Origin: Aquipseudomonas alcaligenes
GTDB taxonomy: Bacteria; Pseudomonadota; Gammaproteobacteria; Pseudomonadales; Pseudomonadaceae
Assembly (NCBI RefSeq): GCF_900156545.1
Contig: NZ_FTNW01000001.1
Location: 558,001 to 622,000, forward strand
Length of the DNA: 64,000 nt
Direction: 5' to 3'
The translations under genes and the position numbers were made by a program. Shown here piece after piece: positions 1-64,000 of this stretch (the first letter of the stretch is position 1; each line of letters begins with the position of its first letter). Under the pieces are notes generated by a model. That model was not told the DNA's origin, searched no databases, and worked only from the letters and a program-made list of their open reading frames with translations.

Positions 1-2176
1 TGGCGTAAGTCAGCAGGGCAAAACTGGCGGCATGTGATTCGGGGAAACCGTAGTCGCCGAAGCCTTTGATCTGCTCGAAGATACGCGCGGCAAACTCGGG
101 GCTGTAGCCACGTTCCAGCATGCCCTGGGTGAGCTTTTGCCGGTGCGGCTCCAGGCCGCCGTGCCGCTTCCAGGCGGCCATGCAGCGGCGCAGGTCATCC
201 GCTTCGCCTGGCGTATAGCCGGCGGCAACCACCGCCAGCTCCATAACCTGTTCCTGGAACAGGGGAATGCCCAGGGTGCGCTCGAAGACGGGCTTGAGTT
301 CAGCGCTGGGGTAGGTGACCGCCTCTTCCTGATTGCGGCGTCGCAGATAGGGATGAACCATGTCGCCCTGGATCGGGCCGGGGCGGACGATGGCCACTTC
401 GATGACCAGGTCGTAGTAACACTGTGGGCGCAGGCGCGGCAGCATGGCCATTTGTGCCCGTGACTCGATCTGGAATACGCCGATGGTGTCGGCGCGGCTG
501 ATCACCTCGTAGGTGGCCTTGTCCTCCTGGGGTAGCGTCGCCAGGGTCCAGCGCTGCTCGCGATAGCCTTCGATCAGGTCGAAGCAGCGGCGCAGTGCAG
601 TGAGCATGCCCAGGGCCAGCACATCGACCTTGAGCAGGCCGACTGCATCCAGGTCGTCCTTGTCCCACTGGATCACCGTGCGGTCGGCCATGGCCGTGTT
701 CTCTACCGGTACCAGTTCATGCAGCGGCTGCTCGGAGATGACGAAGCCACCGGGGTGCTGCGACAGGTGGCGAGGGAAGCCTATCAGTTGCCCGGTCAAC
801 GCCAGAAGGCGGCGTAGTAGCGGGCTTTGTGGGTCGAAGCCGGCCTCGCCCAGGCGTTCATCCGAGGGCAGGCGGTCGCTCCAGCGGCCGCAGCAGTCGG
901 CCAGGGCGCTCTGCTGTTCGGCCGGGAGGCCGAGGGTCTTGGCGACGTCGCGGATGGCGCCAGCGGCGTGGTAACGGTTGACCACGGCGGTGAGGGCGGC
1001 GCGATGGCGGCCATAGCGGCGAAACACGTACTGGATGACTTCCTCGCGACGCTCGTGCTCGAAGTCCACGTCGATATCCGGCGGCTCGTTGCGCTCGCGC
1101 GACAGGAAGCGCTCGAACAGCAGGTTGCTGCGGCTAGGGTCCAGCTCGGTGATGCCGAGGGCGAAGCACACCGCCGAGTTGGCCGCCGAGCCGCGCCCCT
1201 GGCAGAGGATGTGCTGGCTGCGGGCGAAGTCGACGATGTCGTGGACCGTGAGGAAGTAGCTCTCGTATTTCAGCTCGGCAATCAGCTGCAGCTCCTTCTC
1301 CAGCTGGTCGCGAACCTTTTGCGCCACGCCATTCGGCCAGCGTGTGCGTATGCCTTGCGCGACCAGGCGGCGCAGCCAGCTGGTAGGGCTCTCACCGGCG
1401 GGAACTACCTCATGGGGATACTGGTAGCGCAACTCACCCAGATCGAAGCGGCAGCGTGCGGCGATGCGCAGGCTCTCTTCCAGCAGCTCGGGTGGGTAGA
1501 GTTCGCGCAGCTCCTCCAGGCGCCGCAGATGCCGCTCGCCGTTGGCGAACAGATATTGCCCGGCCTCGGTCAGCGGCAGGTGCTGACGGATGGCCGTCAT
1601 ACAGTCCTGCAGGGCGCGGCGGCCGCGGGCATGCATGTGCACATCGCCACAGGCCACTGCGGGAATTCCCGTGTGCTTGGCGAGATCCAGCAGGTTGGTC
1701 AGCTTTGACGCATCATCCGGGCCTCGGTGCAGCTCGATACCCAGCCACAATCGCTGGCCAAAGCGCTCCTTAAGCCAGGTAGCGGCGCGGTGCTCGTCGT
1801 CCGCCAGCCAGATCGCCAGCAGACCGTCGAGCGGGCCTTGCAGGTCATCCGGCCGCAGGCGGTAGCGGCCTTTCTCTGCGCGGCGCCGGGCCTGGGTGAT
1901 CAGGTGGCAGAGCTGCTGGTAACCGGTGAGGTTACTGGCCAGCAGAACCAGCTTGGGGCCGGCCTCGATACGGACTTCACTGCCGACAATCAGCGGCACA
2001 CCCGTGGTCCTGGCGGCCTGCCAGGCGCGTACGATGCCGGCCAGACTGCACTCATCGGTGATCGCCAGTGCCTGGTAGCCCAGGCGCTGGGCGCGCTCGA
2101 ACAGCTCCAGGGCGCTGGAAGCCCCACGCTGGAAACTGAAGTTGGACAGGCAGTGCAGTTCGGCGTAGCCACTCAT
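1..2176 (-). CDS. dnaE2: Error-prone DNA polymerase DnaE2 (ImuC), C-terminus cut by window edge
   Basis: Alpha-subunit-like translesion polymerase of the SOS mutasome. About 725 codons are present; the family is usually a little over 1000 residues, so the C-terminal third lies outside the window. The N-terminus carries a PHP domain ([19 protein letters not shown]), followed by the C-family polymerase core with QGRGSAANS and the metal-binding [12 protein letters not shown]. The start is the ATG that overlaps the imuB stop by four bases (ATGA), so translation is coupled to imuB. It is the last gene of imuA-imuB-dnaE2. In this family DnaE2 supplies the catalysis and ImuB links it to the beta clamp. 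Identification is firm; only the missing end is unseen. Confidence 0.95.
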
Positions 2177-3579
2177 GCGAACCATCCGTGCAGCCACCAG
2201 CGGCTGTCCGTTCCCGGCTCGCGGAACACCCAGGCCTGCTGGCCGCTGCGCAGCCGTGCCCGGTAGTAGTCTCGACGCAGATCGCCACCATCCCACCAGC
2301 CGGATTCGATGCGCTCGGGGCCGGCCAGCAGCTGCAGCGGCGCCTCGCGCAGCGCTTCGGGCTCGCCCAGCAACCAGCCGGGACGTGGGCGAGTCTCGGT
2401 TGGTGCTCTGCCGGGATAGGGGCGCCAGGCGTGTTCGGGCCGCGGGTCGGCATGTGCACCGAGACCCTGCAGGGCATCATCGCCCAGGCGGGCGCGCAGG
2501 CGCTCGCGTAGCTGTTCCCAGCCGAGGCTCTGCTGTGGTCGAGCCTCGAACAGCTCCCGCCGTTGCGGTACGAAGGCCGGCAAGTCGCGGGCTTGCAGGT
2601 GCAGCGCCAATACCGGTGCCGGCAGCTGCAGCTGCTCCAGGCGCGTGCGGGTCAGCTCGAACAGCCGGTCCGCTTCGCGTTCGGCGGCGAGCAGGCCGAC
2701 GTTCAGCCCGGTCGGCACGCCGCTGCGGTGTTCAAGCATGAGGGTGAAGCGCTGTACACCGCTGTCGCGGCCCGCCAGGTAGGCGGCCAGATCACTGATG
2801 ACACGGCGCAGTGGGAAGAGTAGGGCCTGATGCGACTGAACCTCGAAATTCAACTCGATACGCGTGCTGAACTCGTCCGGCGGCAGGTAGAAGTCCAGGG
2901 CCAGCGGACGGCGGCCCAACAGGCGGTCGAGATGTTCCAGCAGGCTGGCGGGGAAGCGCCGTGCCAGGGTTTCGCGCGGCAGCCGCAACACGGCGTCCAG
3001 CCTGCGCAGACCCATGCGCAGCAGTGCCTCGGCTTCGTCACGGCCAAGCCCGGCAGGCTGTACCGGCAAGCGGCCGATGGTCTGGGCGAGGGTAGTCTCG
3101 TCTGCCACGGCCAGGCCGTCGTGAACATTGGCCAGGGCGCGAGCGGCCGCCGGGTTGGGCGCCAGGACGATGCGTCGCTGATAGCCAAGCAGCTCCAGTT
3201 CCTCGCGCAGGCGGGCCTCCAGGCGAGGCCAGGGGCCGAACAGGGCGAGGCTGGATTGCACTTCCAGCAGCAGGGCGCGGGGATAGTGCAGGCTGACCTG
3301 CGAACTGAAGCGGTAGGCCCAGCTGGCGAGAAACGCCTGGCAGTGCGCGATGGCCGCCAGGTCATAGTCGGCAGTGGCGAAATCACGGCTCAGTAGCTGG
3401 GCGGTGCTCAGGAGCATGCCGGCGCGCAAGCCAAGCTCGCGGGCCGCCGGGTTGAGCGTCTGTATGACGCGACGGTTGGCCGGCCCGGCGAGCAGCGCGA
3501 GCGGCGTGTGCGGGTCATCCCGCTGGCGTAGCGCATGGTCCAGCGCGAGTTGCGGCAGGAGGATACAAGCCCAGCGCAT
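2173..3579 (-). CDS. imuB: ImuB, Y-family polymerase-like mutasome subunit
   Basis: Y-family DNA polymerase homologue of about 468 residues that acts with ImuA and DnaE2 in damage-induced mutagenesis. The N-terminus reads [14 protein letters not shown], where active Y-family enzymes carry a metal-binding Asp-x-Asp type motif. The catalytic acids therefore look absent, as expected for ImuB, which is a scaffold rather than a polymerase. The start was placed at this Met because it matches the family N-terminus; the frame stays open about 29 codons further upstream, into imuA. It begins 9 bp after the imuA stop and overlaps dnaE2 by 4 bp, giving a tight operon. Confidence 0.92.
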
Positions 3580-3587
3580 GGCGACGA

Positions 3588-4214
3588 TCAGATCCGGATG
3601 GCGTGGGCCGGTGCCAGGCCGCCACGGCATTTGAGCACACGCAATTGGCCAGATCCCTCCAGCCACAGGCGCAAGGCCGCAGGCGAGGGGTTGTGCGCGG
3701 CACTGGCCGGGCGATAGGCGAAGGCCAGGGTATGCCCGGTTTCAGCGGCTACTTGCAGGCGGCGCAGGGCGCGGTCGCTGGCGTGTTCCGGCCAGCACAG
3801 TACGGCGCCACAGCTGCCGGAGCGCAGGCACTGCTCGGCGGCCCACAAGGTTTCCTCCCTACGGGCACGAATGATCTCCAGGCGGTCCAGATCGATACCT
3901 GCCGCCTGCCAGGCGGGGGCATACGGCAGGTAGGGAGGGGCCACCAGGACCAGGCGTTCGCCGGCCCGGCTCAGACGCGCCAGGGTCGGCCACAGCAGGC
4001 GCAGTTCCCCCGTGCCGGGGGCGGACAGCAGGATCTCGCTGAGCGCCTCCTCGGGCCAGCCCCCACCTGGCAGTACAGCGTCGAGCGTGGCATGGCCTGT
4101 GGGATGGGTGCCGGCCTTCGGCGCCAGGGCCTGGCCCTTCCATACACGGCGCTCATCCAGCAGGTTTGCTAGGGCAATGTTTCGGGCGTTCATGAGGTGT
4201 GTCTGGGCATGCAT
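3588..4214 (-). CDS. imuA: ImuA, RecA/SulA-like mutasome subunit
   Basis: First gene of the SOS mutasome cassette. The product is about 208 residues with a degenerate RecA-like fold: PGGGWPEEALSEILL in place of a Walker A loop, then a hydrophobic strand RLVLVAPP. In this family ImuA is an accessory protein that binds ImuB and RecA. Two starts are possible, the Met at 4214 (MHAQTH) and the Met at 4193 (MNARNIALANLLDERRVWKG); the family-like sequence begins at the second, and neither has a strong ribosome-binding site. A LexA box lies 19 bp upstream of the 4214 start, so expression should be SOS-controlled. Confidence 0.88.
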   Translation of the reverse strand: MHAQTHLMNARNIALANLLDERRVWKGQALAPKAGTHPTGHATLDAVLPGGGWPEEALSEILLSAPGTGELRLLWPTLARLSRAGERLVLVAPPYLPYAPAWQAAGIDLDRLEIIRARREETLWAAEQCLRSGSCGAVLCWPEHASDRALRRLQVAAETGHTLAFAYRPASAAHNPSPAALRLWLEGSGQLRVLKCRGGLAPAHAIRI

Positions 4215-4232
4215 GGCGATATCGCTTAAATA

Positions 4233-4248
4233 CTGTATATAAAAACAG
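4233..4248 (-). promoter_or_regulatory. LexA (SOS) box for imuA-imuB-dnaE2
   Basis: The 16-mer CTGTATATAAAAACAG is a full match to the gammaproteobacterial CTG-N10-CAG SOS box with an AT-rich core. It lies in the only gap between imuA and dnaX and overlaps likely -10 sequences of the imu operon (TATATA, TATTTA on the minus strand), so LexA bound here would block RNA polymerase. Confidence 0.9.
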
Positions 4249-4371
4249 TATTCGATGAGGCGGAGGTCAGCAAGCCCACCCCGATGAGGGGCGCAGTCCA
4301 TGGCGGATGCAATTTACCCGGTGCTCCGCTAGGATTAGCCACTTCCGCACTCTCAGCCGCGACGGTTTTTC

Positions 4372-6486
<2,115 letters not shown>

Positions 6487-6510
6487 GTCGATTAGCCGAG
6501 GAACACCATC

Positions 6511-6837
6511 ATGATGAAAGGCGGCATGGCGGGCCTGATGAAGCAGGCCCAGCAGATGCAGGAAAAAATGCAGAAGATGCAGGAAGAGCTGGCCAACGCC
6601 GAAGTCACCGGCCAGTCCGGTGCCGGCCTGGTGAGCGTGGTGATGACCGGTCGCCACGACGTCAAGCGCATCACCCTGGACGACAGCCTGATGCAGGAAG
6701 ACAAGGAAGTGCTGGAAGACCTGATCGCCGCTGCGGTGAACGACGCCGTGCGCAAGGTCGAGCAGAACAGCCAGGAGAAGATGGCCGGTATGACCGCCGG
6801 CATGCAGCTCCCGCCTGGTTTCAAGATGCCCTTCTGA
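6511..6837 (+). CDS. ybaB: YbaB/EbfC nucleoid-associated protein
   Basis: Small DNA-binding protein of 108 residues, the usual length for the family. It has a Met/Gln/Lys-rich N-terminal helix ([15 protein letters not shown]), then the conserved core with [16 protein letters not shown] and the C-terminal [14 protein letters not shown]. Family members dimerise into tweezers that bind DNA. It starts 24 bp after dnaX behind a GAGGAA ribosome-binding site, and dnaX and recR flank it on the same strand. Two adjacent ATG codons could serve as start; the first is used here. Confidence 0.95.
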
Positions 6838-6893
6838 TAAAACGTACCGCCCAGCCACTGCGCATAGCTGTGTTGCAAGCCGGCCCGGACATC

Positions 6894-6914
6894 CTCATTT
6901 ACGGCCAGTAAACT
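6894..6914. repeat. Core of an intergenic repeat element (CTCATTTAC-N5-GTAAACT)
   Basis: This 21-bp core recurs at 55716-55736 with the same 5-bp spacer. Around it, bases about 6865-6950 form an imperfect inverted arrangement (GCTGTG...GCAAG on the left, CTTGC...CACAGCG on the right). It resembles a dispersed pseudomonad intergenic repeat; it encodes no protein that I can see. Confidence 0.5.
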
Positions 6915-6987
6915 CCGGTGCCCGTGCCGTCTTGCGCCTTGCTCTGCACAGCGTCTGAACGGCACTTACACCGCAGTGGCTCAAGCC

Positions 6988-7046
6988 GTAGCCCGGATGC
7001 AATCCGGGGCTGCTGAGCAAGGTTTCCCGGATTGCATCCGGGCTAC
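6988..7046. repeat. REP-like inverted repeat
   Basis: Two 21-bp arms, 6988-7008 and 7026-7046, are perfect reverse complements (GTAGCCCGGATGCAATCCGGG) around a 17-bp spacer. This motif is a well-known dispersed palindromic element in some pseudomonads. It ends 32 bp before recR and could fold in the transcript between ybaB and recR. Confidence 0.85.
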
Positions 7047-7078
7047 GATTCTAAAAGCATGCATTTGGTAGTTCTTCC

Positions 7079-7678
7079 ATGAGCTTCAGCCCGCTGATCC
7101 GCCAACTGATCGATTCGCTGCGCCTGCTCCCCGGTGTCGGGCAGAAGACCGCGCAGCGCATGGCCCTGCAGTTGCTGGAGCGCGATCGTAGCGGTGGCAT
7201 GCGTCTGTCGCAGGCGCTGGCGGCGGCCATGGAGGGGGTGGGGCACTGCAAGCGTTGCCGCACCCTGAGCGAGGACGAGCTGTGCCCGCAGTGCAGCGAT
7301 CCGCGCCGCGACGACTCGCTGCTGTGCGTGGTGGAGGGACCGCTGGACGTGTTCGCGGTGGAGCAGACCGGCTATCGCGGGCGCTACTTCGTGCTCAAGG
7401 GCCATCTCTCGCCGCTGGATGGCCTGGGCCCGGAAGCCATCGGCATTCCCGAGTTGCTGGCGCATATCGGCGCCAGCCAGTTCTCTGAGGTGATCCTCGC
7501 CACCAACCCGACGGTGGAGGGCGAGGCCACGGCTCACTACATCGCGCAGATGCTGGCGGGCAAGGGCATCGTGCTGTCGCGCATCGCCCATGGCGTGCCG
7601 CTGGGTGGCGAGCTGGAGCTGGTGGATGGCGGCACCCTGGCCCATGCCCTGGCTGGGCGCCGGCCGATTTCCGGCTGA
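7079..7678 (+). CDS. recR: Recombination protein RecR
   Basis: Recombination mediator of 199 residues that works with RecF and RecO to load RecA at gaps. Visible: the N-terminal helix-hairpin-helix ([17 protein letters not shown]), the four-cysteine zinc finger ([16 protein letters not shown]), and the Toprim domain ([25 protein letters not shown]). The length is standard. The ribosome-binding site is poor, and a REP-like hairpin lies just upstream, so expression may depend on read-through from dnaX-ybaB. The stop is one base from the stop of the convergent GNAT gene. Confidence 0.97.
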
Positions 7679-7679
7679 T

Positions 7680-8153
7680 TCAGTAGCGCGCCAGCGTCTG
7701 CAGCTCGGCGTCATCCATCTCGTAAGCGATCCATTTCTGCACCGGGCGACCGCCCAGACGCTGGTAGAAACTTTCCGCGCGAGCATTGCCGGCCAGTACG
7801 TCCCAGTGCAGGCGTCCGGCACCTTGCTCCAGCGCCCATTGCGCCAGCGTGCCCAGCAGTTGCCTGCCTAGAGCCTGTGAGCGCCAGGGCGCCGTCACAT
7901 ACAGCTCCTTGAGGCGCACGGTCGGGCGCAGATCAACGGTGAACGGGACGAGCAGCGCAACGGCGTAGCCGCGCAGCTCGCCTGCGGCCTCGGCGACGAA
8001 GACCTGGCATTGCGCCGCGGGGCCGAAGGCGCGTCGGTGTAACGCGGCTTCGTCCACGGCGAAGTCCGCCAGGTAGTCCTCGAAAGCGGCCAGCTGGCGC
8101 ATCAGCGTAAGCAGCTGCGGCACGTCCGCCGCGCAGGCCTGGCGGATCAGCAT
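7680..8153 (-). CDS. GNAT-family N-acetyltransferase
   Basis: 157-residue acetyltransferase of unknown substrate. The GNAT core is clear: motif A region LKELYVTAPWRSQALGRQLLGTLAQWALEQG, where the acetyl-CoA loop would be R/Q-x-x-G-x-G/A and here reads RSQALGR, then WDVLAGNARAESFYQRLGG. It resembles diamine/spermidine-type GNATs, but the substrate cannot be read from sequence. Its start overlaps the end of the rhodanese gene by 7 bp (ATGCTGA), so the two are probably translated together under control of the region next to the FtrA-like regulator. Confidence 0.88.
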   Translation of the reverse strand: MLIRQACAADVPQLLTLMRQLAAFEDYLADFAVDEAALHRRAFGPAAQCQVFVAEAAGELRGYAVALLVPFTVDLRPTVRLKELYVTAPWRSQALGRQLLGTLAQWALEQGAGRLHWDVLAGNARAESFYQRLGGRPVQKWIAYEMDDAELQTLARY

Positions 8154-8584
8154 GCGCAGCTGACGCTCTGCGGCGCGGCGCTCGGCTGGGCATCGCCGCC
8201 GACCAGGCTCAGGCCCTCATCGAGCCAGCCGGTGACGCCGCCGATCATCTCCTTCACCGCGTAGCCGAGGCTCGCCAGGCGCACGGCGGCGCGGTGCACG
8301 CCGTTGCAGTGCGGGCCGGCGCAGTAGACGACGAACAGAGTGTCGCGGGGAAATTCAGCCATGCGCTCGGTGCTCATCAGGCGGTGCGGGATGTTGATGG
8401 CGCCGGGTACGTGGCCGGCGGCGTAGGCGGCCTCGCCGCGTACATCGACCAGCACGTAGTCGACCTGGCCTTCCTGCCGGCTACGGTAGACGTCCGAGCA
8501 GTCGGTCTCGAAGGCGAGGCGCTGGCTGAAATGCATCAGGGCGATGGCGGAAGTGGCGGCGGGGAACTGGCTGACCAGGCTCAT
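8147..8584 (-). CDS. Rhodanese-like domain protein
   Basis: Single-domain rhodanese of 145 residues. Visible family motifs are VLVDVRGEAAYAAGHVPGAINIP, the active-site loop VVYCAGPHCNG with the catalytic cysteine, and the GGVTGWLDEG end. It would carry a persulfide on the loop cysteine; the physiological acceptor is unknown. It starts at MSLVSQ and its upstream region is shared with the divergent FtrA-like regulator, an arrangement often seen for rhodanese/ftrA pairs. It overlaps the downstream GNAT gene by 7 bp. Confidence 0.9.
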   Translation of the reverse strand: MSLVSQFPAATSAIALMHFSQRLAFETDCSDVYRSRQEGQVDYVLVDVRGEAAYAAGHVPGAINIPHRLMSTERMAEFPRDTLFVVYCAGPHCNGVHRAAVRLASLGYAVKEMIGGVTGWLDEGLSLVGGDAQPSAAPQSVSCAC

Positions 8585-8611
8585 GGTGGAACTCCTCGTG
8601 ATGGGGTACGG

Positions 8612-8650
8612 CGCCACTGTATGAGTCGCCGCGACTCCGCTACAGTGGCG
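8612..8650. promoter_or_regulatory. Nested palindrome in the rhodanese/ftrA divergent promoter
   Basis: The outer arms CGCCACTGTA (8612-8621) and TACAGTGGCG (8641-8650) are perfect reverse complements. Between them lies a second 15-bp perfect palindrome, GAGTCGCCGCGACTC (8623-8637). The site occupies the middle of the 96-bp gap between the two divergent starts, where an operator is expected. The binding protein is unknown; the FtrA-like regulator is the obvious candidate. Confidence 0.6.
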
Positions 8651-8680
8651 GCTCGGACAGGTATCGGAAATTTTCCGCCA

Positions 8681-9676
8681 ATGCGCAACGACCCCGGCCT
8701 GGTGGCCATCCTCGCCTATGACGGCCTGTGCACTTTCGAATTCGGTATCGCCGTGGAGATCTTCGGCCTGGCGCGGCCGGAGTTCGATTTCCCCTGGTAT
8801 CGCCACCGCATCGTCGGCCTCGACGAGGGCCCGATGCGCGCCACGGGTGGCATCCGGGTGCTGGCCGATGCCGGCCTGGAAGGCTTGGCCGAGGCCCGCA
8901 CCATCATCGTTCCCGGCTGGCGCGACCGTGCCGAGCTGCCGCCGCCGGCGTTGCTCGATGCCCTGCGCGAGGCCCACGGGCGTGGCGCGCGGCTGCTGTC
9001 GATCTGTTCCGGGGTGTTCGTGCTGGCGGCCAGCGGTCTGCTCGACGGCCAGCGCGCCACCACCCACTGGCGCTACACGGATGAGCTGGCGCAGCGCTAC
9101 CCGGCCATCGAGGTGGACCCGCAGGTGCTGTATGTCGACGCCGGCCAGCTGATCACCTCGGCCGGTAGCGCCGCTGGCATTGATGCCTGTCTGCACCTGG
9201 TGGCGCGTGACTTCGGCAACCAGATCGCCAATCGCGTGGCCCAGCGTCTGGTGATGGCGCCGCAGCGTGCCGGCGGCCAGGCGCAGTTCATCCCCGCGCC
9301 GGTGGCGCACTCGGCGCGCCATGATCTGTCCGGCCTGCTGGAGTGGGTGCGCCAGCGCCTCGATCAGCCACTGGAGGTCAGGCAGCTGGCGGCGCGTGTG
9401 GCGATGAGCGAGCGCACCTTCCTGCGCCGTTTCGGCGCGGCCACCGGCATGACGCCCAAGGCCTGGTTGCAACACGAGCGCTTGTCCCGTGCCCGCGAGC
9501 TGCTGGAGGGCGGTGCGCAGAGCGTCGAGCATATCGCCGAGCAGTGTGGCTATCGCACCGTGGAGAGTTTTCGCGTTGCTTTCCGCAACCATCTGGGGCT
9601 ATCGCCAAGCGCCTATCGCGAGCGCTTCGGCAGGCACGGCACGAAAGCCCAGACGCCGCTGGCGCAAAACACATGA
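8681..9676 (+). CDS. FtrA-type AraC regulator with DJ-1/PfpI domain
   Basis: 331-residue transcription regulator. Residues about 5-175 form a GATase1/DJ-1/PfpI-like domain with the nucleophile-elbow sequence LLSICSGVFVLAASGLL and ATTHWRY. Residues about 215-320 form the double helix-turn-helix AraC domain (VAMSERTFLRRFGAATGMTPKAWL, IAEQCGYRTVESFRVAFRNHLGLSPSAYR). This is the FtrA/GlxA architecture. The start MRNDPGLVAILAYDG fits the domain start; the frame is open further upstream, but that would run through the palindromic operator. It is divergent from the rhodanese-GNAT pair, which it probably controls. Confidence 0.9.
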   Translation: MRNDPGLVAILAYDGLCTFEFGIAVEIFGLARPEFDFPWYRHRIVGLDEGPMRATGGIRVLADAGLEGLAEARTIIVPGWRDRAELPPPALLDALREAHGRGARLLSICSGVFVLAASGLLDGQRATTHWRYTDELAQRYPAIEVDPQVLYVDAGQLITSAGSAAGIDACLHLVARDFGNQIANRVAQRLVMAPQRAGGQAQFIPAPVAHSARHDLSGLLEWVRQRLDQPLEVRQLAARVAMSERTFLRRFGAATGMTPKAWLQHERLSRARELLEGGAQSVEHIAEQCGYRTVESFRVAFRNHLGLSPSAYRERFGRHGTKAQTPLAQNT

Positions 9677-9693
9677 GAAGCATTACCATTCGC
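9675..9693 (+). promoter_or_regulatory. Candidate Fur box before the ECF sigma gene
   Basis: GAGAAGCATTACCATTCGC matches 12 of 19 positions of the Fur consensus and keeps the ATTA/CATT core. It lies 33-51 bp upstream of the ECF sigma start and overlaps the end of the ftrA-like gene. Iron-starvation sigma genes of this type are normally Fur-repressed. Confidence 0.55.
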
Positions 9694-9725
9694 GCCAATT
9701 CCACGTCCAGCGGCAGACGTATCCC

Positions 9726-10238
9726 ATGGCGGTTAGCGCGGTCTCACAGCAACAAACCCTCCAGCAGCTTTACCGGGATCACCACGGCTGGCTGATCAGC
9801 TGGTTGCGGCGGCGCATGGACTGCTCTCAGGGGGCCGCCGACCTGGCCCAGGACACTTTCCTGCGCCTGCTGAGCAAGGAGCGCGATCTCGCGCCGCTGC
9901 GTGAGCCGCGTGCCTACCTGTCGACCATCGCCCATGGGCTGCTGGTCAATCACTGGCGGCGCCTGGCCATCGAGCGTGCCTATCTCGAATCCCTGGCCCA
10001 GCAGCCGGAGGAGTACGCCCCCTCGCCGGAGCAGCGCGAGCTGATCATGGCTTCCCTGCTGCAGATCGACGCCTTGCTGCGGCGTCTGCCGGGCAAGGTG
10101 CGCGATGCTTTCCTCCTGGCTCAGCTCGATGGCCTGACCTACGCGCAGATTGCCGTAAAGCTCGGTGTGTCCGAGCGTATGGTGAAGAAGTACATGGCCC
10201 AGGCCATGCTCCATTGCCTGACCCTGGCGCAGGACTGA
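9726..10238 (+). CDS. FecI-type ECF sigma factor
   Basis: 170-residue extracytoplasmic-function sigma factor of the iron-starvation class. Region 2 is visible in LYRDHHGWLISWLRRRMDCSQGAADLAQDTFLRLL and AYLSTIAHGLLVNHWRR, and region 4 in LRRLPGKVRDAFLLAQLDGLTYAQIAVKLGVSERMVKKY. The start MAVSAVSQQQ gives the usual family length. It is followed 3 bp later by the FecR anti-sigma gene and then by the TonB receptor, so this is a cell-surface signalling unit in which the receptor sends the signal, FecR relays it and this sigma factor transcribes the receptor. Confidence 0.93.
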   Translation: MAVSAVSQQQTLQQLYRDHHGWLISWLRRRMDCSQGAADLAQDTFLRLLSKERDLAPLREPRAYLSTIAHGLLVNHWRRLAIERAYLESLAQQPEEYAPSPEQRELIMASLLQIDALLRRLPGKVRDAFLLAQLDGLTYAQIAVKLGVSERMVKKYMAQAMLHCLTLAQD

Positions 10239-10241
10239 GGC

Positions 10242-11186
10242 ATGGGCCAGTCGATTGATTTTGCCGTGTTGCAGCAGGCCGCCGACTGGTTCGCCCGGCT
10301 GCGCGACGAGCATGCCAGCGAACAGGACCGGCTCGCCTGGCAGCACTGGCTGGAGGCCCGGCCGCAGCATCGCCAGGCCTGGCTGCGGGTGGAGAGCATC
10401 AGCGGCCAGTTCGAACGCCTGCCGCAGCGCCAGGCGGCGCGTTCGGCACTGCAGGCACGTGGAGTGGAACGGCGCCAGGCGCTTAAGGCGCTATCCATCG
10501 TGGCAGGCGTTGGTCTGCTCGGGCTGGGCGGCCGTGCATTGCCCTGGCAGCAGTGGCAGGCCAGCCAGCGCACGGCGGTGGGCGAGGTACGTGACAGCCA
10601 ACTGGCCGATGGCAGCCGCCTGTGGCTGAACACCGACAGCGCGCTGGACGTGGATTTCACTGCCCAACTGCGACGCCTGGCGCTGTACCGCGGCGAGGTG
10701 CTGGTCGAGGCGGCCGACGATGCGCGGCCGTTGTGGCTGGAGACCGCGCATGCGCGCCTGCGCGTGCAGGGCGGGCGTTTCGCCGTGCGCCAGCTGGACG
10801 ACGGCTACCTGGTCTCGACCCAGGTCGGCGCGCTGGAGATTATCGGTGCCCGCCGGCAGAGCCTGGTAGCGGGACAGCAGGCCTATTTCGATGCCCACTG
10901 GGTGGATAGCCCGGTGCCGTTGCGCCAGGGCCAGCAGGCCTGGACCCACGGCATTCTGCAGGCCGATGACATGCCGTTGGGAGAGTTCGTCGCCGAGCTG
11001 AGCCGCCACCAGCGAGGACATCTGGGCTGCGATCCGCGGGTGGCCAACCTGCGCCTGGTCGGTGCCTTCCCGCTGGCGCAGCCGGCGCGCATCTACGCCG
11101 CCCTGGAGGCCAGCCTGCCGGTGCGTGTGGTGCATCGCCTGCCGTGGTGGATCAGCATCGAGCCGCGCCATTCAGCTGCGACTTGA
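10242..11186 (+). CDS. FecR-type anti-sigma regulator
   Basis: 314-residue single-span membrane regulator. The cytoplasmic N-terminus has the FecR signature (AADWFARLRDEHASEQDRLAWQHWLEARPQHRQAW). A membrane segment lies near residues 84-100 (LSIVAGVGLLGLGG). The periplasmic part carries the FecR domain (ADGSRLWLNTDSALDVDF, LYRGEVLVEA) and a C-terminal STN-binding region. In this family the periplasmic end contacts the receptor's signalling domain, and the N-terminus holds or activates the sigma factor. It lies between the sigma and receptor genes on the same strand. Confidence 0.93.
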   Translation: MGQSIDFAVLQQAADWFARLRDEHASEQDRLAWQHWLEARPQHRQAWLRVESISGQFERLPQRQAARSALQARGVERRQALKALSIVAGVGLLGLGGRALPWQQWQASQRTAVGEVRDSQLADGSRLWLNTDSALDVDFTAQLRRLALYRGEVLVEAADDARPLWLETAHARLRVQGGRFAVRQLDDGYLVSTQVGALEIIGARRQSLVAGQQAYFDAHWVDSPVPLRQGQQAWTHGILQADDMPLGEFVAELSRHQRGHLGCDPRVANLRLVGAFPLAQPARIYAALEASLPVRVVHRLPWWISIEPRHSAAT

Positions 11187-11297
11187 GTGCGGATAAAAAT
11201 ATTTCGCATTCTTGGTTCCCCTTTTTTCATCTGGCTTGGCTTCAAGCGCATCAGGGCGATTTTGCCCGCTATGCCATCGCTATCCAGGGGGATTCAC

Positions 11298-13763
11298 ATG
11301 CCTTACTCCACTACTCCGCACGCCCTGCGTCGGGCGATTCGCGCCGCCGTGCTGGCCATGCCGCTGGCCGCCCTGCAGCCGGGCCTGGGCGGCCTGGCCC
11401 AGGCCGCCGATGCCGAGCAGAGCCTGCGCAGCTACGCCATCCCGGCCGGTCCGCTGTCCAGCGCCCTGAGCCAGTTCGCCAGCGAGGCGCAGATTCTCCT
11501 CGCTGTCGACGGCCAGCTCACCGCCAACAAGCAGAGCCAGGGCCTGCAGGGCCAGTACTCGGTGGACGAGGGCCTGGCCCAGCTGCTGCATGGCAGCGGC
11601 CTGCAGGTGGTGCGTGACGCCAGCGGCAGCTATTCGCTGAGCCTGGTTGGCGAGGGCGCCAGCCTGTCGCTGCAGACCACCGAGGTCGAGGGTTTTGCCC
11701 TGGGCAACGCGCTGGGCAGCGTTGACGGCTACAACGCCACCCACAGCAGCGTGGCGACCAAGACCAGCAAGGCGCTGGTGAAGACTCCGCAGAGCGTGTC
11801 CGTGGTCACCGCCGCGCAGATTGAGGAGCAGGGCTCGCGCACCGTCGCCGAGGCTACCCGCTACACCGCCGGTGTGCTCACCAACCCCTACGGCAATACC
11901 CACCGCTATGACTATCTGGCCATGCGCGGGATCAACGACGGCTCGGTGGACAACATCATCATCGATGGCCTGAAGTCCATGGGCGATCCGGGGTCGTTCA
12001 CCAGCCTGCAGATCGATCCCTATTTCCTCGAGCGCATCGATGTGCTCAAGGGCCCGTCCTCGGTGCTCTACGGTCGCAGTAACCCGGGCGGTCTGGCGGC
12101 GCTGACCACCAAGCGCCCCGAGTTCGAAGAGGCCGGCCGCATCGATGTGTCCTTCGGCAGCCATGACTACAAGCAGACCGCTTTCGACGTCACCGGCCCG
12201 CTCAGCGACAACGTCGCCTACCGTGTGGTCGGCCTGGCCAAGGACACCGATGTGCAGGTCGAGCATGTCGAAGAGACTCGTTATGCGCTCATGCCCAGCC
12301 TGGCTCTGAGCCTCGGTGACGACACCCTGCTCAATCTCTACGCCTACCTGCAGGAAGACCCCAATGGCGGTTACCACGGCAGCCTGCCGGCCTCCGGTAC
12401 CCTGCACTCGCGCAACGGCGAGCGCATCTCTGCCAGCTTCTTCGAGGGTGACCCGGACCTCGAGGAATTCAAGCGCAGCCAGCAGATGCTCGGCTATGAA
12501 CTGGAGCACCGCTTCAACGACACCTGGAGCGCGCGGCAGAACTTCCGCTACCTGGATGCCAGCACCGAAAACAGCCAGGTCTGGGGCAACGGTTATGTGA
12601 GCGCCACCGGCAACGAGCTGGCCCGTGGCTTCAGCGGTGGCGAGGAGAACCTGCACGCCTGGATCGTCGACAACCTGCTGCAAGCCGAATTCGCCACCGG
12701 CGCGGCACAGCACACCCTGGTCACCGGGCTGGACTACCAGTACTCGAAGAACAAGGTGCGCTACGACCGCGACTACAGCTCGGTGACCCCGCTGGACGTG
12801 TTCAATCCGCAATACCCGGCCAACGACCTGGCTGCCCTGGCCACCGTCAGCGACGCCTTGCGCCGGCAGAAGCAGGCCGGCCTGTACGTGCAGGACCTGG
12901 TCGAGCTGGGCGGCTGGAACTTCACCGCCGGTCTGCGCCAGGACTGGTACGACGTATCCATCGACGACGATCAGCAGGGCACCCAGGACGCCAACACCGG
13001 CGACAAGCTCAGCGGCCACCTTGGCGTGCTGTATGCCTTCGACAACGGCATCTCGCCCTATGTCAGCTACTCCACCTCGTTCAACCCCACGTCCAACTAC
13101 TCCGATGGTGCGCAGATCCTCAAGCCCACCACCGGCGAGCAGTGGGAGGCCGGCCTGAAGTTCCAGCCGCCGGGCACTGACGACCTGTACACCATCTCCT
13201 TCTTCACCCTCGAGATGGAGAACCTGTTCGCCAAGGAGAACAGCTTCACCGACAACTATGAATACAAGGGCGTCGGTGGCATCGACTCCAGGGGCGTCGA
13301 GCTGGAAGCACGCGTGCAGGTCACCGACAACCTGCAGCTGCTGGGCAGCTACACCTACAACGACGTGGAATACAGCAAGTCCTACTTCGTCTTCGACGCG
13401 CTCGGTGGCGTGGTGGATGCCAAGGGCAACACCCCGTACCAGACACCCGAGCAGATGGCCAGCCTGTGGGCCGACTACGGCTTCAAGGAAGGTCTGCTGG
13501 CCGGCCTGACCTTCGGCGCTGGCGCCCGCTATGTGGGCGAGAGCGAGGGTAGCGACCTGAACGACTTCCAGGTGCCGTCCTACACCCTGTTCGACGCGGC
13601 AGTCAGCTATGACCTGGCCTACGTCGGCCTGCAGGACACCTCGGTGCGGGTCAACGCCAACAACCTCACTGACGAGTACTACGTGGCCTCCTGCTATTCG
13701 GCCACCGCCTGCTACCTGGGCGAGGAGCGAACCGTGGTGGCCACCGTCACCCAGAAGTTCTGA
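11298..13763 (+). CDS. TonB-dependent siderophore receptor with signalling (STN) domain
   Basis: 821-residue outer-membrane receptor. A signal peptide ends near AQAADAEQ. An STN domain follows (SLRSYAIPAGPLSSALSQFAS... VDEGLAQLLHGSGLQVV), which marks it as a transducer, then the plug (VKTPQSVSVVTAAQIEEQ, LKGPSSVLYGRSNPGG) and a 22-strand barrel ending in Phe (TVTQKF). The start at MPYSTT is chosen for the AGGGGGA ribosome-binding site and signal peptide; an upstream in-frame ATG lacks both. The substrate is unknown. With ECF-FecR before and a PepSY protein after, the set resembles fox-type ferrioxamine loci, but that is inference. Confidence 0.93.
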   Translation: MPYSTTPHALRRAIRAAVLAMPLAALQPGLGGLAQAADAEQSLRSYAIPAGPLSSALSQFASEAQILLAVDGQLTANKQSQGLQGQYSVDEGLAQLLHGSGLQVVRDASGSYSLSLVGEGASLSLQTTEVEGFALGNALGSVDGYNATHSSVATKTSKALVKTPQSVSVVTAAQIEEQGSRTVAEATRYTAGVLTNPYGNTHRYDYLAMRGINDGSVDNIIIDGLKSMGDPGSFTSLQIDPYFLERIDVLKGPSSVLYGRSNPGGLAALTTKRPEFEEAGRIDVSFGSHDYKQTAFDVTGPLSDNVAYRVVGLAKDTDVQVEHVEETRYALMPSLALSLGDDTLLNLYAYLQEDPNGGYHGSLPASGTLHSRNGERISASFFEGDPDLEEFKRSQQMLGYELEHRFNDTWSARQNFRYLDASTENSQVWGNGYVSATGNELARGFSGGEENLHAWIVDNLLQAEFATGAAQHTLVTGLDYQYSKNKVRYDRDYSSVTPLDVFNPQYPANDLAALATVSDALRRQKQAGLYVQDLVELGGWNFTAGLRQDWYDVSIDDDQQGTQDANTGDKLSGHLGVLYAFDNGISPYVSYSTSFNPTSNYSDGAQILKPTTGEQWEAGLKFQPPGTDDLYTISFFTLEMENLFAKENSFTDNYEYKGVGGIDSRGVELEARVQVTDNLQLLGSYTYNDVEYSKSYFVFDALGGVVDAKGNTPYQTPEQMASLWADYGFKEGLLAGLTFGAGARYVGESEGSDLNDFQVPSYTLFDAAVSYDLAYVGLQDTSVRVNANNLTDEYYVASCYSATACYLGEERTVVATVTQKF

Positions 13764-13775
13764 CCCAGCGCAACG

Positions 13776-13804
13776 ACCGCCGTCTCGCCAGAGGCGGCGG
13801 TTTT
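13776..13804 (+). terminator. Rho-independent terminator after the TonB receptor
   Basis: A GC-rich hairpin (ACCGCCG...CGGCGGT, with one bulged base and a CGCC loop) is followed by TTTT. It lies between the receptor stop and the PepSY gene, 24 bp before that gene, so the PepSY gene may be expressed at a lower level or by read-through. Confidence 0.75.
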
Positions 13805-13828
13805 CTGCTGTTTGCGAGACGGAAAATC

Positions 13829-15019
13829 ATGATGCGCAACATTCTGGTCCGGCTGCACCGGTACCTCGGGCTGGCCACGGCGGTGTTCCTCGCCCTGGCC
13901 GGTCTGACCGGCAGCGTGCTGGCCTTCCACCACGAACTGGATGAGTGGCTCAACCCGCAGTTCTACCAGACCGATCACACCGCCAAGGCGCGCATGGACG
14001 GCCCGAGCCTGATCGAGCGGCTGGAGGCGGCTCATCCGCAGCGCCTGGTCTGGTATCTGGAACAGCCGGACGAGCCCGGCCATTCGGCGCTGCTGGCCAC
14101 CGTGCCGCGCACCGATCCGGCCAGCGGCCAGCCTTATCCGCTGGCGCCACGGGTGTTCTACCTCGACCCGGCGGACGGCAGCGTGCTGGGCGAGCGGGAG
14201 TGGGGCGCCTGCTGTTTTTCTCGGGAGAACTTCGTCCCTTTTATCCTCGAGTTCCACTACAGCCTCAGCCTGCCGGGCAATTGGGGCATCCTGCTGATGG
14301 GCATCGTCGCCATTCTCTGGACCATCGACTGCCTGGTCTCGCTGTGGCTGACCCTCCCGCGCGGTCGGCCGTTCTGGCGCAAATGGGGCAAGGCATGGAA
14401 GATCAAGCGCCAGCGCCTCAACCACGACGTGCACCGCGCCGGTGGCCTGTGGCTCTGGCTGCTGCTGACCCCGGTGGCGGTCAGCAGTGTGGCAATGAAC
14501 CTGCCGGCCGACGTGTTCAAACCCGTGGTTTCGCTGTTCTCGGAGGTACCGCTGAGTACCTACGAGGCGCGCGGCCGGCTGCCCAAGGAGGCGCTGGGCG
14601 AGCTGCAGCTGAACTACCGCCAGGCCTATGCGCTGGCGCGGGAGGAGGGTGATCGCCTGGGGCTGCAGCAACCCATTACCGAGCTGTACTACAGCTTCGA
14701 GTACAACTTCTTCGGTGCCGGTTTCGGCGACCATGCCAGCGACCAGGGCAACGCCTGGGTCTTCGTGCATGGCGAGGACGGCCGTGTGATTGGTCGCGAG
14801 ATCCCCGGTGTCGGCACCCTGGGCGAGCGCTTCTACCAGCTGCAGCTACCGATCCACGGCGGGCGTATCCTCGGCTTCCCCGGGCGGGTGCTGATCGCCG
14901 TGCTGGGCCTGGCCATTGCCGTACTCAGCATCACCGGCATGGTGATCTGGTGGCGCAAACAGCGCGCCCGCCTGTTCGCGGCGCAGCGCGTTGAACGGCG
15001 GCTGGCTGAGCAGGGATAA
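13829..15019 (+). CDS. PepSY-associated inner-membrane protein (ferrisiderophore-reductase-like)
   Basis: 396-residue inner-membrane protein of the PepSY_TM / iron-regulated family. Four membrane spans are visible: near residues 14-34 (GLATAVFLALAGLTGSVLAF), 145-170 (WGILLMGIVAILWTIDCLVSLWL), 205-222 (LWLWLLLTPVAVSSVA) and 350-375 (VLIAVLGLAIAVLSITGMVIWW). A large periplasmic region lies between them, with conserved His residues near the spans (FHHELDEW, LEFHYSLSLPGNWG, NHDVHRAGG). Relatives such as FoxB sit beside siderophore receptors and are thought to help reduce or release ferric siderophore in the periplasm. It follows the TonB receptor after a terminator-like hairpin. Confidence 0.85.
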   Translation: MMRNILVRLHRYLGLATAVFLALAGLTGSVLAFHHELDEWLNPQFYQTDHTAKARMDGPSLIERLEAAHPQRLVWYLEQPDEPGHSALLATVPRTDPASGQPYPLAPRVFYLDPADGSVLGEREWGACCFSRENFVPFILEFHYSLSLPGNWGILLMGIVAILWTIDCLVSLWLTLPRGRPFWRKWGKAWKIKRQRLNHDVHRAGGLWLWLLLTPVAVSSVAMNLPADVFKPVVSLFSEVPLSTYEARGRLPKEALGELQLNYRQAYALAREEGDRLGLQQPITELYYSFEYNFFGAGFGDHASDQGNAWVFVHGEDGRVIGREIPGVGTLGERFYQLQLPIHGGRILGFPGRVLIAVLGLAIAVLSITGMVIWWRKQRARLFAAQRVERRLAEQG

Positions 15020-15074
15020 TCTGCCCGCGCCCGTGGTCATAGCCGGCGCCCCGCAATTCTCCCTGGAACTTCCC

Positions 15075-15653
15075 GTGCGCCTGCTGCCCTTTCGACTGAG
15101 TACCCTGCTTCTGGCACTGGCCCTGCCGGCCGGTGCCAACACCTGTCCACCTGGCCAGGTGCAGGTCTGTCTCTACGGCTGCCTGTGCGTGCCGGAGTAC
15201 GCGCAGGTGCAGGAGCAGGCGCTGGAGCTGGCAGCCAGCAACCTGCAGGGCTGGATTCTGCAGTCACGCCAGCAGCTGCTGGCCGCCGGCAGCGCACCGA
15301 TGCCGACGGCGATCCGCCAGCAGCTGCTGGCCTGGTATCCGGCCGAGCTGCTGGATGCCGTGCGCTACCGGGTGGGCGGCGGTGAGCAGCTGGATGCTGC
15401 CAGCACCCTGCTGCAGAACCCCGACATCCAGGCCGTGACCCTGGTCGACCTGATCGTGTTTCGCGAGGCTGAAGCCGCCGAGCTTGATGTCGCGCTTTGG
15501 GCTCATGAGCTGCACCATGTGCAGCAGTACCGCGCGTGGGGCGTGGAAGGCTTTGCCCGCCGCTACACGCGGGACTTCGAGGCAGTCGAGGGGCCGGCCT
15601 ACGATCTGCAGCTGCGGGTATCGCGTGCGCTGCGAGAACAGCGCGGCTATTGA
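15075..15653 (+). CDS. Secreted protein with HELHH motif (DUF4157-like)
   Basis: 192-residue predicted exported protein. The GTG start at 15075 gives a clean signal peptide (VRLLPFRLSTLLLALALPAGA). The mature N-terminus is cysteine-rich (four Cys in CPPGQVQVCLYGCLC). Near residue 142 it has AHELHHVQQYRAWG, an HExxH zinc-protease-type motif, followed by FEAVEGPAYDLQ, where a third ligand Glu could lie. This resembles the DUF4157 (eCIS core) family, whose function is mostly unknown. It lies 55 bp after the PepSY gene on the same strand; a role in iron uptake is only suggested by position. Confidence 0.7.
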   Translation: MRLLPFRLSTLLLALALPAGANTCPPGQVQVCLYGCLCVPEYAQVQEQALELAASNLQGWILQSRQQLLAAGSAPMPTAIRQQLLAWYPAELLDAVRYRVGGGEQLDAASTLLQNPDIQAVTLVDLIVFREAEAAELDVALWAHELHHVQQYRAWGVEGFARRYTRDFEAVEGPAYDLQLRVSRALREQRGY

Positions 15654-15654
15654 A

Positions 15655-15674
15655 AACCAAGCAAGCGCTAGGTT
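15655..15674. promoter_or_regulatory. Candidate operator before the acyl-CoA dehydrogenase gene
   Basis: A 20-bp dyad of the form AACC-n-AGC-n4-GCT-n-GGTT lies 35 bp upstream of the acyl-CoA dehydrogenase start and directly after the preceding stop codon. Dyads of this type are used by TetR-family regulators of acyl-CoA metabolism in proteobacteria. No regulator gene is adjacent, so the binder is unknown. Confidence 0.4.
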
Positions 15675-15709
15675 AGTGTGGCGACAAACAACAACCGGGA
15701 GCCACCCGC

Positions 15710-16858
15710 ATGTCCGCCTTCCAGGAATACTTCGATCCTTCTCATCAGCTGGTACGCGACTCGGTGCGCCGCTTCATCGAGCGCGAAGTGCTACCGCACA
15801 TCGCCGACTGGGAGGAAGCCGAGGAGTTCCCCCGCGAGTTGTACCGCAAGGCGGGGGCGGCCGGGATTCTCGGCATCGGTTACCCGGAGCAGTTCGGCGG
15901 CAGCCATGAAGGTGACCTGTTTGCCAAGGTGGCGGCCAGCGAGGAACTGATGCGCTCCGGCTCTGGCGGCCTGGTCGCCGGCCTCGGTTCGCTGGATATC
16001 GGCCTGCCGCCGGTACTCAAGTGGGCCAAGCCAGCACTGCGCGACCGTGTGGTGCCCGAGGTGCTGGCTGGCGAGAAGATCATGGCGCTGGCGGTGACCG
16101 AGCCTTCCGGCGGTTCCGACGTGGCCAATCTGAAGACCCGTGCCGTGCGTGACGGTGATTACTACCGCGTGACTGGCAGCAAGACCTTTATCACCAGCGG
16201 CGTGCGTGCCGACTACTACACCGTTGCCGTGCGCACCGGCGGCGAGGGGTTCGGCGGCGTCAGCCTGTTGCTGATCGAGAAGGGCACGCCTGGTTTCGCC
16301 GTTGGCCGCTCGCTGAAGAAGATGGGCTGGCGCTCATCGGACACTGCCGAGCTGTTCTTCGATGACTGCAAGGTGCCGGTGGAGAACCTGATCGGTGCCG
16401 AGAACATGGGCTTTGCCTGCATCATGGCCAACTTCCAGAGCGAACGCCTGAGCCTGGCACTGATGGCCAACATGACCTCGCAAATGGCCCTGGAAGAGGC
16501 CATGCGCTGGGCCCGTGAACGCGAGGCCTTCGGCAAGCCGATCGGCAAGTTCCAGGTGCTCAAGCACCGCCTGGCCGAGATGGCCACCCAGCTGGAAGTG
16601 TCTCGCGAGTTCACCTACCGCCAGGCGGCGAAGATGGCCGTCGGCAAGAGCGTGATCAAGGAAATCTCCATGGCCAAGAACTTCGCCACCGACGTGGCCG
16701 ATCGCATCACCTACGATGCGGTGCAGATCCTCGGTGGCATGGGTTACATGCGTGAAAGCCTGGTAGAGCGCCTGTACCGCGACAACCGCATCCTCTCCAT
16801 CGGCGGCGGCTCGCGGGAGATCATGAACGAGATCATCAGCAAGCAGATGGGCTTGTGA
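15710..16858 (+). CDS. Acyl-CoA dehydrogenase
   Basis: FAD-dependent acyl-CoA dehydrogenase of 382 residues, acting in fatty-acid or branched-chain acyl-CoA oxidation. Visible signatures are MALAVTEPSGGSDVANLKTRA, the TGSKTFITSG strand, FGKPIGKFQVLKHRLAEM and QILGGMGYMRE. The usual C-terminal base (Glu in YEGT) is replaced: the sequence reads SIGGGSREIM. A Glu in NFQSERLSLAL near residue 247 sits where long-chain and isovaleryl-CoA enzymes have their catalytic base, so the enzyme is probably active with that geometry. Substrate chain length cannot be told. An ortholog follows recR in P. aeruginosa as I recall. Confidence 0.92.
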   Translation: MSAFQEYFDPSHQLVRDSVRRFIEREVLPHIADWEEAEEFPRELYRKAGAAGILGIGYPEQFGGSHEGDLFAKVAASEELMRSGSGGLVAGLGSLDIGLPPVLKWAKPALRDRVVPEVLAGEKIMALAVTEPSGGSDVANLKTRAVRDGDYYRVTGSKTFITSGVRADYYTVAVRTGGEGFGGVSLLLIEKGTPGFAVGRSLKKMGWRSSDTAELFFDDCKVPVENLIGAENMGFACIMANFQSERLSLALMANMTSQMALEEAMRWAREREAFGKPIGKFQVLKHRLAEMATQLEVSREFTYRQAAKMAVGKSVIKEISMAKNFATDVADRITYDAVQILGGMGYMRESLVERLYRDNRILSIGGGSREIMNEIISKQMGL

Positions 16859-16950
16859 GTGCCGGCTGCGACTGGCGCTCGCTGAAACGTGTGCGCTGAT
16901 CAATGGCCGCTGACAAGGCAGCGGCAATCGGTGCCAGGCTGCACGAACTG

Positions 16951-16975
16951 CTGAGCAGGTAGTCTTCCTGCTCAG
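16951..16975. terminator. Hairpin between convergent acyl-CoA dehydrogenase and apt genes
   Basis: Perfect 9-bp arms CTGAGCAGG / CCTGCTCAG around a 7-base loop (TAGTCTT). It overlaps the apt stop codon. The U-run is weak on both strands, so it may work as a poor bidirectional terminator or RNA 3'-end stabiliser. Confidence 0.5.
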
Positions 16976-17520
16976 TGCTCGTCGAGGGCAAAGGCGGTCA
17001 GTGCAAAGGTCGGAATGCCGGCGTCCTGCAGTTTCTGCGATCCCCCCAGCTCGGGCAGGTCGATGATTGCGGCGGCTTCGTAGACCTGGGCTCCGAGGCG
17101 CCGAACCAGCCGGGCGGCGGCCAGCAGGGTGCCGCCGGTAGCGATCAGGTCATCGAAGATCAGGACCCGGTCACCATCGCACAGGCTGTCGCTGTGAACT
17201 TCCAGCAGGGCCTCGCCATATTCGGTCTGGTAGCTCTCGGAGAGCACGTCCGCCGGCAGCTTGCCCTGTTTGCGGAACAGGATCAGCGGCTTGTTCAGTT
17301 CGTAGGCGATCACCGAGCCGATCAGAAAACCGCGCGCATCCATCGCGGCCACATGGCTGAAATCGGCTTCCACGTAGCGCTGGATGAAGCTGTCGGCGAC
17401 CATGCGCTGGGCGCGCGGCGACTGGAACAGCGGGGTGATGTCGCGGAACACCACGCCCGGCTTGGGGAAATCCGGCACGGGGCGGATCAGTGACTTGATG
17501 TCGAATTCGTCGAAGATCAT
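16972..17520 (-). CDS. apt: Adenine phosphoribosyltransferase
   Basis: Purine salvage enzyme converting adenine and PRPP to AMP, 182 residues. It shows the type-I phosphoribosyltransferase PRPP loop [17 protein letters not shown], the substrate region [15 protein letters not shown] and [11 protein letters not shown]. The start MIFDEF matches the family; an extra Met codon lies directly before it. It begins 9 bp downstream of anr on the same strand and may be co-transcribed with it, as in P. aeruginosa gene order. Confidence 0.96.
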
Positions 17521-17529
17521 CACGCGCCT

Positions 17530-18264
17530 TCAGTCCGCCATGCTACCGCCGGCGAGGGCACACAGTTCAATCGGATCGAGGATCTGTACTTCCTTGCCTT
17601 CGGCGTTGATCAGGCCGTTCTGCTGGAAGCGGGTGAATACTCGTGACACGGTTTCCACCGCGAGGCCCAGGTAGTTGCCGAGCTCATTGCGTGACATGGC
17701 CAGGCGGAACTGGTTGGCCGAGAAACCGCGGGCGCGGAAGCGCGCGGAAAGGTTGACCAGGAAGGTGGCAATTCGCTCGTCGGCGGTCTTCTTGGACAGC
17801 AGCAGCATCATCTGCTGGTCGTCGCGGATCTCCCGGCTCATGACCCGCATCAGCTGACGGCGCAATTGAGGGAGCTGCACGGAAAGTTCATCCAGGCGCT
17901 CGAAGGGGATCTCGCAGACGGAGGTAGTCTCCAGTGCCTGCGCGGATACGGGGTAGAGTTCGCTATCTACACCGGACAGACCAACCAGTTCGCTGGGCAG
18001 GTGGAATCCGGTGATCTGCTCTTCACCGGCGTCGCTGAGGGTAAAGGTTTTCAGCGCGCCGGCACGCACGGCGAATACCGAGTCGAAGGTGTCGCCCTGG
18101 CGAAACAGGAACTCACCCTTCTTCAATGGACGGCCCCGCTTGACGATGCGGTCCAGGGCATCCATGTCCTCGAGGTTCAAGGACAGCGGCAAGCACAGCG
18201 CGGCGAGACTGCAGTCCTTGCAATGGGCCTGGTGCGGGCTGTGCACCTTGATGAACTCTGACAT
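17530..18264 (-). CDS. anr: Anr, FNR-type oxygen-sensing transcription regulator
   Basis: Global activator of low-oxygen genes, 244 residues. Three of the four iron-sulfur cysteines are in the N-terminal [11 protein letters not shown] (residues 15, 18, 24), and the fourth is in SVCEIPF near residue 111. A cyclic-nucleotide-fold domain follows, then the Crp-type helix-turn-helix ([24 protein letters not shown]), whose E-xx-SR recognition helix reads TTGAT-N4-ATCAA boxes. The start MSEFIKVHS is preferred over an upstream Met because it matches Anr N-termini. Perfect boxes of this type occur nearby before hemN and before the upstream cco operon, its expected targets. Confidence 0.96.
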
Positions 18265-18413
18265 CGCTACCCCTGAGTGGAGAGTCACACACAAAATCGA
18301 AGGTTAACCCATTGGCGCCCGGCTGGGCCAGAGCGGCGGCGCATGTCTGACCATTTGCTCAAGTTATGGCCGGATCGCCCGATAGCCAGTTGGCGTCATG
18401 TGGAGGAGGCAGC

Positions 18414-18863
18414 ATGTTGAAACTGGACGTGAGTGGACTCAGTGAACGCCTGGCGCAGGGCATACAGCGTCAGGTGGCAAGGGCCGGCGGCACAGCCCCC
18501 GGCGAGCCTGAGGTGCGTGATGGTCTGCGGGTTACGCTTTCGGAGTTGGGTAAGGCGCGTGCCACCGCGAAGCATGATGATATCGAGGAGGCCGACCTGC
18601 CGGACAACATCAAGGAGGTTCTCCGGTTGATCCGTGCCCTGCGTCAGCAGATCGCCGATAAGCAGGCTGAGCTGCAGGCGCTGATGGCGGAGTCGGGAGC
18701 GGATCCGCGGATCAAGCAGATGCGCGTGGAAGCCCTGCGTGGTGAGCTGTCTTCGTTGCAAGGCGCGCTGAGCACGGCTCAGGCGAGTCTGTTGACGGCG
18801 CTCAAGGACAAGCGCCTGAGTGATGACCAGCGACTGCAGGCCAGTCGCCTGGCGATGGGCTGA
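18414..18863 (+). CDS. Hypothetical coiled-coil protein between anr and hemN
   Basis: 149-residue protein of unknown function with no membrane segment or signal peptide. Residues about 65-145 are rich in Ala, Leu, Glu, Gln and Lys and look like a long helical coiled coil (IRALRQQIADKQAELQALMAE, LRGELSSLQGALSTAQ). A strong ribosome-binding site (GGAGGAGG) fixes the ATG at 18414. A homologous small gene occupies the same slot between anr and hemN in P. aeruginosa as I recall. It is divergent from anr. Confidence 0.8.
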   Translation: MLKLDVSGLSERLAQGIQRQVARAGGTAPGEPEVRDGLRVTLSELGKARATAKHDDIEEADLPDNIKEVLRLIRALRQQIADKQAELQALMAESGADPRIKQMRVEALRGELSSLQGALSTAQASLLTALKDKRLSDDQRLQASRLAMG

Positions 18864-18884
18864 TCAATCCTTTGCCCGAGGCGG

Positions 18885-18902
18885 GCCGGCCGCATGGCCG
18901 GC
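18885..18902. terminator. Hairpin between the coiled-coil gene and hemN
   Basis: Perfect arms GCCGGCC / GGCCGGC with a GCAT loop in the 46-bp gap between convergent stop codons. There is no clear U-run, so it is a possible bidirectional terminator only. Confidence 0.45.
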
Positions 18903-18909
18903 GCCTGGT

Positions 18910-20292
18910 TCAGATGACCCGCGAGAAACGCTGCTGGTTCTGCTGCTCCAGGTAGTGGTCAAACAGCATGCACACCGAGCGTACCAGCAGGCGTCCGGCC
19001 GGGCGCACTTCAATACCCTGGGCGCCGAGCTCGATCAGACCATCGCGGTCCAGCTGCTGCAGTTGCGGCCAGATGGCTGAGAAGTAACTGCGAAAGTCGA
19101 TGGCGAAGCGCTGTTCGATATCGCCGAAGTTCAGTTGGAACTGGCAGATCAGCGCCTGGATTACCGCGCGGCGGATGCGGTCATCCTCGTTGCAATGCAG
19201 GCCGCGCTGGGTCGCCAGCTGGCCGTTGGCCAGGCTTTGCTGGTAGTTGGCCAGGTCGCTGCTGTTCTGGCTGTACAGGTCGCCGACCTGGCTGATGGCC
19301 GATACGCCAAGCCCGATCAGATCGCAGTGGCCGTGCGTGGTGTAGCCCTGGAAATTGCGCTGCAGGGTGCCGTCCTCCTGAGCCATGGCCAGCTCGTCAT
19401 CGGGGAGGGCGAAGTGGTCCATGCCGATATAGCGGTAGCCGGCGGCGGTCAGCTGCTCGATGCTGCGCTGCAGCATTTCCAGTTTCAGCGCCGGACTGGG
19501 CAGGTCGCTTTCGTTGATACGGCGCTGCGGCATGAAACGCTCGGGCAAGTGGGCATAGTTGAACACCGACAACCGATCAGGCTGCAGGGCGATCACCTCG
19601 GCCACGGTGCGGGCGAAGCTGTCCGGATTCTGCAGTGGCAGGCCGTAGATCAGGTCGATGTTCACCGAACGGTACTGCAGCGTGTGCGCGGCTTCGACGA
19701 TGGCGCGGGTCTGTTCCAGCGTCTGCAGGCGGTTGATCGCCCGCTGCACGTTGGGATCGAGGTCCTGTACGCCAAGGCTGACGCGATTGAAGCCCAGATC
19801 ACGTAGCAGCCCCATGGTCGACCAGTCGGCCTCGCGCGGATCGATCTCGATGCCGTAGTCGCCGCGATCATCGTCAAGCAGGTGAAAGTGCTTGCGCAGA
19901 TGCTCCATCAGTCGACGCAGTTCGTCGTGGCTGAGGAAAGTCGGGGTTCCGCCGCCGAAGTGCAGTTGCTCGACCACCTGTGCGCTGTCGATATGGCGGG
20001 AAATCATTTCGATCTCCTGCTCCAGGCGCTCCAGATAGGGCAGGGCGCGGCCGCGATCCTTGGTGATCACTTTGTTGCAGGCGCAGTAATAGCAGATGTT
20101 GGCGCAGAACGGCACGTGCACGTACAGCGACAGTGGGCGCTTGGCCTTGCGGCTGTCACGCAGGGCGTGCAGCAGGTCGAAGGAGCCAACTTCGCCATGG
20201 AATTGCACGGCGGTGGGGTATGAGGTGTAGCGCGGGCCCGGTCGGTCGTGACGGCGGATCAGGTCGGCGTCCCAGTGGATGGCATCGAGCAT
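18910..20292 (-). CDS. hemN: Oxygen-independent coproporphyrinogen III oxidase
   Basis: Radical-SAM enzyme of haem synthesis that decarboxylates coproporphyrinogen III without oxygen, 460 residues. The cluster motif is PFCANICYYCACNKV near residue 61 (C-x3-C-x2-C, with the extra Cys typical of HemN), followed by LHFGGGTPTFLS. The N-terminal RPGPRYTSYPTA matches true HemN rather than HemW. A perfect Anr box sits 60 bp upstream of the start, so it should be induced at low oxygen, when the cbb3 oxidases encoded next door need haem. Confidence 0.96.
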   Translation of the reverse strand: MLDAIHWDADLIRRHDRPGPRYTSYPTAVQFHGEVGSFDLLHALRDSRKAKRPLSLYVHVPFCANICYYCACNKVITKDRGRALPYLERLEQEIEMISRHIDSAQVVEQLHFGGGTPTFLSHDELRRLMEHLRKHFHLLDDDRGDYGIEIDPREADWSTMGLLRDLGFNRVSLGVQDLDPNVQRAINRLQTLEQTRAIVEAAHTLQYRSVNIDLIYGLPLQNPDSFARTVAEVIALQPDRLSVFNYAHLPERFMPQRRINESDLPSPALKLEMLQRSIEQLTAAGYRYIGMDHFALPDDELAMAQEDGTLQRNFQGYTTHGHCDLIGLGVSAISQVGDLYSQNSSDLANYQQSLANGQLATQRGLHCNEDDRIRRAVIQALICQFQLNFGDIEQRFAIDFRSYFSAIWPQLQQLDRDGLIELGAQGIEVRPAGRLLVRSVCMLFDHYLEQQNQQRFSRVI

Positions 20293-20351
20293 CGGGGAAA
20301 TCCCTGGAGTGGCGAGTGATGCCAGTCTAGGGAGAGCCCGAGGGGAGCCTC

Positions 20352-20365
20352 TTGATTTGTATCAA
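20352..20365. promoter_or_regulatory. Anr/FNR box before hemN
   Basis: TTGATTTGTATCAA is a perfect TTGAT-N4-ATCAA palindrome, 60 bp upstream of the hemN start on the minus strand. Its last bases overlap the stop codon of the upstream gene, leaving no other space for the hemN promoter. Confidence 0.9.
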
Positions 20366-21045
20366 TGGCCCATCAGCCAATGCTGATGCGGGCCGGGCAA
20401 TGTCCAGATACCAAACAGGATCACCAGCAGGCCACCAGCGACCCGCACGCCGCGTTGGCGCAGGAGTGCGGTCAGCCGTTCGGCGGCCATGCCGGTGGCC
20501 AGCAGCACCGGCCAGGTGCCCAGGCCAAAGGCCAGCATCAGCAGCGCGCTTTCACCCGGCGAGCCCTGGCTGGAGGCCCACAGCAGCGTGCTGTAGACCA
20601 GGCCGCAGGGCAGCCAGCCCCACACGGCGCCGAGCAGCAGGGCACGTGGCAGGCTGCTGACCGGCATCAGGCGGCTGGCGACGGGTTGCAGGTGACGCCA
20701 CAGGTGGCGACCGAGTGCCTCGATGCGGGTCAGGCCGCTCCACCATCCGGCCAGGTAAAGGCCCATGGCGATCAGCAGCAGGCCTGCAAGCACGCGCAGG
20801 GCCATCGCTGCCGGGCTGCTGGCTACGGCCCAGCCGGCCAGGCCAATGAGCAGGCCGGCGGTGGCATAGCTGAGGATGCGCCCGAGGTTGTAGGCCAGCA
20901 GCAGGCGCAGGCGTCGCGCGCGCTGCTCGGGCGGGATGGCCAGGGTCAGAGCCCCCATCAGCCCGCCACACATACCCAGGCAGTGGCCGCCGCCGAGCAG
21001 GCCGAGGATCAGGGCGGACAGCAGTGGCGCGACGAGCTCAGGCAC
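20362..21045 (-). CDS. TauE/SafE-like membrane protein of the cco assembly cluster
   Basis: 227-residue integral membrane protein with six or so spans (for example LVAPLLSALILGLLGGGHCLGMCGGLMGAL, and ALLLGAVWGWLPCGLVYSTLL). The GGHCxGMCGG and WLPCGLVY motifs are those of the sulfite-exporter/UreH-like family found beside ccoS in pseudomonads; a role in copper handling for cbb3 oxidase has been proposed for relatives. The start is GTG at 21045, which overlaps ccoS by 8 bp. The cysteines in GHCLGMC could bind metal; that is inference. Confidence 0.82.
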   Translation of the reverse strand: MPELVAPLLSALILGLLGGGHCLGMCGGLMGALTLAIPPEQRARRLRLLLAYNLGRILSYATAGLLIGLAGWAVASSPAAMALRVLAGLLLIAMGLYLAGWWSGLTRIEALGRHLWRHLQPVASRLMPVSSLPRALLLGAVWGWLPCGLVYSTLLWASSQGSPGESALLMLAFGLGTWPVLLATGMAAERLTALLRQRGVRVAGGLLVILFGIWTLPGPHQHWLMGH

Positions 21046-21247
21046 GCGGTTCGTCCTCGGGCTTCTCGGCCTTGTCGGCTTCGGCGACACCGGCCTTGTG
21101 CTGGGGGTCTTCGTCGTCGAACAGGATGCTGTGGGCCGGGCTGTCCAGATCGTCATACTGGCCGTTGTCCACTGCCCAGAAGAACAGCCAGATGGCGAAG
21201 CCAACCAGGCCGACGGCGATGGGGATGAGGAAGTAGATGGCGGACAT
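21038..21247 (-). CDS. ccoS: cbb3 oxidase assembly protein CcoS
   Basis: Small single-span protein of 69 residues needed for maturation of cbb3 cytochrome oxidase. The N-terminus MSAIYFLIPIAVGLVGFAIWLFFWAVDNGQYDDLD is the family signature: one membrane helix, then the acidic GQYDDLDSPAHSILFDDE. It starts 11 bp after ccoI and overlaps the TauE-like gene, forming part of ccoG-H-I-S. Confidence 0.94.
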   Translation of the reverse strand: MSAIYFLIPIAVGLVGFAIWLFFWAVDNGQYDDLDSPAHSILFDDEDPQHKAGVAEADKAEKPEDEPRA

Positions 21248-21258
21248 GACTCGGGCTC

Positions 21259-23667
21259 CTAGGCGTTCTTCACTCGGGCCAGGCGGAGTGCGTTCAGTAC
21301 CACGAGCAGTGAGCTGGCCGACATGCCGAGTGCGGCCCACAGCGGGGTGACCCAGCCAAGCGCGGCGAAGGGCAGCACCAGTCCGTTGTACAGGGTGGCC
21401 CAGGTCAGGTTCTCGATGATCACGCGGCGAGTGCGACGGGCCAGGCTAAAGGCTTCTATGAGACTGCTCAGGCGGTTGGACAGCAACACCGCGTCGGCGC
21501 TGGTCTTGGCCAGGTCGGTGGCACTGCCCATGGCTACGCTGATGTCGGCACCGGCCAGTACCGGTACGTCGTTGACCCCGTCGCCGAGCATCAACACGCG
21601 ACGGCCGCGCTGGTGCAGCTCCTGCAGCACGGCCAGCTTGGCGTCAGGGGTCAGACCGCCGCGGGCGTCCTCGATGCCGAGCTGGCGAGCCACCTCGGCG
21701 ACCATCGGCGAGCTGTCGCCAGACAGCAGGAGGATGTCCCAGCCTTCGGCGCGGCAGGCGGCAATCAGTTGTGCGGCATCGGCCCTCAGCTGGTCGCCGA
21801 GGACGAACCAGGCCAGCGGACCGCGTTCATCGCCGAGCAACAACCATTGGCCGTGTTCACCGGGAATGCTCGGCGCCTGGCGCCCGGCCAGGGCTGCGAC
21901 ATAGTTCGGCTGGCCGATGCGCAGACGACGACCGCTGACCACGCCCTCGAGGCCCTGGCCCGGCTCGCTGATCAGCTGCTCGGCGCCCTTGCTGCTGTGT
22001 CCAAAGGCACGGGCGATGGGGTGTTCAGAGCCGTGTTCGAGCGTGGCCGCCAGTGCCAGGCAGGCATCCGCATCCAGTTCGCGCAGGGTTTCGATACGCT
22101 CCAGGGTCAGGCGTCCCTCGCTCAGCGTGCCGGTCTTGTCGAAGATCACCGTGTCGATCTGCTTCAGGCCCTCCAGCACGTGCCCGCGCGTCAGCAGCAG
22201 GCCAAGCTTGTGCAGGCTGCCGGTGGCGGTGGTCAGCGCGGTTGGCGTGGCCAGCGACAGGGCGCAGGGGCAGGTGGCGACCAGCAGCGCCAGGACGATC
22301 CAGAAGGCGCGCTGTGGGTCTATTTGCCACCAGACCAGCCCCACGACCGCTGCGACGGCCAGCACCACCAGCAGGAACCACTGCGCCACACGGTCGGCCA
22401 GTTCGGCCATTCTCGGTTTGTCGGCCTGCGCTCGCTCCAGCAGGCGCACGATGGCCGAAAGGCGGGTGTTCTCGCCCAATGCCTCGACCTCAACGGTCAG
22501 CGGCCCCTCGACATTGAGGGTTCCGGCGGTGACCGAGTCCCCTTCACCTTTTGGCAGCGGCAGGTACTCGCCGGTGAGCAGCGACTCATCGACACTCGAC
22601 TGCCCGGCGACGATACGCCCATCTGCCGGGAGCTGGGCGCCTGGGGGGACCAGTACGCGGTCGCCGATGGCCAGCTCACGCAGCAGCACGCGCTGACTCT
22701 GGCCGCTGGCTTCCAGGCGCAGGCAGGAGGGGGGGAGCAGATTGACCAGCTGCGAAGTGGCCGCTGCCGTGCGCTCGCGGGCGCGGCGTTCCAGATAGCG
22801 GCCAGCGAGCAGGAACAGGGCAAACATGCCCACGGCGTCAAAGTACAGTTCACCGACACCGGTAACGGTGGACCAGATGCCGGCCACGTAAGCCCCGCCG
22901 ATCGCCAGCGATACCGATACATCCATGGTCAGGTGGCGGGTGCGCAGGTCGCGCAGCGCGCCACGGAAGAACTGGCCGCAGCAATAGAAGACGATGGGGG
23001 TGGTCAGGAACAGGCTGGTCCAGCGCAGGATCTTGTCCAGTTCCGGCGAGAGGTCGACGTTGAACTCCGGCCAGGTGGCCATGGCGGCCATCATCACCTG
23101 CATCCACAACAGGCCGGCAACGCCAATCTGGCGCATGGCCTTGCGGTTTTCTTCGGCAAGGCGCGCGCTGGCATCGTCTTCCTGCCAGGGATGGCCGGCA
23201 TAGCCGATGCGGCGTAGCTCGGCGAGCAGCTGGCTGAGCGGGATCTGGCTGTCGGACCAGCGTACTTGCAGGCGCTGGTTGGACAGGTTGAGGTTGGCAT
23301 CCACCACGCCCGGCAGGCCGCGCAGGTGTTTCTCGATCAGCCAGCCGCAGGCGGCGCAACTGATGCCCTCGATCAGCAGGCGAGTCTCGCTGAGCTCGCC
23401 CTGGTGTTCGACGAAGCCGCGTTGCACTTCGTCGCGGTCATACAGCGCCAGTTCGTCCGGCAGGGCCTTGGGCAGTGCCTGCGGGTTGATGGCGTTGTCG
23501 CTGCGATGTCGGTAGTAGCTTTCCAGGCCGCCGGCAACAATGGCTTCGGCCACGGCCTGGCAGCCCGGGCAGCAGAAGGCCCGCGTCTGCTCCAGAACGC
23601 GGGCCTCGAAACGGCTGCCGGCAGGCACCGGCAGGCCGCAGTGATAGCAGGGTAGGGGACTGCTCAA
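21259..23667 (-). CDS. ccoI: Copper-transporting P1B-type ATPase CcoI (FixI)
   Basis: 802-residue heavy-metal P-type ATPase that supplies copper for cbb3 oxidase assembly. It has an N-terminal cysteine cluster (CYHCGLPV, CCPGCQAVAEAI), an HMA domain with GISCAACGWL, the intramembrane CPC motif (ATCPCALSLATPTALT), the phosphorylation site DKTGTL and the hinge GDGVNDVPVLAGADISVAMG. The extra N-terminal cysteines are typical of FixI/CcoI rather than CopA. It is transcribed with ccoG, ccoH and ccoS; the gap from ccoH is 4 bp. Confidence 0.96.
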   Translation of the reverse strand: MSSPLPCYHCGLPVPAGSRFEARVLEQTRAFCCPGCQAVAEAIVAGGLESYYRHRSDNAINPQALPKALPDELALYDRDEVQRGFVEHQGELSETRLLIEGISCAACGWLIEKHLRGLPGVVDANLNLSNQRLQVRWSDSQIPLSQLLAELRRIGYAGHPWQEDDASARLAEENRKAMRQIGVAGLLWMQVMMAAMATWPEFNVDLSPELDKILRWTSLFLTTPIVFYCCGQFFRGALRDLRTRHLTMDVSVSLAIGGAYVAGIWSTVTGVGELYFDAVGMFALFLLAGRYLERRARERTAAATSQLVNLLPPSCLRLEASGQSQRVLLRELAIGDRVLVPPGAQLPADGRIVAGQSSVDESLLTGEYLPLPKGEGDSVTAGTLNVEGPLTVEVEALGENTRLSAIVRLLERAQADKPRMAELADRVAQWFLLVVLAVAAVVGLVWWQIDPQRAFWIVLALLVATCPCALSLATPTALTTATGSLHKLGLLLTRGHVLEGLKQIDTVIFDKTGTLSEGRLTLERIETLRELDADACLALAATLEHGSEHPIARAFGHSSKGAEQLISEPGQGLEGVVSGRRLRIGQPNYVAALAGRQAPSIPGEHGQWLLLGDERGPLAWFVLGDQLRADAAQLIAACRAEGWDILLLSGDSSPMVAEVARQLGIEDARGGLTPDAKLAVLQELHQRGRRVLMLGDGVNDVPVLAGADISVAMGSATDLAKTSADAVLLSNRLSSLIEAFSLARRTRRVIIENLTWATLYNGLVLPFAALGWVTPLWAALGMSASSLLVVLNALRLARVKNA

Positions 23668-23671
23668 GACA

Positions 23672-24175
23672 TTACTCGCCGAGGTGGATGCTCTGGCTGC
23701 TGGCCAGTTGCTTTTCCTCGAACAGGCGCCAGTCCTTGCCGCCTTCCTGGCCGATCAGCTCGACGAAGCGCCGTCCTTCGACTGCGTCCAGCAGATTGCC
23801 GGTATAGCGGCCATCGGGCTGGCGCTGCACGACCACGCGGCGATCGCGCTCCGGCTGGGTCGGCGAGATCAGGTTGAGCACCAGCTGCGGCGGATTGCTG
23901 TGGCCCTTGAGATGCAGCTCGACTGTGCCCTTCTCATTGTCCAGTGTCAGGGAAGCCTCGAGCCGCAGTCGTTCAGCCAGGTCCTCGCGCTCCAGCGACG
24001 TGTTGATACCTTTGCCGACATCGTAGTAGTTGTCCGACAGCAGGCCCGGCGGGTTGTTGGTGGCGATCACCAGCATGCTGGTCCCCAGCACTACGGACAT
24101 GCCGAGGATGCCGAGGATGAACCAGACCCAGACTTCTTTGTACCAGGGGTTGACCGGGGTTTGTTGCGACGACAT
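23672..24175 (-). CDS. ccoH: cbb3 oxidase assembly protein CcoH (FixH)
   Basis: 167-residue membrane-anchored periplasmic protein of the FixH family. After MSSQQTPVNPWYKEVW there is one membrane helix (FILGILGMSVVLGTSMLVIATN) and a periplasmic domain (DNYYDVGKGINTSLERED). CcoH associates with the assembling CcoN subunit. The start was set at this Met because it matches the family; an open extension upstream overlaps ccoG. Confidence 0.93.
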   Translation of the reverse strand: MSSQQTPVNPWYKEVWVWFILGILGMSVVLGTSMLVIATNNPPGLLSDNYYDVGKGINTSLEREDLAERLRLEASLTLDNEKGTVELHLKGHSNPPQLVLNLISPTQPERDRRVVVQRQPDGRYTGNLLDAVEGRRFVELIGQEGGKDWRLFEEKQLASSQSIHLGE

Positions 24176-24188
24176 TGCTTGACCTTGT

Positions 24189-25604
24189 TCAGCGTACGCT
24201 CGGGCCGATGAATCGGCTGTCGGCATCGCTCTCGATAGTGGGATCTTCCAAGGCCTGGACCTTGAACAGAATTTCATTGGCGCTGGACGGCAACTTCTCC
24301 GGCGCGATGGACAGTTCCACCGGAATCGACAGCACCTCGCCGGCGGCAGCCTTGACCTCGCGCTTGCCTTCGTACTCGAGACCGTCGATACCTTCGACGG
24401 AGATCAGGTAGGTTAGGTCGCGCTGGGCCTTGTTCATCAGTTTCACGGTGTAGACGTTCTCGACATGACCCTGCTCGTTCTCGCGGAACAGTACGCGGTC
24501 CTTGAGCACATCGACTTCTACCAGCGAACGATTGAAAACGGCCCAGGCAAACAGGCTCATCATCGCCACCAAAGCGAGGGCATAGCCTATCAGGCGCGGA
24601 CGCAACAGGTGGGTCTTCTGCCCGGAAAGATTGTGTTCGGTTGTGTAGCTGACCAGTCCGCGCGGGTAGCCCATCTTGTCCATGATTGCGTCGCACGCGT
24701 CGACACAGGCTGCACAGCCAATGCACTCGATCTGCAGGCCGTCGCGGATGTCGATACCGGTCGGGCAGACCTGCACGCACATGGTGCAGTCGATGCAGTC
24801 ACCCAGGCCCTCGGCCTTGTAGTCGGCGGTTTTCTTGCGCGGGCCACGGCTCTCGCCACGGCGCGGGTCGTAGGAAACGATCAGGGTGTCCTTGTCGAAC
24901 ATCACGCTCTGGAAGCGCGCGTAGGGGCACATGTAGATGCATACCTGTTCGCGCAGCCAGCCGGCGTTGCCGTAGGTGGCCAGGGTGAAGAAGCCGACCC
25001 AGAAGTAGGCCCAGCCGTCAGCCGTGCCATTGAGCAGGCTGGGTAGCAGGTCGCGGATGGGCGAGAAGTAGCCGACGAAGGTCAGGCCGGTGACCAGGCC
25101 GATCAGCAGCCAGAGACTGTGCTTGGCGATCTTGCGCAGCAGCTTGTTGGGGCTCATCGGCGCCTTGTCCAGCTTCATGCGCTGGCTGCGGTCACCTTCG
25201 GTGACTTTCTCGCACCACATGAAGATCCAGGTCCACACGCTCTGCGGGCAGGTATAGCCGCACCAGACGCGACCGGCGAACACGGTGATGAAAAACAGGC
25301 CGAAGGCACAGATGATCAGCAGCCAGGACAGCAGGGCAAAATCCTGCGGCCAGAAGGTGGCGCCGAAGATGAAGAACTTACGTTCCGGCAGGTTCCACCA
25401 GACGGCCTGGCGGTCATTCCAGCTGAGCCAGACGGTGCCGAAGTAGAGCAGAAAGAGGAAGGCGCCACCGCCGAGCCGCAGGTTGCGGAACAGGCCGGTG
25501 AAGGCACGGGTATAGATTTTTTCGCGACTGGCGTAAAGGTCGACGGATTCGCCGCCTTTGGCCGGGGGAGGGGTGATGTTTCGGACGGGAATCTGTTCGC
25601 TCAT
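24189..25604 (-). CDS. ccoG: Cytochrome c oxidase accessory protein CcoG (RdxA/FixG)
   Basis: 471-residue polyferredoxin membrane protein, thought to reduce copper for cbb3 oxidase assembly. It has several spans (near residues 40-60, 85-110, 160-180, 340-360), the CGYTCPQSVW motif, two 4Fe-4S sets (CIDCTMCVQVCPTG and CIGCAACVDACD) and a C-terminal periplasmic Ig-like domain. First gene of ccoG-H-I-S; it lies 135 bp after ccoP, separated from it by a strong hairpin. Confidence 0.95.
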   Translation of the reverse strand: MSEQIPVRNITPPPAKGGESVDLYASREKIYTRAFTGLFRNLRLGGGAFLFLLYFGTVWLSWNDRQAVWWNLPERKFFIFGATFWPQDFALLSWLLIICAFGLFFITVFAGRVWCGYTCPQSVWTWIFMWCEKVTEGDRSQRMKLDKAPMSPNKLLRKIAKHSLWLLIGLVTGLTFVGYFSPIRDLLPSLLNGTADGWAYFWVGFFTLATYGNAGWLREQVCIYMCPYARFQSVMFDKDTLIVSYDPRRGESRGPRKKTADYKAEGLGDCIDCTMCVQVCPTGIDIRDGLQIECIGCAACVDACDAIMDKMGYPRGLVSYTTEHNLSGQKTHLLRPRLIGYALALVAMMSLFAWAVFNRSLVEVDVLKDRVLFRENEQGHVENVYTVKLMNKAQRDLTYLISVEGIDGLEYEGKREVKAAAGEVLSIPVELSIAPEKLPSSANEILFKVQALEDPTIESDADSRFIGPSVR

Positions 25605-25697
25605 CAGGGTCGTACCACGGCTGGGGTGATTGCTCCCACGATACTTGCCGGGGGAGTCAGAATTTCACATGCACTATGGTACGCCTGATCGAGCGTT

Positions 25698-25729
25698 GCC
25701 CGGGTGCGACCAGCGGTCGCGTCCCGGGC
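25698..25729 (-). terminator. Strong hairpin after ccoP (cco operon with ccoQ)
   Basis: GCCCGGG and GCGACC pair with GGTCGC and CCCGGGC around an AGC loop, making 13 base pairs with small internal mismatches. It lies just past the ccoP stop on the minus strand. The U-run is absent, so it may terminate weakly or protect the oxidase mRNA 3' end and separate it from ccoG. Confidence 0.55.
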
Positions 25730-25739
25730 GGGTGAAGGC

Positions 25740-26717
25740 TTACTTCTCGGTTGCTGCTTCGGACTTGCCCTGGGACAGGCTGTACACATAGGCGGCCAGC
25801 AGGTGCACCTTGTCTTCGCTGCCCACGTACTGCAGCTGTGCGGGCATGTTGCCGCTGCGGCCGTAACGAATGCTCTGCTGCAGTTGAGCGTAGCTGCTGC
25901 CGTAGATGAAGGCGCTCGGGTTGGTCAGGTTCGGTGCGCCCATGCTCGGGGTGCCCTTGCCGTCCGCACCGTGGCAGGCGAAACAGGTAGTGGAGAAGAC
26001 CTTCTTGCCAGCTTCGATGTCAGCAGTAACGCCTTCCGGCAGCTTGCGGCCACCCAGTTCGGTCAGCACGTAAGCGGCGACATTGCGCACGCCATCTTCG
26101 CCGATGGCAGGGCCTTGCGGCGGCATCATGCCATGACGACCACCAATGATGGTCTGCTTGATGTCGGCCGGCGAACCACCCCAGCGCCACTCGTTATCGG
26201 TCAGGTTGGGGAAACCGTATGCACCCTTGGCGTCGGAGCCGTGGCAGACCGAGCAGTTGGACGCGAACAGGCGGCCACCCATTTTCAGGGCCTGCTCGTC
26301 CTTGGCCACTTCCTCGATCGGCAGCTTGGCGTACTTGGCATAGATGGGCGCGTATTCCTTGTCGGCGCGAACCATCTCCTTTTCCCACTGGTGCACGCCG
26401 GTCCAGCCGGACTGGCCAGTAGTGAAGGGCTTGCCGTCGCCGGCTTCGTTGTAGCCCGGCAGCAGACCTTTCCAGTTACCCAGGCCCGGGTACAGAACCA
26501 GGTAGCCGAGGGCGAAGACGATGGTGCCGACGAACAGCAGGAACCACCATTTCGGCAGCGGATTGTCGAACTCTTCGATACCGTCGAAGGAGTGGCCGAC
26601 GGTTTCGTCGGTAGCGTCAGGGCGCTGGCCTTTACGCACACCGAATATCAGCCAGGTGAGCGCGGCAAGGGTGCCGAGGCTCAGTACGCTGACGTAGATA
26701 CTCCAGAACGAAGTCAT
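25740..26717 (-). CDS. ccoP: cbb3 oxidase dihaem subunit CcoP (operon with ccoQ)
   Basis: 325-residue membrane-anchored dihaem cytochrome c that passes electrons to CcoO. The N-terminal helix ([22 protein letters not shown]) is followed by the FixP/CcoP region ([27 protein letters not shown]) and two haem-binding sites (CSVCH and CFACH), each followed by a distal Met region. The start overlaps the end of ccoQ by 4 bp. It is the last gene of the downstream cco operon and closely similar to the second CcoP at 29297-30247. Confidence 0.96.
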
Positions 26718-26902
26718 TCTTTATTGCTCCCAGAAGCTTGCTCGTCACGCTTGTTGGCTGGGATGTCATCGGCAAACGGCAGGTTGGCCGCTTCGTCGAA
26801 GCTCGACTTGCGCTTGCTGTTGTAAGCCCAGAGCACCACGCCGATGAAGGCGATGAAGACTACTGCCGTGCCTATGCCACGGATCATCCCGATATCCATC
26901 AT
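26714..26902 (-). CDS. ccoQ: cbb3 oxidase small subunit CcoQ
   Basis: 62-residue single-span protein ([27 protein letters not shown], then a charged tail) that stabilises the cbb3 complex. It sits between ccoO and ccoP with a 3-bp gap to ccoO and a 4-bp overlap with ccoP. There is no counterpart in the other cco operon of this window. Confidence 0.94.
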
Positions 26903-26905
26903 GCG

Positions 26906-27522
26906 TTACCGTTTGTTCTTGATTGCGGTACCAAGACCTTGCAGGTACGCGACCAGCGCGTCCATTTCGGTCTTGCCCTTGACGGCCTCTCGAGCACCGG
27001 CAATGTCCTCGTCGGTGTAGGGCACGCCGAGGGCGCGCAGGGCGGTCATCTTGGCGGCGGTGTCCTTGCCGTCGAGCTTGTTCTCAACCAGCCACGGGTA
27101 GGCCGGCATCTTGGATTCCGGTACCACGTTGCGCGGGTTGTACAGGTGGGCGCGGTGCCAGTCGTCCGAGTAACGGCCGCCGACGCGAGCCAGGTCCGGG
27201 CCGGTACGCTTGGAGCCCCACAGGAACGGGTGGTCCCAGACGCTCTCGCCGGCGACGGAGTAGTGACCGTAGCGCTCGGTTTCGGCGCGGAACGGGCGAA
27301 TCATCTGCGAGTGGCAGCCGACGCAGCCTTCCTTGATGTAGATGTCGCGGCCTTCCAGTTCCAGTGCGGTGCGCGGCTTCATGCCTTCCACCGGGGTGTT
27401 GGTGACGTCCTGGAAGAACAGCGGGACTATCTGGGTCAGGCCGCCGATGCTGACGGCCAGGACCATGCCGATCGCCAGCAGGCCGATGTTCTTCTCGAAA
27501 ATTTCGTGTTTGCTACCGGCCA

Positions 27523-27523
<1 letters not shown>
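26906..27523 (-). CDS. ccoO: cbb3 oxidase monohaem subunit CcoO (operon with ccoQ)
   Basis: 205-residue monohaem cytochrome c subunit. One N-terminal membrane anchor ([25 protein letters not shown]), the haem site [20 protein letters not shown] and the conserved [20 protein letters not shown]. It overlaps the ccoN stop by one base (TGATG). The central 110 or so residues are identical to the second CcoO at 30254-30868, which points to recent DNA exchange. Confidence 0.96.
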
Positions 27524-29296
<1,773 letters not shown>

Positions 29297-30247
29297 TTAC
29301 TCGCTAGCCAGGGTCTCCTCGTTTGCCGCCGGTTTCTGCGACAGGCTGTAGACATAGGCAGCCAGCAGGTGGACCTTGTCTTCGCTGCCGACGTACTGCA
29401 GCTGTGCTGGCATGTGGCCGGTGCGGCCGTAGCGAATGGTCTGTTGCAGTTGGGCAAAGCTGCTGCCGTAGATGAAGGCGCTCGGGTTGGTCAGGTTCGG
29501 TGCGCCCATGCTCGGGGTGCCCTTGCCATCGGCACCGTGGCAGGCGAAGCAGGTGCTGGCGAAGATCTTCTGGCCGGCACCGATGTCGGCGGTTTCACCT
29601 TCCGGCAGCTTGCGCCCGGCCAGTTCGGTCAGCACGTAGGCGGCGGCATTGCGGACGCCTTCCTCGCCGATCATCGCCGCTTGTGGCGGCATCATGCCGG
29701 TGCGGCCGCCCGCGATGGTCTGCTTGATCGAGGCAGCATCGCCGCCCCAGCGCCATTCCTTGTCGGTCAGGTTGGGGAAGCCGTAAGCACCTTTGGCGTC
29801 AGAACCGTGGCAAACCGAGCAGTTGGAGGCGAACAAGCGGCCACCCATCTTCAGTGCGCGCTCATCCTTGGCGACTTCCTCTACAGGCAACTTCGCGTAA
29901 CTGGCGTAGATCGGGCCGTACTCGGCGTCAGCCTTGTCCATTTCGCGCTGCCACTGTTTGACCTGAGTCCAGCCGCCCTCGTAGCCCGGCAGTTTGCCGG
30001 CGAAGTTGCCCAGGCCCGGGTACAGCAGCAGGTAGGCACCAGCGAAGATCAGGGTGCCGAGGAACAGCATGAACCACCAGCGCGGCAGGGGGTTGTCGTA
30101 TTCCTCGATGCCGTCGAACGAGTGACCCAGGGTCTGGTCGGTCGGGCCGGGCTGCTCGCCGCTGCGGGTGGCGAAGATCAGCCACAGAAGCGCGAGCAGG
30201 CTGCCCAGGGTGAGCAGGGTGATGTACCAGCTCCAGAATGCGGTCAT
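29297..30247 (-). CDS. ccoP: cbb3 oxidase dihaem subunit CcoP (Anr-box operon)
   Basis: 316-residue dihaem cytochrome c subunit of the second cbb3 oxidase. Same layout as the other CcoP: N-terminal helix ([21 protein letters not shown]), [14 protein letters not shown], haem sites CSVCH and CFACH, and [12 protein letters not shown] near the end. It begins 6 bp after the ccoO stop, so no ccoQ lies between them. Its ribosome-binding site (AAGAGG) is inside the last codons of ccoO. Confidence 0.96.
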
Positions 30248-30253
30248 GTCCTA

Positions 30254-30868
30254 TTACCTCTTGTTCTTCAGGCTGGTGCCGAGCACCTGCAGGTAGGCCA
30301 CCAATGCGTCCATTTCGGTCTTGCCCTTGACGGACTCGCTGGCCGCGGCGACGTCAGCGTCGGTGTAGGGCACGCCAAGGGCGCGCAGGGCGGTCATCTT
30401 GGCGGCGGTGTCCTTGCCGTCGAGCTTGTTCTCAACCAGCCACGGGTAAGCCGGCATCTTGGACTCCGGTACCACATTGCGCGGGTTGTACAGGTGGGCG
30501 CGGTGCCAGTCGTCCGAGTAACGGCCGCCGACGCGAGCCAGGTCCGGGCCGGTACGCTTGGAGCCCCACAGGAAGGGGTGGTCCCAGACGCTCTCGCCGG
30601 CGACGGAGTAGTGGCCGTAGCGCTCGGTTTCGGCGCGGAACGGGCGGATCATCTGTGAGTGGCAGCCGACGCAGCCTTCCTTGATGTAGATGTCGCGGCC
30701 TTCCAGCTGCAGGGCGGTGTAGGGTTGCATGCCCTTGACCGGTTCGTTGACCACGTCCTGGAAGAACAGTGGGACGATCTGGGTCAGGCCGCCGATGCTC
30801 ACCGCCAGGACCATGGCGATGGCCAGCAGGCCGACGTTCTTCTCGAAAATTTCGTGTTTGCTGCTCAT
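30254..30868 (-). CDS. ccoO: cbb3 oxidase monohaem subunit CcoO (Anr-box operon)
   Basis: 204-residue monohaem subunit with N-terminal anchor and haem site [20 protein letters not shown]. It overlaps the ccoN stop by one base. Differences from the other CcoO are confined to the ends (for example [28 protein letters not shown], and [13 protein letters not shown] near the C-terminus). Confidence 0.96.
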
Positions 30869-32307
30869 CAGTGGGCGACCTCTGCAGGAATCAGGGCTTC
30901 GCGGTCATATTCGGCCGGTTTGGCGGCGCGTACGGTCAGCCAGGTATTCCAGGCCATCAAGAACATGCCGAGCAGGAAGATGGCGCCACCCAGTACCCGC
31001 ACCACGAAGCCGATGTGGCTGGCCTCCAGGGCTTCGACGAAGGAGTAGGTGAGGGTGCCGTCGTCGTTGACCGCACGCCACATCAGGCCCTGAGTAATGC
31101 CGTTGACCCACATGGAGGCGATGTACAGCACGGTGCCGATGGTGGCCAGCCAGAAGTGCGAGTTGATCAGGCTGACGCTGTGCATCTGCTCGCGGCCGAA
31201 CACTTTCGGAATCAGGTGGTACAGCGAGCCGATGGAGATCATCGCTACCCAGCCGAGGGCGCCGGCATGTACGTGGCCAATGGTCCAGTCGGTGTAGTGG
31301 GAGAGGGCGTTGACGGTCTTGATGGCCATCATCGGGCCTTCGAAGGTGGACATGCCGTAGAAGGCCAGGGAAACCACCAGGAAGCGCAGGATGGGGTCGG
31401 AGCGCAGCTTATGCCAGGCACCGGACAGGGTCATCATGCCGTTGATCATGCCGCCCCAGGACGGAGCCAGCAGGACCAGGGACATCACCATGCCGAGGGA
31501 TTGTGCCCAGTCCGGCAGAGCGGTGTAGTGCAGGTGGTGCGGGCCGGCCCAGATGTACAGGGTGATCAGCGCCCAGAAGTGCACGATCGACAGGCGATAG
31601 GAGTACACCGGGCGTCCGGCCTGCTTGGGCACGAAGTAGTACATCATCCCCAGGAAGCCGGCGGTCAGGAAGAAGCCCACGGCGTTGTGGCCATACCACC
31701 ACTGCACCATGGCGTCGGTAGCGCCTGCATACAGGGAGTAGGACTTGGTCAGGCTGACCGGCAGTTCCAGGTTGTTGACCACATGCAGCATGGCCACGGT
31801 CAGGATGAAGCCGCCGAAGAACCAGTTGCCGACGTAGATATGCTTGGTCTTGCGCTTCATCAGCGTGCCGAAGAACACCACGGCATAGGCCACCCAGACG
31901 ATGGTGATCAGAATATCGATCGGCCATTCCAGCTCGGCATACTCTTTGGAGGTGGTGATGCCGAGTGGCAGCGTGACGGCTGCCAGCACGATCACCGCCT
32001 GCCAGCCCCAGAAGGTGAAGGCGGCGAGCTTGTCGGAGATCAGGCGGGTCTGGCAGGTCCGCTGCAGCGAGTAGTAGCTGGTGGCGAACAATGCGCAGCC
32101 GCCAAAGGCGAAGATCACCGCATTGGTATGCAGTGGGCGCAGGCGGCCGAAGCTGGTCCACGGCAAGTTGAAGTTCAGTTCGGGCCAGGCCAGTTGGGCG
32201 GCGATGAACACGCCGAGCCCCATCCCGACTATGCCCCAAACCACCGTCATAATGGCGAACTGGCGGACAACCTTATAGTTGTAGGCCGCAGTGCTGGTTG
32301 TGTTCAT
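30868..32307 (-). CDS. ccoN: cbb3 oxidase catalytic subunit CcoN (Anr-box operon)
   Basis: 479-residue catalytic subunit of the second cbb3 oxidase, with the same histidine ligands as the other CcoN (for example [15 protein letters not shown] and HVHAGALGW). The start [12 protein letters not shown] is preferred over a Met five codons upstream because it matches the family. A perfect Anr box lies 67-80 bp upstream, so this should be the low-oxygen-induced oxidase (the cco-2 position in P. aeruginosa). First gene of a three-gene operon ccoN-O-P. Confidence 0.96.
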
Positions 32308-32373
32308 GTGTTGGGCTTCCATCCACGGTTATGAAAAGCAGGGCAAGCATGGGTAATGGCACGATGATGGTTA

Positions 32374-32387
32374 TTGACGAAGATCAA
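32374..32387. promoter_or_regulatory. Anr/FNR box before the upstream ccoNOP operon
   Basis: TTGACGAAGATCAA fits TTGAC-N4-ATCAA. It lies 67 bp upstream of the ccoN start and 40 bp upstream of the divergent hydrolase start. The distance suits activation of ccoN; it could affect both genes. Confidence 0.88.
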
Positions 32388-32426
32388 TGCCGCGCACGGG
32401 GATGGCTGTGGAACGGGGCGGGCGGA

Positions 32427-33017
32427 ATGTCGCAGGCCACTCTGATCCTCGCTCACGGCGCCGGCGCACCGATGGATAGCGAGTTCATGCAAGGCATGGC
32501 CGAGCGGCTGGCGATGCGTGGCGTGAGCGTTCTGCGCTTCGAGTTTCCCTACATGGCGGCGAGGCGTGCGGGAGGTGGCAAGCGCCCGCCCAATCCGCAG
32601 GCGCAGCTGCTGGATTGCTGGCGTGATGTCTACCGGCAGGTGCGGGCTGCGGTTGCGGGGCCGCTGGCCATTGGTGGCAAGTCAATGGGAGGGCGCATGG
32701 CCAGTTTGCTGGCGGACGAGTTGGGCGCCGATGCCTTGGTGTGCCTGGGGTATCCCTTCTATGCCGCCGGCAAGCCAGAGAAGCCGAGGGTGGCGCACTT
32801 GGCCGGATTGCACACGCGTAGCCTGATCGTTCAGGGCGAGCGTGATGCGCTGGGCAATCGCGAGACTGTCAGCGGCTATAGCCTGGCGCCCGGCATCACG
32901 CTGGAGTGGCTGACAGCAGCCGACCACGATCTCAAGCCGCTCAAGGCGTCAGGCCTGACTCACACGCAGCACCTGCAGCGGGCTGCGGAGCGGGTGGCCG
33001 CCTTCCTGAACAGTTGA
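32427..33017 (+). CDS. Alpha/beta-hydrolase family protein (KANL3/Tex30-like)
   Basis: 196-residue predicted hydrolase. It begins MSQATLILAHGAGAPMDSEFM, where HGAGAP is the oxyanion-hole strand typical of this family, and has the nucleophile elbow IGGKSMGGR with Ser near residue 87, GYPFYAAGKPEKPR, the acid region IVQGERDALG and a C-terminal His in AADHDLKPLK. The triad Ser-Asp-His is therefore complete. Substrate unknown. It is divergent from ccoN; the same hydrolase neighbours cco in other pseudomonads as I recall. The start was chosen for the GGGCGGGCGGA ribosome-binding site. Confidence 0.85.
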   Translation: MSQATLILAHGAGAPMDSEFMQGMAERLAMRGVSVLRFEFPYMAARRAGGGKRPPNPQAQLLDCWRDVYRQVRAAVAGPLAIGGKSMGGRMASLLADELGADALVCLGYPFYAAGKPEKPRVAHLAGLHTRSLIVQGERDALGNRETVSGYSLAPGITLEWLTAADHDLKPLKASGLTHTQHLQRAAERVAAFLNS

Positions 33018-33025
33018 GGTTGCAG

Positions 33026-33047
33026 GGCCGGCGATAGCCGGCCTTTT
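33026..33047 (+). terminator. Rho-independent terminator after the hydrolase gene
   Basis: GGCCGGC / GCCGGCC stem with GATA loop followed by TTTT, 9 bp after the hydrolase stop. Confidence 0.85.
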
Positions 33048-33061
33048 GGTGAGTCAGCTGC

Positions 33062-34627
33062 TCAGCGATTGAAGCGCTCCACCAGCGAATACTGATCCTG
33101 GGCGGTTGAGGTCAATGCCTCGCTGAGCTGCGCGGTGCTCTGTGCTTCGCCAGCCGTCTGGTCGGCGAGCTGGGCGATCGTGGTGATGTTCTGGTTGATC
33201 TCGTCGGCCACCGCGCTCTGCTCCTCGGCGGCGGCGGCGATCTGGTTGGCCATGTCGCTGATATTGGCGACCGCTGCGCTGATGCCGGCCAGTGCCTGGT
33301 CGGCCTGCAGAACGCGCTCCACCCCTTGGTCGGCCTGCTTGCGGCCGATCTCCATGGTCATCACTGCCTCTTCCGCAGTGCGCTGCAGCTTGGCGATCAG
33401 GGCGTGGATCTGGCCTGTCGACTCGGCGGTACGTTGTGCCAGCGAGCGCACCTCGTCGGCGACTACGGCGAAACCGCGGCCCATCTCCCCGGCGCGTGCC
33501 GCCTCGATGGCGGCATTCAGGGCGAGCAGGTTGGTCTGGTCGGCGATGCCCTTGATGACGTCGACGACGCCGCCAATCTCGTTGCTGTCCTGGGCCAGGC
33601 GCGAGACGGTCTCTCCGGTTTCGCTGACTGAAAGCGACAGACGCTGGATAGCCTCCCGGGTTTCGGTCGTCACGTTGCGCCCCTCACCGGTGAGGCGGTT
33701 GGCTTCCTGGGTGGCGATGGCGGTGCGCGCCACATTGCTCGCCACCTCCAGGGTGGTGGCCGCCATCTCGTTGATCGCGGTGGCTACCTGCTCGGTTTCC
33801 ATACGCTGGCGCTCCAGGCCGGCCGAGCTGTTATGGGCCAGGTGGTCGGCCTGGCGGGCCTGGCTGGTCAGACGTTCGGCGGTGTCCTGCAGGCGAGTCA
33901 GGCAGGTTTTCAGGCGCGCCTCCTGGCTGAGCATGGCCATTTCCAGGCGCGCCTCGGCGCCGCGGCTGTCGGTGTACATCTGGGCGATCAGCGGATCCGA
34001 GGTGGTCTGCTCGGCCAGGCGCAGCAGACGCTTGACCCCGCGGTTCTGCCAGCCCAGGCCTGCCAGGCCCAGTGGCACCGAGAGCAGTGCGGCGAGCAGG
34101 AAGCCCCAGGTCGAGCCAATCCAGTGGCCGATGAGGAAGCCGATCTGACTGATCAGGATGAACGGCAGCCAGGCTTGCAGGACCGGCAGCCAGCGGTCGG
34201 TGCTGGGGATGGCCGGCTTGCCCGTGTTGATACGAGCGTACAGCGCTTCGGCGCGGCGCACCTGTTCGGCGCTCGGCTTGACCCGCACCGACTCGTAACC
34301 GACCACCTGGCCCTTGTCCAGAATGGGCGTGACGTAGGCATTGACCCAGTAATGGTCGCCGTTCTTGCTGCGGTTCTTCACCACGCCCATCCAGGGGCGA
34401 CCCTTCTTCAGGGTCTGCCACATGTGCTCGAAGACGGCAGGCGGTACATCCGGGTGGCGCACGATGTTGTGCGGCGCTCGCATCAGCTCCTCGCGCTCGA
34501 AACCGCTGATCTCGATGAAGGCCTGATTGCAATAAGTGATCTGGCCTTTCAGATCGGTGGTGGAAATCAGTCGCTGCTGCGCAGGGAAGGTGCGTTCGCG
34601 CTGGGTAACGGGCTGGTTGTTTCGCAT
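33062..34627 (-). CDS. aer: Aerotaxis receptor Aer
   Basis: 521-residue energy/oxygen chemoreceptor. The N-terminus is a PAS domain like that of Aer, expected to bind FAD ([67 protein letters not shown]). A hydrophobic hairpin follows at residues about 145-190, then the methyl-accepting domain with the kinase-contact tip [24 protein letters not shown]. There is no periplasmic sensor domain, so it senses from the cytoplasm. Its place next to cco matches P. aeruginosa aer. I saw no full Anr box directly upstream. Confidence 0.93.
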
Positions 34628-35045
34628 GCCTGTCGCTTCTTGATCCTGTGGCTAGTCCCCGACGGATCGGCCGGAGCAGGGGAAAGTTTAGCTGGAGTCA
34701 CGCGCTTGCGGGGAGAAGAAGTTGTCCGCCTGGATAGGAAAATATCGCTGTGCAACTTTCGGTATTTTTCCGGAAGTTATAAGGGTTAATGAAACCAATA
34801 TTGTTGGGTTTGGTCGGATGTCACTTTTTATTCATCTTGGGTAATGGGGTGGGATAATTAAGTCGCGCGGGATTGCTCGACTATTTTTGACGTCATAAAA
34901 ATGTCGTTATGGTGTTTTTTGTTACCTTATCGGCCGTTTTATTCCGTGTTGTGCCCAGGGAAAATTAGGTGTTACTTTCTATTTTTTCGGCTGTATGCTG
35001 CATTCCAGAGCAGCTGCTTCATTGTGGTGCCAAAAAAATGGCATT

Positions 35046-35061
35046 TGTGATCACGATCACG
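35046..35061. promoter_or_regulatory. CRP/Vfr-like site upstream of algD
   Basis: TGTGATCACGATCACG fits TGTGA-N6-TCACA with one mismatch in the last base. It lies 62 bp upstream of the -35 element of the AlgU-type promoter, a normal distance for an activator site. Confidence 0.55.
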
Positions 35062-35122
35062 CGTTACTCTCGGTAACTAGGTTACTGTTTTAAAAAGAAT
35101 AACTTTCTAATTGTCGTGCGAG

Positions 35123-35150
35123 GAACTTAGTTGCCTCACATGGCATCTGT
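35123..35150 (+). promoter_or_regulatory. AlgU (sigma-22, RpoE-like) promoter of algD
   Basis: A perfect -35 GAACTT (35123-35128) is followed after 17 bp by TCTGT (35146-35150), four of five matches to the TCTGA -10. Transcription would start near 35157 and give a leader of about 165 nt. A second GAACTT at 35169-35174 has no matching -10. Confidence 0.7.
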
Positions 35151-35320
35151 TTTGCTCCCTGCCAAGTTGAACTTTCGGCCATGGCTTGTGCCGAAGCGGA
35201 AGTTGTTTTGCAGCGGTAGTAGAGAACCGTGGAGTTCGTAGTCCCAGTAGTCGGTCTCGCGAAGTGTGCCGGTCAGCCGTGTGGCGGCCGTCTCGATCAA
35301 CGCAAGGAGGAGATCGCTCG

Positions 35321-36631
35321 ATGCGCATCAGCATTTTTGGATTGGGTTATGTAGGGGCCGTCTGTGCAGGATGCCTGTCGGCCAGGGGGCATCAGATCAT
35401 CGGTGTGGACGTTCAGCCGCTGAAGATCGAACTGATCAATAGCGGCAAGTCGCCGATTGTCGAGCCTGGGCTGGAGGATTTGCTGCGCAAGGGGGTTAGC
35501 AGCGGTAACCTGCGTGGTACGCTGGATGTGCGCGAGGCCGTGCTGGAGACCGACATCTCCTTCCTCGCGCCACCGACGCCGAGCAAGCGCAACGGTGATC
35601 TCGATGTGTCCTACATCGAAGAGGTGTGCCAGCAGATCGGTCGGGTCCTGCCCGAGAAGAGCACCCGCCACACCGTGGTGGTGCGCAGCACCGTACTGCC
35701 GGGCACCCTGCGCAACGTGGTGATCCCGACCCTGGAAAAATACTCCGGGCTGGTCGCCGGCAAGGATTTCGGCGTAGCGGTGAATCCCGAGTTCCTGCGC
35801 GAGAGCACCGCCATCAAGGACTACGACTTCCCGGCCATGACCGTGATCGGCGAGCTGGACCAGACTTCCGGCGACCTGCTGGAGGCCATCTACAGCGAGC
35901 TGGACGCACCGATCATCCGCAAGACCGTCGAGGTCGCCGAGATGATCAAGTACACCTGCAACGTCTGGCATGCGACCAAGATCACATTCGCCAACGAGAT
36001 CGGCAACATCGCCAAGGCGGTGGGCGTCGATGGTCGCGAGGTGATGGAAGTGATCTGCCAGGATCACAAGCTCAACCTGTCCAAGTACTACATGCGTCCG
36101 GGTTTTGCCTTCGGCGGCTCCTGCCTGCCTAAGGACGTGCGCGCCCTGAACTACCGCGCCACCCAGCTGGACGTCGACTCGCCGCTGATCAGCTCGCTGA
36201 TGCCCAGCAACGAAGCGCAGGTACGCAATGCCTACAACCTGATCGCCAGCCAGGACAAGCGCAAGATCGCGCTGCTCGGGCTGAGCTTCAAGGCGGGCAC
36301 CGATGACCTGCGCGAGAGCCCGCTGGTCGAGCTGGCCGAGATGCTGATCGGCAAGGGCTTCGACCTGAAAATCTTCGACCGCAATGTCGAATATGCACGC
36401 GTCCACGGTGCCAACCGCGATTACATCGAGTCGAAGATCCCGCACGTATCCTCGTTGCTGCGCGCCGACCTCAATCAGGTGGTGGCCGATGCTGACGTGA
36501 TCGTGCTCGGTAACGGTGACGAGTTGTTCGAGACCGTGGTGCAGCAGCTACCCCCCGGCAAGAAGCTGATCGATCTGGTGGGCTTCATGCGCCAGTGCAG
36601 CGACGAGGTCAAGGAAGGCCTCTGCTGGTAG
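35321..36631 (+). CDS. algD: GDP-mannose 6-dehydrogenase
   Basis: NAD-dependent enzyme oxidising GDP-mannose to GDP-mannuronic acid, the committed alginate precursor step. 436 residues, the same length as in P. aeruginosa. The N-terminal Rossmann motif is GLGYVGAVCAGCL, the catalytic cysteine is in FAFGGSCLPKDVRAL near residue 268, and the C-terminal part has LLGLSFKAGTDDLRESP. The AAGGAGG at 35304-35310 sets the start; an open extension upstream is rejected. First gene of the operon, behind the AlgU-type promoter. Confidence 0.98.
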   Translation: MRISIFGLGYVGAVCAGCLSARGHQIIGVDVQPLKIELINSGKSPIVEPGLEDLLRKGVSSGNLRGTLDVREAVLETDISFLAPPTPSKRNGDLDVSYIEEVCQQIGRVLPEKSTRHTVVVRSTVLPGTLRNVVIPTLEKYSGLVAGKDFGVAVNPEFLRESTAIKDYDFPAMTVIGELDQTSGDLLEAIYSELDAPIIRKTVEVAEMIKYTCNVWHATKITFANEIGNIAKAVGVDGREVMEVICQDHKLNLSKYYMRPGFAFGGSCLPKDVRALNYRATQLDVDSPLISSLMPSNEAQVRNAYNLIASQDKRKIALLGLSFKAGTDDLRESPLVELAEMLIGKGFDLKIFDRNVEYARVHGANRDYIESKIPHVSSLLRADLNQVVADADVIVLGNGDELFETVVQQLPPGKKLIDLVGFMRQCSDEVKEGLCW

Positions 36632-36666
36632 CCCAGGCTACCGCTGGAACTGTGCACCGGGCGTAG

Positions 36667-36679
36667 AACAACAACAACA
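36667..36679 (+). promoter_or_regulatory. Candidate Hfq/Crc CA motif between algD and alg8
   Basis: AACAACAACAACA fits the AAnAAnAA pattern bound by Hfq with Crc in pseudomonad mRNAs. It lies 43 nt before the alg8 start codon, followed by a CCCCGTT...AACGGGG dyad, in a 91-bp gap. Confidence 0.4.
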
Positions 36680-36722
36680 GCGCCCCCGTTGCAGAGCTGT
36701 AACCTAACGGGGTTGGCGAAAA

Positions 36723-38204
36723 ATGGATGATCTCAAAGGGCGCCTGTTTCAGGGCGCCGGGTGGCTTTTTTACCTTGCGATATTGGGCGGCATGGCCTTG
36801 CTGCTGCCGCATAGCGTGTTCGATCCGCAATCCACGGACTTCCTGCTGCTGCTCGGGGCTGTGGGGGTCTGGCGCTATTCGATGGGGGCCATCCACTATG
36901 TGCGTGGGGTGATCTTCCTCTATCTGGTGTACCCCTATTACCGGCGCAAGGCCCGCAAGCTTGGTGCCTCGGCCGATCCTTCGCATGTGTTCCTGATGGT
37001 CACCAGCTTCCGCATCGATGCGCTGACCACGGCCGCGGTGTATCGCTCGGTGATCCAGGAAGCCATCGACTGCGGCTACCCGAGCACCGTGGTGTGCTCG
37101 ATCGTCGAACTCTCCGACGAGCTGCTGGTGAAGAACCTGTGGGCCGCGCTGGCGCCGCCGGAGCGGGTCAAGCTGAACTTCGTGCGGATTCCCGGTACTG
37201 GCAAGCGCGATGGTCTGGCGCAGGGCTTCCGCGCCATCTCGCGGGCGCATCCGGACGAAAGTGCGGTGGTCGCGGTGATCGACGGCGACACCGTGCTGAG
37301 CGCCGGCGTGGTGCGCAAGACGGTTCCTTACTTCAAGCTGTTCGACAACCTGGGCGGGCTCACCACCAACGAGTTCTGCGAAGTGCGCGGCGGCTACATC
37401 ATGGAGGAGTGGCACAAGCTGCGCTTCGCTCAGCGCCACATCAACATGTGCTCCATGGCCCTGTCCAAGCGCGTGCTGACCCTGACCGGGCGCATGTCGG
37501 TATTCCGTGCCCAGGTGGTCACCGATGCCGGCTTCATTGCCGATGTGGAGAACGATCACCTCGAGCACTGGCGCCTGGGGCGCTTCAAGTTCCTCACCGG
37601 CGACGACAAGTCCAGCTGGTACAGCCTGATGCGCCTGGGCTACGACACCTTCTACGTGCCGGATGCAGCGATCAACACGGTCGAGCACCCGCCGGAGAAG
37701 AGCTTCATCAAGGCCAGTCGCAAGCTGATGTTCCGCTGGTACGGCAACAACCTGCGGCAGAACTCGCGGGCGCTGCGGCTCGGCACCGGCCATCTGGGGC
37801 TGTTCACCAGCGTGGTGCTGCTCGATCAGCGGGTGTCCATGTGGACCAGCCTGCTCGGCCCGGCCGTGGCCATCGTGGCGAGCATCAAGTACGGCTTCGC
37901 CTACCTGCTCATCTACATGCTGTGGATAGGTCTCACCCGCCTGGTGCTGACCCTGCTGCTGCTGGCCTCCGGACACCGCATAGGTCCGGCTTATCCACTG
38001 ATCCTTTATTACAACCAGATCGTCGGCGCACTGGTGAAGGTCTACGTGTTCTTCCGCCTCGACCAGCAGTCGTGGACCCGCCAGAAGACCAAGCTCGATC
38101 GCGGCCTGGGCGGTTTCCAGACGTGGTTCAACACCTGGTCGTCGCGCGCCATGACCTTTTCGGCTGCCAGCGTTTTCGCCGCCACCCTGATGTGGGTGGT
38201 CTGA
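36723..38204 (+). CDS. alg8: Alginate synthase catalytic subunit Alg8
   Basis: Inner-membrane family-2 glycosyltransferase polymerising mannuronate from GDP-mannuronate, 493 residues. Membrane segments flank the cytoplasmic domain (near residues 12-65 and 370-490). Catalytic features are [13 protein letters not shown] (D-x-D), the acceptor Asp in VENDHLEHW and the QxxRW-like motif [11 protein letters not shown]. It works with Alg44, which supplies c-di-GMP control. Confidence 0.97.
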
Positions 38205-38244
38205 CCCGGCCCCATTCAATTTGCAGTTTGCACAAGGAACGAAG

Positions 38245-39399
38245 ATGAACGCAGTGATCAGCCCGAACAGCAATGTGGTCCATGAAGCCGAAGCCCAGCG
38301 CCAGTACGCGCGCCTCAAACTGCCGGCGAAGATTCGCTATCGCACCCCGCAAGGCCAGGAACTGGAGGCGCAACTGCTCGACCTGTCGGTGGGCGGTTTC
38401 GGTTTCCAGCCGGGCAATACGCTGCTCAGCGAGGGCCAGCGTTTCCACGGCAAGCTGATGTTCGAAGTCGAAGGCATCGGCTTCGCCATGGACGTGCAGT
38501 TCCAGGTCCGCTCGCTGGTCGACGGCAAGCGTGCCGGCTGCGAGTTCCACGAGCTGCGCCCGCGCGAGATCGCGGCGCTGCGCTACCTGATCAGCTCTTT
38601 CCTCAGTGGCGAGCTGGTCAATGTCGGCGACCTGATCAGCACCCTGCAGCGCGAAAACTTCACCAAACCGCGCAAAGGCAAGGGTGACGACAAGATGAGC
38701 CTGGCCGCCAGGATCAAGGCGCTCAGCCTGAGCCTGAGCATCTTCCTGGTCGGCGTGGCGGCGAGCAGCTATGTGCTCTACCAGCTGTACGACGTGTACT
38801 TCATCACCCATGCCGATTCCGCCCAGGTCTCGGTTCCGGGTCAGCAGGTGTCCATGCCGCGCGAGGGCACGGTGCAGAGCCTGGTTAAGGTCGGTGACAC
38901 GGTCGCCAAGGGCGCCCCGGTGGGCACGTTCTCGTCCAGCGCGCTGGACGTACTGAAGAACGTGCTGAAACCGGAGGAGATGGCTCCCGACAATCTGCAG
39001 CGGCTGTTCGACAAGAGCTTCCAGGGCACCCTGACCAGCCCCTGCGACTGCCGGGTGGTGGCACAGCTGGTCGGCGATGGCCAGGTAGCGGCCAAGGGCG
39101 CTGCGGTGTTCATGATGGCGCCGGTCGATGCCGTGGCCACGGTCGAAGCGCGCTTCCCCTATCGCGCCTTCGACGAGCTGCAGCCGGGCAGCCCGGTGAA
39201 CTTCCTGGTGGCCGGCGAGAGCGAGCCGCGCAGCGGGCGCATCAGCACCCTGGCGCTGCAGGACGGCGGCCTGGCTTCGGATATCCGCGTCGCCATTCAG
39301 CCTGACCAGCCGCTGGCCACTGAGCTGGCCAAGCGTCCGGTGGACGTGCGCATCCAGCCGCTGGGCGGGCTGTTCGACAGCGTGGCGGCCGGCAAATGA
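38245..39399 (+). CDS. alg44: Alginate synthase c-di-GMP receptor Alg44
   Basis: 384-residue protein joining a cytoplasmic PilZ domain to a periplasmic HlyD-like domain. The c-di-GMP ligands are seen as R19-x3-R23 (RQYAR) and D46-x-S48-x2-G (DLSVGG). A membrane helix lies near residues 165-185 (SLSIFLVGVAASSYVLYQLY), and a biotinyl/HlyD fold follows (VPGQQVSMPREGTVQSLVKVGDTVAKG). In P. aeruginosa c-di-GMP bound to Alg44 is essential for polymerisation. It overlaps algK by 4 bp (ATGA). Confidence 0.97.
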   Translation: MNAVISPNSNVVHEAEAQRQYARLKLPAKIRYRTPQGQELEAQLLDLSVGGFGFQPGNTLLSEGQRFHGKLMFEVEGIGFAMDVQFQVRSLVDGKRAGCEFHELRPREIAALRYLISSFLSGELVNVGDLISTLQRENFTKPRKGKGDDKMSLAARIKALSLSLSIFLVGVAASSYVLYQLYDVYFITHADSAQVSVPGQQVSMPREGTVQSLVKVGDTVAKGAPVGTFSSSALDVLKNVLKPEEMAPDNLQRLFDKSFQGTLTSPCDCRVVAQLVGDGQVAAKGAAVFMMAPVDAVATVEARFPYRAFDELQPGSPVNFLVAGESEPRSGRISTLALQDGGLASDIRVAIQPDQPLATELAKRPVDVRIQPLGGLFDSVAAGK

Positions 39400-40766
39400 A
39401 GCGCAGCGGCCTGGCCCTGGCGCTGGCGGCCGCACTGGGCGGCTGCACCCAGCTGCCCGACCTGCAGCTGGCCAAGCGTGCACAGACCGGCGGCGACCTG
39501 GCTACCGCCGAGGCCAACTTCCGCCCCCTGGCCGAGCAGGGCTTCGTCGAGGCGCAGATCGGCCTGGCCGATGTCCTGGTGCAAAGCCCCGAGCCGCAGC
39601 GCCAAGCGCAGGGCGAGGCGCTCTATCGCCAGGCGGCGGATGTTTCGCCGCTGGCGCGCAACAAGCTCGGCAAGTGGCTGGCGGCCAAGGAGCAGGCCAG
39701 CGCGGCCGAACGGCAGGAGGCCGAGCGCCTGCTGCTGCAGGCCATCGAGGACGGCGATCAGAGTGCGCTGCTGGCGCTGCTGCGTCTGCAACTGCAGGAC
39801 CCGCAGCGCCTGGCCAGCGGTGAACTGGAAGAGCAGCTGCGTGGCTGGCAGGCACGTGGCATGCCGCAGGCGCGGCTCGGCTGGATCCTGCTGTATCGCG
39901 CGCGCGGTGACTACGCCGCGCACCTGGCGGAGATCCGCCAGGGCTGCGAGGCCTGGCTGAGCGAAGTCAGCGAGTGCTATGTCGAGCTGGTCAGCGTGTA
40001 CCGCCTGGAGGGCGCGCAAGAGCCTCTGCAAGCGCTGCTGGAACGGCTGCGCGGGGACTATGCCGCCGGCCTGGTGACACCGATACGGGTGAAAACCGTC
40101 GCCGCAGCGCTGGTGGCCGAGGGGCAGGGCGAGCCGCAGCCGGAACTGGCGCGCGAACTCTATGCAGAAATCGCCCCGCAATGGCCGGATGCCTGGGTCA
40201 GCCTGGCTGATCTGCTTGCACGTTTCCCGCAGCTGGGCGATGGCCAGCAGGCTGTGGCCTACCTGGAGCAGGGCCTGGCGGCCGGCTCCTCCAAGGCCGC
40301 ATTGAGCCTTGGCCACCTCTACCTGAATGGTCAACTAGTGCCCGCCGAGCCACGCAAGGCCGAGCAGTACCTGCTGCAGGCCGCGGTCGAGCAGAACAAG
40401 GCGCACATGCTGCTGGGCAAGCTGTATCGCGGCGGTCAGCTGGGGCGTATCGACCCGCAGAAGGCGCTGGACCACCTGCTGCTTGCCGCCCGCGCTGGCG
40501 AACCCGGCGCCGATGCGGCGCTGGCACAGCTGTTCGGCGAAGGCCGCGGCATTCGGATCAATCCGGTTTACGCCTATGGCTTCGCCCTGCTGGCCAAGGA
40601 GCAGGGGTCGGCCCAGGGCGACGTCTGGCTCGAGCGCATGGCGCCGCGCTTGCAGCCCGCCGATCTGCAGCGGGCTCGCGAGATGGCGGCGCAGGAGAGG
40701 GCGGCCAGGGCGGGTGAGCGCATCAGCCAGGGCAATCACAAGGACAAGGCACAGGAAGTACTATGA
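39396..40766 (+). CDS. algK: Alginate export scaffold lipoprotein AlgK
   Basis: 456-residue outer-membrane lipoprotein of TPR/Sel1-like repeats. The lipobox LGGC places the lipidated Cys at residue 17. Repeats of the type A-x4-LA-x8-A-x-LG run through the protein (for example AALSLGHLYLNGQLVPAEPRKAEQYL and GADAALAQLFGEGRGIRINPVYAYGF). AlgK helps place the AlgE pore and bridges the periplasmic complex. Overlaps alg44 and algE by 4 bp each. Confidence 0.96.
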   Translation: MKRSGLALALAAALGGCTQLPDLQLAKRAQTGGDLATAEANFRPLAEQGFVEAQIGLADVLVQSPEPQRQAQGEALYRQAADVSPLARNKLGKWLAAKEQASAAERQEAERLLLQAIEDGDQSALLALLRLQLQDPQRLASGELEEQLRGWQARGMPQARLGWILLYRARGDYAAHLAEIRQGCEAWLSEVSECYVELVSVYRLEGAQEPLQALLERLRGDYAAGLVTPIRVKTVAAALVAEGQGEPQPELARELYAEIAPQWPDAWVSLADLLARFPQLGDGQQAVAYLEQGLAAGSSKAALSLGHLYLNGQLVPAEPRKAEQYLLQAAVEQNKAHMLLGKLYRGGQLGRIDPQKALDHLLLAARAGEPGADAALAQLFGEGRGIRINPVYAYGFALLAKEQGSAQGDVWLERMAPRLQPADLQRAREMAAQERAARAGERISQGNHKDKAQEVL

Positions 40767-42178
40767 CCCTCAATAAAGCTGTTACCACCTTCCTGATCGC
40801 CACCGGTGCGCTGAGTGCGCCCGGCCTGCGCGCGGAGGAGAGCGCGCGTTTCGATTACGGCGTCAACTTCAAGCTCACCGCCCAGTCCACCGAGGATCTC
40901 GACCTGGGCACCCGTGACGAAGGCGACTTCAACGGCCTCGGCTTCGGCGTACGACCCTGGCTGCTGGCGCAGCGCGGTGACTGGTCGGGCTATGTGCTCG
41001 GCGAGGCATTTGCCGCCACCGATGTGCTGGAGTCCTCGCAGGTCGCCGGCGACGACATCGATGCCGGTGATGCCCGCGAGCGCGATGACAGTTTCCTCGC
41101 CCTGCACGAGTTCTGGATCGACTACGGCGGCCTCACCGCCTATCCGCAGGAGTCGCTGCGTTTCGGCCGTCAACGCATCCGTGCCGATGACGGCCTGTGG
41201 TGGGACACCAATATCGAGGCGCTGCGCTGGAACTTCGAGACCACCTTGCTCGACGCCCATATCGGCGTGGCCGAGCGCTTCAGCGACTATCGCACCGACC
41301 TCGACGACCTGGCGCCGCAGGACGAGGATCGCCAGCACTTCATGGGCGACATCTCCACGCAGTGGCGTCCCGGGCACTGGGCCGGGCTCAAGCTGCATCA
41401 CAGCCGCGATGACGGCAGCCTGGCCGGATTGGGCGAGCGGGTCGATGAGCTGAGCAAAACCTACAAGGGTGACATCACCTGGCTCGGCGCCGAGCTCAAT
41501 GGCGACTTCTTCAATCCGCGCAGCAGCGCGCCGCTCAACTACTGGGTGGCGCTCACCGGCATGCAGGGCGACGCCGAACTCCTGCAGACCAGCAGCGCCA
41601 GCGGTGAGCGGCGAGCCCTCGGTAGCCGCGATCAGGACCTGGATGGCTGGGCCATCGACCTCGGCCTGCGCTGGAATATCGATGAACACTGGCGCCTCGG
41701 CGGCACCCTGACGCGCGCCAGCGGCGGTGGCGATGCCGACGACTCCGAACAGTTTCTGCAGACCGATCTGCAGAGCAACCGCGCGCGTTTCACCGGCACC
41801 CGTTCCAGCGTGCACCGTTTCGGCGAGGCCTACCGTGGCGAGCTGAACAACCTGCAGGCGGCCTCGCTGTTCGGCAGCTGGATTCTCGACAAGAAGTACG
41901 ACGCCAGCATCGTCTACCACCGCTTCTGGCGGGTGGACGAGGACCTCGACAGTGCCAGTGGCCTGAACGTCGGACTGGAGCCGGGCGACAAGGACCTGGG
42001 CCAGGAGGTCGACCTGGTGCTGACCCGCTACTTCGACCGCTCCGAGCTGGGTGTGGTGGAAGCCGACTCGGCGCTGGTGCGTCTGCGTGGCGGCCTGTTC
42101 CTGCCTGGCGATGCGTTCCCCAGCGGCACCGACTCGACCATGCATCGGGTCATGCTCGACCTGATCTGGCGCTACTGA
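40763..42178 (+). CDS. algE: Alginate outer-membrane export porin AlgE
   Basis: 471-residue beta-barrel pore through which alginate leaves the cell. Signal peptide at the N-terminus (cleavage near LRAEESARFDYGV). The mature protein has alternating hydrophobic strands, many Arg residues, as in the electropositive AlgE channel, and an aromatic C-terminus (DLIWRY). It overlaps algK by 4 bp and is 10 bp before algG. Confidence 0.96.
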   Translation: MTLNKAVTTFLIATGALSAPGLRAEESARFDYGVNFKLTAQSTEDLDLGTRDEGDFNGLGFGVRPWLLAQRGDWSGYVLGEAFAATDVLESSQVAGDDIDAGDARERDDSFLALHEFWIDYGGLTAYPQESLRFGRQRIRADDGLWWDTNIEALRWNFETTLLDAHIGVAERFSDYRTDLDDLAPQDEDRQHFMGDISTQWRPGHWAGLKLHHSRDDGSLAGLGERVDELSKTYKGDITWLGAELNGDFFNPRSSAPLNYWVALTGMQGDAELLQTSSASGERRALGSRDQDLDGWAIDLGLRWNIDEHWRLGGTLTRASGGGDADDSEQFLQTDLQSNRARFTGTRSSVHRFGEAYRGELNNLQAASLFGSWILDKKYDASIVYHRFWRVDEDLDSASGLNVGLEPGDKDLGQEVDLVLTRYFDRSELGVVEADSALVRLRGGLFLPGDAFPSGTDSTMHRVMLDLIWRY

Positions 42179-42188
42179 GGAGGGCTGC

Positions 42189-43724
42189 ATGATGCACAGC
42201 ACACGTATGATCACCCTCGGTCTCTGCGCCAGCCTGCTGGCTGGCCAGGCCCTGGCGGTGAATACCGATGTAACGCCCAAGTCCTACCGGGTCAGCAGCG
42301 CGCCAGTCGAGCCGCTGCAACTGGATGCACCGAAGCTGCCCGACCTGACGCCGTTCACCCCGGCGGCGGTAGAGGCGAAGATCGAGCGCAAGCCGGCAGC
42401 CCGCGTCAGCGTGCGGCGCATGATCGGTCTCGACCAGCTCAGCGAGTTCACTGGCGGCGACGAACGCCTGCGTGAGTGGGTGGTGCGCCAGGGCGGCATG
42501 CCCGAGGCGATCCTGGTGGAGGGCGGCTACATCACGCCGGCCGGCCTGGCCAAGGCGCTCGGTGCCGAGCAGCTGCGCGAAACGGCGCCAGGTGTCTATC
42601 TGTTGCGCCGGCCGCTGGTGGTGATGCCGGGCGCGACCCTGCATATCGATCAGGCGACCAAGGATTTCCGCCTCTCCAGTGACCGCGGCGCCTTTCTCAT
42701 CAACGACGGCAAGCTGTTCATTACCGATAGCCGGGTTACCGCCTGGCGCGAGAAGGAAGACCGTCAGGACTGGTTCGAGAAGACGGGGCGCTTCCGTCCT
42801 TTCATCAACGCCTGGGGCGGTACCGAGACCTACGTGGTCGGCTCGACCATCTCCAGCCTCGGCTACACCGAGAGCAAGTCCTACGGCTTCTCGATATCCC
42901 AGTACAGCCCGTCGATGCATCCAAAAATGCAGCGTGGCCACCCCACCGGCTGGCTGCTCAACTCGCTGTGGGACGACATGTGGTACGGCTTCTACTGCTA
43001 CGAGGCCGACGACGTGGTGATCCGCGGCAACACCTACCGCAACAACCTGGTCTACGGCATCGACCCGCACGACCGCTCGCGGCGCCTGATCATTGCCGAG
43101 AACACCGCCTACGGCACGGTGCAGAAGCACGGCATCATCATCTCTCGCGAGGTCAACGACAGCTGGATCTTCAACAACCGCTCTTACGAGAACAACCTCT
43201 CCGGCATCGTTATCGACCGTAGCAGCGTGAACAACGTCATCGCCTACAACGAGACGTACCGCAATAAGTCCGACGGCGTGACCATCTACGAGAGCGGCAA
43301 CAACCTGCTGTGGGGCAACAAGGCCTTCAACAACGAGCGCCACGGCATCCGCGTGCGCAACAGCATGAACGTGCGTCTGTACGAGAACCTGCTGGTCGGC
43401 AACGGCAAGCTGGGGGTCTACGGCCACGTCAAGGACCTCAGCAACACCGACCGCGACATCCTGCTCGACCCCTTCGAAACCAACATCTCCATGCTCATCG
43501 TCGGCGGCAAGCTGGTGGCCAATGCCTCCGGTCCGCTGGGGGTGGATTCGCCGCTGAGCCTGGAGCTGTACCGGGTGGAGATGCTGTCGCCGACCAAGAG
43601 CTCCGGCATCGTCCTGCCCGGCATTCTCGGCCCGCATCAGGACAAGATCCTCGACCTGCTGGTGCGCCAGAACAAACCGGTACTGATCGATTACCTCGGC
43701 AACGACAAGGAGGTCACGCGATGA
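42189..43724 (+). CDS. algG: Poly(beta-D-mannuronate) C5-epimerase AlgG
   Basis: 511-residue periplasmic enzyme that converts mannuronate to guluronate in the polymer. Signal peptide (LGLCASLLAGQALA), then a right-handed beta-helix of CASH repeats. The catalytic motif DPHD is present in VYGIDPHDRSRR. Repeats such as NNRSYENNLSGIVIDRS and NLLWGNKAFNNERHGIRVRNS are visible. It overlaps algX by 4 bp (ATGA). Confidence 0.97.
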   Translation: MMHSTRMITLGLCASLLAGQALAVNTDVTPKSYRVSSAPVEPLQLDAPKLPDLTPFTPAAVEAKIERKPAARVSVRRMIGLDQLSEFTGGDERLREWVVRQGGMPEAILVEGGYITPAGLAKALGAEQLRETAPGVYLLRRPLVVMPGATLHIDQATKDFRLSSDRGAFLINDGKLFITDSRVTAWREKEDRQDWFEKTGRFRPFINAWGGTETYVVGSTISSLGYTESKSYGFSISQYSPSMHPKMQRGHPTGWLLNSLWDDMWYGFYCYEADDVVIRGNTYRNNLVYGIDPHDRSRRLIIAENTAYGTVQKHGIIISREVNDSWIFNNRSYENNLSGIVIDRSSVNNVIAYNETYRNKSDGVTIYESGNNLLWGNKAFNNERHGIRVRNSMNVRLYENLLVGNGKLGVYGHVKDLSNTDRDILLDPFETNISMLIVGGKLVANASGPLGVDSPLSLELYRVEMLSPTKSSGIVLPGILGPHQDKILDLLVRQNKPVLIDYLGNDKEVTR

Positions 43725-45130
43725 GCGCGCCCCGTACGCTCGCCGCCATCCTGGCGAGCCTGCTGACGGCTTCTGCGGCCGCGACGCAACTGCCCGAATA
43801 CCATATCGAGCGCATCGACCGGCTGTGTCCGGCGGCGGCTGATCCGGCCAGCTACAACACCAAGAAGCTGGATTTCCACTACACCCTGATTGATGGTCAG
43901 GACAGCTGGCTGTTCCGCACCAAGAACGACCTGCGTACCGACATCGGCACCACGCCGGCAGGTTATGCCCAGCTCAAGCGTTTCCGCGATGCCCTGAAGG
44001 CCCGCGGGGTCGAGCTGCTGGTGGTGTTCCAGCCCACCAAGGGGCTGGTCAATCGGCGCAAGCTGACGCCCGAGTGGCAGGCCCGCTTCGACTGGGAGAC
44101 GGCCCGCGCCAACTACATCAGGACCATCGAGGAGTTCCGCCGGATCGGCATCTGGGCTGCCGACTACTCGCCGCTGTTCGACGAGCAGAATCAGGAAACC
44201 GACTTCTTCTTCAAGGACGACCACCACTGGACGCCACGTGGCGCCCAGGATGCGGCTCGCCTGACGGCCGAGGTGCTGAAGCAGATTCCGGCCTACGCCG
44301 ACATGCCGAAGAAGGCGTTCGTCACCAAGCGCGTCGGTATCCTCGGCAGCCCCGGCAGCTCCGGGGAGGCCGCAGGTGAGCTGTGCGGCACCAGCTATGA
44401 CACCGAGTATGTCGATCGCTTCGCTACCGAACCGGCCGATGAAAGCAGTGGCGACAACCTGTTCGGTGACGAGTCGAGCCCCGAGGTGGTGCTGGTCGGC
44501 ACCAGCAACAGCGGGGTGGCCTACAACTTTGCCGGCTATCTGGAGCAGTACAGCGGTGTGCAGGTACTGAACATGGCGGTCACCGGCGGTGGCTTCGAGA
44601 GCGCCATGTTGCAGCTGCTGGCCAGCGAGGAGTTCCAGAGCAAGCCGCCCAAGGTGATCGTCTGGGAGTTCGCGACTCACTACGACATGTCCCTGCGCGA
44701 CTTCTACCGCCAGGCCGTACCCATGGTCGACAACGGCTGCGTCGGCCAGCCGGCGCTGCTCAGCGGCAAGGTCAAGCTGCAGCCGGGCAGCAACCAGGTA
44801 CTGCTCAACGGTGTCGGCGGGCTCAAGGAGCTGCGCAGTGCCGATCACATGGTCGATCTGCGTTTCAGTGATTCGAAGATCCATGAGGCGCAGACCCGGC
44901 TCTGGTACTTCAGCGGGCGCAAGGAGGGCTACAAGCTGGAGCAGAGCGAGCGCATCGACACCGGCGGGCGCTACCTGTTCGAGCTGCGTGACGATGGCGA
45001 CTGGGCCGACCTGACCCTGATGAGCCTGGAAGTCGACGCCCCCGAAAACATGCCCGCAGGTCTCAGCGTCGAGGCCACCGTGTGCCAGCGCCGCGACGCC
45101 GGCAGCCCGCAGCTGGCGGTCGGCCGATGA
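43721..45130 (+). CDS. algX: Alginate O-acetyltransferase AlgX
   Basis: 469-residue periplasmic protein that transfers acetyl to mannuronate. After a signal peptide (LAAILASLLTASAAA) comes an SGNH-like domain with nucleophile motif GTSNSG and the Asp-His pair in FKDDHHWTPRG, then a C-terminal carbohydrate-binding domain. Length is near the 474 residues of P. aeruginosa. In other pseudomonads algL follows directly; here a 72-bp gap leads to algI. Confidence 0.97.
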   Translation: MSAPRTLAAILASLLTASAAATQLPEYHIERIDRLCPAAADPASYNTKKLDFHYTLIDGQDSWLFRTKNDLRTDIGTTPAGYAQLKRFRDALKARGVELLVVFQPTKGLVNRRKLTPEWQARFDWETARANYIRTIEEFRRIGIWAADYSPLFDEQNQETDFFFKDDHHWTPRGAQDAARLTAEVLKQIPAYADMPKKAFVTKRVGILGSPGSSGEAAGELCGTSYDTEYVDRFATEPADESSGDNLFGDESSPEVVLVGTSNSGVAYNFAGYLEQYSGVQVLNMAVTGGGFESAMLQLLASEEFQSKPPKVIVWEFATHYDMSLRDFYRQAVPMVDNGCVGQPALLSGKVKLQPGSNQVLLNGVGGLKELRSADHMVDLRFSDSKIHEAQTRLWYFSGRKEGYKLEQSERIDTGGRYLFELRDDGDWADLTLMSLEVDAPENMPAGLSVEATVCQRRDAGSPQLAVGR

Positions 45131-45202
45131 ACACCCCGAACAATCCGATCCCTCCGGCCCTGGCCGGGGTGGAGCCGTGTCGTCTTCCCCGGAGAAGCTA
45201 GG

Positions 45203-46660
45203 ATGGTTTTCTCGTCGAACGTGTTCCTGTTCCTGTTCCTGCCGATCTTCCTCGGCCTGTACTACCTGTGCGGCAATCGTTACCGCAACCTGCTGTTGCT
45301 GCTTGCCAGCTATGCCTTCTATGCCTGGTGGCGGGTGGATTTCCTGCTGCTGTTCATTGCGGTAACCGCCTTCAACTACTGGCTGGGCCTGCGCATCGGC
45401 GCCGCCGGTGTACGCACGCGCAACGCCCAGCGCTGGCTGCTGCTCGGTGTGATCGGCGACCTCGGTGTGCTGGGCTACTTCAAATACGCCAACTTCGGCG
45501 TGGCCAACATCAATACCGCGTTGCAGTCGATGGGCTTCGAGCCTTTCGTGCTGACCGCGGTGCTGCTGCCGATCGGCATCTCCTTCTACATCTTCCAGTC
45601 GCTCAGCTACCTGATCGATGTCTACCGCGGCGATGTCGAGCCGACTCGCCATCCGGTCGACTTCGCCGCCTTCATTGCCCTGTTCCCGCAACTGATCGCC
45701 GGGCCGGTACTGCGCTACAAGGACCTGGCCGACCAGTTCGTCGAGCGTACCCACAGTTTCGACAAGTTCTCCGAAGGCGCTGCGCGCTTCATGCAGGGTT
45801 TCGTCAAGAAGGTGTTCATCGCCGATAGCCTGGCGCCTGTGGTCAACCACTGCTTCGGGCTGACCAACCCGACCACCGGCGAGGCCTGGCTGGGAGCCAT
45901 CGCCTACACCGCGCAGCTGTACTTCGATTTCTCCGGCTACAGCTGCATGGCCATTGGCCTGGGCCTGATGATGGGCTTCCGCTTCATGGAGAACTTCAAC
46001 CAGCCCTATGTCAGCCAGTCAATCACCGAATTCTGGCGGCGCTGGCATATCAGCCTGTCCACCTGGCTGCGCGATTACCTGTACATCAGCCTGGGGGGCA
46101 ATCGCGGCACCACGCTGCAGACCTATCGCAACCTGTTCCTCACCATGCTGCTCGGCGGCCTGTGGCATGGCGCCAACTGGACCTTCGTGATCTGGGGCGC
46201 CTGGCACGGCGCCTGGCTGGCCATCGAACGCTTCTTCGGCGTCGACGCCGCCCCCACTCGCGTGCGTCCGTGGCGCTGGGCCTTCACCTTCCTGCTGGTG
46301 GTGATCGGCTGGGTGATCTTCCGCGCCGAGAACCTCGACGTGGCCTGGCGCATGTATGCCGCCATGTTCAGCTTCTCCGACTGGCGCCTGTCCGAGCTGA
46401 CCCTGGCCCAGCTGACCAGCCTGCAGGTGGCGACCCTGGTACTGGCCTATCTGGTCATGGCCTGGTGTGGCCTGCGCCAGTTCTACCGTTTCGGCGCACT
46501 CAAGGCGCCTGGCACCGCAGCTGCTTGTGCCAGTGCCGGTGCTGCCGTTCTGGATATGCGGGTGCTGCTGGGGCGCGTATTGCTCCTGCTGCTGTTCTTC
46601 GCATCGGTGATGAAGCTGTCGGCACAGAGCTTCTCGCCCTTCCTGTACTTCCAGTTCTGA
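45203..46660 (+). CDS. algI: Alginate O-acetylation protein AlgI (MBOAT)
   Basis: 485-residue multi-span acyltransferase passing acetyl groups across the inner membrane to AlgJ/AlgX. It starts MVFSSNVFLFLFLPIFLGLYY as in P. aeruginosa. The MBOAT catalytic His is in LLGGLWHGANWTFVIWGAWHG. About 35 residues shorter than the P. aeruginosa protein, with the difference towards the C-terminal half. Preceded by a 72-bp gap with a GGAGAAG ribosome-binding site. Confidence 0.97.
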   Translation: MVFSSNVFLFLFLPIFLGLYYLCGNRYRNLLLLLASYAFYAWWRVDFLLLFIAVTAFNYWLGLRIGAAGVRTRNAQRWLLLGVIGDLGVLGYFKYANFGVANINTALQSMGFEPFVLTAVLLPIGISFYIFQSLSYLIDVYRGDVEPTRHPVDFAAFIALFPQLIAGPVLRYKDLADQFVERTHSFDKFSEGAARFMQGFVKKVFIADSLAPVVNHCFGLTNPTTGEAWLGAIAYTAQLYFDFSGYSCMAIGLGLMMGFRFMENFNQPYVSQSITEFWRRWHISLSTWLRDYLYISLGGNRGTTLQTYRNLFLTMLLGGLWHGANWTFVIWGAWHGAWLAIERFFGVDAAPTRVRPWRWAFTFLLVVIGWVIFRAENLDVAWRMYAAMFSFSDWRLSELTLAQLTSLQVATLVLAYLVMAWCGLRQFYRFGALKAPGTAAACASAGAAVLDMRVLLGRVLLLLLFFASVMKLSAQSFSPFLYFQF

Positions 46661-46670
46661 GGAGGCCGCC

Positions 46671-47831
46671 ATGAACAGAACCGCCAATGTGCTCTACAGC
46701 CTGCTCTTCATCATCCTGCTGCTGGCACTCGCGCTCGGCTCGCTGCCTGCGGCACTGAGTTTTTCCGCTGCCAGCCAGACTTCGGTGATCGACGGCAAAC
46801 TCGCGAGCAGCTTCGAAAAACACTACGACAAGGGCTTCGTGCTCAAGGATTTCGGCACCAACGCCTGGGCCGCCCTCGAGTACGGCCTGTTCGGCGAGGG
46901 CCGCCCCGGTGTGGTGGTCGGTCGCCAGGACTGGCTGTTCACCGATGAGGAGTTCAAGCCCGCCGTCAGTGCCAGCCAGCTGGACGACAACTGGCGCCTG
47001 ATCGCCGGCGTGCAGCAGGAACTGCAGCGCCGTGGTATCGACCTGCAGCTGGTACTGCTGCCGGCCAAGGCACGCCTGTACCCGGAATACCTGGCCGAGC
47101 AGCAGCCCGTGCTCCAGCAGCAGGAGCTCTATGCCCAGGCCCGGCAGCGCATGCAGGGGCTCGGGCTGCAGGGCCCGGACCTGCTGGCCGCGCTGCAGGC
47201 CGCCAAGGGCCGCGAGGCGGTGTTCCTGCGCACCGATACCCACTGGACACCCTATGGCGCGGCAGTGGTGGCCCAGGCCGTGGCCGAACACCTACGGCGT
47301 GGCGGCCAGTGGCAGGGCGGCGAGCTGAGCTACAGCACCCAGGTCAAGGGCCGCGAGACGCACAAGGGCGACCTGCTCAGCTATCTGCCGCTGGAACCTT
47401 ATTTCGCCGCGATGCAGCCGCCGGCCGAGGAACTCGAGCAGCGCAGCACCGAGCCATCCGCTGAGGCCGCTGGCGATCTGTTCGGCGACAGCACGCCGCA
47501 GCTGGCGCTGGTAGGCACCAGCTACAGCGCCAACGCCAAGTGGAACTTCCTCGGCGCACTGCGTCAGCACCTGGGTAGCGATCTGTACAACTACGCCGAG
47601 AACGGCCACGGCCCGCTGGTGCCGATGTTGCGCCTGTTGGCCAAGGGTGAGGCGGAAACCGCCGGCCTGCGCCTGGTGCTCTGGGAGGTTCCCGAGCGCT
47701 ATCTGATGATGCCCAGCGATCTGTCGGAGTTCGACCCGCAGTGGCTGGCCCAGCTGCGGGCCGGTTCGGGTGGTGTCGATCGCCTGGCCATCCAGGGAGC
47801 CGCGGATTCCGTCGCGGCCCACAACCATTAA
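46671..47831 (+). CDS. algJ: Alginate O-acetyltransferase AlgJ
   Basis: 386-residue periplasmic acetyltransferase tethered by an N-terminal signal anchor (NVLYSLLFIILLLALALGSLPAAL). It shows the same SGNH-like layout as AlgX: Asp-His pair in LRTDTHWTPYGA and Ser motif in VGTSYSAN. It hands acetyl from AlgI towards AlgX. 10 bp after algI and 10 bp before algF. Confidence 0.97.
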   Translation: MNRTANVLYSLLFIILLLALALGSLPAALSFSAASQTSVIDGKLASSFEKHYDKGFVLKDFGTNAWAALEYGLFGEGRPGVVVGRQDWLFTDEEFKPAVSASQLDDNWRLIAGVQQELQRRGIDLQLVLLPAKARLYPEYLAEQQPVLQQQELYAQARQRMQGLGLQGPDLLAALQAAKGREAVFLRTDTHWTPYGAAVVAQAVAEHLRRGGQWQGGELSYSTQVKGRETHKGDLLSYLPLEPYFAAMQPPAEELEQRSTEPSAEAAGDLFGDSTPQLALVGTSYSANAKWNFLGALRQHLGSDLYNYAENGHGPLVPMLRLLAKGEAETAGLRLVLWEVPERYLMMPSDLSEFDPQWLAQLRAGSGGVDRLAIQGAADSVAAHNH

Positions 47832-47841
47832 GGACGACCAT

Positions 47842-48489
47842 ATGAAAAACGCCTCGATCCGCTCACTGACCCTGGCCATGAGCTGCCTGGGCCTGCTGGC
47901 CACCTCTGTCGCTTCCCAGGCCAACGAGGGTGGCCTGTACGGGCCCACCGCGCCCGCCGGTTCGGCTTTCGTGCGGACCTACAATGCCGGCTCCAGCGAG
48001 CTGGACCTGAGCCTGGGCCCGGTCAGCATCAAGGATGTCGCGCCGCAGGGCTCCAGCGACTTCAAGTTCCTCCCGGCCGGCAGCTACAGCGCCAGCGCCG
48101 CCGGACAGAGCCTGCCGGTGACGCTCAACTCCGACCAGTACTACACCCTGGTACAGCTGCCTGGCGGCAAGCTGAGCCTGGTCGAGGACCCGGCCTTCAA
48201 GAACCGCCAGAAGGCGCTGGTCCGCCTGCAGAACCTGTCCGACACGCCGGTCAGTCTGAAGACTGCCGACGGCAAGACCGAAGTGATCCAGGCCGTGGCC
48301 GGCCAGGGGCGCGGTGAGCGCGAGATCAACCCGGTCAAGGTGCGGCTGGCGCTGTTCGCCGGCGAGCGCAAGGTGGGCGATCTCAGCCCGCTGGTTCTGG
48401 AGCGCGGCCAGGTGGCGGCGCTGTACGTCACCGGCAGTGGTGCCAACCTGACGCCGGTGTGGGTGCAGCGCCCGGCGGGCGCCGAGTGA
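47842..48489 (+). CDS. algF: Alginate O-acetylation adaptor AlgF
   Basis: 215-residue periplasmic protein with signal peptide (cleavage near SVASQANEGG). It is a two-domain beta-sandwich protein that binds AlgX and AlgJ and is required for acetylation. Start set by AAGGACGA upstream and by the family N-terminus. Its stop overlaps the algL start by one base (TGATG); normally algA follows algF directly. Confidence 0.96.
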   Translation: MKNASIRSLTLAMSCLGLLATSVASQANEGGLYGPTAPAGSAFVRTYNAGSSELDLSLGPVSIKDVAPQGSSDFKFLPAGSYSASAAGQSLPVTLNSDQYYTLVQLPGGKLSLVEDPAFKNRQKALVRLQNLSDTPVSLKTADGKTEVIQAVAGQGRGEREINPVKVRLALFAGERKVGDLSPLVLERGQVAALYVTGSGANLTPVWVQRPAGAE

Positions 48490-49601
48490 TGCGTACCACG
48501 CGAGGCTGCCGGTCGCTGTCTGCCGCAGTGCTGAGCGCACTGCTGGCAGGCTGCTCGCCGGCGCCGGAAAGCGCGGCAGGCCCGGCGCTGGTGGCGCCGA
48601 GCGGCTACTACCGGGCGGCCCCGGCCGCCCAGGGCAAACCGCGCGAGTGCGAGGCGCCGCCGCCGGCCTATACCGGTGTGCTGGACTTCCCCAGCAAGTA
48701 CGAGGGCTCGGACAAGGCGCGCGACAAGCTCAACCCGGCGGCCGAGCAGCGCTACCTCAAGCTGACTGGCGACATGCGCGAGATGGAGAAGGGCGTCAAC
48801 GTCATGGTCGGCCGCTACTTCAAGTACGGGCGACCGCAGGAAGTGGCCTGTGCCATGAGCTGGCTGGCCAGCTGGGCCGAGGCCGACGCGCTGCTCAGTG
48901 AAGAGCACAACCATACCGGCATGTCGGTGCGCAAATGGACGCTCGGCAGCCTGGCCGGCGCCTACCTGCGCCTCAAGTTCTCCGCCTCGCAGCCCTTGGC
49001 CGCACACGCCGAGCAGGCCCAGCAGGTCGAGCGCTGGCTCGGCCTGCTGGCCGACCGCGTGGTGGCGGACTGGAACGCCTATCCCAAGGAACGCAGCAAC
49101 AACCACAACTACTGGGCCGCCTGGTCGGTGATGGCCAGCGCCGTGATTCTCGACCGCCGCGACCTGTTCGACTGGGCGGTGGGGCAGTACCGCCATGGCA
49201 TGGCCCAGGTCACCGCCGACGGCTACCTGCCGCGCGAACTGGTGCGCGAGACCCGCGCGCTGTCCTACCACAACTACAGCATCGGCCCGCTGCTGATGGT
49301 GTCCGCGTTCGCCCAGGCCAATGGCCTGGACCTGCGCGAAGAGAGCGACGGCGCCATGCGCCGCCTGGCCCGCACCCTGGAGGCGGGCCTGCACGATCCG
49401 AAGCTATTCCAAGAAAAGACCGGCTACCCGCAACAGGCCGTAGGCCTGCAGCAGAGCAGCCGGTTCGCCTGGCTGGAGCCCTACTGCGTGTTGTATCCGT
49501 GCTCGCAGAGCACGGACGCGTGGCGGCGCTCCCTTGAGCCGCTGAGCAGCTATCGGCTCGGCGGTGACATGACCCAGCTGTTTTCCGGGCAACTGCCTTG
49601 A
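48489..49601 (+). CDS. algL: Alginate lyase AlgL, in a displaced position and with a lipobox
   Basis: 370-residue polysaccharide lyase family 5 enzyme that cleaves mannuronate linkages and clears misplaced polymer from the periplasm. Active-site features are present: NHTGMSVRKWTLGS, NNHNYWAAWSVMASA with the catalytic His, and ALSYHNYSIGPL with Tyr. The N-terminus (MRTTRGCRSLSAAVLSALLAGCSPAP) ends in a perfect lipobox LAGC at Cys22 followed by Ser, predicting an outer-membrane lipoprotein. The P. aeruginosa enzyme has an ordinary cleavable signal. The gene lies between algF and algA, coupled to algF by TGATG, not between algX and algI. Confidence 0.96.
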   Translation: MRTTRGCRSLSAAVLSALLAGCSPAPESAAGPALVAPSGYYRAAPAAQGKPRECEAPPPAYTGVLDFPSKYEGSDKARDKLNPAAEQRYLKLTGDMREMEKGVNVMVGRYFKYGRPQEVACAMSWLASWAEADALLSEEHNHTGMSVRKWTLGSLAGAYLRLKFSASQPLAAHAEQAQQVERWLGLLADRVVADWNAYPKERSNNHNYWAAWSVMASAVILDRRDLFDWAVGQYRHGMAQVTADGYLPRELVRETRALSYHNYSIGPLLMVSAFAQANGLDLREESDGAMRRLARTLEAGLHDPKLFQEKTGYPQQAVGLQQSSRFAWLEPYCVLYPCSQSTDAWRRSLEPLSSYRLGGDMTQLFSGQLP

Positions 49602-49677
49602 GGTTGGTCCTGATGTACGCGCTTCCTCGTGGGGCGTGGCAACAGATTTAAACGGATATTGAATGGAGACAAACCAC

Positions 49678-51120
49678 ATGATCCCGGTGATTCTTTCTGG
49701 CGGTAGCGGCTCGCGCCTCTGGCCCTTGTCGCGCAAGTTGTATCCCAAGCAGTTCCTCGCCCTTACCGGCGAACACTCGCTGTTCCAGCAGACCCTGCAG
49801 CGTCTGGCCTTCGAGGGCATGCAGAAGCCCGTGGTGGTGTGCAATCTGGAGCACCGCTTCATCGTCAACGAGCAACTGGCGCAGATCGGCCTCGGCGCCC
49901 AGGCCATGCTGCTCGAACCCTTCGGCCGCAACACCGCGCCGGCCGTGGCCATGGCGGCCCTGCAACTGCTCGGCGAAGGACGCGACGAGCTGATGCTGAT
50001 CCTCCCGGCCGACCACGTGATCGACGACGAGCTGGCCCTGCGCAAGGCGCTGGAGCTGGCGCGAGTGGCGGCCGAGGAGGGCGAGATGGTGCTGTTCGGC
50101 ATTCCCGCCAACAGCCCCGAGACCGGCTTCGGCTATATCAAGGCGGCGCGTGGCGAGAACGGTGACGACCTGGTGCCCGGCGCCTACCGCGTCATGCAGT
50201 TCGTCGAGAAGCCCGATGCCATGCGCGCCGCCGAGTTCGTGCGCAGTGGCGGCTATTACTGGAACAGCGGCATGTTCCTGTTCCGCGCCAGCCGCTACCT
50301 CGACGAGCTGCGTGCCCATGAGCCGGACATCTACGACACCTGCGTGCTGGCCCTGGAGCGCAGCAAGCTGGCCGGTGGTGCGCTGACCATCGACGCCGGC
50401 ACCTTCGAGTGCTGCCCGGACAACTCCATCGACTACGCGGTGATGGAGAAGACCTCGCGCGCCTGTGTGGTACCGCTGGCCGCTGGCTGGAACGACGTGG
50501 GCTCCTGGTCCTCGCTGTGGGATGTGCACGAAAAAAACAGCGATGGCAACGTGCTCAAGGGCGATGTCGTCACCCATGGCAGCCACAACAGCTTCGTGCA
50601 TGCCACGTCCAAGCTGGTGACCCTGGTCGGCATGGACGACGTGGTGGTGGTGGAAACCAAGGACGCGGTGATGATCGCCCGCAAGGACGCCGTGCAGGAC
50701 GTCAAGAAGCTGGTCAATACTCTGGATGCCAAGGGCCGCCAGGAGACCCACAGCCATTGCGCCGTGTACCGCCCGTGGGGCAGCTACGACTCGGTCGACA
50801 ACGGCGTGCGTCACCAGGTCAAGCACATCACCGTCAAACCCGGCGCGCAGCTGTCGCTGCAGATGCATCATCACCGCGCCGAGCACTGGATCGTGGTGTC
50901 CGGCACGGCCCAGGTGACCTGTGACGACAAGGTGTTCCTGCTCACCGAGAACCAGTCCACCTACATCCCGATCGCCTCGGTGCACCGCCTGGCCAACCCC
51001 GGCAAGATCCCCCTGGAGATCATCGAGGTGCAGTCCGGCAGCTATCTGGGCGAGGACGACATCGAGCGTCTGGAGGATGTCTACGGCCGCACACCGGGCA
51101 AACCGGTATCTGTTGGCTGA
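49678..51120 (+). CDS. algA: Phosphomannose isomerase / GDP-mannose pyrophosphorylase AlgA
   Basis: 480-residue bifunctional enzyme making mannose-6-phosphate from fructose-6-phosphate and GDP-mannose from mannose-1-phosphate. The pyrophosphorylase signature is ILSGGSGSRLWPLSRKLYPKQ at the N-terminus with FVEKPDA; the cupin isomerase part holds QMHHHRAEHWIVVSGTAQV. The start MIPVIL matches P. aeruginosa; a Met five codons earlier is possible. Last gene of the operon, followed by a terminator. Confidence 0.97.
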   Translation: MIPVILSGGSGSRLWPLSRKLYPKQFLALTGEHSLFQQTLQRLAFEGMQKPVVVCNLEHRFIVNEQLAQIGLGAQAMLLEPFGRNTAPAVAMAALQLLGEGRDELMLILPADHVIDDELALRKALELARVAAEEGEMVLFGIPANSPETGFGYIKAARGENGDDLVPGAYRVMQFVEKPDAMRAAEFVRSGGYYWNSGMFLFRASRYLDELRAHEPDIYDTCVLALERSKLAGGALTIDAGTFECCPDNSIDYAVMEKTSRACVVPLAAGWNDVGSWSSLWDVHEKNSDGNVLKGDVVTHGSHNSFVHATSKLVTLVGMDDVVVVETKDAVMIARKDAVQDVKKLVNTLDAKGRQETHSHCAVYRPWGSYDSVDNGVRHQVKHITVKPGAQLSLQMHHHRAEHWIVVSGTAQVTCDDKVFLLTENQSTYIPIASVHRLANPGKIPLEIIEVQSGSYLGEDDIERLEDVYGRTPGKPVSVG

Positions 51121-51127
51121 AAGCACG

Positions 51128-51149
51128 GGGGCGGCCATTGGGCCGCCCC
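51128..51149 (+). terminator. Terminator of the alginate operon
   Basis: Perfect 9-bp arms GGGGCGGCC / GGCCGCCCC with ATTG loop, followed within a few bases by TTTT, 8 bp after algA. Confidence 0.75.
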
Positions 51150-51224
51150 TGGCGTTTTGCGCCCGTCGGGGCGCGCCGGGGCTTTCCGAGTCCGCTATCA
51201 TGCGCGGCCTGAGGAGAACCGCCG

Positions 51225-52274
51225 ATGAATACCCTACTGCTGCACTGCCGTCCCGGTTTCGAGGGCGAGGTCTGCGCCGAGATCAGCGACCAGGCCGCGC
51301 GCCTGGGCGTGGCCGGCTATGCCAAGGCCAAGCCGAACAGTGCCCATGCCGAATTCACCTGCCTGGAGCCCGGCGGCGCCGAGCGCCTGATGCAGGGCCA
51401 GCGTTTCAATCGGCTGATCTTCCCGCGCCAGTGGGCCCGCGGCGATTACCTGCAGCTGCCGGAAACCGATCGCATCAGTGTGCTGCTGCAGGCCCTGGCC
51501 AGCTACCCGGTATGCGGCAGCCTGTGGCTGGAAGTGTTCGATACCAACGACGGCAAGGAGCTGTCGAACTTCTGCAAGAAGTTCGAGGGGCCGCTGCGCA
51601 AGGCGCTGGAGAAGGCCGGTCGGCTGGTGGAGGACGCGAGCAAGCCGCGTCTGCTGCTGACCTTCAAGAGTGGCCGTGAGGTGTTTCTCGGCATGGCCGA
51701 GGCCGATAACCAGGCGCCCTGGCCGATGGGTATCCCGCGTCTGAAGTTCCCGCGCGAGGCGCCGAGCCGCTCTACCCTCAAGCTGGAGGAGGCCTGGCAT
51801 TTCTTCATCCCGCGCGAACAGTGGGACGCGCGCCTGTCCGACGAGATGACCGGCGTCGATCTTGGCGCGGCCCCTGGCGGCTGGACCTACCAACTGGTTC
51901 GCCGTGGCATGCTGGTCACCGCCATCGACAACGGGCCGATGGCCGAGAGCCTTATGGACACCGGCCTGGTGACCCACCTGATGGTCGATGGCTTCACCTG
52001 GAAGCCCAAGCAGCCGGTGGACTGGATGGTCTGTGACATCGTCGAGAAGCCGGCGCGCACGGCGGCCATGGTCGAGGAGTGGATAGGTGGGGGCCACTGT
52101 CGCGAGGCGGTGGTCAACCTCAAGCTGCCGATGAAGCAGCGCTACGCCGAGGTGTGCAAGCTGCTGCAGCGTCTGCAAGACGCCTTCGCGGAACGGCGCA
52201 TCAAGGTCGCCATCGCCTGCAAGCAGCTCTATCACGACCGCGAGGAAGTGACCTGCCATCTGCGCCGCCTCTAG
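51225..52274 (+). CDS. rlmM: 23S rRNA 2'-O-ribose C2498 methyltransferase RlmM
   Basis: 349-residue SAM-dependent rRNA methyltransferase. An N-terminal THUMP-like part is followed by the Rossmann methyltransferase with SAM loop GVDLGAAPGGWTYQLV, DWMVCDIVEKP and NLKLPMKQRY (the K-D-K-E type tetrad). The start is supported by GAGGAGA. Stand-alone gene after the alginate terminator. Confidence 0.94.
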   Translation: MNTLLLHCRPGFEGEVCAEISDQAARLGVAGYAKAKPNSAHAEFTCLEPGGAERLMQGQRFNRLIFPRQWARGDYLQLPETDRISVLLQALASYPVCGSLWLEVFDTNDGKELSNFCKKFEGPLRKALEKAGRLVEDASKPRLLLTFKSGREVFLGMAEADNQAPWPMGIPRLKFPREAPSRSTLKLEEAWHFFIPREQWDARLSDEMTGVDLGAAPGGWTYQLVRRGMLVTAIDNGPMAESLMDTGLVTHLMVDGFTWKPKQPVDWMVCDIVEKPARTAAMVEEWIGGGHCREAVVNLKLPMKQRYAEVCKLLQRLQDAFAERRIKVAIACKQLYHDREEVTCHLRRL

Positions 52275-52328
52275 GGCCGTGCATCCGGTCCACAGCCTTC
52301 AACCGTCGCCCGTTTTTGGAGTAACCCC

Positions 52329-52568
52329 ATGTCCCTGCAACCCGATGCCATTCTCGACGCCAGCGGGCTCAACTGTCCCGAGCCGGTGATGATGCTGCAC
52401 AACAAGGTGCGCGACCTGCCGGCCGGCGGCCTGCTCAAGGTGATCGCCACCGATCCCTCGACCAAGCGCGACATCCCCAAGTTCTGCATGTTCCTCGGCC
52501 ATGAGCTGGTGGAGCAGGGCGAGGATGGCGGCACCTACCTGTACTGGATCCGCAAGAAGGCCGACTGA
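52329..52568 (+). CDS. tusA: Sulfur carrier protein TusA
   Basis: 79-residue SirA/TusA-type persulfide carrier used in tRNA 2-thiouridine synthesis and related sulfur transfers. The motif [18 protein letters not shown] carries the active cysteine in CPEP. Ribosome-binding site GGAG upstream. It is separated by 3 bp from the next gene. Confidence 0.95.
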
Positions 52569-52571
52569 GCC

Positions 52572-53024
52572 GTGCCGTACTACTTCGCCTACGGCTCCAA
52601 CATGAACCCCGCGCGCATGCAGGCGCGCGGGCTGCGCGTCGAGAACGCCATGGCGGCGCGGCTGCCGGGCTATGCGCTGAGTTTCGACAAGCGCGCCCAC
52701 GACCACCCCGGCCGGGCCTACGCGAATATCCGTCATCAGCGCGACGCCGTGGTCGAGGGCGTGCTCTACCGCCTGGCCGATGAGCGCGAGATCTTCAAGA
52801 TGGATGTCTTCGAAGGCACGCCGATCTTCTACAGCCGCGAGCGCATGGCGCTGCACACCGAGCAGGGCCAGATCGCGGCCTGGCTGTACGTGGCCAATCC
52901 GCGCTGGCGCAGCGAGGGCCTGGCCCCCAGCCGCGCCTACCTGGCGCATCTGCTGGCCGGTCGCCCCTACCTGTCCGAGCCCTACTGGGCGGCGTTGGCC
53001 GCCACTCCCGCGCTCGACGACTGA
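52572..53024 (+). CDS. Gamma-glutamylcyclotransferase-like protein
   Basis: 150-residue AIG2/GGCT-fold protein starting at GTG. The nucleotide-like loop YFAYGSNMNPARM and the catalytic Glu region VVEGVLYRLADE are present. Members open or close gamma-glutamyl rings (glutathione turnover) but many are untested. Close behind tusA; convergent with the MATE exporter. Confidence 0.88.
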   Translation: MPYYFAYGSNMNPARMQARGLRVENAMAARLPGYALSFDKRAHDHPGRAYANIRHQRDAVVEGVLYRLADEREIFKMDVFEGTPIFYSRERMALHTEQGQIAAWLYVANPRWRSEGLAPSRAYLAHLLAGRPYLSEPYWAALAATPALDD

Positions 53025-53033
53025 GGCTCGGCC

Positions 53034-54401
53034 CTACGCGCGAATATGCCGCCGCGCGCTGCGCGCCAGGCGGATGCCTAGCAGCACGGCCGCGCAGGTC
53101 AGGCCCGCGACCAGGCCCTGCCACAGGCCGCTCGGCCCGGAGGGCTGGCCCAGCCAGTCGGACAGGCCCAGCGCATAGCCCACCGGCAGGCCGATGCCCC
53201 AGTAGGCGAGCAGGGTGATCAGCATGGTCGCGCGGGTGTCCTGGTAGCCGCGCAGGGCGCCGGCGGCAGTCACCTGCACGGCGTCGGAGAACTGGAACAG
53301 CGCGGAATACACCAGCAGGGTGGCGGCCATGGCGATCACTTCCGGATCGGGGCTGTAGATGCGCGCGATCGGCTCACGCAGCAACATCACCAGGCTCGCC
53401 GACAGGCAGGCATAGGTCAGCGCTGTACCCATCGCCACGCCGGCGGCGAAGCGCGCGTCACGCGGCGCGCTGCGCCCAAGCGACTGGCCCACGCGCACGG
53501 TGGCGGCCATGGCCAGCGAGTAGGGGATCATGAAGATCATCGAGCTGAAGTTCAGCGCGATCTGGTGCCCGGCCACCACGGTGGCACCAAGACCGCCGAT
53601 CAGCAGGGCGATCACCGAAAAGATGCTCGACTCGGCGAAGATCGACACGCCGATTGGCAGGCCGACCGAGAGCAGACGGCGGATCACCGGCCACTGTGGC
53701 CAGTCGAAGCGCAGGAACAGGCCGCTGGCGCGGTAGGCCGGCGCCCAGCGTACCCACCAGAGCATGCCCAGCAGGCTGCACCACATGACGATGCCGGTGG
53801 CCCAGCCGCAACCGACGCCGCCCAGCGCCGGCAGGCCCAGCTTGCCGTAGATCAGCACGTAGTTGAGCGGGATGTTCAGCAGCAGGCCGCAGATGCCCAG
53901 CACCATGCTCGGCCGGGTGCGGCCCAGGCCGTCGCTGAAGCAGCGCAGCACCTGGTACAGCGCGGTAGCTGGGAAGCCGCAGGCGACGCCGCGCAGGTAG
54001 CCCATGGCCAGGGCGCTGAGTTCGGCATCCACGCCCATCAGGCGCAGTACCGGTTCGGCGTTCCACAGCAGCACCGCGCACAGCATGCCGATGGCCAGTG
54101 CCAGCCACAGGGCCTGGCGCACCAGCGGGCCGTTCTCGGCCTCCTTGCCGGCGCCGAAGCGCTGCGCGACCTTGGCCGTGGTGGCCAGCAGGGTGCCGTT
54201 CATCAGCAGGAACACCGGTACCCACAGCGAGTTGCCCAGCGCCACGCCGGCCAGGTCGCGGGCGCTGACGCGGCCGGCCATCACGGTGTCGACGAAGCCC
54301 ATCGAGGTGTAGGCGAGCTGCGCGATGATGATCGGCGTGGCCAGCGCCAGCAGGGCGCGGATTTCGGCCAGGGTACGGGCCGAGCGGGAGAGGGCGAGCA
54401 T
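53034..54401 (-). CDS. MATE-family multidrug efflux protein (NorM/PmpM-like)
   Basis: 455-residue membrane exporter with about twelve spans in two MatE halves (for example LALATPIIIAQLAYTSMGFVDTVMAGRVSARDLAGVALG at the start and GATVVAGHQIALNFSSMIFMIPYSLAMAATVRVGQ in the middle). Family members expel cationic drugs by Na+ or H+ antiport; substrate here is not known. Stop 10 bp from the convergent cyclotransferase gene. Confidence 0.92.
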   Translation of the reverse strand: MLALSRSARTLAEIRALLALATPIIIAQLAYTSMGFVDTVMAGRVSARDLAGVALGNSLWVPVFLLMNGTLLATTAKVAQRFGAGKEAENGPLVRQALWLALAIGMLCAVLLWNAEPVLRLMGVDAELSALAMGYLRGVACGFPATALYQVLRCFSDGLGRTRPSMVLGICGLLLNIPLNYVLIYGKLGLPALGGVGCGWATGIVMWCSLLGMLWWVRWAPAYRASGLFLRFDWPQWPVIRRLLSVGLPIGVSIFAESSIFSVIALLIGGLGATVVAGHQIALNFSSMIFMIPYSLAMAATVRVGQSLGRSAPRDARFAAGVAMGTALTYACLSASLVMLLREPIARIYSPDPEVIAMAATLLVYSALFQFSDAVQVTAAGALRGYQDTRATMLITLLAYWGIGLPVGYALGLSDWLGQPSGPSGLWQGLVAGLTCAAVLLGIRLARSARRHIRA

Positions 54402-54525
54402 GGTGGATCCGGCGGGAGATGCAGAAAGGCGCGTTAGTCTAGCCCTGTCCGCCTGGTCAGAAAAGCTCGGCTTACCCGGCAGGTGGCTCTGCGCCTAGAA
54501 TGGGCGCTTGCTACAGGAGCACCTT

Positions 54526-55656
54526 ATGCAGATTGTCGCCGACGAAAACATCCCCCTGCTCGATGAATTCTTTGCCGGTTTCGGCACCCTTCATCGCCAC
54601 CCCGGCCGCGCCATCGACCGCGCCGCCCTGGGCGACGCCGAGGTGTTGCTGGTGCGCTCGGTGACCCGCGTCGACCGTGCGCTGCTGGAGGGCAGCCGGG
54701 TGCGTTTCGTCGGTACCTGTACCATCGGCACCGACCACCTGGACCTCGACTACTTCGCCGCGGCCGGCATCGCCTGGTCCAGCGCGCCGGGCTGTAATGC
54801 TCGTGGCGTGGTCGATTACGTGCTGGGTTGTCTGCTGGCCCTGGGCGAACGTACCGGGCGCCGCCTGCCGGAACTGACCTATGGCGTGGTCGGTGCCGGC
54901 CAGGTCGGCGGTCGCCTGGTCGAGGTGCTACGCGGCCTGGGCTGGGACGTGCGGGTCTGCGATCCGCCGCGCCAGGCGGCCGAGGGCGGCGACTTCGTCG
55001 AGCTGGCGGAGATTCTGCGCGAGTGCGATGTGCTCAGCCTGCATACGCCGCTGGACGCGGGCACCCGCCACCTGATTGGCACCGAGCAGCTGCGCGCGCT
55101 CAAGCCGGGCGCCTGGCTGATCAACGCCAGCCGCGGCGCGGTGCTCGACAATGCGGCGCTCAAGGCCCATCTGCGCGGCGGTGCCGATTTGCAGGTGGCG
55201 CTCGATGTGTGGGAAGGCGAGCCGCAGGCCGATCCGGAGCTGGCCGCGCTGTGCCAGATCGCCACCCCGCACATTGCCGGCTACAGCCTGGACGGCAAGC
55301 TGCGCGGCACGGCGCAGATCTACCAGGCCTACTGCCGGACTGTGGGGTTGGCCGAACAGGTGCAGCTGGATGAACTGCTGCCGCCGGCCTGGCTCGGTGC
55401 GCTGTCGCTGCATGAAGACGCTGCCATCGACTGGGCGCTGGCCACCCTGTGCCGCGCGGTGTACGACCCGCGCCGCGACGACGCGGATTTCCGCCGCAGC
55501 CTGGTGGGTGATGCGGCGCAGCGCAAGGCGGCCTTTGATCAGCTGCGCAAGCATTACCCCCATCGCCGCGAGATCGACGGCCTGCAGGTGCGCCTGGACG
55601 GTGATGCGCCGCACCTGGCGGCGCTGGTCGGAGCCCTTGGCTGCCGGGTGCTTTAG
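54526..55656 (+). CDS. pdxB: Erythronate-4-phosphate dehydrogenase PdxB
   Basis: 376-residue NAD-dependent dehydrogenase in pyridoxal phosphate synthesis. D-isomer hydroxyacid dehydrogenase fold with [17 protein letters not shown], the catalytic Arg in [11 protein letters not shown], Glu in [11 protein letters not shown] and His in [14 protein letters not shown]. The C-terminal dimer domain is present. The start [10 protein letters not shown] has an AGGAG site and is preferred to a Met six codons earlier. A palindromic element begins in its stop codon. Confidence 0.96.
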
Positions 55657-55786
55657 CAGATCGTTGAAAGAACTGGCTGCGTTGTCTGGCCGTTGTTAAA
55701 AACAGCCTCAAAATGCTCATTTACTGCTCGTAAACTGCGTTTTTTCGGCTGTTTTTGCCTATGCCAGACTGCCTCAACGACCTGCT
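55655..55786. repeat. Large imperfect inverted repeat between convergent pdxB and a small gene
   Basis: The left arm (from 55655) and right arm (to 55786) match when one is reversed: AGCAG-n-TCGTTGA near the outer ends and AAAAACAGCC / GGCTGTTTTT near the centre. The centre has CTCATTTAC-TGCTC-GTAAACT, also found at 6894-6914. The element touches both convergent stop codons and so may end transcription from both sides. Confidence 0.7.
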
Positions 55787-55958
55787 AGCCGGCCTGGCGC
55801 TGCTGCAGGCTCTGCTCCAGCTCGCGGCAGGCCTGCAGGATCATCTGCTCGGTGATGGGAATTTCTCGCCCCTCGGCATCGATGATGGCGCCGCCAACCG
55901 GCTGCTGCGGGTTGAAGGGCAGAATACGCGCCTGGTTGGGCTGTTGAATGGGTTGCAT
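55785..55958 (-). CDS. Small conserved-looking protein (57 aa)
   Basis: 57-residue soluble protein of unknown function beginning MQPIQQPNQARILPFNPQQ and containing VGGAIIDAEGREIPITEQMI. A very strong ribosome-binding site (AGGAGG, 7 bp before the ATG) supports expression. Similar small proteins next to pdxB occur in pseudomonads as I recall, but I cannot name a family with certainty. Its stop lies inside the inverted repeat. Confidence 0.72.
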   Translation of the reverse strand: MQPIQQPNQARILPFNPQQPVGGAIIDAEGREIPITEQMILQACRELEQSLQQRQAG

Positions 55959-56076
55959 GGCGGCCTCCTGGTCTGACGATGGGCGCAGTCTAGGGCGGCC
56001 AGATGAAGGCGCGGTGACAGAACCGCGCGACTTGAATTGAAGGGCGTGGCCGCTGCCGCGCCGCTGGGGAGTGGTT

Positions 56077-57189
56077 ATGAGCGTTTTCCATCTGGGCCTG
56101 ATCATCAACCCGCTGGCTGGCCTCGGCGGACCGGCAGCACTCAAGGGCAGCGACGGTGTGGCCGCCGAGGCCCTGGCGCGGGGCGCCGAGCCGCGCGCGG
56201 CGGAGCGTACGCGCATTGCCCTGGAATGCCTGCGACCGGTGGCTGAGCGCCTGCAGTTCATCACCTTTCCCGGGGCCATGGGCGCCGAATTGCTGGCGGA
56301 GCTGGGTTATGCCCACCGAGTGCTCGGCAGCCTGGGCCAGGGCCCGACCACGGCGGCGGACACCCAGGCGGCGGTGCGTGAGCTGCAGGATGCCGGCTGC
56401 GCGCTGATCCTGTTCGCCGGTGGCGACGGCACCGCGCGCGACGTGTGCAGTGTGGTGCGCGAGGAGCAGCCGGTGCTGGGCATTCCGGCCGGGGTGAAAA
56501 TCCATTCCGCGGTCTATGCCATCAGCCCGCGCGCCGCCGGGCAGATGGCCCTGCGCCTGATCGAGGGTGGCCTGGTTCGGCTGTCCAGTGGCGAGGTGCG
56601 TGATATCGACGAAGCTGCCCTGCGCGACGGCAAGGTGGGCTCTCGGCATTACGGCGAGATGTGCGTGCCGGTCGAGGGCGAGTTCATGCAGCACGTCAAG
56701 CAGGGCGGCATGGAGTCCGAGGAGCTGGTGCTGGTGGACCTGGCCGACTGGCTGGCCGAGAGCTGGGAGGAGGGCGTGCGCTACGTCTTCGGACCCGGCT
56801 CGACCCTGCATGGCCTGGCGCAGAACCTGGGGCTGGAGACCACCTTGCTGGGCGTGGACGTGATCGAGAACGGCCAGGTGATCGCCCGTGACGTGACCGA
56901 GGCGCAGCTGTTCGCGCTGATCGACGGTCATCCGGCGCGCCTGCTGGTCACCGCCATCGGCGGCCAGGGCCATATCATCGGTCGCGGCAACCAGCAGATC
57001 AGCCCGCGCGTGCTGCGCGCCATCGGCCTGGAGCACCTGCGGGTGATCGCTACCAAGCGCAAGCTCGGCACCCTGGACGGTCGTCCGCTGCGGGTGGACA
57101 GCGGCGATCCGGCGCTGGACGAGGCTTTCCCCGATGCCGTGCGCGTCTGGGCGGGTTACCGGGAAGAGCTGCTTTATCCGCTGGGTTGA
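56077..57189 (+). CDS. ATP-NAD kinase-family protein
   Basis: 370-residue protein of the NAD-kinase-like COG3199 group. It shows LIINPLAGLGG, the phosphate-binding ILFAGGDGTARDVCSVV and the LGIPAGVKIHSAVYAISP region. It is longer than NadK and different in its C-terminal half, so the true substrate may not be NAD. ATG at 56077 (with GGGGAG upstream) is preferred to a GTG two codons earlier. Confidence 0.85.
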   Translation: MSVFHLGLIINPLAGLGGPAALKGSDGVAAEALARGAEPRAAERTRIALECLRPVAERLQFITFPGAMGAELLAELGYAHRVLGSLGQGPTTAADTQAAVRELQDAGCALILFAGGDGTARDVCSVVREEQPVLGIPAGVKIHSAVYAISPRAAGQMALRLIEGGLVRLSSGEVRDIDEAALRDGKVGSRHYGEMCVPVEGEFMQHVKQGGMESEELVLVDLADWLAESWEEGVRYVFGPGSTLHGLAQNLGLETTLLGVDVIENGQVIARDVTEAQLFALIDGHPARLLVTAIGGQGHIIGRGNQQISPRVLRAIGLEHLRVIATKRKLGTLDGRPLRVDSGDPALDEAFPDAVRVWAGYREELLYPLG

Positions 57190-57205
57190 ATCAAGGAAAC
57201 CAAGC

Positions 57206-57838
57206 ATGCGGCAAGCACATTGCGTTGGCCGGGGGGCCGGTGATGGTAGGGGGCTTGGTCCTGCCCTGCGCCATCTGCTGTTGGCAGCGCTGCTGCTTGC
57301 CGGGCCGGCCTGGGCGAGCAGTATCGATCCGCAACAACTGGTGCGCGACGCCCGCACCCAGATTGGTGTGACCCTGGGCTACGACCCGGTCTACCGCCGG
57401 CTCGACTTTCCAGGCGGCGATGTGCCGATAAGCACCGGCGTGTGTACCGATGTGGTGATCCGCGCCCTGCGTCAGCAGGGGCTGGATCTGCAGCAGACGG
57501 TGCATGAAGACATGCGCGCCTACTTCCCCCTCTACCCGCGCAACTGGGGCCTGCAGCGCCCGGACCGCAATATCGACCACCGCCGCGTGCCCAACCTGAT
57601 GACCTGGTTCAGGCGCCAGGGCATGGCCCTCGAGGTCAGCGACAAACCGGCGGACTACCAGGCCGGTGATATCGTCACCTGGGATCTTGGGCGCGGCCTC
57701 ACGCATATCGGTATCGTTTCCGACCGAACCAGCCCGGCGGGCGTGCCACTGGTGCTGCACAACATCGGCCGTGGCACGCAGGAGGAGGACATCCTGTTCG
57801 GCTTCGCCATCATCGGTCACTATCGCTTCGTGCGATGA
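57206..57838 (+). CDS. DUF1287 exported protein
   Basis: 210-residue predicted secreted protein. A hydrophobic segment (LRHLLLAALLLAGPAWA) forms a signal peptide. The mature part has DUF1287 marks: GYDPVYRRLDFPGGDVPISTGVCTDVVIRALRQQG, AYFPLYPRNWGLQRPDRNIDHRRVPNL and GDIVTWDLGRGLTHIGIVSD, an NlpC/P60-like Cys-His arrangement. A cell-wall amidase role is plausible but unproved. 16 bp after the kinase-like gene. Confidence 0.82.
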   Translation: MRQAHCVGRGAGDGRGLGPALRHLLLAALLLAGPAWASSIDPQQLVRDARTQIGVTLGYDPVYRRLDFPGGDVPISTGVCTDVVIRALRQQGLDLQQTVHEDMRAYFPLYPRNWGLQRPDRNIDHRRVPNLMTWFRRQGMALEVSDKPADYQAGDIVTWDLGRGLTHIGIVSDRTSPAGVPLVLHNIGRGTQEEDILFGFAIIGHYRFVR

Positions 57839-57871
57839 GTTAGCATCGCGGCAGGATTTCCGGAGGTCGCG

Positions 57872-58312
57872 ATGGCTCTACCACCCCATATCCAGGCCGG
57901 CGAGCGTGTGGTGCTGTTCGACGGTGTGTGCCGGCTGTGCAATGGCTGGGCGAAGTTCCTGATCCGCCACGACCGCGAGCGGCGCTTTCGCCTGTGCTCG
58001 GTGCAGTCCGCCGAGGGCCAGGCGATCCTCGCCTGGTTCGGCCTGCCCACCGAGACCTTCGAGACCATGGCCTATGTCGAGGGCGAGGCGCTGTTCGTGC
58101 GCTCCGACGCAGTACTGCGCATCGTCGCCCAGCTGCCCGGCGCCTGGCGCTGGCTGGCCTGGCCGCGCATCCTGCCGCGCGCCTTGCGCGACTGGTGCTA
58201 CGACCGCATCGCGCTGAACCGCTATCGCCTGTTCGGCCGCCACGACAGCTGCCTGCTGCCGGCCCCGGACTACCAGGGCTGTTTCCTCGACAGCGCCGAG
58301 CCGCGCTCATGA
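57872..58312 (+). CDS. DCC-family thiol-disulfide protein (DUF393)
   Basis: 146-residue DUF393 protein. The family motif D-G-x-C-x-x-C is seen in VVLFDGVCRLCNGWAKFLIRHD; the rest is short helices (WLAWPRILPRALRDWCYDRIALNRYRLFGR). Function is unknown; a redox role is inferred from the CxxC. Its stop overlaps the next gene by 4 bp (ATGA), so it is coupled to the ABC exporter. Confidence 0.85.
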   Translation: MALPPHIQAGERVVLFDGVCRLCNGWAKFLIRHDRERRFRLCSVQSAEGQAILAWFGLPTETFETMAYVEGEALFVRSDAVLRIVAQLPGAWRWLAWPRILPRALRDWCYDRIALNRYRLFGRHDSCLLPAPDYQGCFLDSAEPRS

Positions 58313-60087
58313 GCCTGCTGTCCGCGAGCCGGCGTGAGGCGCTGAGCCTGGCCTGGCGCTTCGTCGCGCCCTATCGCGGGCGGGTGATCGGCGCCTTGCT
58401 GGCGCTGATGTTCACCGCCGCCATCACCCTGTCCATGGGCCAGGGCATCCGCCTGCTGGTGGACCAGGGCCTGGCCACCCAGTCGCAGGCCGCGCTGAAC
58501 CACTCCATCGGCCTGTTCTTCGTGCTGGTGCTGGCGCTGGCGGTCGGCACCTTCAGTCGCTTCTATCTGGTCAGCTGGCTTGGCGAGCGGGTGGTGGCCG
58601 ATATCCGCCGACGCGTGTTCGACCACCTGATCGATCTGCACCCCGGCTTCTACGAGAGCAACCGCGCCTCGGAAATCCAGTCGCGGCTGACCGCCGACAC
58701 CACGCTGCTGCAGACGGTGATCGGCTCCTCGCTGTCGATGGCCCTGCGCAACGGCATCATGCTGATCGGCGGGGTGATCCTGCTGTTCGTCACCAATGCC
58801 AAGCTCAGCGCCATCGTGGTCTGCTCGCTGCCGCTGGTGGTGGCGCCGATCCTGATCTTCGGCCGCCGCGTGCGCGCGCTGTCCAGGCAGACCCAGGACC
58901 GCGTCGCCGACGTCGGCAGCTACATCGGCGAGACGCTGGGCCAGATCAAGACGGTGCAGGCCTACAACCACCAGAACCAGGACCGCCAGCGCTTCGCCGG
59001 CACCGTGGAGGCGGCCTTTGTCACCGCCGGCAAACGCATCCGTCAGCGCGCCTGGCTGATCACCGTGGTCATTGTCCTGGTGCTCGGCGCCGTCGGCGCC
59101 ATGCTCTGGGTCGGTGGCATGGACGTGATTGCCGGGCGCATCAGCGGCGGCGACCTGGCTGCCTTCGTGTTCTACAGCCTGATCGTCGGCATGGCCTTCG
59201 GCGCCATCAGCGAGGTGATCGGCGAGCTGCAGAGCGCCGCCGGCGCCGCCGAGCGGATCGCCGAGCTGCTGCGCACGCGCAACCTGATCATCGCGCCACC
59301 GGAGAGCGAGCGGCTGCAGCTGCCCGCGCGGGTCAGCGGCGCGCTGCAGCTGCGCGGCGTGCATTTCAGCTACCCGAGCCGGCCAGAGCATCCGGCCATC
59401 GATGGCATCGACCTGGCTGTGCACGCCGGCGAGACCCTGGCGCTGGTTGGCCCCTCCGGAGCGGGCAAGTCGACCCTGTTCGACCTGCTGCTGCGCTTCT
59501 TCGACCCGCAACAGGGCGAGATCCTGGTCGAGGGCCTGTCGATCCAGCAGCTCGATCCGGCCGACCTGCGCCGCTGCTTCGCCCTGGTATCGCAAAACCC
59601 GGCGCTGTTTTTCGGCAGCGTGGCGGACAACCTGCGCTATGGCCGGCCCGAGGCAACGGATGCCGAAGTCGAGGCGGCCGCGCGTGCGGCGCACGCCCAC
59701 GAGTTCATCGAGCGCCTGCCGCAGGGCTACCAGACCCACCTGGGCGAGGCCGGGTTGGGACTTTCCGGCGGCCAACGCCAGCGCCTGGCGATCGCCCGCG
59801 CGTTGCTCAGCGACGCGCCGATCCTGCTGCTGGACGAGGCGACCAGCGCGCTGGATGCCGAGAGCGAGCACCTGATCCAGCAGGCCCTGCCGGAGCTGAT
59901 GCGCGGGCGTACCACCTTGGTGATCGCCCACCGCCTGGCCACGGTGAAGAACGCCGACCGCATCGCGGTGATCGACCGCGGCCGTCTGCAGGCCATCGGC
60001 AGCCATGGCGAGCTGGTGCTGAGCAACCCGCTGTATGCCCGGCTGGCCGAGCTGCAATTCAATACCGAGCGCCGCGAGCGCGACTGA
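58309..60087 (+). CDS. MsbA-like ABC exporter (fused membrane and ATPase domains)
   Basis: 592-residue half-transporter. Six membrane spans in residues about 20-310, then an ATPase domain with Walker A GPSGAGKSTLFD, Q-loop SQNPALFFG, signature LSGGQRQRLAIARALL, Walker B ILLLDEATSALD and H-loop VIAHRLATVKN. The type exports lipids or drugs; true MsbA cannot be confirmed. ATG at 58309 overlaps the DCC-gene stop; a longer open frame upstream is the shadow of that gene. Confidence 0.92.
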   Translation: MSLLSASRREALSLAWRFVAPYRGRVIGALLALMFTAAITLSMGQGIRLLVDQGLATQSQAALNHSIGLFFVLVLALAVGTFSRFYLVSWLGERVVADIRRRVFDHLIDLHPGFYESNRASEIQSRLTADTTLLQTVIGSSLSMALRNGIMLIGGVILLFVTNAKLSAIVVCSLPLVVAPILIFGRRVRALSRQTQDRVADVGSYIGETLGQIKTVQAYNHQNQDRQRFAGTVEAAFVTAGKRIRQRAWLITVVIVLVLGAVGAMLWVGGMDVIAGRISGGDLAAFVFYSLIVGMAFGAISEVIGELQSAAGAAERIAELLRTRNLIIAPPESERLQLPARVSGALQLRGVHFSYPSRPEHPAIDGIDLAVHAGETLALVGPSGAGKSTLFDLLLRFFDPQQGEILVEGLSIQQLDPADLRRCFALVSQNPALFFGSVADNLRYGRPEATDAEVEAAARAAHAHEFIERLPQGYQTHLGEAGLGLSGGQRQRLAIARALLSDAPILLLDEATSALDAESEHLIQQALPELMRGRTTLVIAHRLATVKNADRIAVIDRGRLQAIGSHGELVLSNPLYARLAELQFNTERRERD

Positions 60088-60096
60088 GGAGTGTGC

Positions 60097-61203
60097 GTGG
60101 ACAGGGAGTTTGGGGTAGTGGTACTGGGTGGCTATGGCAACTTCGGCCAGGTCATCGTGCGCAGGCTGAGCGGCATTGCCGGCATGCGCGTCTGGGTGGC
60201 CGGTCGCGACCGTGCCAAGGCCGAGGCGCTGGCCGCGCAGAGCGGCAGCCAGGCGCTGCCACTGGACATGAACGCTGCAGACCTGGTCGAGCGCCTGCGT
60301 GCCACTGGGGCGCAGATGGTGATCTCCACCGCTGGGCCGTTTCAGGGCCAGGACTATCGGGTCGCCCGCGCCGCCATCGAGGCCGGCATGCACTATGCCG
60401 ACCTGGCCGATGCACGGGCCTTCGTCTGCGGCATCGGCGAGCTGGATGAGGCGGCTCGAGCCGCCGGGGTGCTGGTCTGCGGCGGCGCCAGCTCGGTGCC
60501 GGCGCTGGCCGGGGCGGTGATCGATGAGCTGCTGCCGCGCTTCTCGCGGCTGGACAGCATTTGGCATGGCATCAGCTCTTCTGAGAAGACTCCGGGCGCT
60601 TCGACCCTGGCAGCGGTGCTGGACTATTGCGGCAAGCCGTTCCGGCAATGGCGCGATGGTCAGTGGCAAACCGTGTATGGCTGGCAGGACCTGGCTCGCC
60701 ACGACTTCCCGGCGCCGCTCGGCCCGCGCTGGGTGGCCAACTGCGATATCCCCGATCTCGAACTGTTTGCGGCGCGCTATGCCGGCGTGCGCAGCGTGCG
60801 TTTCTCCGCCGGCGTCGGCCTGCGCATCACCCAGTTCGGCACCTGGGCGCTGTCCTGGCTGGTGCGTGGCGGCCTGTTGCGCAGTGCGGTGCCGCTGACC
60901 CGGTTCCTGCATCGCCGCGCCGCGTCGGTGGAGCCTTTCGGCGACGGCCGCAGCGGTATGTTCGTGCGTCTGCAAGGGTTGGACCCGCAGGGGCAGCCGC
61001 TACGCCTGTGCTGGGAGCTGCTGGCCGAGCACAACGACGGCCCCAACATTCCCTGCATGGCGGCCGTGGCCCTGGCGCGCAAGCTGGCCGCCGGCACCCT
61101 GCAGGCACGCGGCGCGATGCCCTGCCTGGGCCTGTTGACGCAGGACGAGTACCTGGCCGAGCTACAGGGGCTGGCGATCAGCAGCGCGTTGCGCCCGCTC
61201 TGA
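60097..61203 (+). CDS. Saccharopine-dehydrogenase-like NAD(P)-binding protein
   Basis: 368-residue oxidoreductase-like protein. The N-terminal Rossmann motif is VVVLGGYGNFGQVIVRRL and it continues with VISTAGPFQGQDYRVARAAIEAG and YADLADARAFV, typical of the saccharopine dehydrogenase / YwnB-like group. Substrate unknown. GTG at 60097 sits 6 bp after GAGGAG; a GTG two codons earlier overlaps that site and is less likely. Its stop directly abuts that of the convergent EamA gene. Confidence 0.82.
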   Translation: MDREFGVVVLGGYGNFGQVIVRRLSGIAGMRVWVAGRDRAKAEALAAQSGSQALPLDMNAADLVERLRATGAQMVISTAGPFQGQDYRVARAAIEAGMHYADLADARAFVCGIGELDEAARAAGVLVCGGASSVPALAGAVIDELLPRFSRLDSIWHGISSSEKTPGASTLAAVLDYCGKPFRQWRDGQWQTVYGWQDLARHDFPAPLGPRWVANCDIPDLELFAARYAGVRSVRFSAGVGLRITQFGTWALSWLVRGGLLRSAVPLTRFLHRRAASVEPFGDGRSGMFVRLQGLDPQGQPLRLCWELLAEHNDGPNIPCMAAVALARKLAAGTLQARGAMPCLGLLTQDEYLAELQGLAISSALRPL

Positions 61204-62061
61204 TCAGGCGTGCTTGCGCGGGCGGATGGTCAATGCCGCTCCCGCCGACGCGAGGATGATCGCGCCAATGGCCAGCCACTGCGTGGCGCCCAGGCGCTCG
61301 CTGAGGTAGATCAGGCCGGAGAGGGCGGCAATGGCCGGCTCCATGCTCATCAACACGCTGAAGGTACGCGCCGGCATGCGCGTCAGGGCGACCATTTCCA
61401 GGCTGTAGGGTAGTGCCGACGACATCACCGCCACGGCCAGCGCCACCGGCAGCAAGTCGAGGGAGAACAGGTCGCTGCCGACCGACCACAGGCCTACCGG
61501 GAACACCAGCATGGCCGCCACCAGGGTGCCGAAGGCCACGGTCTGCGCCCCATGGGCGGCGCCGGCGCGCTGGCCGAAGAGGATGTACGACGCCCAGCAG
61601 ACACCCGCACCCAGGGCCAGGGCCATGCCCAGCGGGTCGAGGTGGTCGTTGGCGGACGTGTCCGGCAGCAGCAGCCAGAGGCCGAGTGCGGCCAGGGCGA
61701 TCCAGATAAAGTCCAGCAGCCGCCGCGAGCCGAACAGCGCCAGGGCCAGCGGACCGGTGAACTCCAGGGCCACGGCGATACCCAGTGGGATGGTCTTTAG
61801 CGACATATAGAACAGCAGGTTCATCGCCCCCAGCGACAGGCCGTAACCGAGCAGCGAGTGCCAGGCGGCGAAATTCGGACGGGTGCGCCAGGGCCGCATG
61901 ACGACGCACAGGATCAGCGCGGCCAGGCTCAGGCGCAGGGCTGTGGTGCCCTCGGGGCCGATCAGCGGGAACAGGCTCTTGGCCAGGGAGGCGCCGCTCT
62001 GGATCGAGGTCATGGCGATGATCAGCAGGGCGATGGGCAGGAGCAGGGCAGAGCGGCGCAT
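61204..62061 (-). CDS. EamA-family exporter (RhtA-like)
   Basis: 285-residue inner-membrane transporter with ten spans in two EamA repeats. The N-terminus LLLPIALLIIAMTSIQSGASLAKSLFPLIGP and LMSMEPAIAALSGLIYLSERLG fit RhtA-type threonine/homoserine exporters, but substrate is inferred. The start MRRSALLLP is chosen for membrane topology; a long open extension upstream is rejected because it crosses a terminator-like hairpin. Confidence 0.87.
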   Translation of the reverse strand: MRRSALLLPIALLIIAMTSIQSGASLAKSLFPLIGPEGTTALRLSLAALILCVVMRPWRTRPNFAAWHSLLGYGLSLGAMNLLFYMSLKTIPLGIAVALEFTGPLALALFGSRRLLDFIWIALAALGLWLLLPDTSANDHLDPLGMALALGAGVCWASYILFGQRAGAAHGAQTVAFGTLVAAMLVFPVGLWSVGSDLFSLDLLPVALAVAVMSSALPYSLEMVALTRMPARTFSVLMSMEPAIAALSGLIYLSERLGATQWLAIGAIILASAGAALTIRPRKHA

Positions 62062-62086
62062 GTGTTGGCAGTCGACGAAGGGCAAT

Positions 62087-62110
62087 AAAAAAGCCGACAC
62101 GGGGCCGGCT
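62087..62110 (-). terminator. Terminator between the small membrane-protein gene and the EamA gene
   Basis: On the minus strand an AGCCG / CGGCT stem is followed by six Ts. It would end transcription of the 62157-62609 gene before the EamA gene. Confidence 0.65.
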
Positions 62111-62156
62111 ACGATCTTGTTCACACAGTAGCAAGCTTTGGATTCAGGCGACATCC

Positions 62157-62609
62157 TCAGTCGTTGGCGTGCGGGCAGGTACTCAGCGCCTGTTGGGCAA
62201 ATTCGATGAACTCGGCCTCGTGCTGGCTCCAGTGCCAGCTGTCCAGGCGCGGGCCCAGGAGTTGGCGGAAACCGCACAGATCGCTCTGCAGGCTCTGGTG
62301 CCAGCCTGGGTCATCGGGAAAGGCGTCGAAGATCTGCTCGGCACTGAACAGGTAGAAGCTGAACAGATTGTCCTGACCAGCCTCGCGTGCCGGGCCTGAG
62401 GTCGAGCCGGGGAGGTCGGGTTCGGCCAGCTCGGGCTTCTCGATCACCAGCTTGAGGTATTCCTTGTAGGCGTCGCGGGCCGAGGCTTCGCGCTGGCTGG
62501 CTTCGCTGGCTCGGATCTGCCAGACCGCCACCAGCAGGCCGCCAATGGCCAGCAGCGCAGTGGCGATGGTGCTCAGGTGGGCGAGATGGCGTAGCAGTGC
62601 TCGGTCCAT
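62157..62609 (-). CDS. Hypothetical membrane-anchored protein
   Basis: 150-residue protein with one N-terminal helix (STIATALLAIGGLLVAVWQI), then a charged region (REASARDAYKEYLKLVIEKPELAEPD) and an aromatic C-terminal part (FSFYLFSAEQIFDAF, WHWSQHEAEF). No family recognised. It lies 87 bp downstream of the amine oxidase on the same strand. Confidence 0.7.
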   Translation of the reverse strand: MDRALLRHLAHLSTIATALLAIGGLLVAVWQIRASEASQREASARDAYKEYLKLVIEKPELAEPDLPGSTSGPAREAGQDNLFSFYLFSAEQIFDAFPDDPGWHQSLQSDLCGFRQLLGPRLDSWHWSQHEAEFIEFAQQALSTCPHAND

Positions 62610-62696
62610 AGAGAGGCCTAGTTAATCGCATATCCACTGAGCCTAGTCGAGCCTGCTGAGGGCGGCCGTCCGAGGGTATCGGGCGGCCGCAGGGGA

Positions 62697-64000
62697 TCAG
62701 GCCTCGGCCTGGGTGGCGGCGCGCTGTCCGGAGAGCAGGGCGCCGTGCACGGTGGCGAACATCTGCCGGTGGGTCGCCTCGCCGGCGAAGAACACGCGGT
62801 TGCCGATCGGCGCGGCCAGGTCGTCGCGCATCACTGGCTTGGAACCCAGCTTATAGAAGGAATAGGCCCCGTAGCTGTACGGGTCCTGGCTCCAGCGGGT
62901 GATCTGGAAACCGATCGGGTCGGGGATGCCGCTGCCGAACATCTGTTTCAACCTCGTCATGGCACCGGCGACGATCTGCGCATCGCTCCACGCCTCGATC
63001 TGCCCGCCGAAGTCGCCGGCGTTGAAGCCCAGCAGGATCGGCTGGCCGGTCAGCCGGGCCAGGTTCAGCCACTGACTCCACTGGCCGTGCTGGGACAGCG
63101 GCGGGATGTATTCCAGCCAGTCTTCCTGCGGCCAGAACTGGGTTGGGAAGCGCAGGTAGCACTTGTTGAAGTGACCCATGCCCAGCTTGCTGATGGCGGT
63201 GGTCTTCTTGGTCGGCAGCGCCGGGGTGAATTTGATCGAGCCTTTCTTCAGCACGCCCAGCGGTACGGTAACGATGATCCGGTCGGCGCTGAAGCTGCCC
63301 TTGTTGGTGGTGACCTTGACGGCCGCCGTGCTGGAGTCGATGGCGCTGACCACCTGCCCCAGCTGCACGTTGAGGCCGCGCGCCAGATGGTTGACCAGGG
63401 TGCGGTAACCGTCGGCGAACACGGCGTCCTCGCCGTTGTAGCCGCCCATGCTGTCGAACCAGTAAGTGGAGAGGTCATTGCGGCTGCCCGCGTACTCCTG
63501 CTCCACGGTGCTGTTGGTGATGAACGCCAGCAGTTCCTGATCGGCTGTTTCGAGGCTGGCCCAGTCCAGCTGGCTCTCCACGGTGTTGCGCACCGAACGG
63601 TCGATGGCGTCGTTCTGCCCCTGACGGATGGCCCAGTCATGCTCACCCTTGAGCTCGGCCAGGCGCGCCGCGCGGGCGGCGCTGATCGGGCGGCCGTTGA
63701 CGTCGTAGTCAATGGTGCTGTCGTAGCTGGTGGTGATCAGCGTGGCCCCGGCATCCTGCGCCAGCGGCGTCAGCGGGTTGCCGTCCATCTCGTGAATCCA
63801 GGAGGCCCCGAGATCAACCGGCGCGTCGGCCCAGGCGGCGCTGGTCCAGGTGCGGCCGCCGAGGCGGTTGCGCGCCTCCAGTACGGTGACCTGATGGCCA
63901 CGCCCGGCCAACTGGCTGGCCGCCGCCAGACCGGCGATGCCGGCGCCGATCACGATGACCCGCTTCGGGCTGGTGGTGGCGCCCAGACTGGTCCGGCTGG
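62697..64000 (-). CDS. FAD-dependent amine oxidase, N-terminus cut by window edge
   Basis: Flavin amine oxidase of the MAO/polyamine oxidase type; at least 434 codons are present and the N-terminus runs past the window. Visible: FAD-binding VIGAGIAGLAAASQLAGRGHQVTVLEARNRLGGRTW, LGASWIHEMDGNPL, the second half with VTVPLGVLKKGSI, and the C-terminal FFAGEATHRQMFATVHGALLSGQRAA. Residues before the Rossmann motif (TSLGATTSPKR) suggest a leader peptide, possibly Tat-type. Substrate is unknown; small polyamines or amino acids are likely in this family. Confidence 0.9.
   Translation of the reverse strand, partial: SRTSLGATTSPKRVIVIGAGIAGLAAASQLAGRGHQVTVLEARNRLGGRTWTSAAWADAPVDLGASWIHEMDGNPLTPLAQDAGATLITTSYDSTIDYDVNGRPISAARAARLAELKGEHDWAIRQGQNDAIDRSVRNTVESQLDWASLETADQELLAFITNSTVEQEYAGSRNDLSTYWFDSMGGYNGEDAVFADGYRTLVNHLARGLNVQLGQVVSAIDSSTAAVKVTTNKGSFSADRIIVTVPLGVLKKGSIKFTPALPTKKTTAISKLGMGHFNKCYLRFPTQFWPQEDWLEYIPPLSQHGQWSQWLNLARLTGQPILLGFNAGDFGGQIEAWSDAQIVAGAMTRLKQMFGSGIPDPIGFQITRWSQDPYSYGAYSFYKLGSKPVMRDDLAAPIGNRVFFAGEATHRQMFATVHGALLSGQRAATQAEA

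Follow-up and report, generated by a model that had tools for sequence, protein, structure and literature searches.

The alginate lyase AlgL encoded in the alginate operon of this Aquipseudomonas alcaligenes sequence is very likely a lipoprotein, as a preliminary description of the DNA had predicted. A lipobox cysteine is present in 22 of the 22 distinct AlgL proteins of one clade, to which the protein under study belongs, versus 7 of the 130 other distinct AlgLs. (The window, to which coordinates refer, is the whole stretch of 64,000 nucleotides that was analysed.) Our reading of the whole, to which we give a probability of about 0.6, is that the window AlgL is a lipoprotein that is moved by the Lol system to the outer membrane and serves there as a periplasm-facing lyase. 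AlgL of P. aeruginosa, in contrast, is soluble and periplasmic, whereas the window protein has a lipobox followed by a spacer; the description had likewise set the lipobox against the soluble P. aeruginosa enzyme, and PMC9734138 and PMC8829089 agree with it on the periplasmic location.

It has been disputed whether AlgL acts as a free periplasmic enzyme or within a secretion complex. In the same two papers, P. aeruginosa AlgL appears as a periplasmic loading control and as the enzyme that clears periplasmic alginate; recent work finds no association with AlgK, whereas earlier work had suggested a complex. In one clade AlgL has apparently been fixed to a membrane by nature. The lipobox is a clade-level trait and makes the clade a natural experiment rather than a new kind of system: a single mutation of Cys22 in a natural host could show whether location matters for AlgL's job.

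The operon, its gene order and its lyase

The source genome (4.25 Mb on 10 contigs) has a complete alginate operon on the + strand of the window, from 35321 to 51120, in the order algD-8-44-K-E-G-X-I-J-F-L-A and with rlmM as the next gene (Table 1). The start codon of algL overlaps the stop codon of algF (TGATG, 48487-48491), so that translational coupling of the two genes is likely. A start-codon artefact was considered and rejected: the ATG at 48489 is the one that overlaps the algF stop, and starting at the upstream GTG at 48459 merely adds 10 residues to the signal.

Table 1. Coordinates, in the window, of the alginate operon genes and of the AlgL features discussed in the text
Feature	Position	Strand	Basis or remark
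algD, alg8, alg44, algK, algE (upstream part of the operon)	35321..42178	+	
algK, the other predicted lipoprotein of the operon (internal control)	39396..40766	+	LGGC-TQLPD, Cys17 at 39444-39446
algG	42189..43724	+	
algX	43721..45130	+	D-x-H and Ser motifs present
algI	45203..46660	+	
algJ	46671..47831	+	
algF, directly 5' of algL (algX in the canonical order)	47842..48489	+	
algL, PL5 mannuronate lyase, 370 aa	48489..49601	+	Pfam, NCBIfam, sequences of solved structures
AlgL signal peptide, residues 1-21	48489..48551	+	sequence
AlgL lipobox LLAGC, residues 18-22	48540..48554	+	predicted lipidated Cys22 at 48552-48554
AlgL variable tether, 12 residues, from Cys22 to the residue preceding conserved Leu34	48552..48587	+	
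PF05426 alginate lyase domain, AlgL residues 66-306	48684..49406	+	profile match
algA, directly 3' of algL	49663..51120	+	

On sequence comparison the product of 48489-49601, which begins MRTTRGCRSLSAAVLSALLAGCSPAPESAAGPALVAPSGYYRAAP, is securely a PL5 AlgL. It matches PF05426 at 7.7e-53 (180.2 bits; cut-off 22.2) and the P. aeruginosa AlgL structure 4ozv at 8.3e-117, and it scores 453.7 bits (cut-off 429) with NF001467, the model named 'mannuronate-specific alginate lyase'; with the other four NCBIfam PRK00325 models it scores below their cut-offs. With P. aeruginosa AlgL (PDB 4OZV, 7SA8; PL5) it shares family, an alginate operon and catalytic residues: K70, H206, W209, R253, Y260 and Y263 correspond to P. 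aeruginosa K66, H202, W205, R249, Y256 and Y259, whose roles were tested by mutation (PMC8829089). These six catalytic or substrate residues are invariant in the 26 rows of alignment A1. Loss of catalytic residues can be ruled out for the window protein, which keeps all six.

Three gene orders are found among the 80 named loci (the best 80 of 124 confirmed stretches). In the first of these (type 2, algX-I-J-F-L-A), algIJF lie between algX and algL; it is the order of the window and of 18 of 18 loci L033-L050, every one of which has the lipobox. Type 3, algX-L-A, is the order of 8 loci (L051-L057, L061), in all of which a search for algI, algJ and algF gave no match at 1e-8. The canonical order algX-L-I, that of P. 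aeruginosa, is found at 53 of the 54 other loci, L067 ending after algL. It is also the order in Azotobacter (PMC4465626). In the window, in contrast, the neighbours of algL are algF and algA, not algX and algI.

The rearrangement of algIJF is already known, since PMC7112194 describes a clade of operons whose acetylation genes are rearranged, along with a P. resinovorans copy that lacks these genes; clade ii of that paper (S5 Fig legend), with its moved algIJF, is very likely the same operon clade as our type 2. The main text makes no mention of 'AlgL' or 'alginate lyase', so that the signal peptide of AlgL is untreated there. It is AlgL as a lipoprotein for which searches of open-licence PMC text showed no report.

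Two side observations concern the genes around algL. The AlgX of type-3 operons has lost motif residues in 7 of 8 loci (L052 is intact): the His of D-x-H is Asn in L051 and L053-L056, the Ser is Gly in L057, and both sites are changed in L061. These residues belong to the acetyltransferase triad of AlgX, and type-3 AlgX may be kept only as a scaffold for non-acetylated alginate. The other concerns the locus of Pseudomonas alcaligenes NBRC 14159 (L033), whose AlgL is 97% identical to the window's. Compared in 250-base bins, the window and L033 are 92-100% identical except at 43750-46900, a tract that covers algX and algI and reaches into algJ, where identity is 69-91%; this suggests a recombined block. 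The algI proteins of the groups intermingle in their tree.

A lipobox held fixed in a drifting stretch

The window AlgL has Arg at residues 2, 5 and 8 and then a 13-residue, mostly hydrophobic stretch (9-21), and its N-terminus reads MRTTRGCRSLSAAVLSALLAGC-SPAP, a sequence well suited to signal peptidase II. The preliminary description had this N-terminus ending in LLAGC with Ser at +2, and the motif is present as placed. A structure model of the protein has pLDDT below 50 over residues 1-29. A PROSITE-type lipoprotein rule, applied to all distinct AlgLs, asks for a charged n-region, a hydrophobic core and the lipobox Cys; all 22 clade rows match it, the window protein among them. Pfam LPAM_1 finds the correct position in the window AlgL at 14.3 bits, below its cut-off of 20. 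Because the same model gave nothing for the window AlgK or for the five relatives tried (seven N-termini were scanned), it is insensitive and not decisive here.

The AlgL set was drawn from named genome contigs and whole-genome searches, the lower-ranked whole-genome matches being represented by 40 regions, and amounts to 178 loci and 152 distinct proteins, 29 of which match the PROSITE-type rule. The 22 AlgLs of the clade, the window's being one, are 60-97% identical to the window protein. Trees built from the lyase domain without the N-terminus support the clade at 99 (FastTree, all 22) and at 100/100 (IQ-TREE, 19 of the 22); L010, L013 and L014 are members by tree alone. Type 2 and type 3 AlgLs group together in the trees, apart from every canonical row. 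With the lipoprotein state scored as present in the clade and in L099, and as absent from all other rows including L054, two changes on the tree are needed. With a lipobox in every distinct clade row, neither a peculiarity of this one strain nor an error in its assembly can account for the motif; it was the absence of the Cys from close relatives that the description had named as counting against a lipoprotein, and no such absence is found.

The 22 rows share ancestry and are not independent, and 153 of 341 lyase-domain columns likewise go without change on the clade tree (mean 1.8 changes). For that reason the argument rests on the contrast with adjacent columns, which drift. In Fitch parsimony over the 22 rows the Cys and the Leu at -4 change not at all and position -1 changes once (21 Gly, 1 Ala), whereas -2 changes 8 times and positions +3 to +9 change 4-8 times each; of the 20 columns neighbouring the Cys, 16 change 3-8 times. 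A Cys that stays fixed while its surroundings drift points, in our reading, to selection for processing at this site, and from a lipid-attachment signal so strictly conserved it follows that the AlgL of this clade, a branch of Pseudomonas related to P. alcaligenes, is probably membrane-anchored, unlike the free AlgL of P. aeruginosa.

That the Cys is incidental, AlgL being secreted through signal peptidase I (SPI) and soluble as in P. aeruginosa, is very unlikely. Most AlgLs certainly have no lipobox (of the 130 distinct ones from outside the clade, 123 do not match the lipoprotein rule), and in a few others a Cys is found that invites this explanation: L104, L120 and L174, read by eye, have one within an ordinary SPI-type core. 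Within the clade, however, the Cys is invariant in 22 of 22 rows amid drift and Gly or Ala is kept at -1 as well. Type-3 AlgL signals are SPI-type when read by eye, or ambiguous (L054). The ambiguous form, found in three AlgLs of the type-3 clade (L019, L024 and L054), reads 'QACAQ' at a place where sister sequences have Ala, and its spacer is short or missing: this could be SPI cleavage beside a Cys, or an incipient lipoprotein. The sole clear lipobox outside the clade is that of L099, from P. citronellolis GW210018_S65, where a second alg operon in the canonical gene order has LASLAGCQNH in its AlgL (L099:5705-6779). It is apparently an independent gain; L099 sits on a short contig and may be contamination.

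The clade's lipoboxes are not all of the strict form. Position -3 is Ala or Gly, not Leu, Val or Ile, in 11 of the 22 rows, and -2 is Gln in four (L010, L040, L041, L045). These looser variants are probably functional, because the AlgK lipoboxes of related operons, read by eye, are equally loose (AAGC, LQGC, VQGC, IHGC). A loose pattern matched 73 of 79 AlgK proteins, though in L042-L050, L057, L096 and L104 the Cys that it matched was an earlier or unrelated one; it missed L036, L051, L054, L055, L056 and L099 (the sequence of the last is incomplete), and all these rows were read by eye. If the Cys is counted, the spacer that leads to the conserved AlgL domain is 8-14 residues long across the 19 clade rows in A1, and the same columns hold just 4 residues in four of the seven type-3 rows.

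Membrane destination and proposed function

The residues that follow the Cys bear on which membrane would hold a lipidated AlgL. In P. aeruginosa, retention in the inner membrane does not hang simply on an Asp at +2. Other marks have been suggested, namely Lys at +3, Ser at +4 and acids among the five post-Cys residues, although of 40 likely inner-membrane lipoproteins only 5 have the Lys and 8 the Ser (PMC6469965). The window AlgL continues S-P-A-P-E, with Asp absent from +2, Lys from +3, Ser from +4 and any acid from +2 to +5; its first acid is the Glu at +6. Over the 22 clade rows, +2 is Ser in 18, Thr in 1, Phe in 3 and never Asp, Lys is found at +3 in 8 and Ser at +4 in 4, and an acid occurs at +2 to +5 in 8 and at +2 to +6 in 20, the window included.

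Those figures give some substance to a different destination, retention in the inner membrane, where AlgL would lie near Alg8/Alg44 and AlgI/J/F and trim or clear the emerging polymer. Of the 22 rows, 19 have one or more of three marks: a Lys at +3, a Ser at +4 and an acid somewhere from +2 to +5. In the type-2 operon algL lies directly 3' of algI-J-F. The three rows with none of them, however, are L033, L036 and the window itself. An acid at +6 does not discriminate, because AlgK, an outer-membrane lipoprotein (PMC9734138), has Asp there in most rows. Moreover, the preferred substrate of AlgL is non-acetylated polymer (PMC8829089), and this is just what the enzyme would encounter next to the synthase, which seems costly. 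For the window protein we therefore regard inner-membrane retention as rather unlikely, and we favour the outer membrane, if with reserve, as the place of an AlgL that is lipidated. Members of the clade may differ in destination.

The signal, its clade-wide conservation, the intact catalytic residues and the operon context are observed; lipidation, destination and any change of function are inferred from them and would run as follows. The AlgL precursor would be exported by Sec; Cys22 would be diacylglycerated, signal peptidase II would cut before it, and N-acylation would follow. Lol would then, on balance, carry the window protein to the outer membrane, on the side that faces the periplasm, with a short flexible tether that would leave the intact PL5 domain facing the periplasm. 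So anchored, AlgL would cleave alginate that fails to exit via AlgK-AlgE, doing the job of the soluble enzyme but restricted to the membrane surface. A lipidated AlgL might be a partner of AlgK-AlgE, beside which the description had placed it at the outer membrane; we offer this as a hypothesis.

A polymer-acting enzyme that is also an outer-membrane lipoprotein has a counterpart in another synthase-dependent system, PgaB of PNAG secretion. Fold, polymer and chemistry of PgaB differ from those of AlgL, and it is a working precedent, not kin. AlgK, the outer-membrane TPR lipoprotein of alginate export, resembles the window AlgL in operon and in type of N-terminal signal; it differs in being a scaffold, not an enzyme, and in the residues after its Cys (T-Q-L-P-D in the window).

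A more ambitious proposal, which we hold to be quite doubtful, sees lipidation as one element in the rebuilding of the alginate machinery. AlgL would have been soluble in the common ancestor with the acetylation-free algX-L-A operons, and would have become tethered to a membrane as algI-J-F came to lie between algX and algL; the lyase would thereby have been kept away from fresh non-acetylated polymer and made a gatekeeper at the AlgK-AlgE exit. If that were true, the lyase would have a fixed place in the export complex, unlike AlgL as reported for P. aeruginosa.

Genome distribution and second AlgL copies

Among the matches listed for the 398 genomes of the genus, AlgL of type 2 (at least 60% identity) comes from 14 genomes, in all of them with the Cys; at most five candidates per genome were scored in that search, which makes its second copies a lower bound. 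In the family-level search 58 of 148 genomes have matches, and those of at least 60% identity come from only three genomes, all of the window's genus. At class level, 185 genomes gave no match at 1e-50 beyond the window's own genome.

PF05426 is matched by one protein in 7 of the 14 type-2 genomes and by two in the other 7. In half of these genomes, then, the lipobox form is the sole PF05426 match, and the task of AlgL must fall to it if it falls to any AlgL. The same count bears on the proposal that the anchored lyase is displayed on the outside of the cell, where it would cut alginate already released and so help the cells to disperse or feed; we judge this extremely unlikely. A possible precedent is limited to marine alginate degraders, papers on which contain 'alginate lyase' along with 'lipoprotein signal peptide' or 'lipobox'; the algL of type 2, however, stands within a biosynthetic operon and is in those 7 genomes the only candidate, and soluble AlgL acts in the periplasm (PMC8829089). 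A periplasm-facing enzyme remains our preferred reading.

The second copies are of more than one kind. On the tree, those of G194 (L141) and G251 (L175, identical to L069) group on the canonical side; those of G271, G297 and G357 are canonical by score only (218-223 bits). The second copy of G148 scores 121 bits, similar to the divergent PL5 of the window's own genome (G000), which is that genome's second copy and belongs to the divergent operon described below. Both AlgL forms occur together in P. kielensis, P. sp. Irchel s3h17 and G194. In two cases one named strain has two operons, L048 with L085 and L050 with L069 (P. sp. Irchel s3h17, P. kielensis), and in each pair the type-2 AlgL has the lipobox and the canonical AlgL does not.

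The window's own genome has a second, divergent alginate-like operon, at about 5000-17300 of L180 (G000:C5:20000-39000) and also represented by L002. Its identities are 55% for alg8, 31% for alg44, 28% for algE, 48% for algI, 35% for algJ, 32% for algF and 35% for algX, and it has in addition an algG-like gene (25%) and a PL5 lyase without a lipobox (33%). The ORF at the place of algK, which starts MSYRAIASLLALLLCAGLAQA, gave no algK match at 1e-3 and has no obvious lipobox. The PL5 lyase of this operon exceeds the cut-off of NF001469, and at 1e-60 it has matches in 6 of 59 genomes of the genus, its own included.
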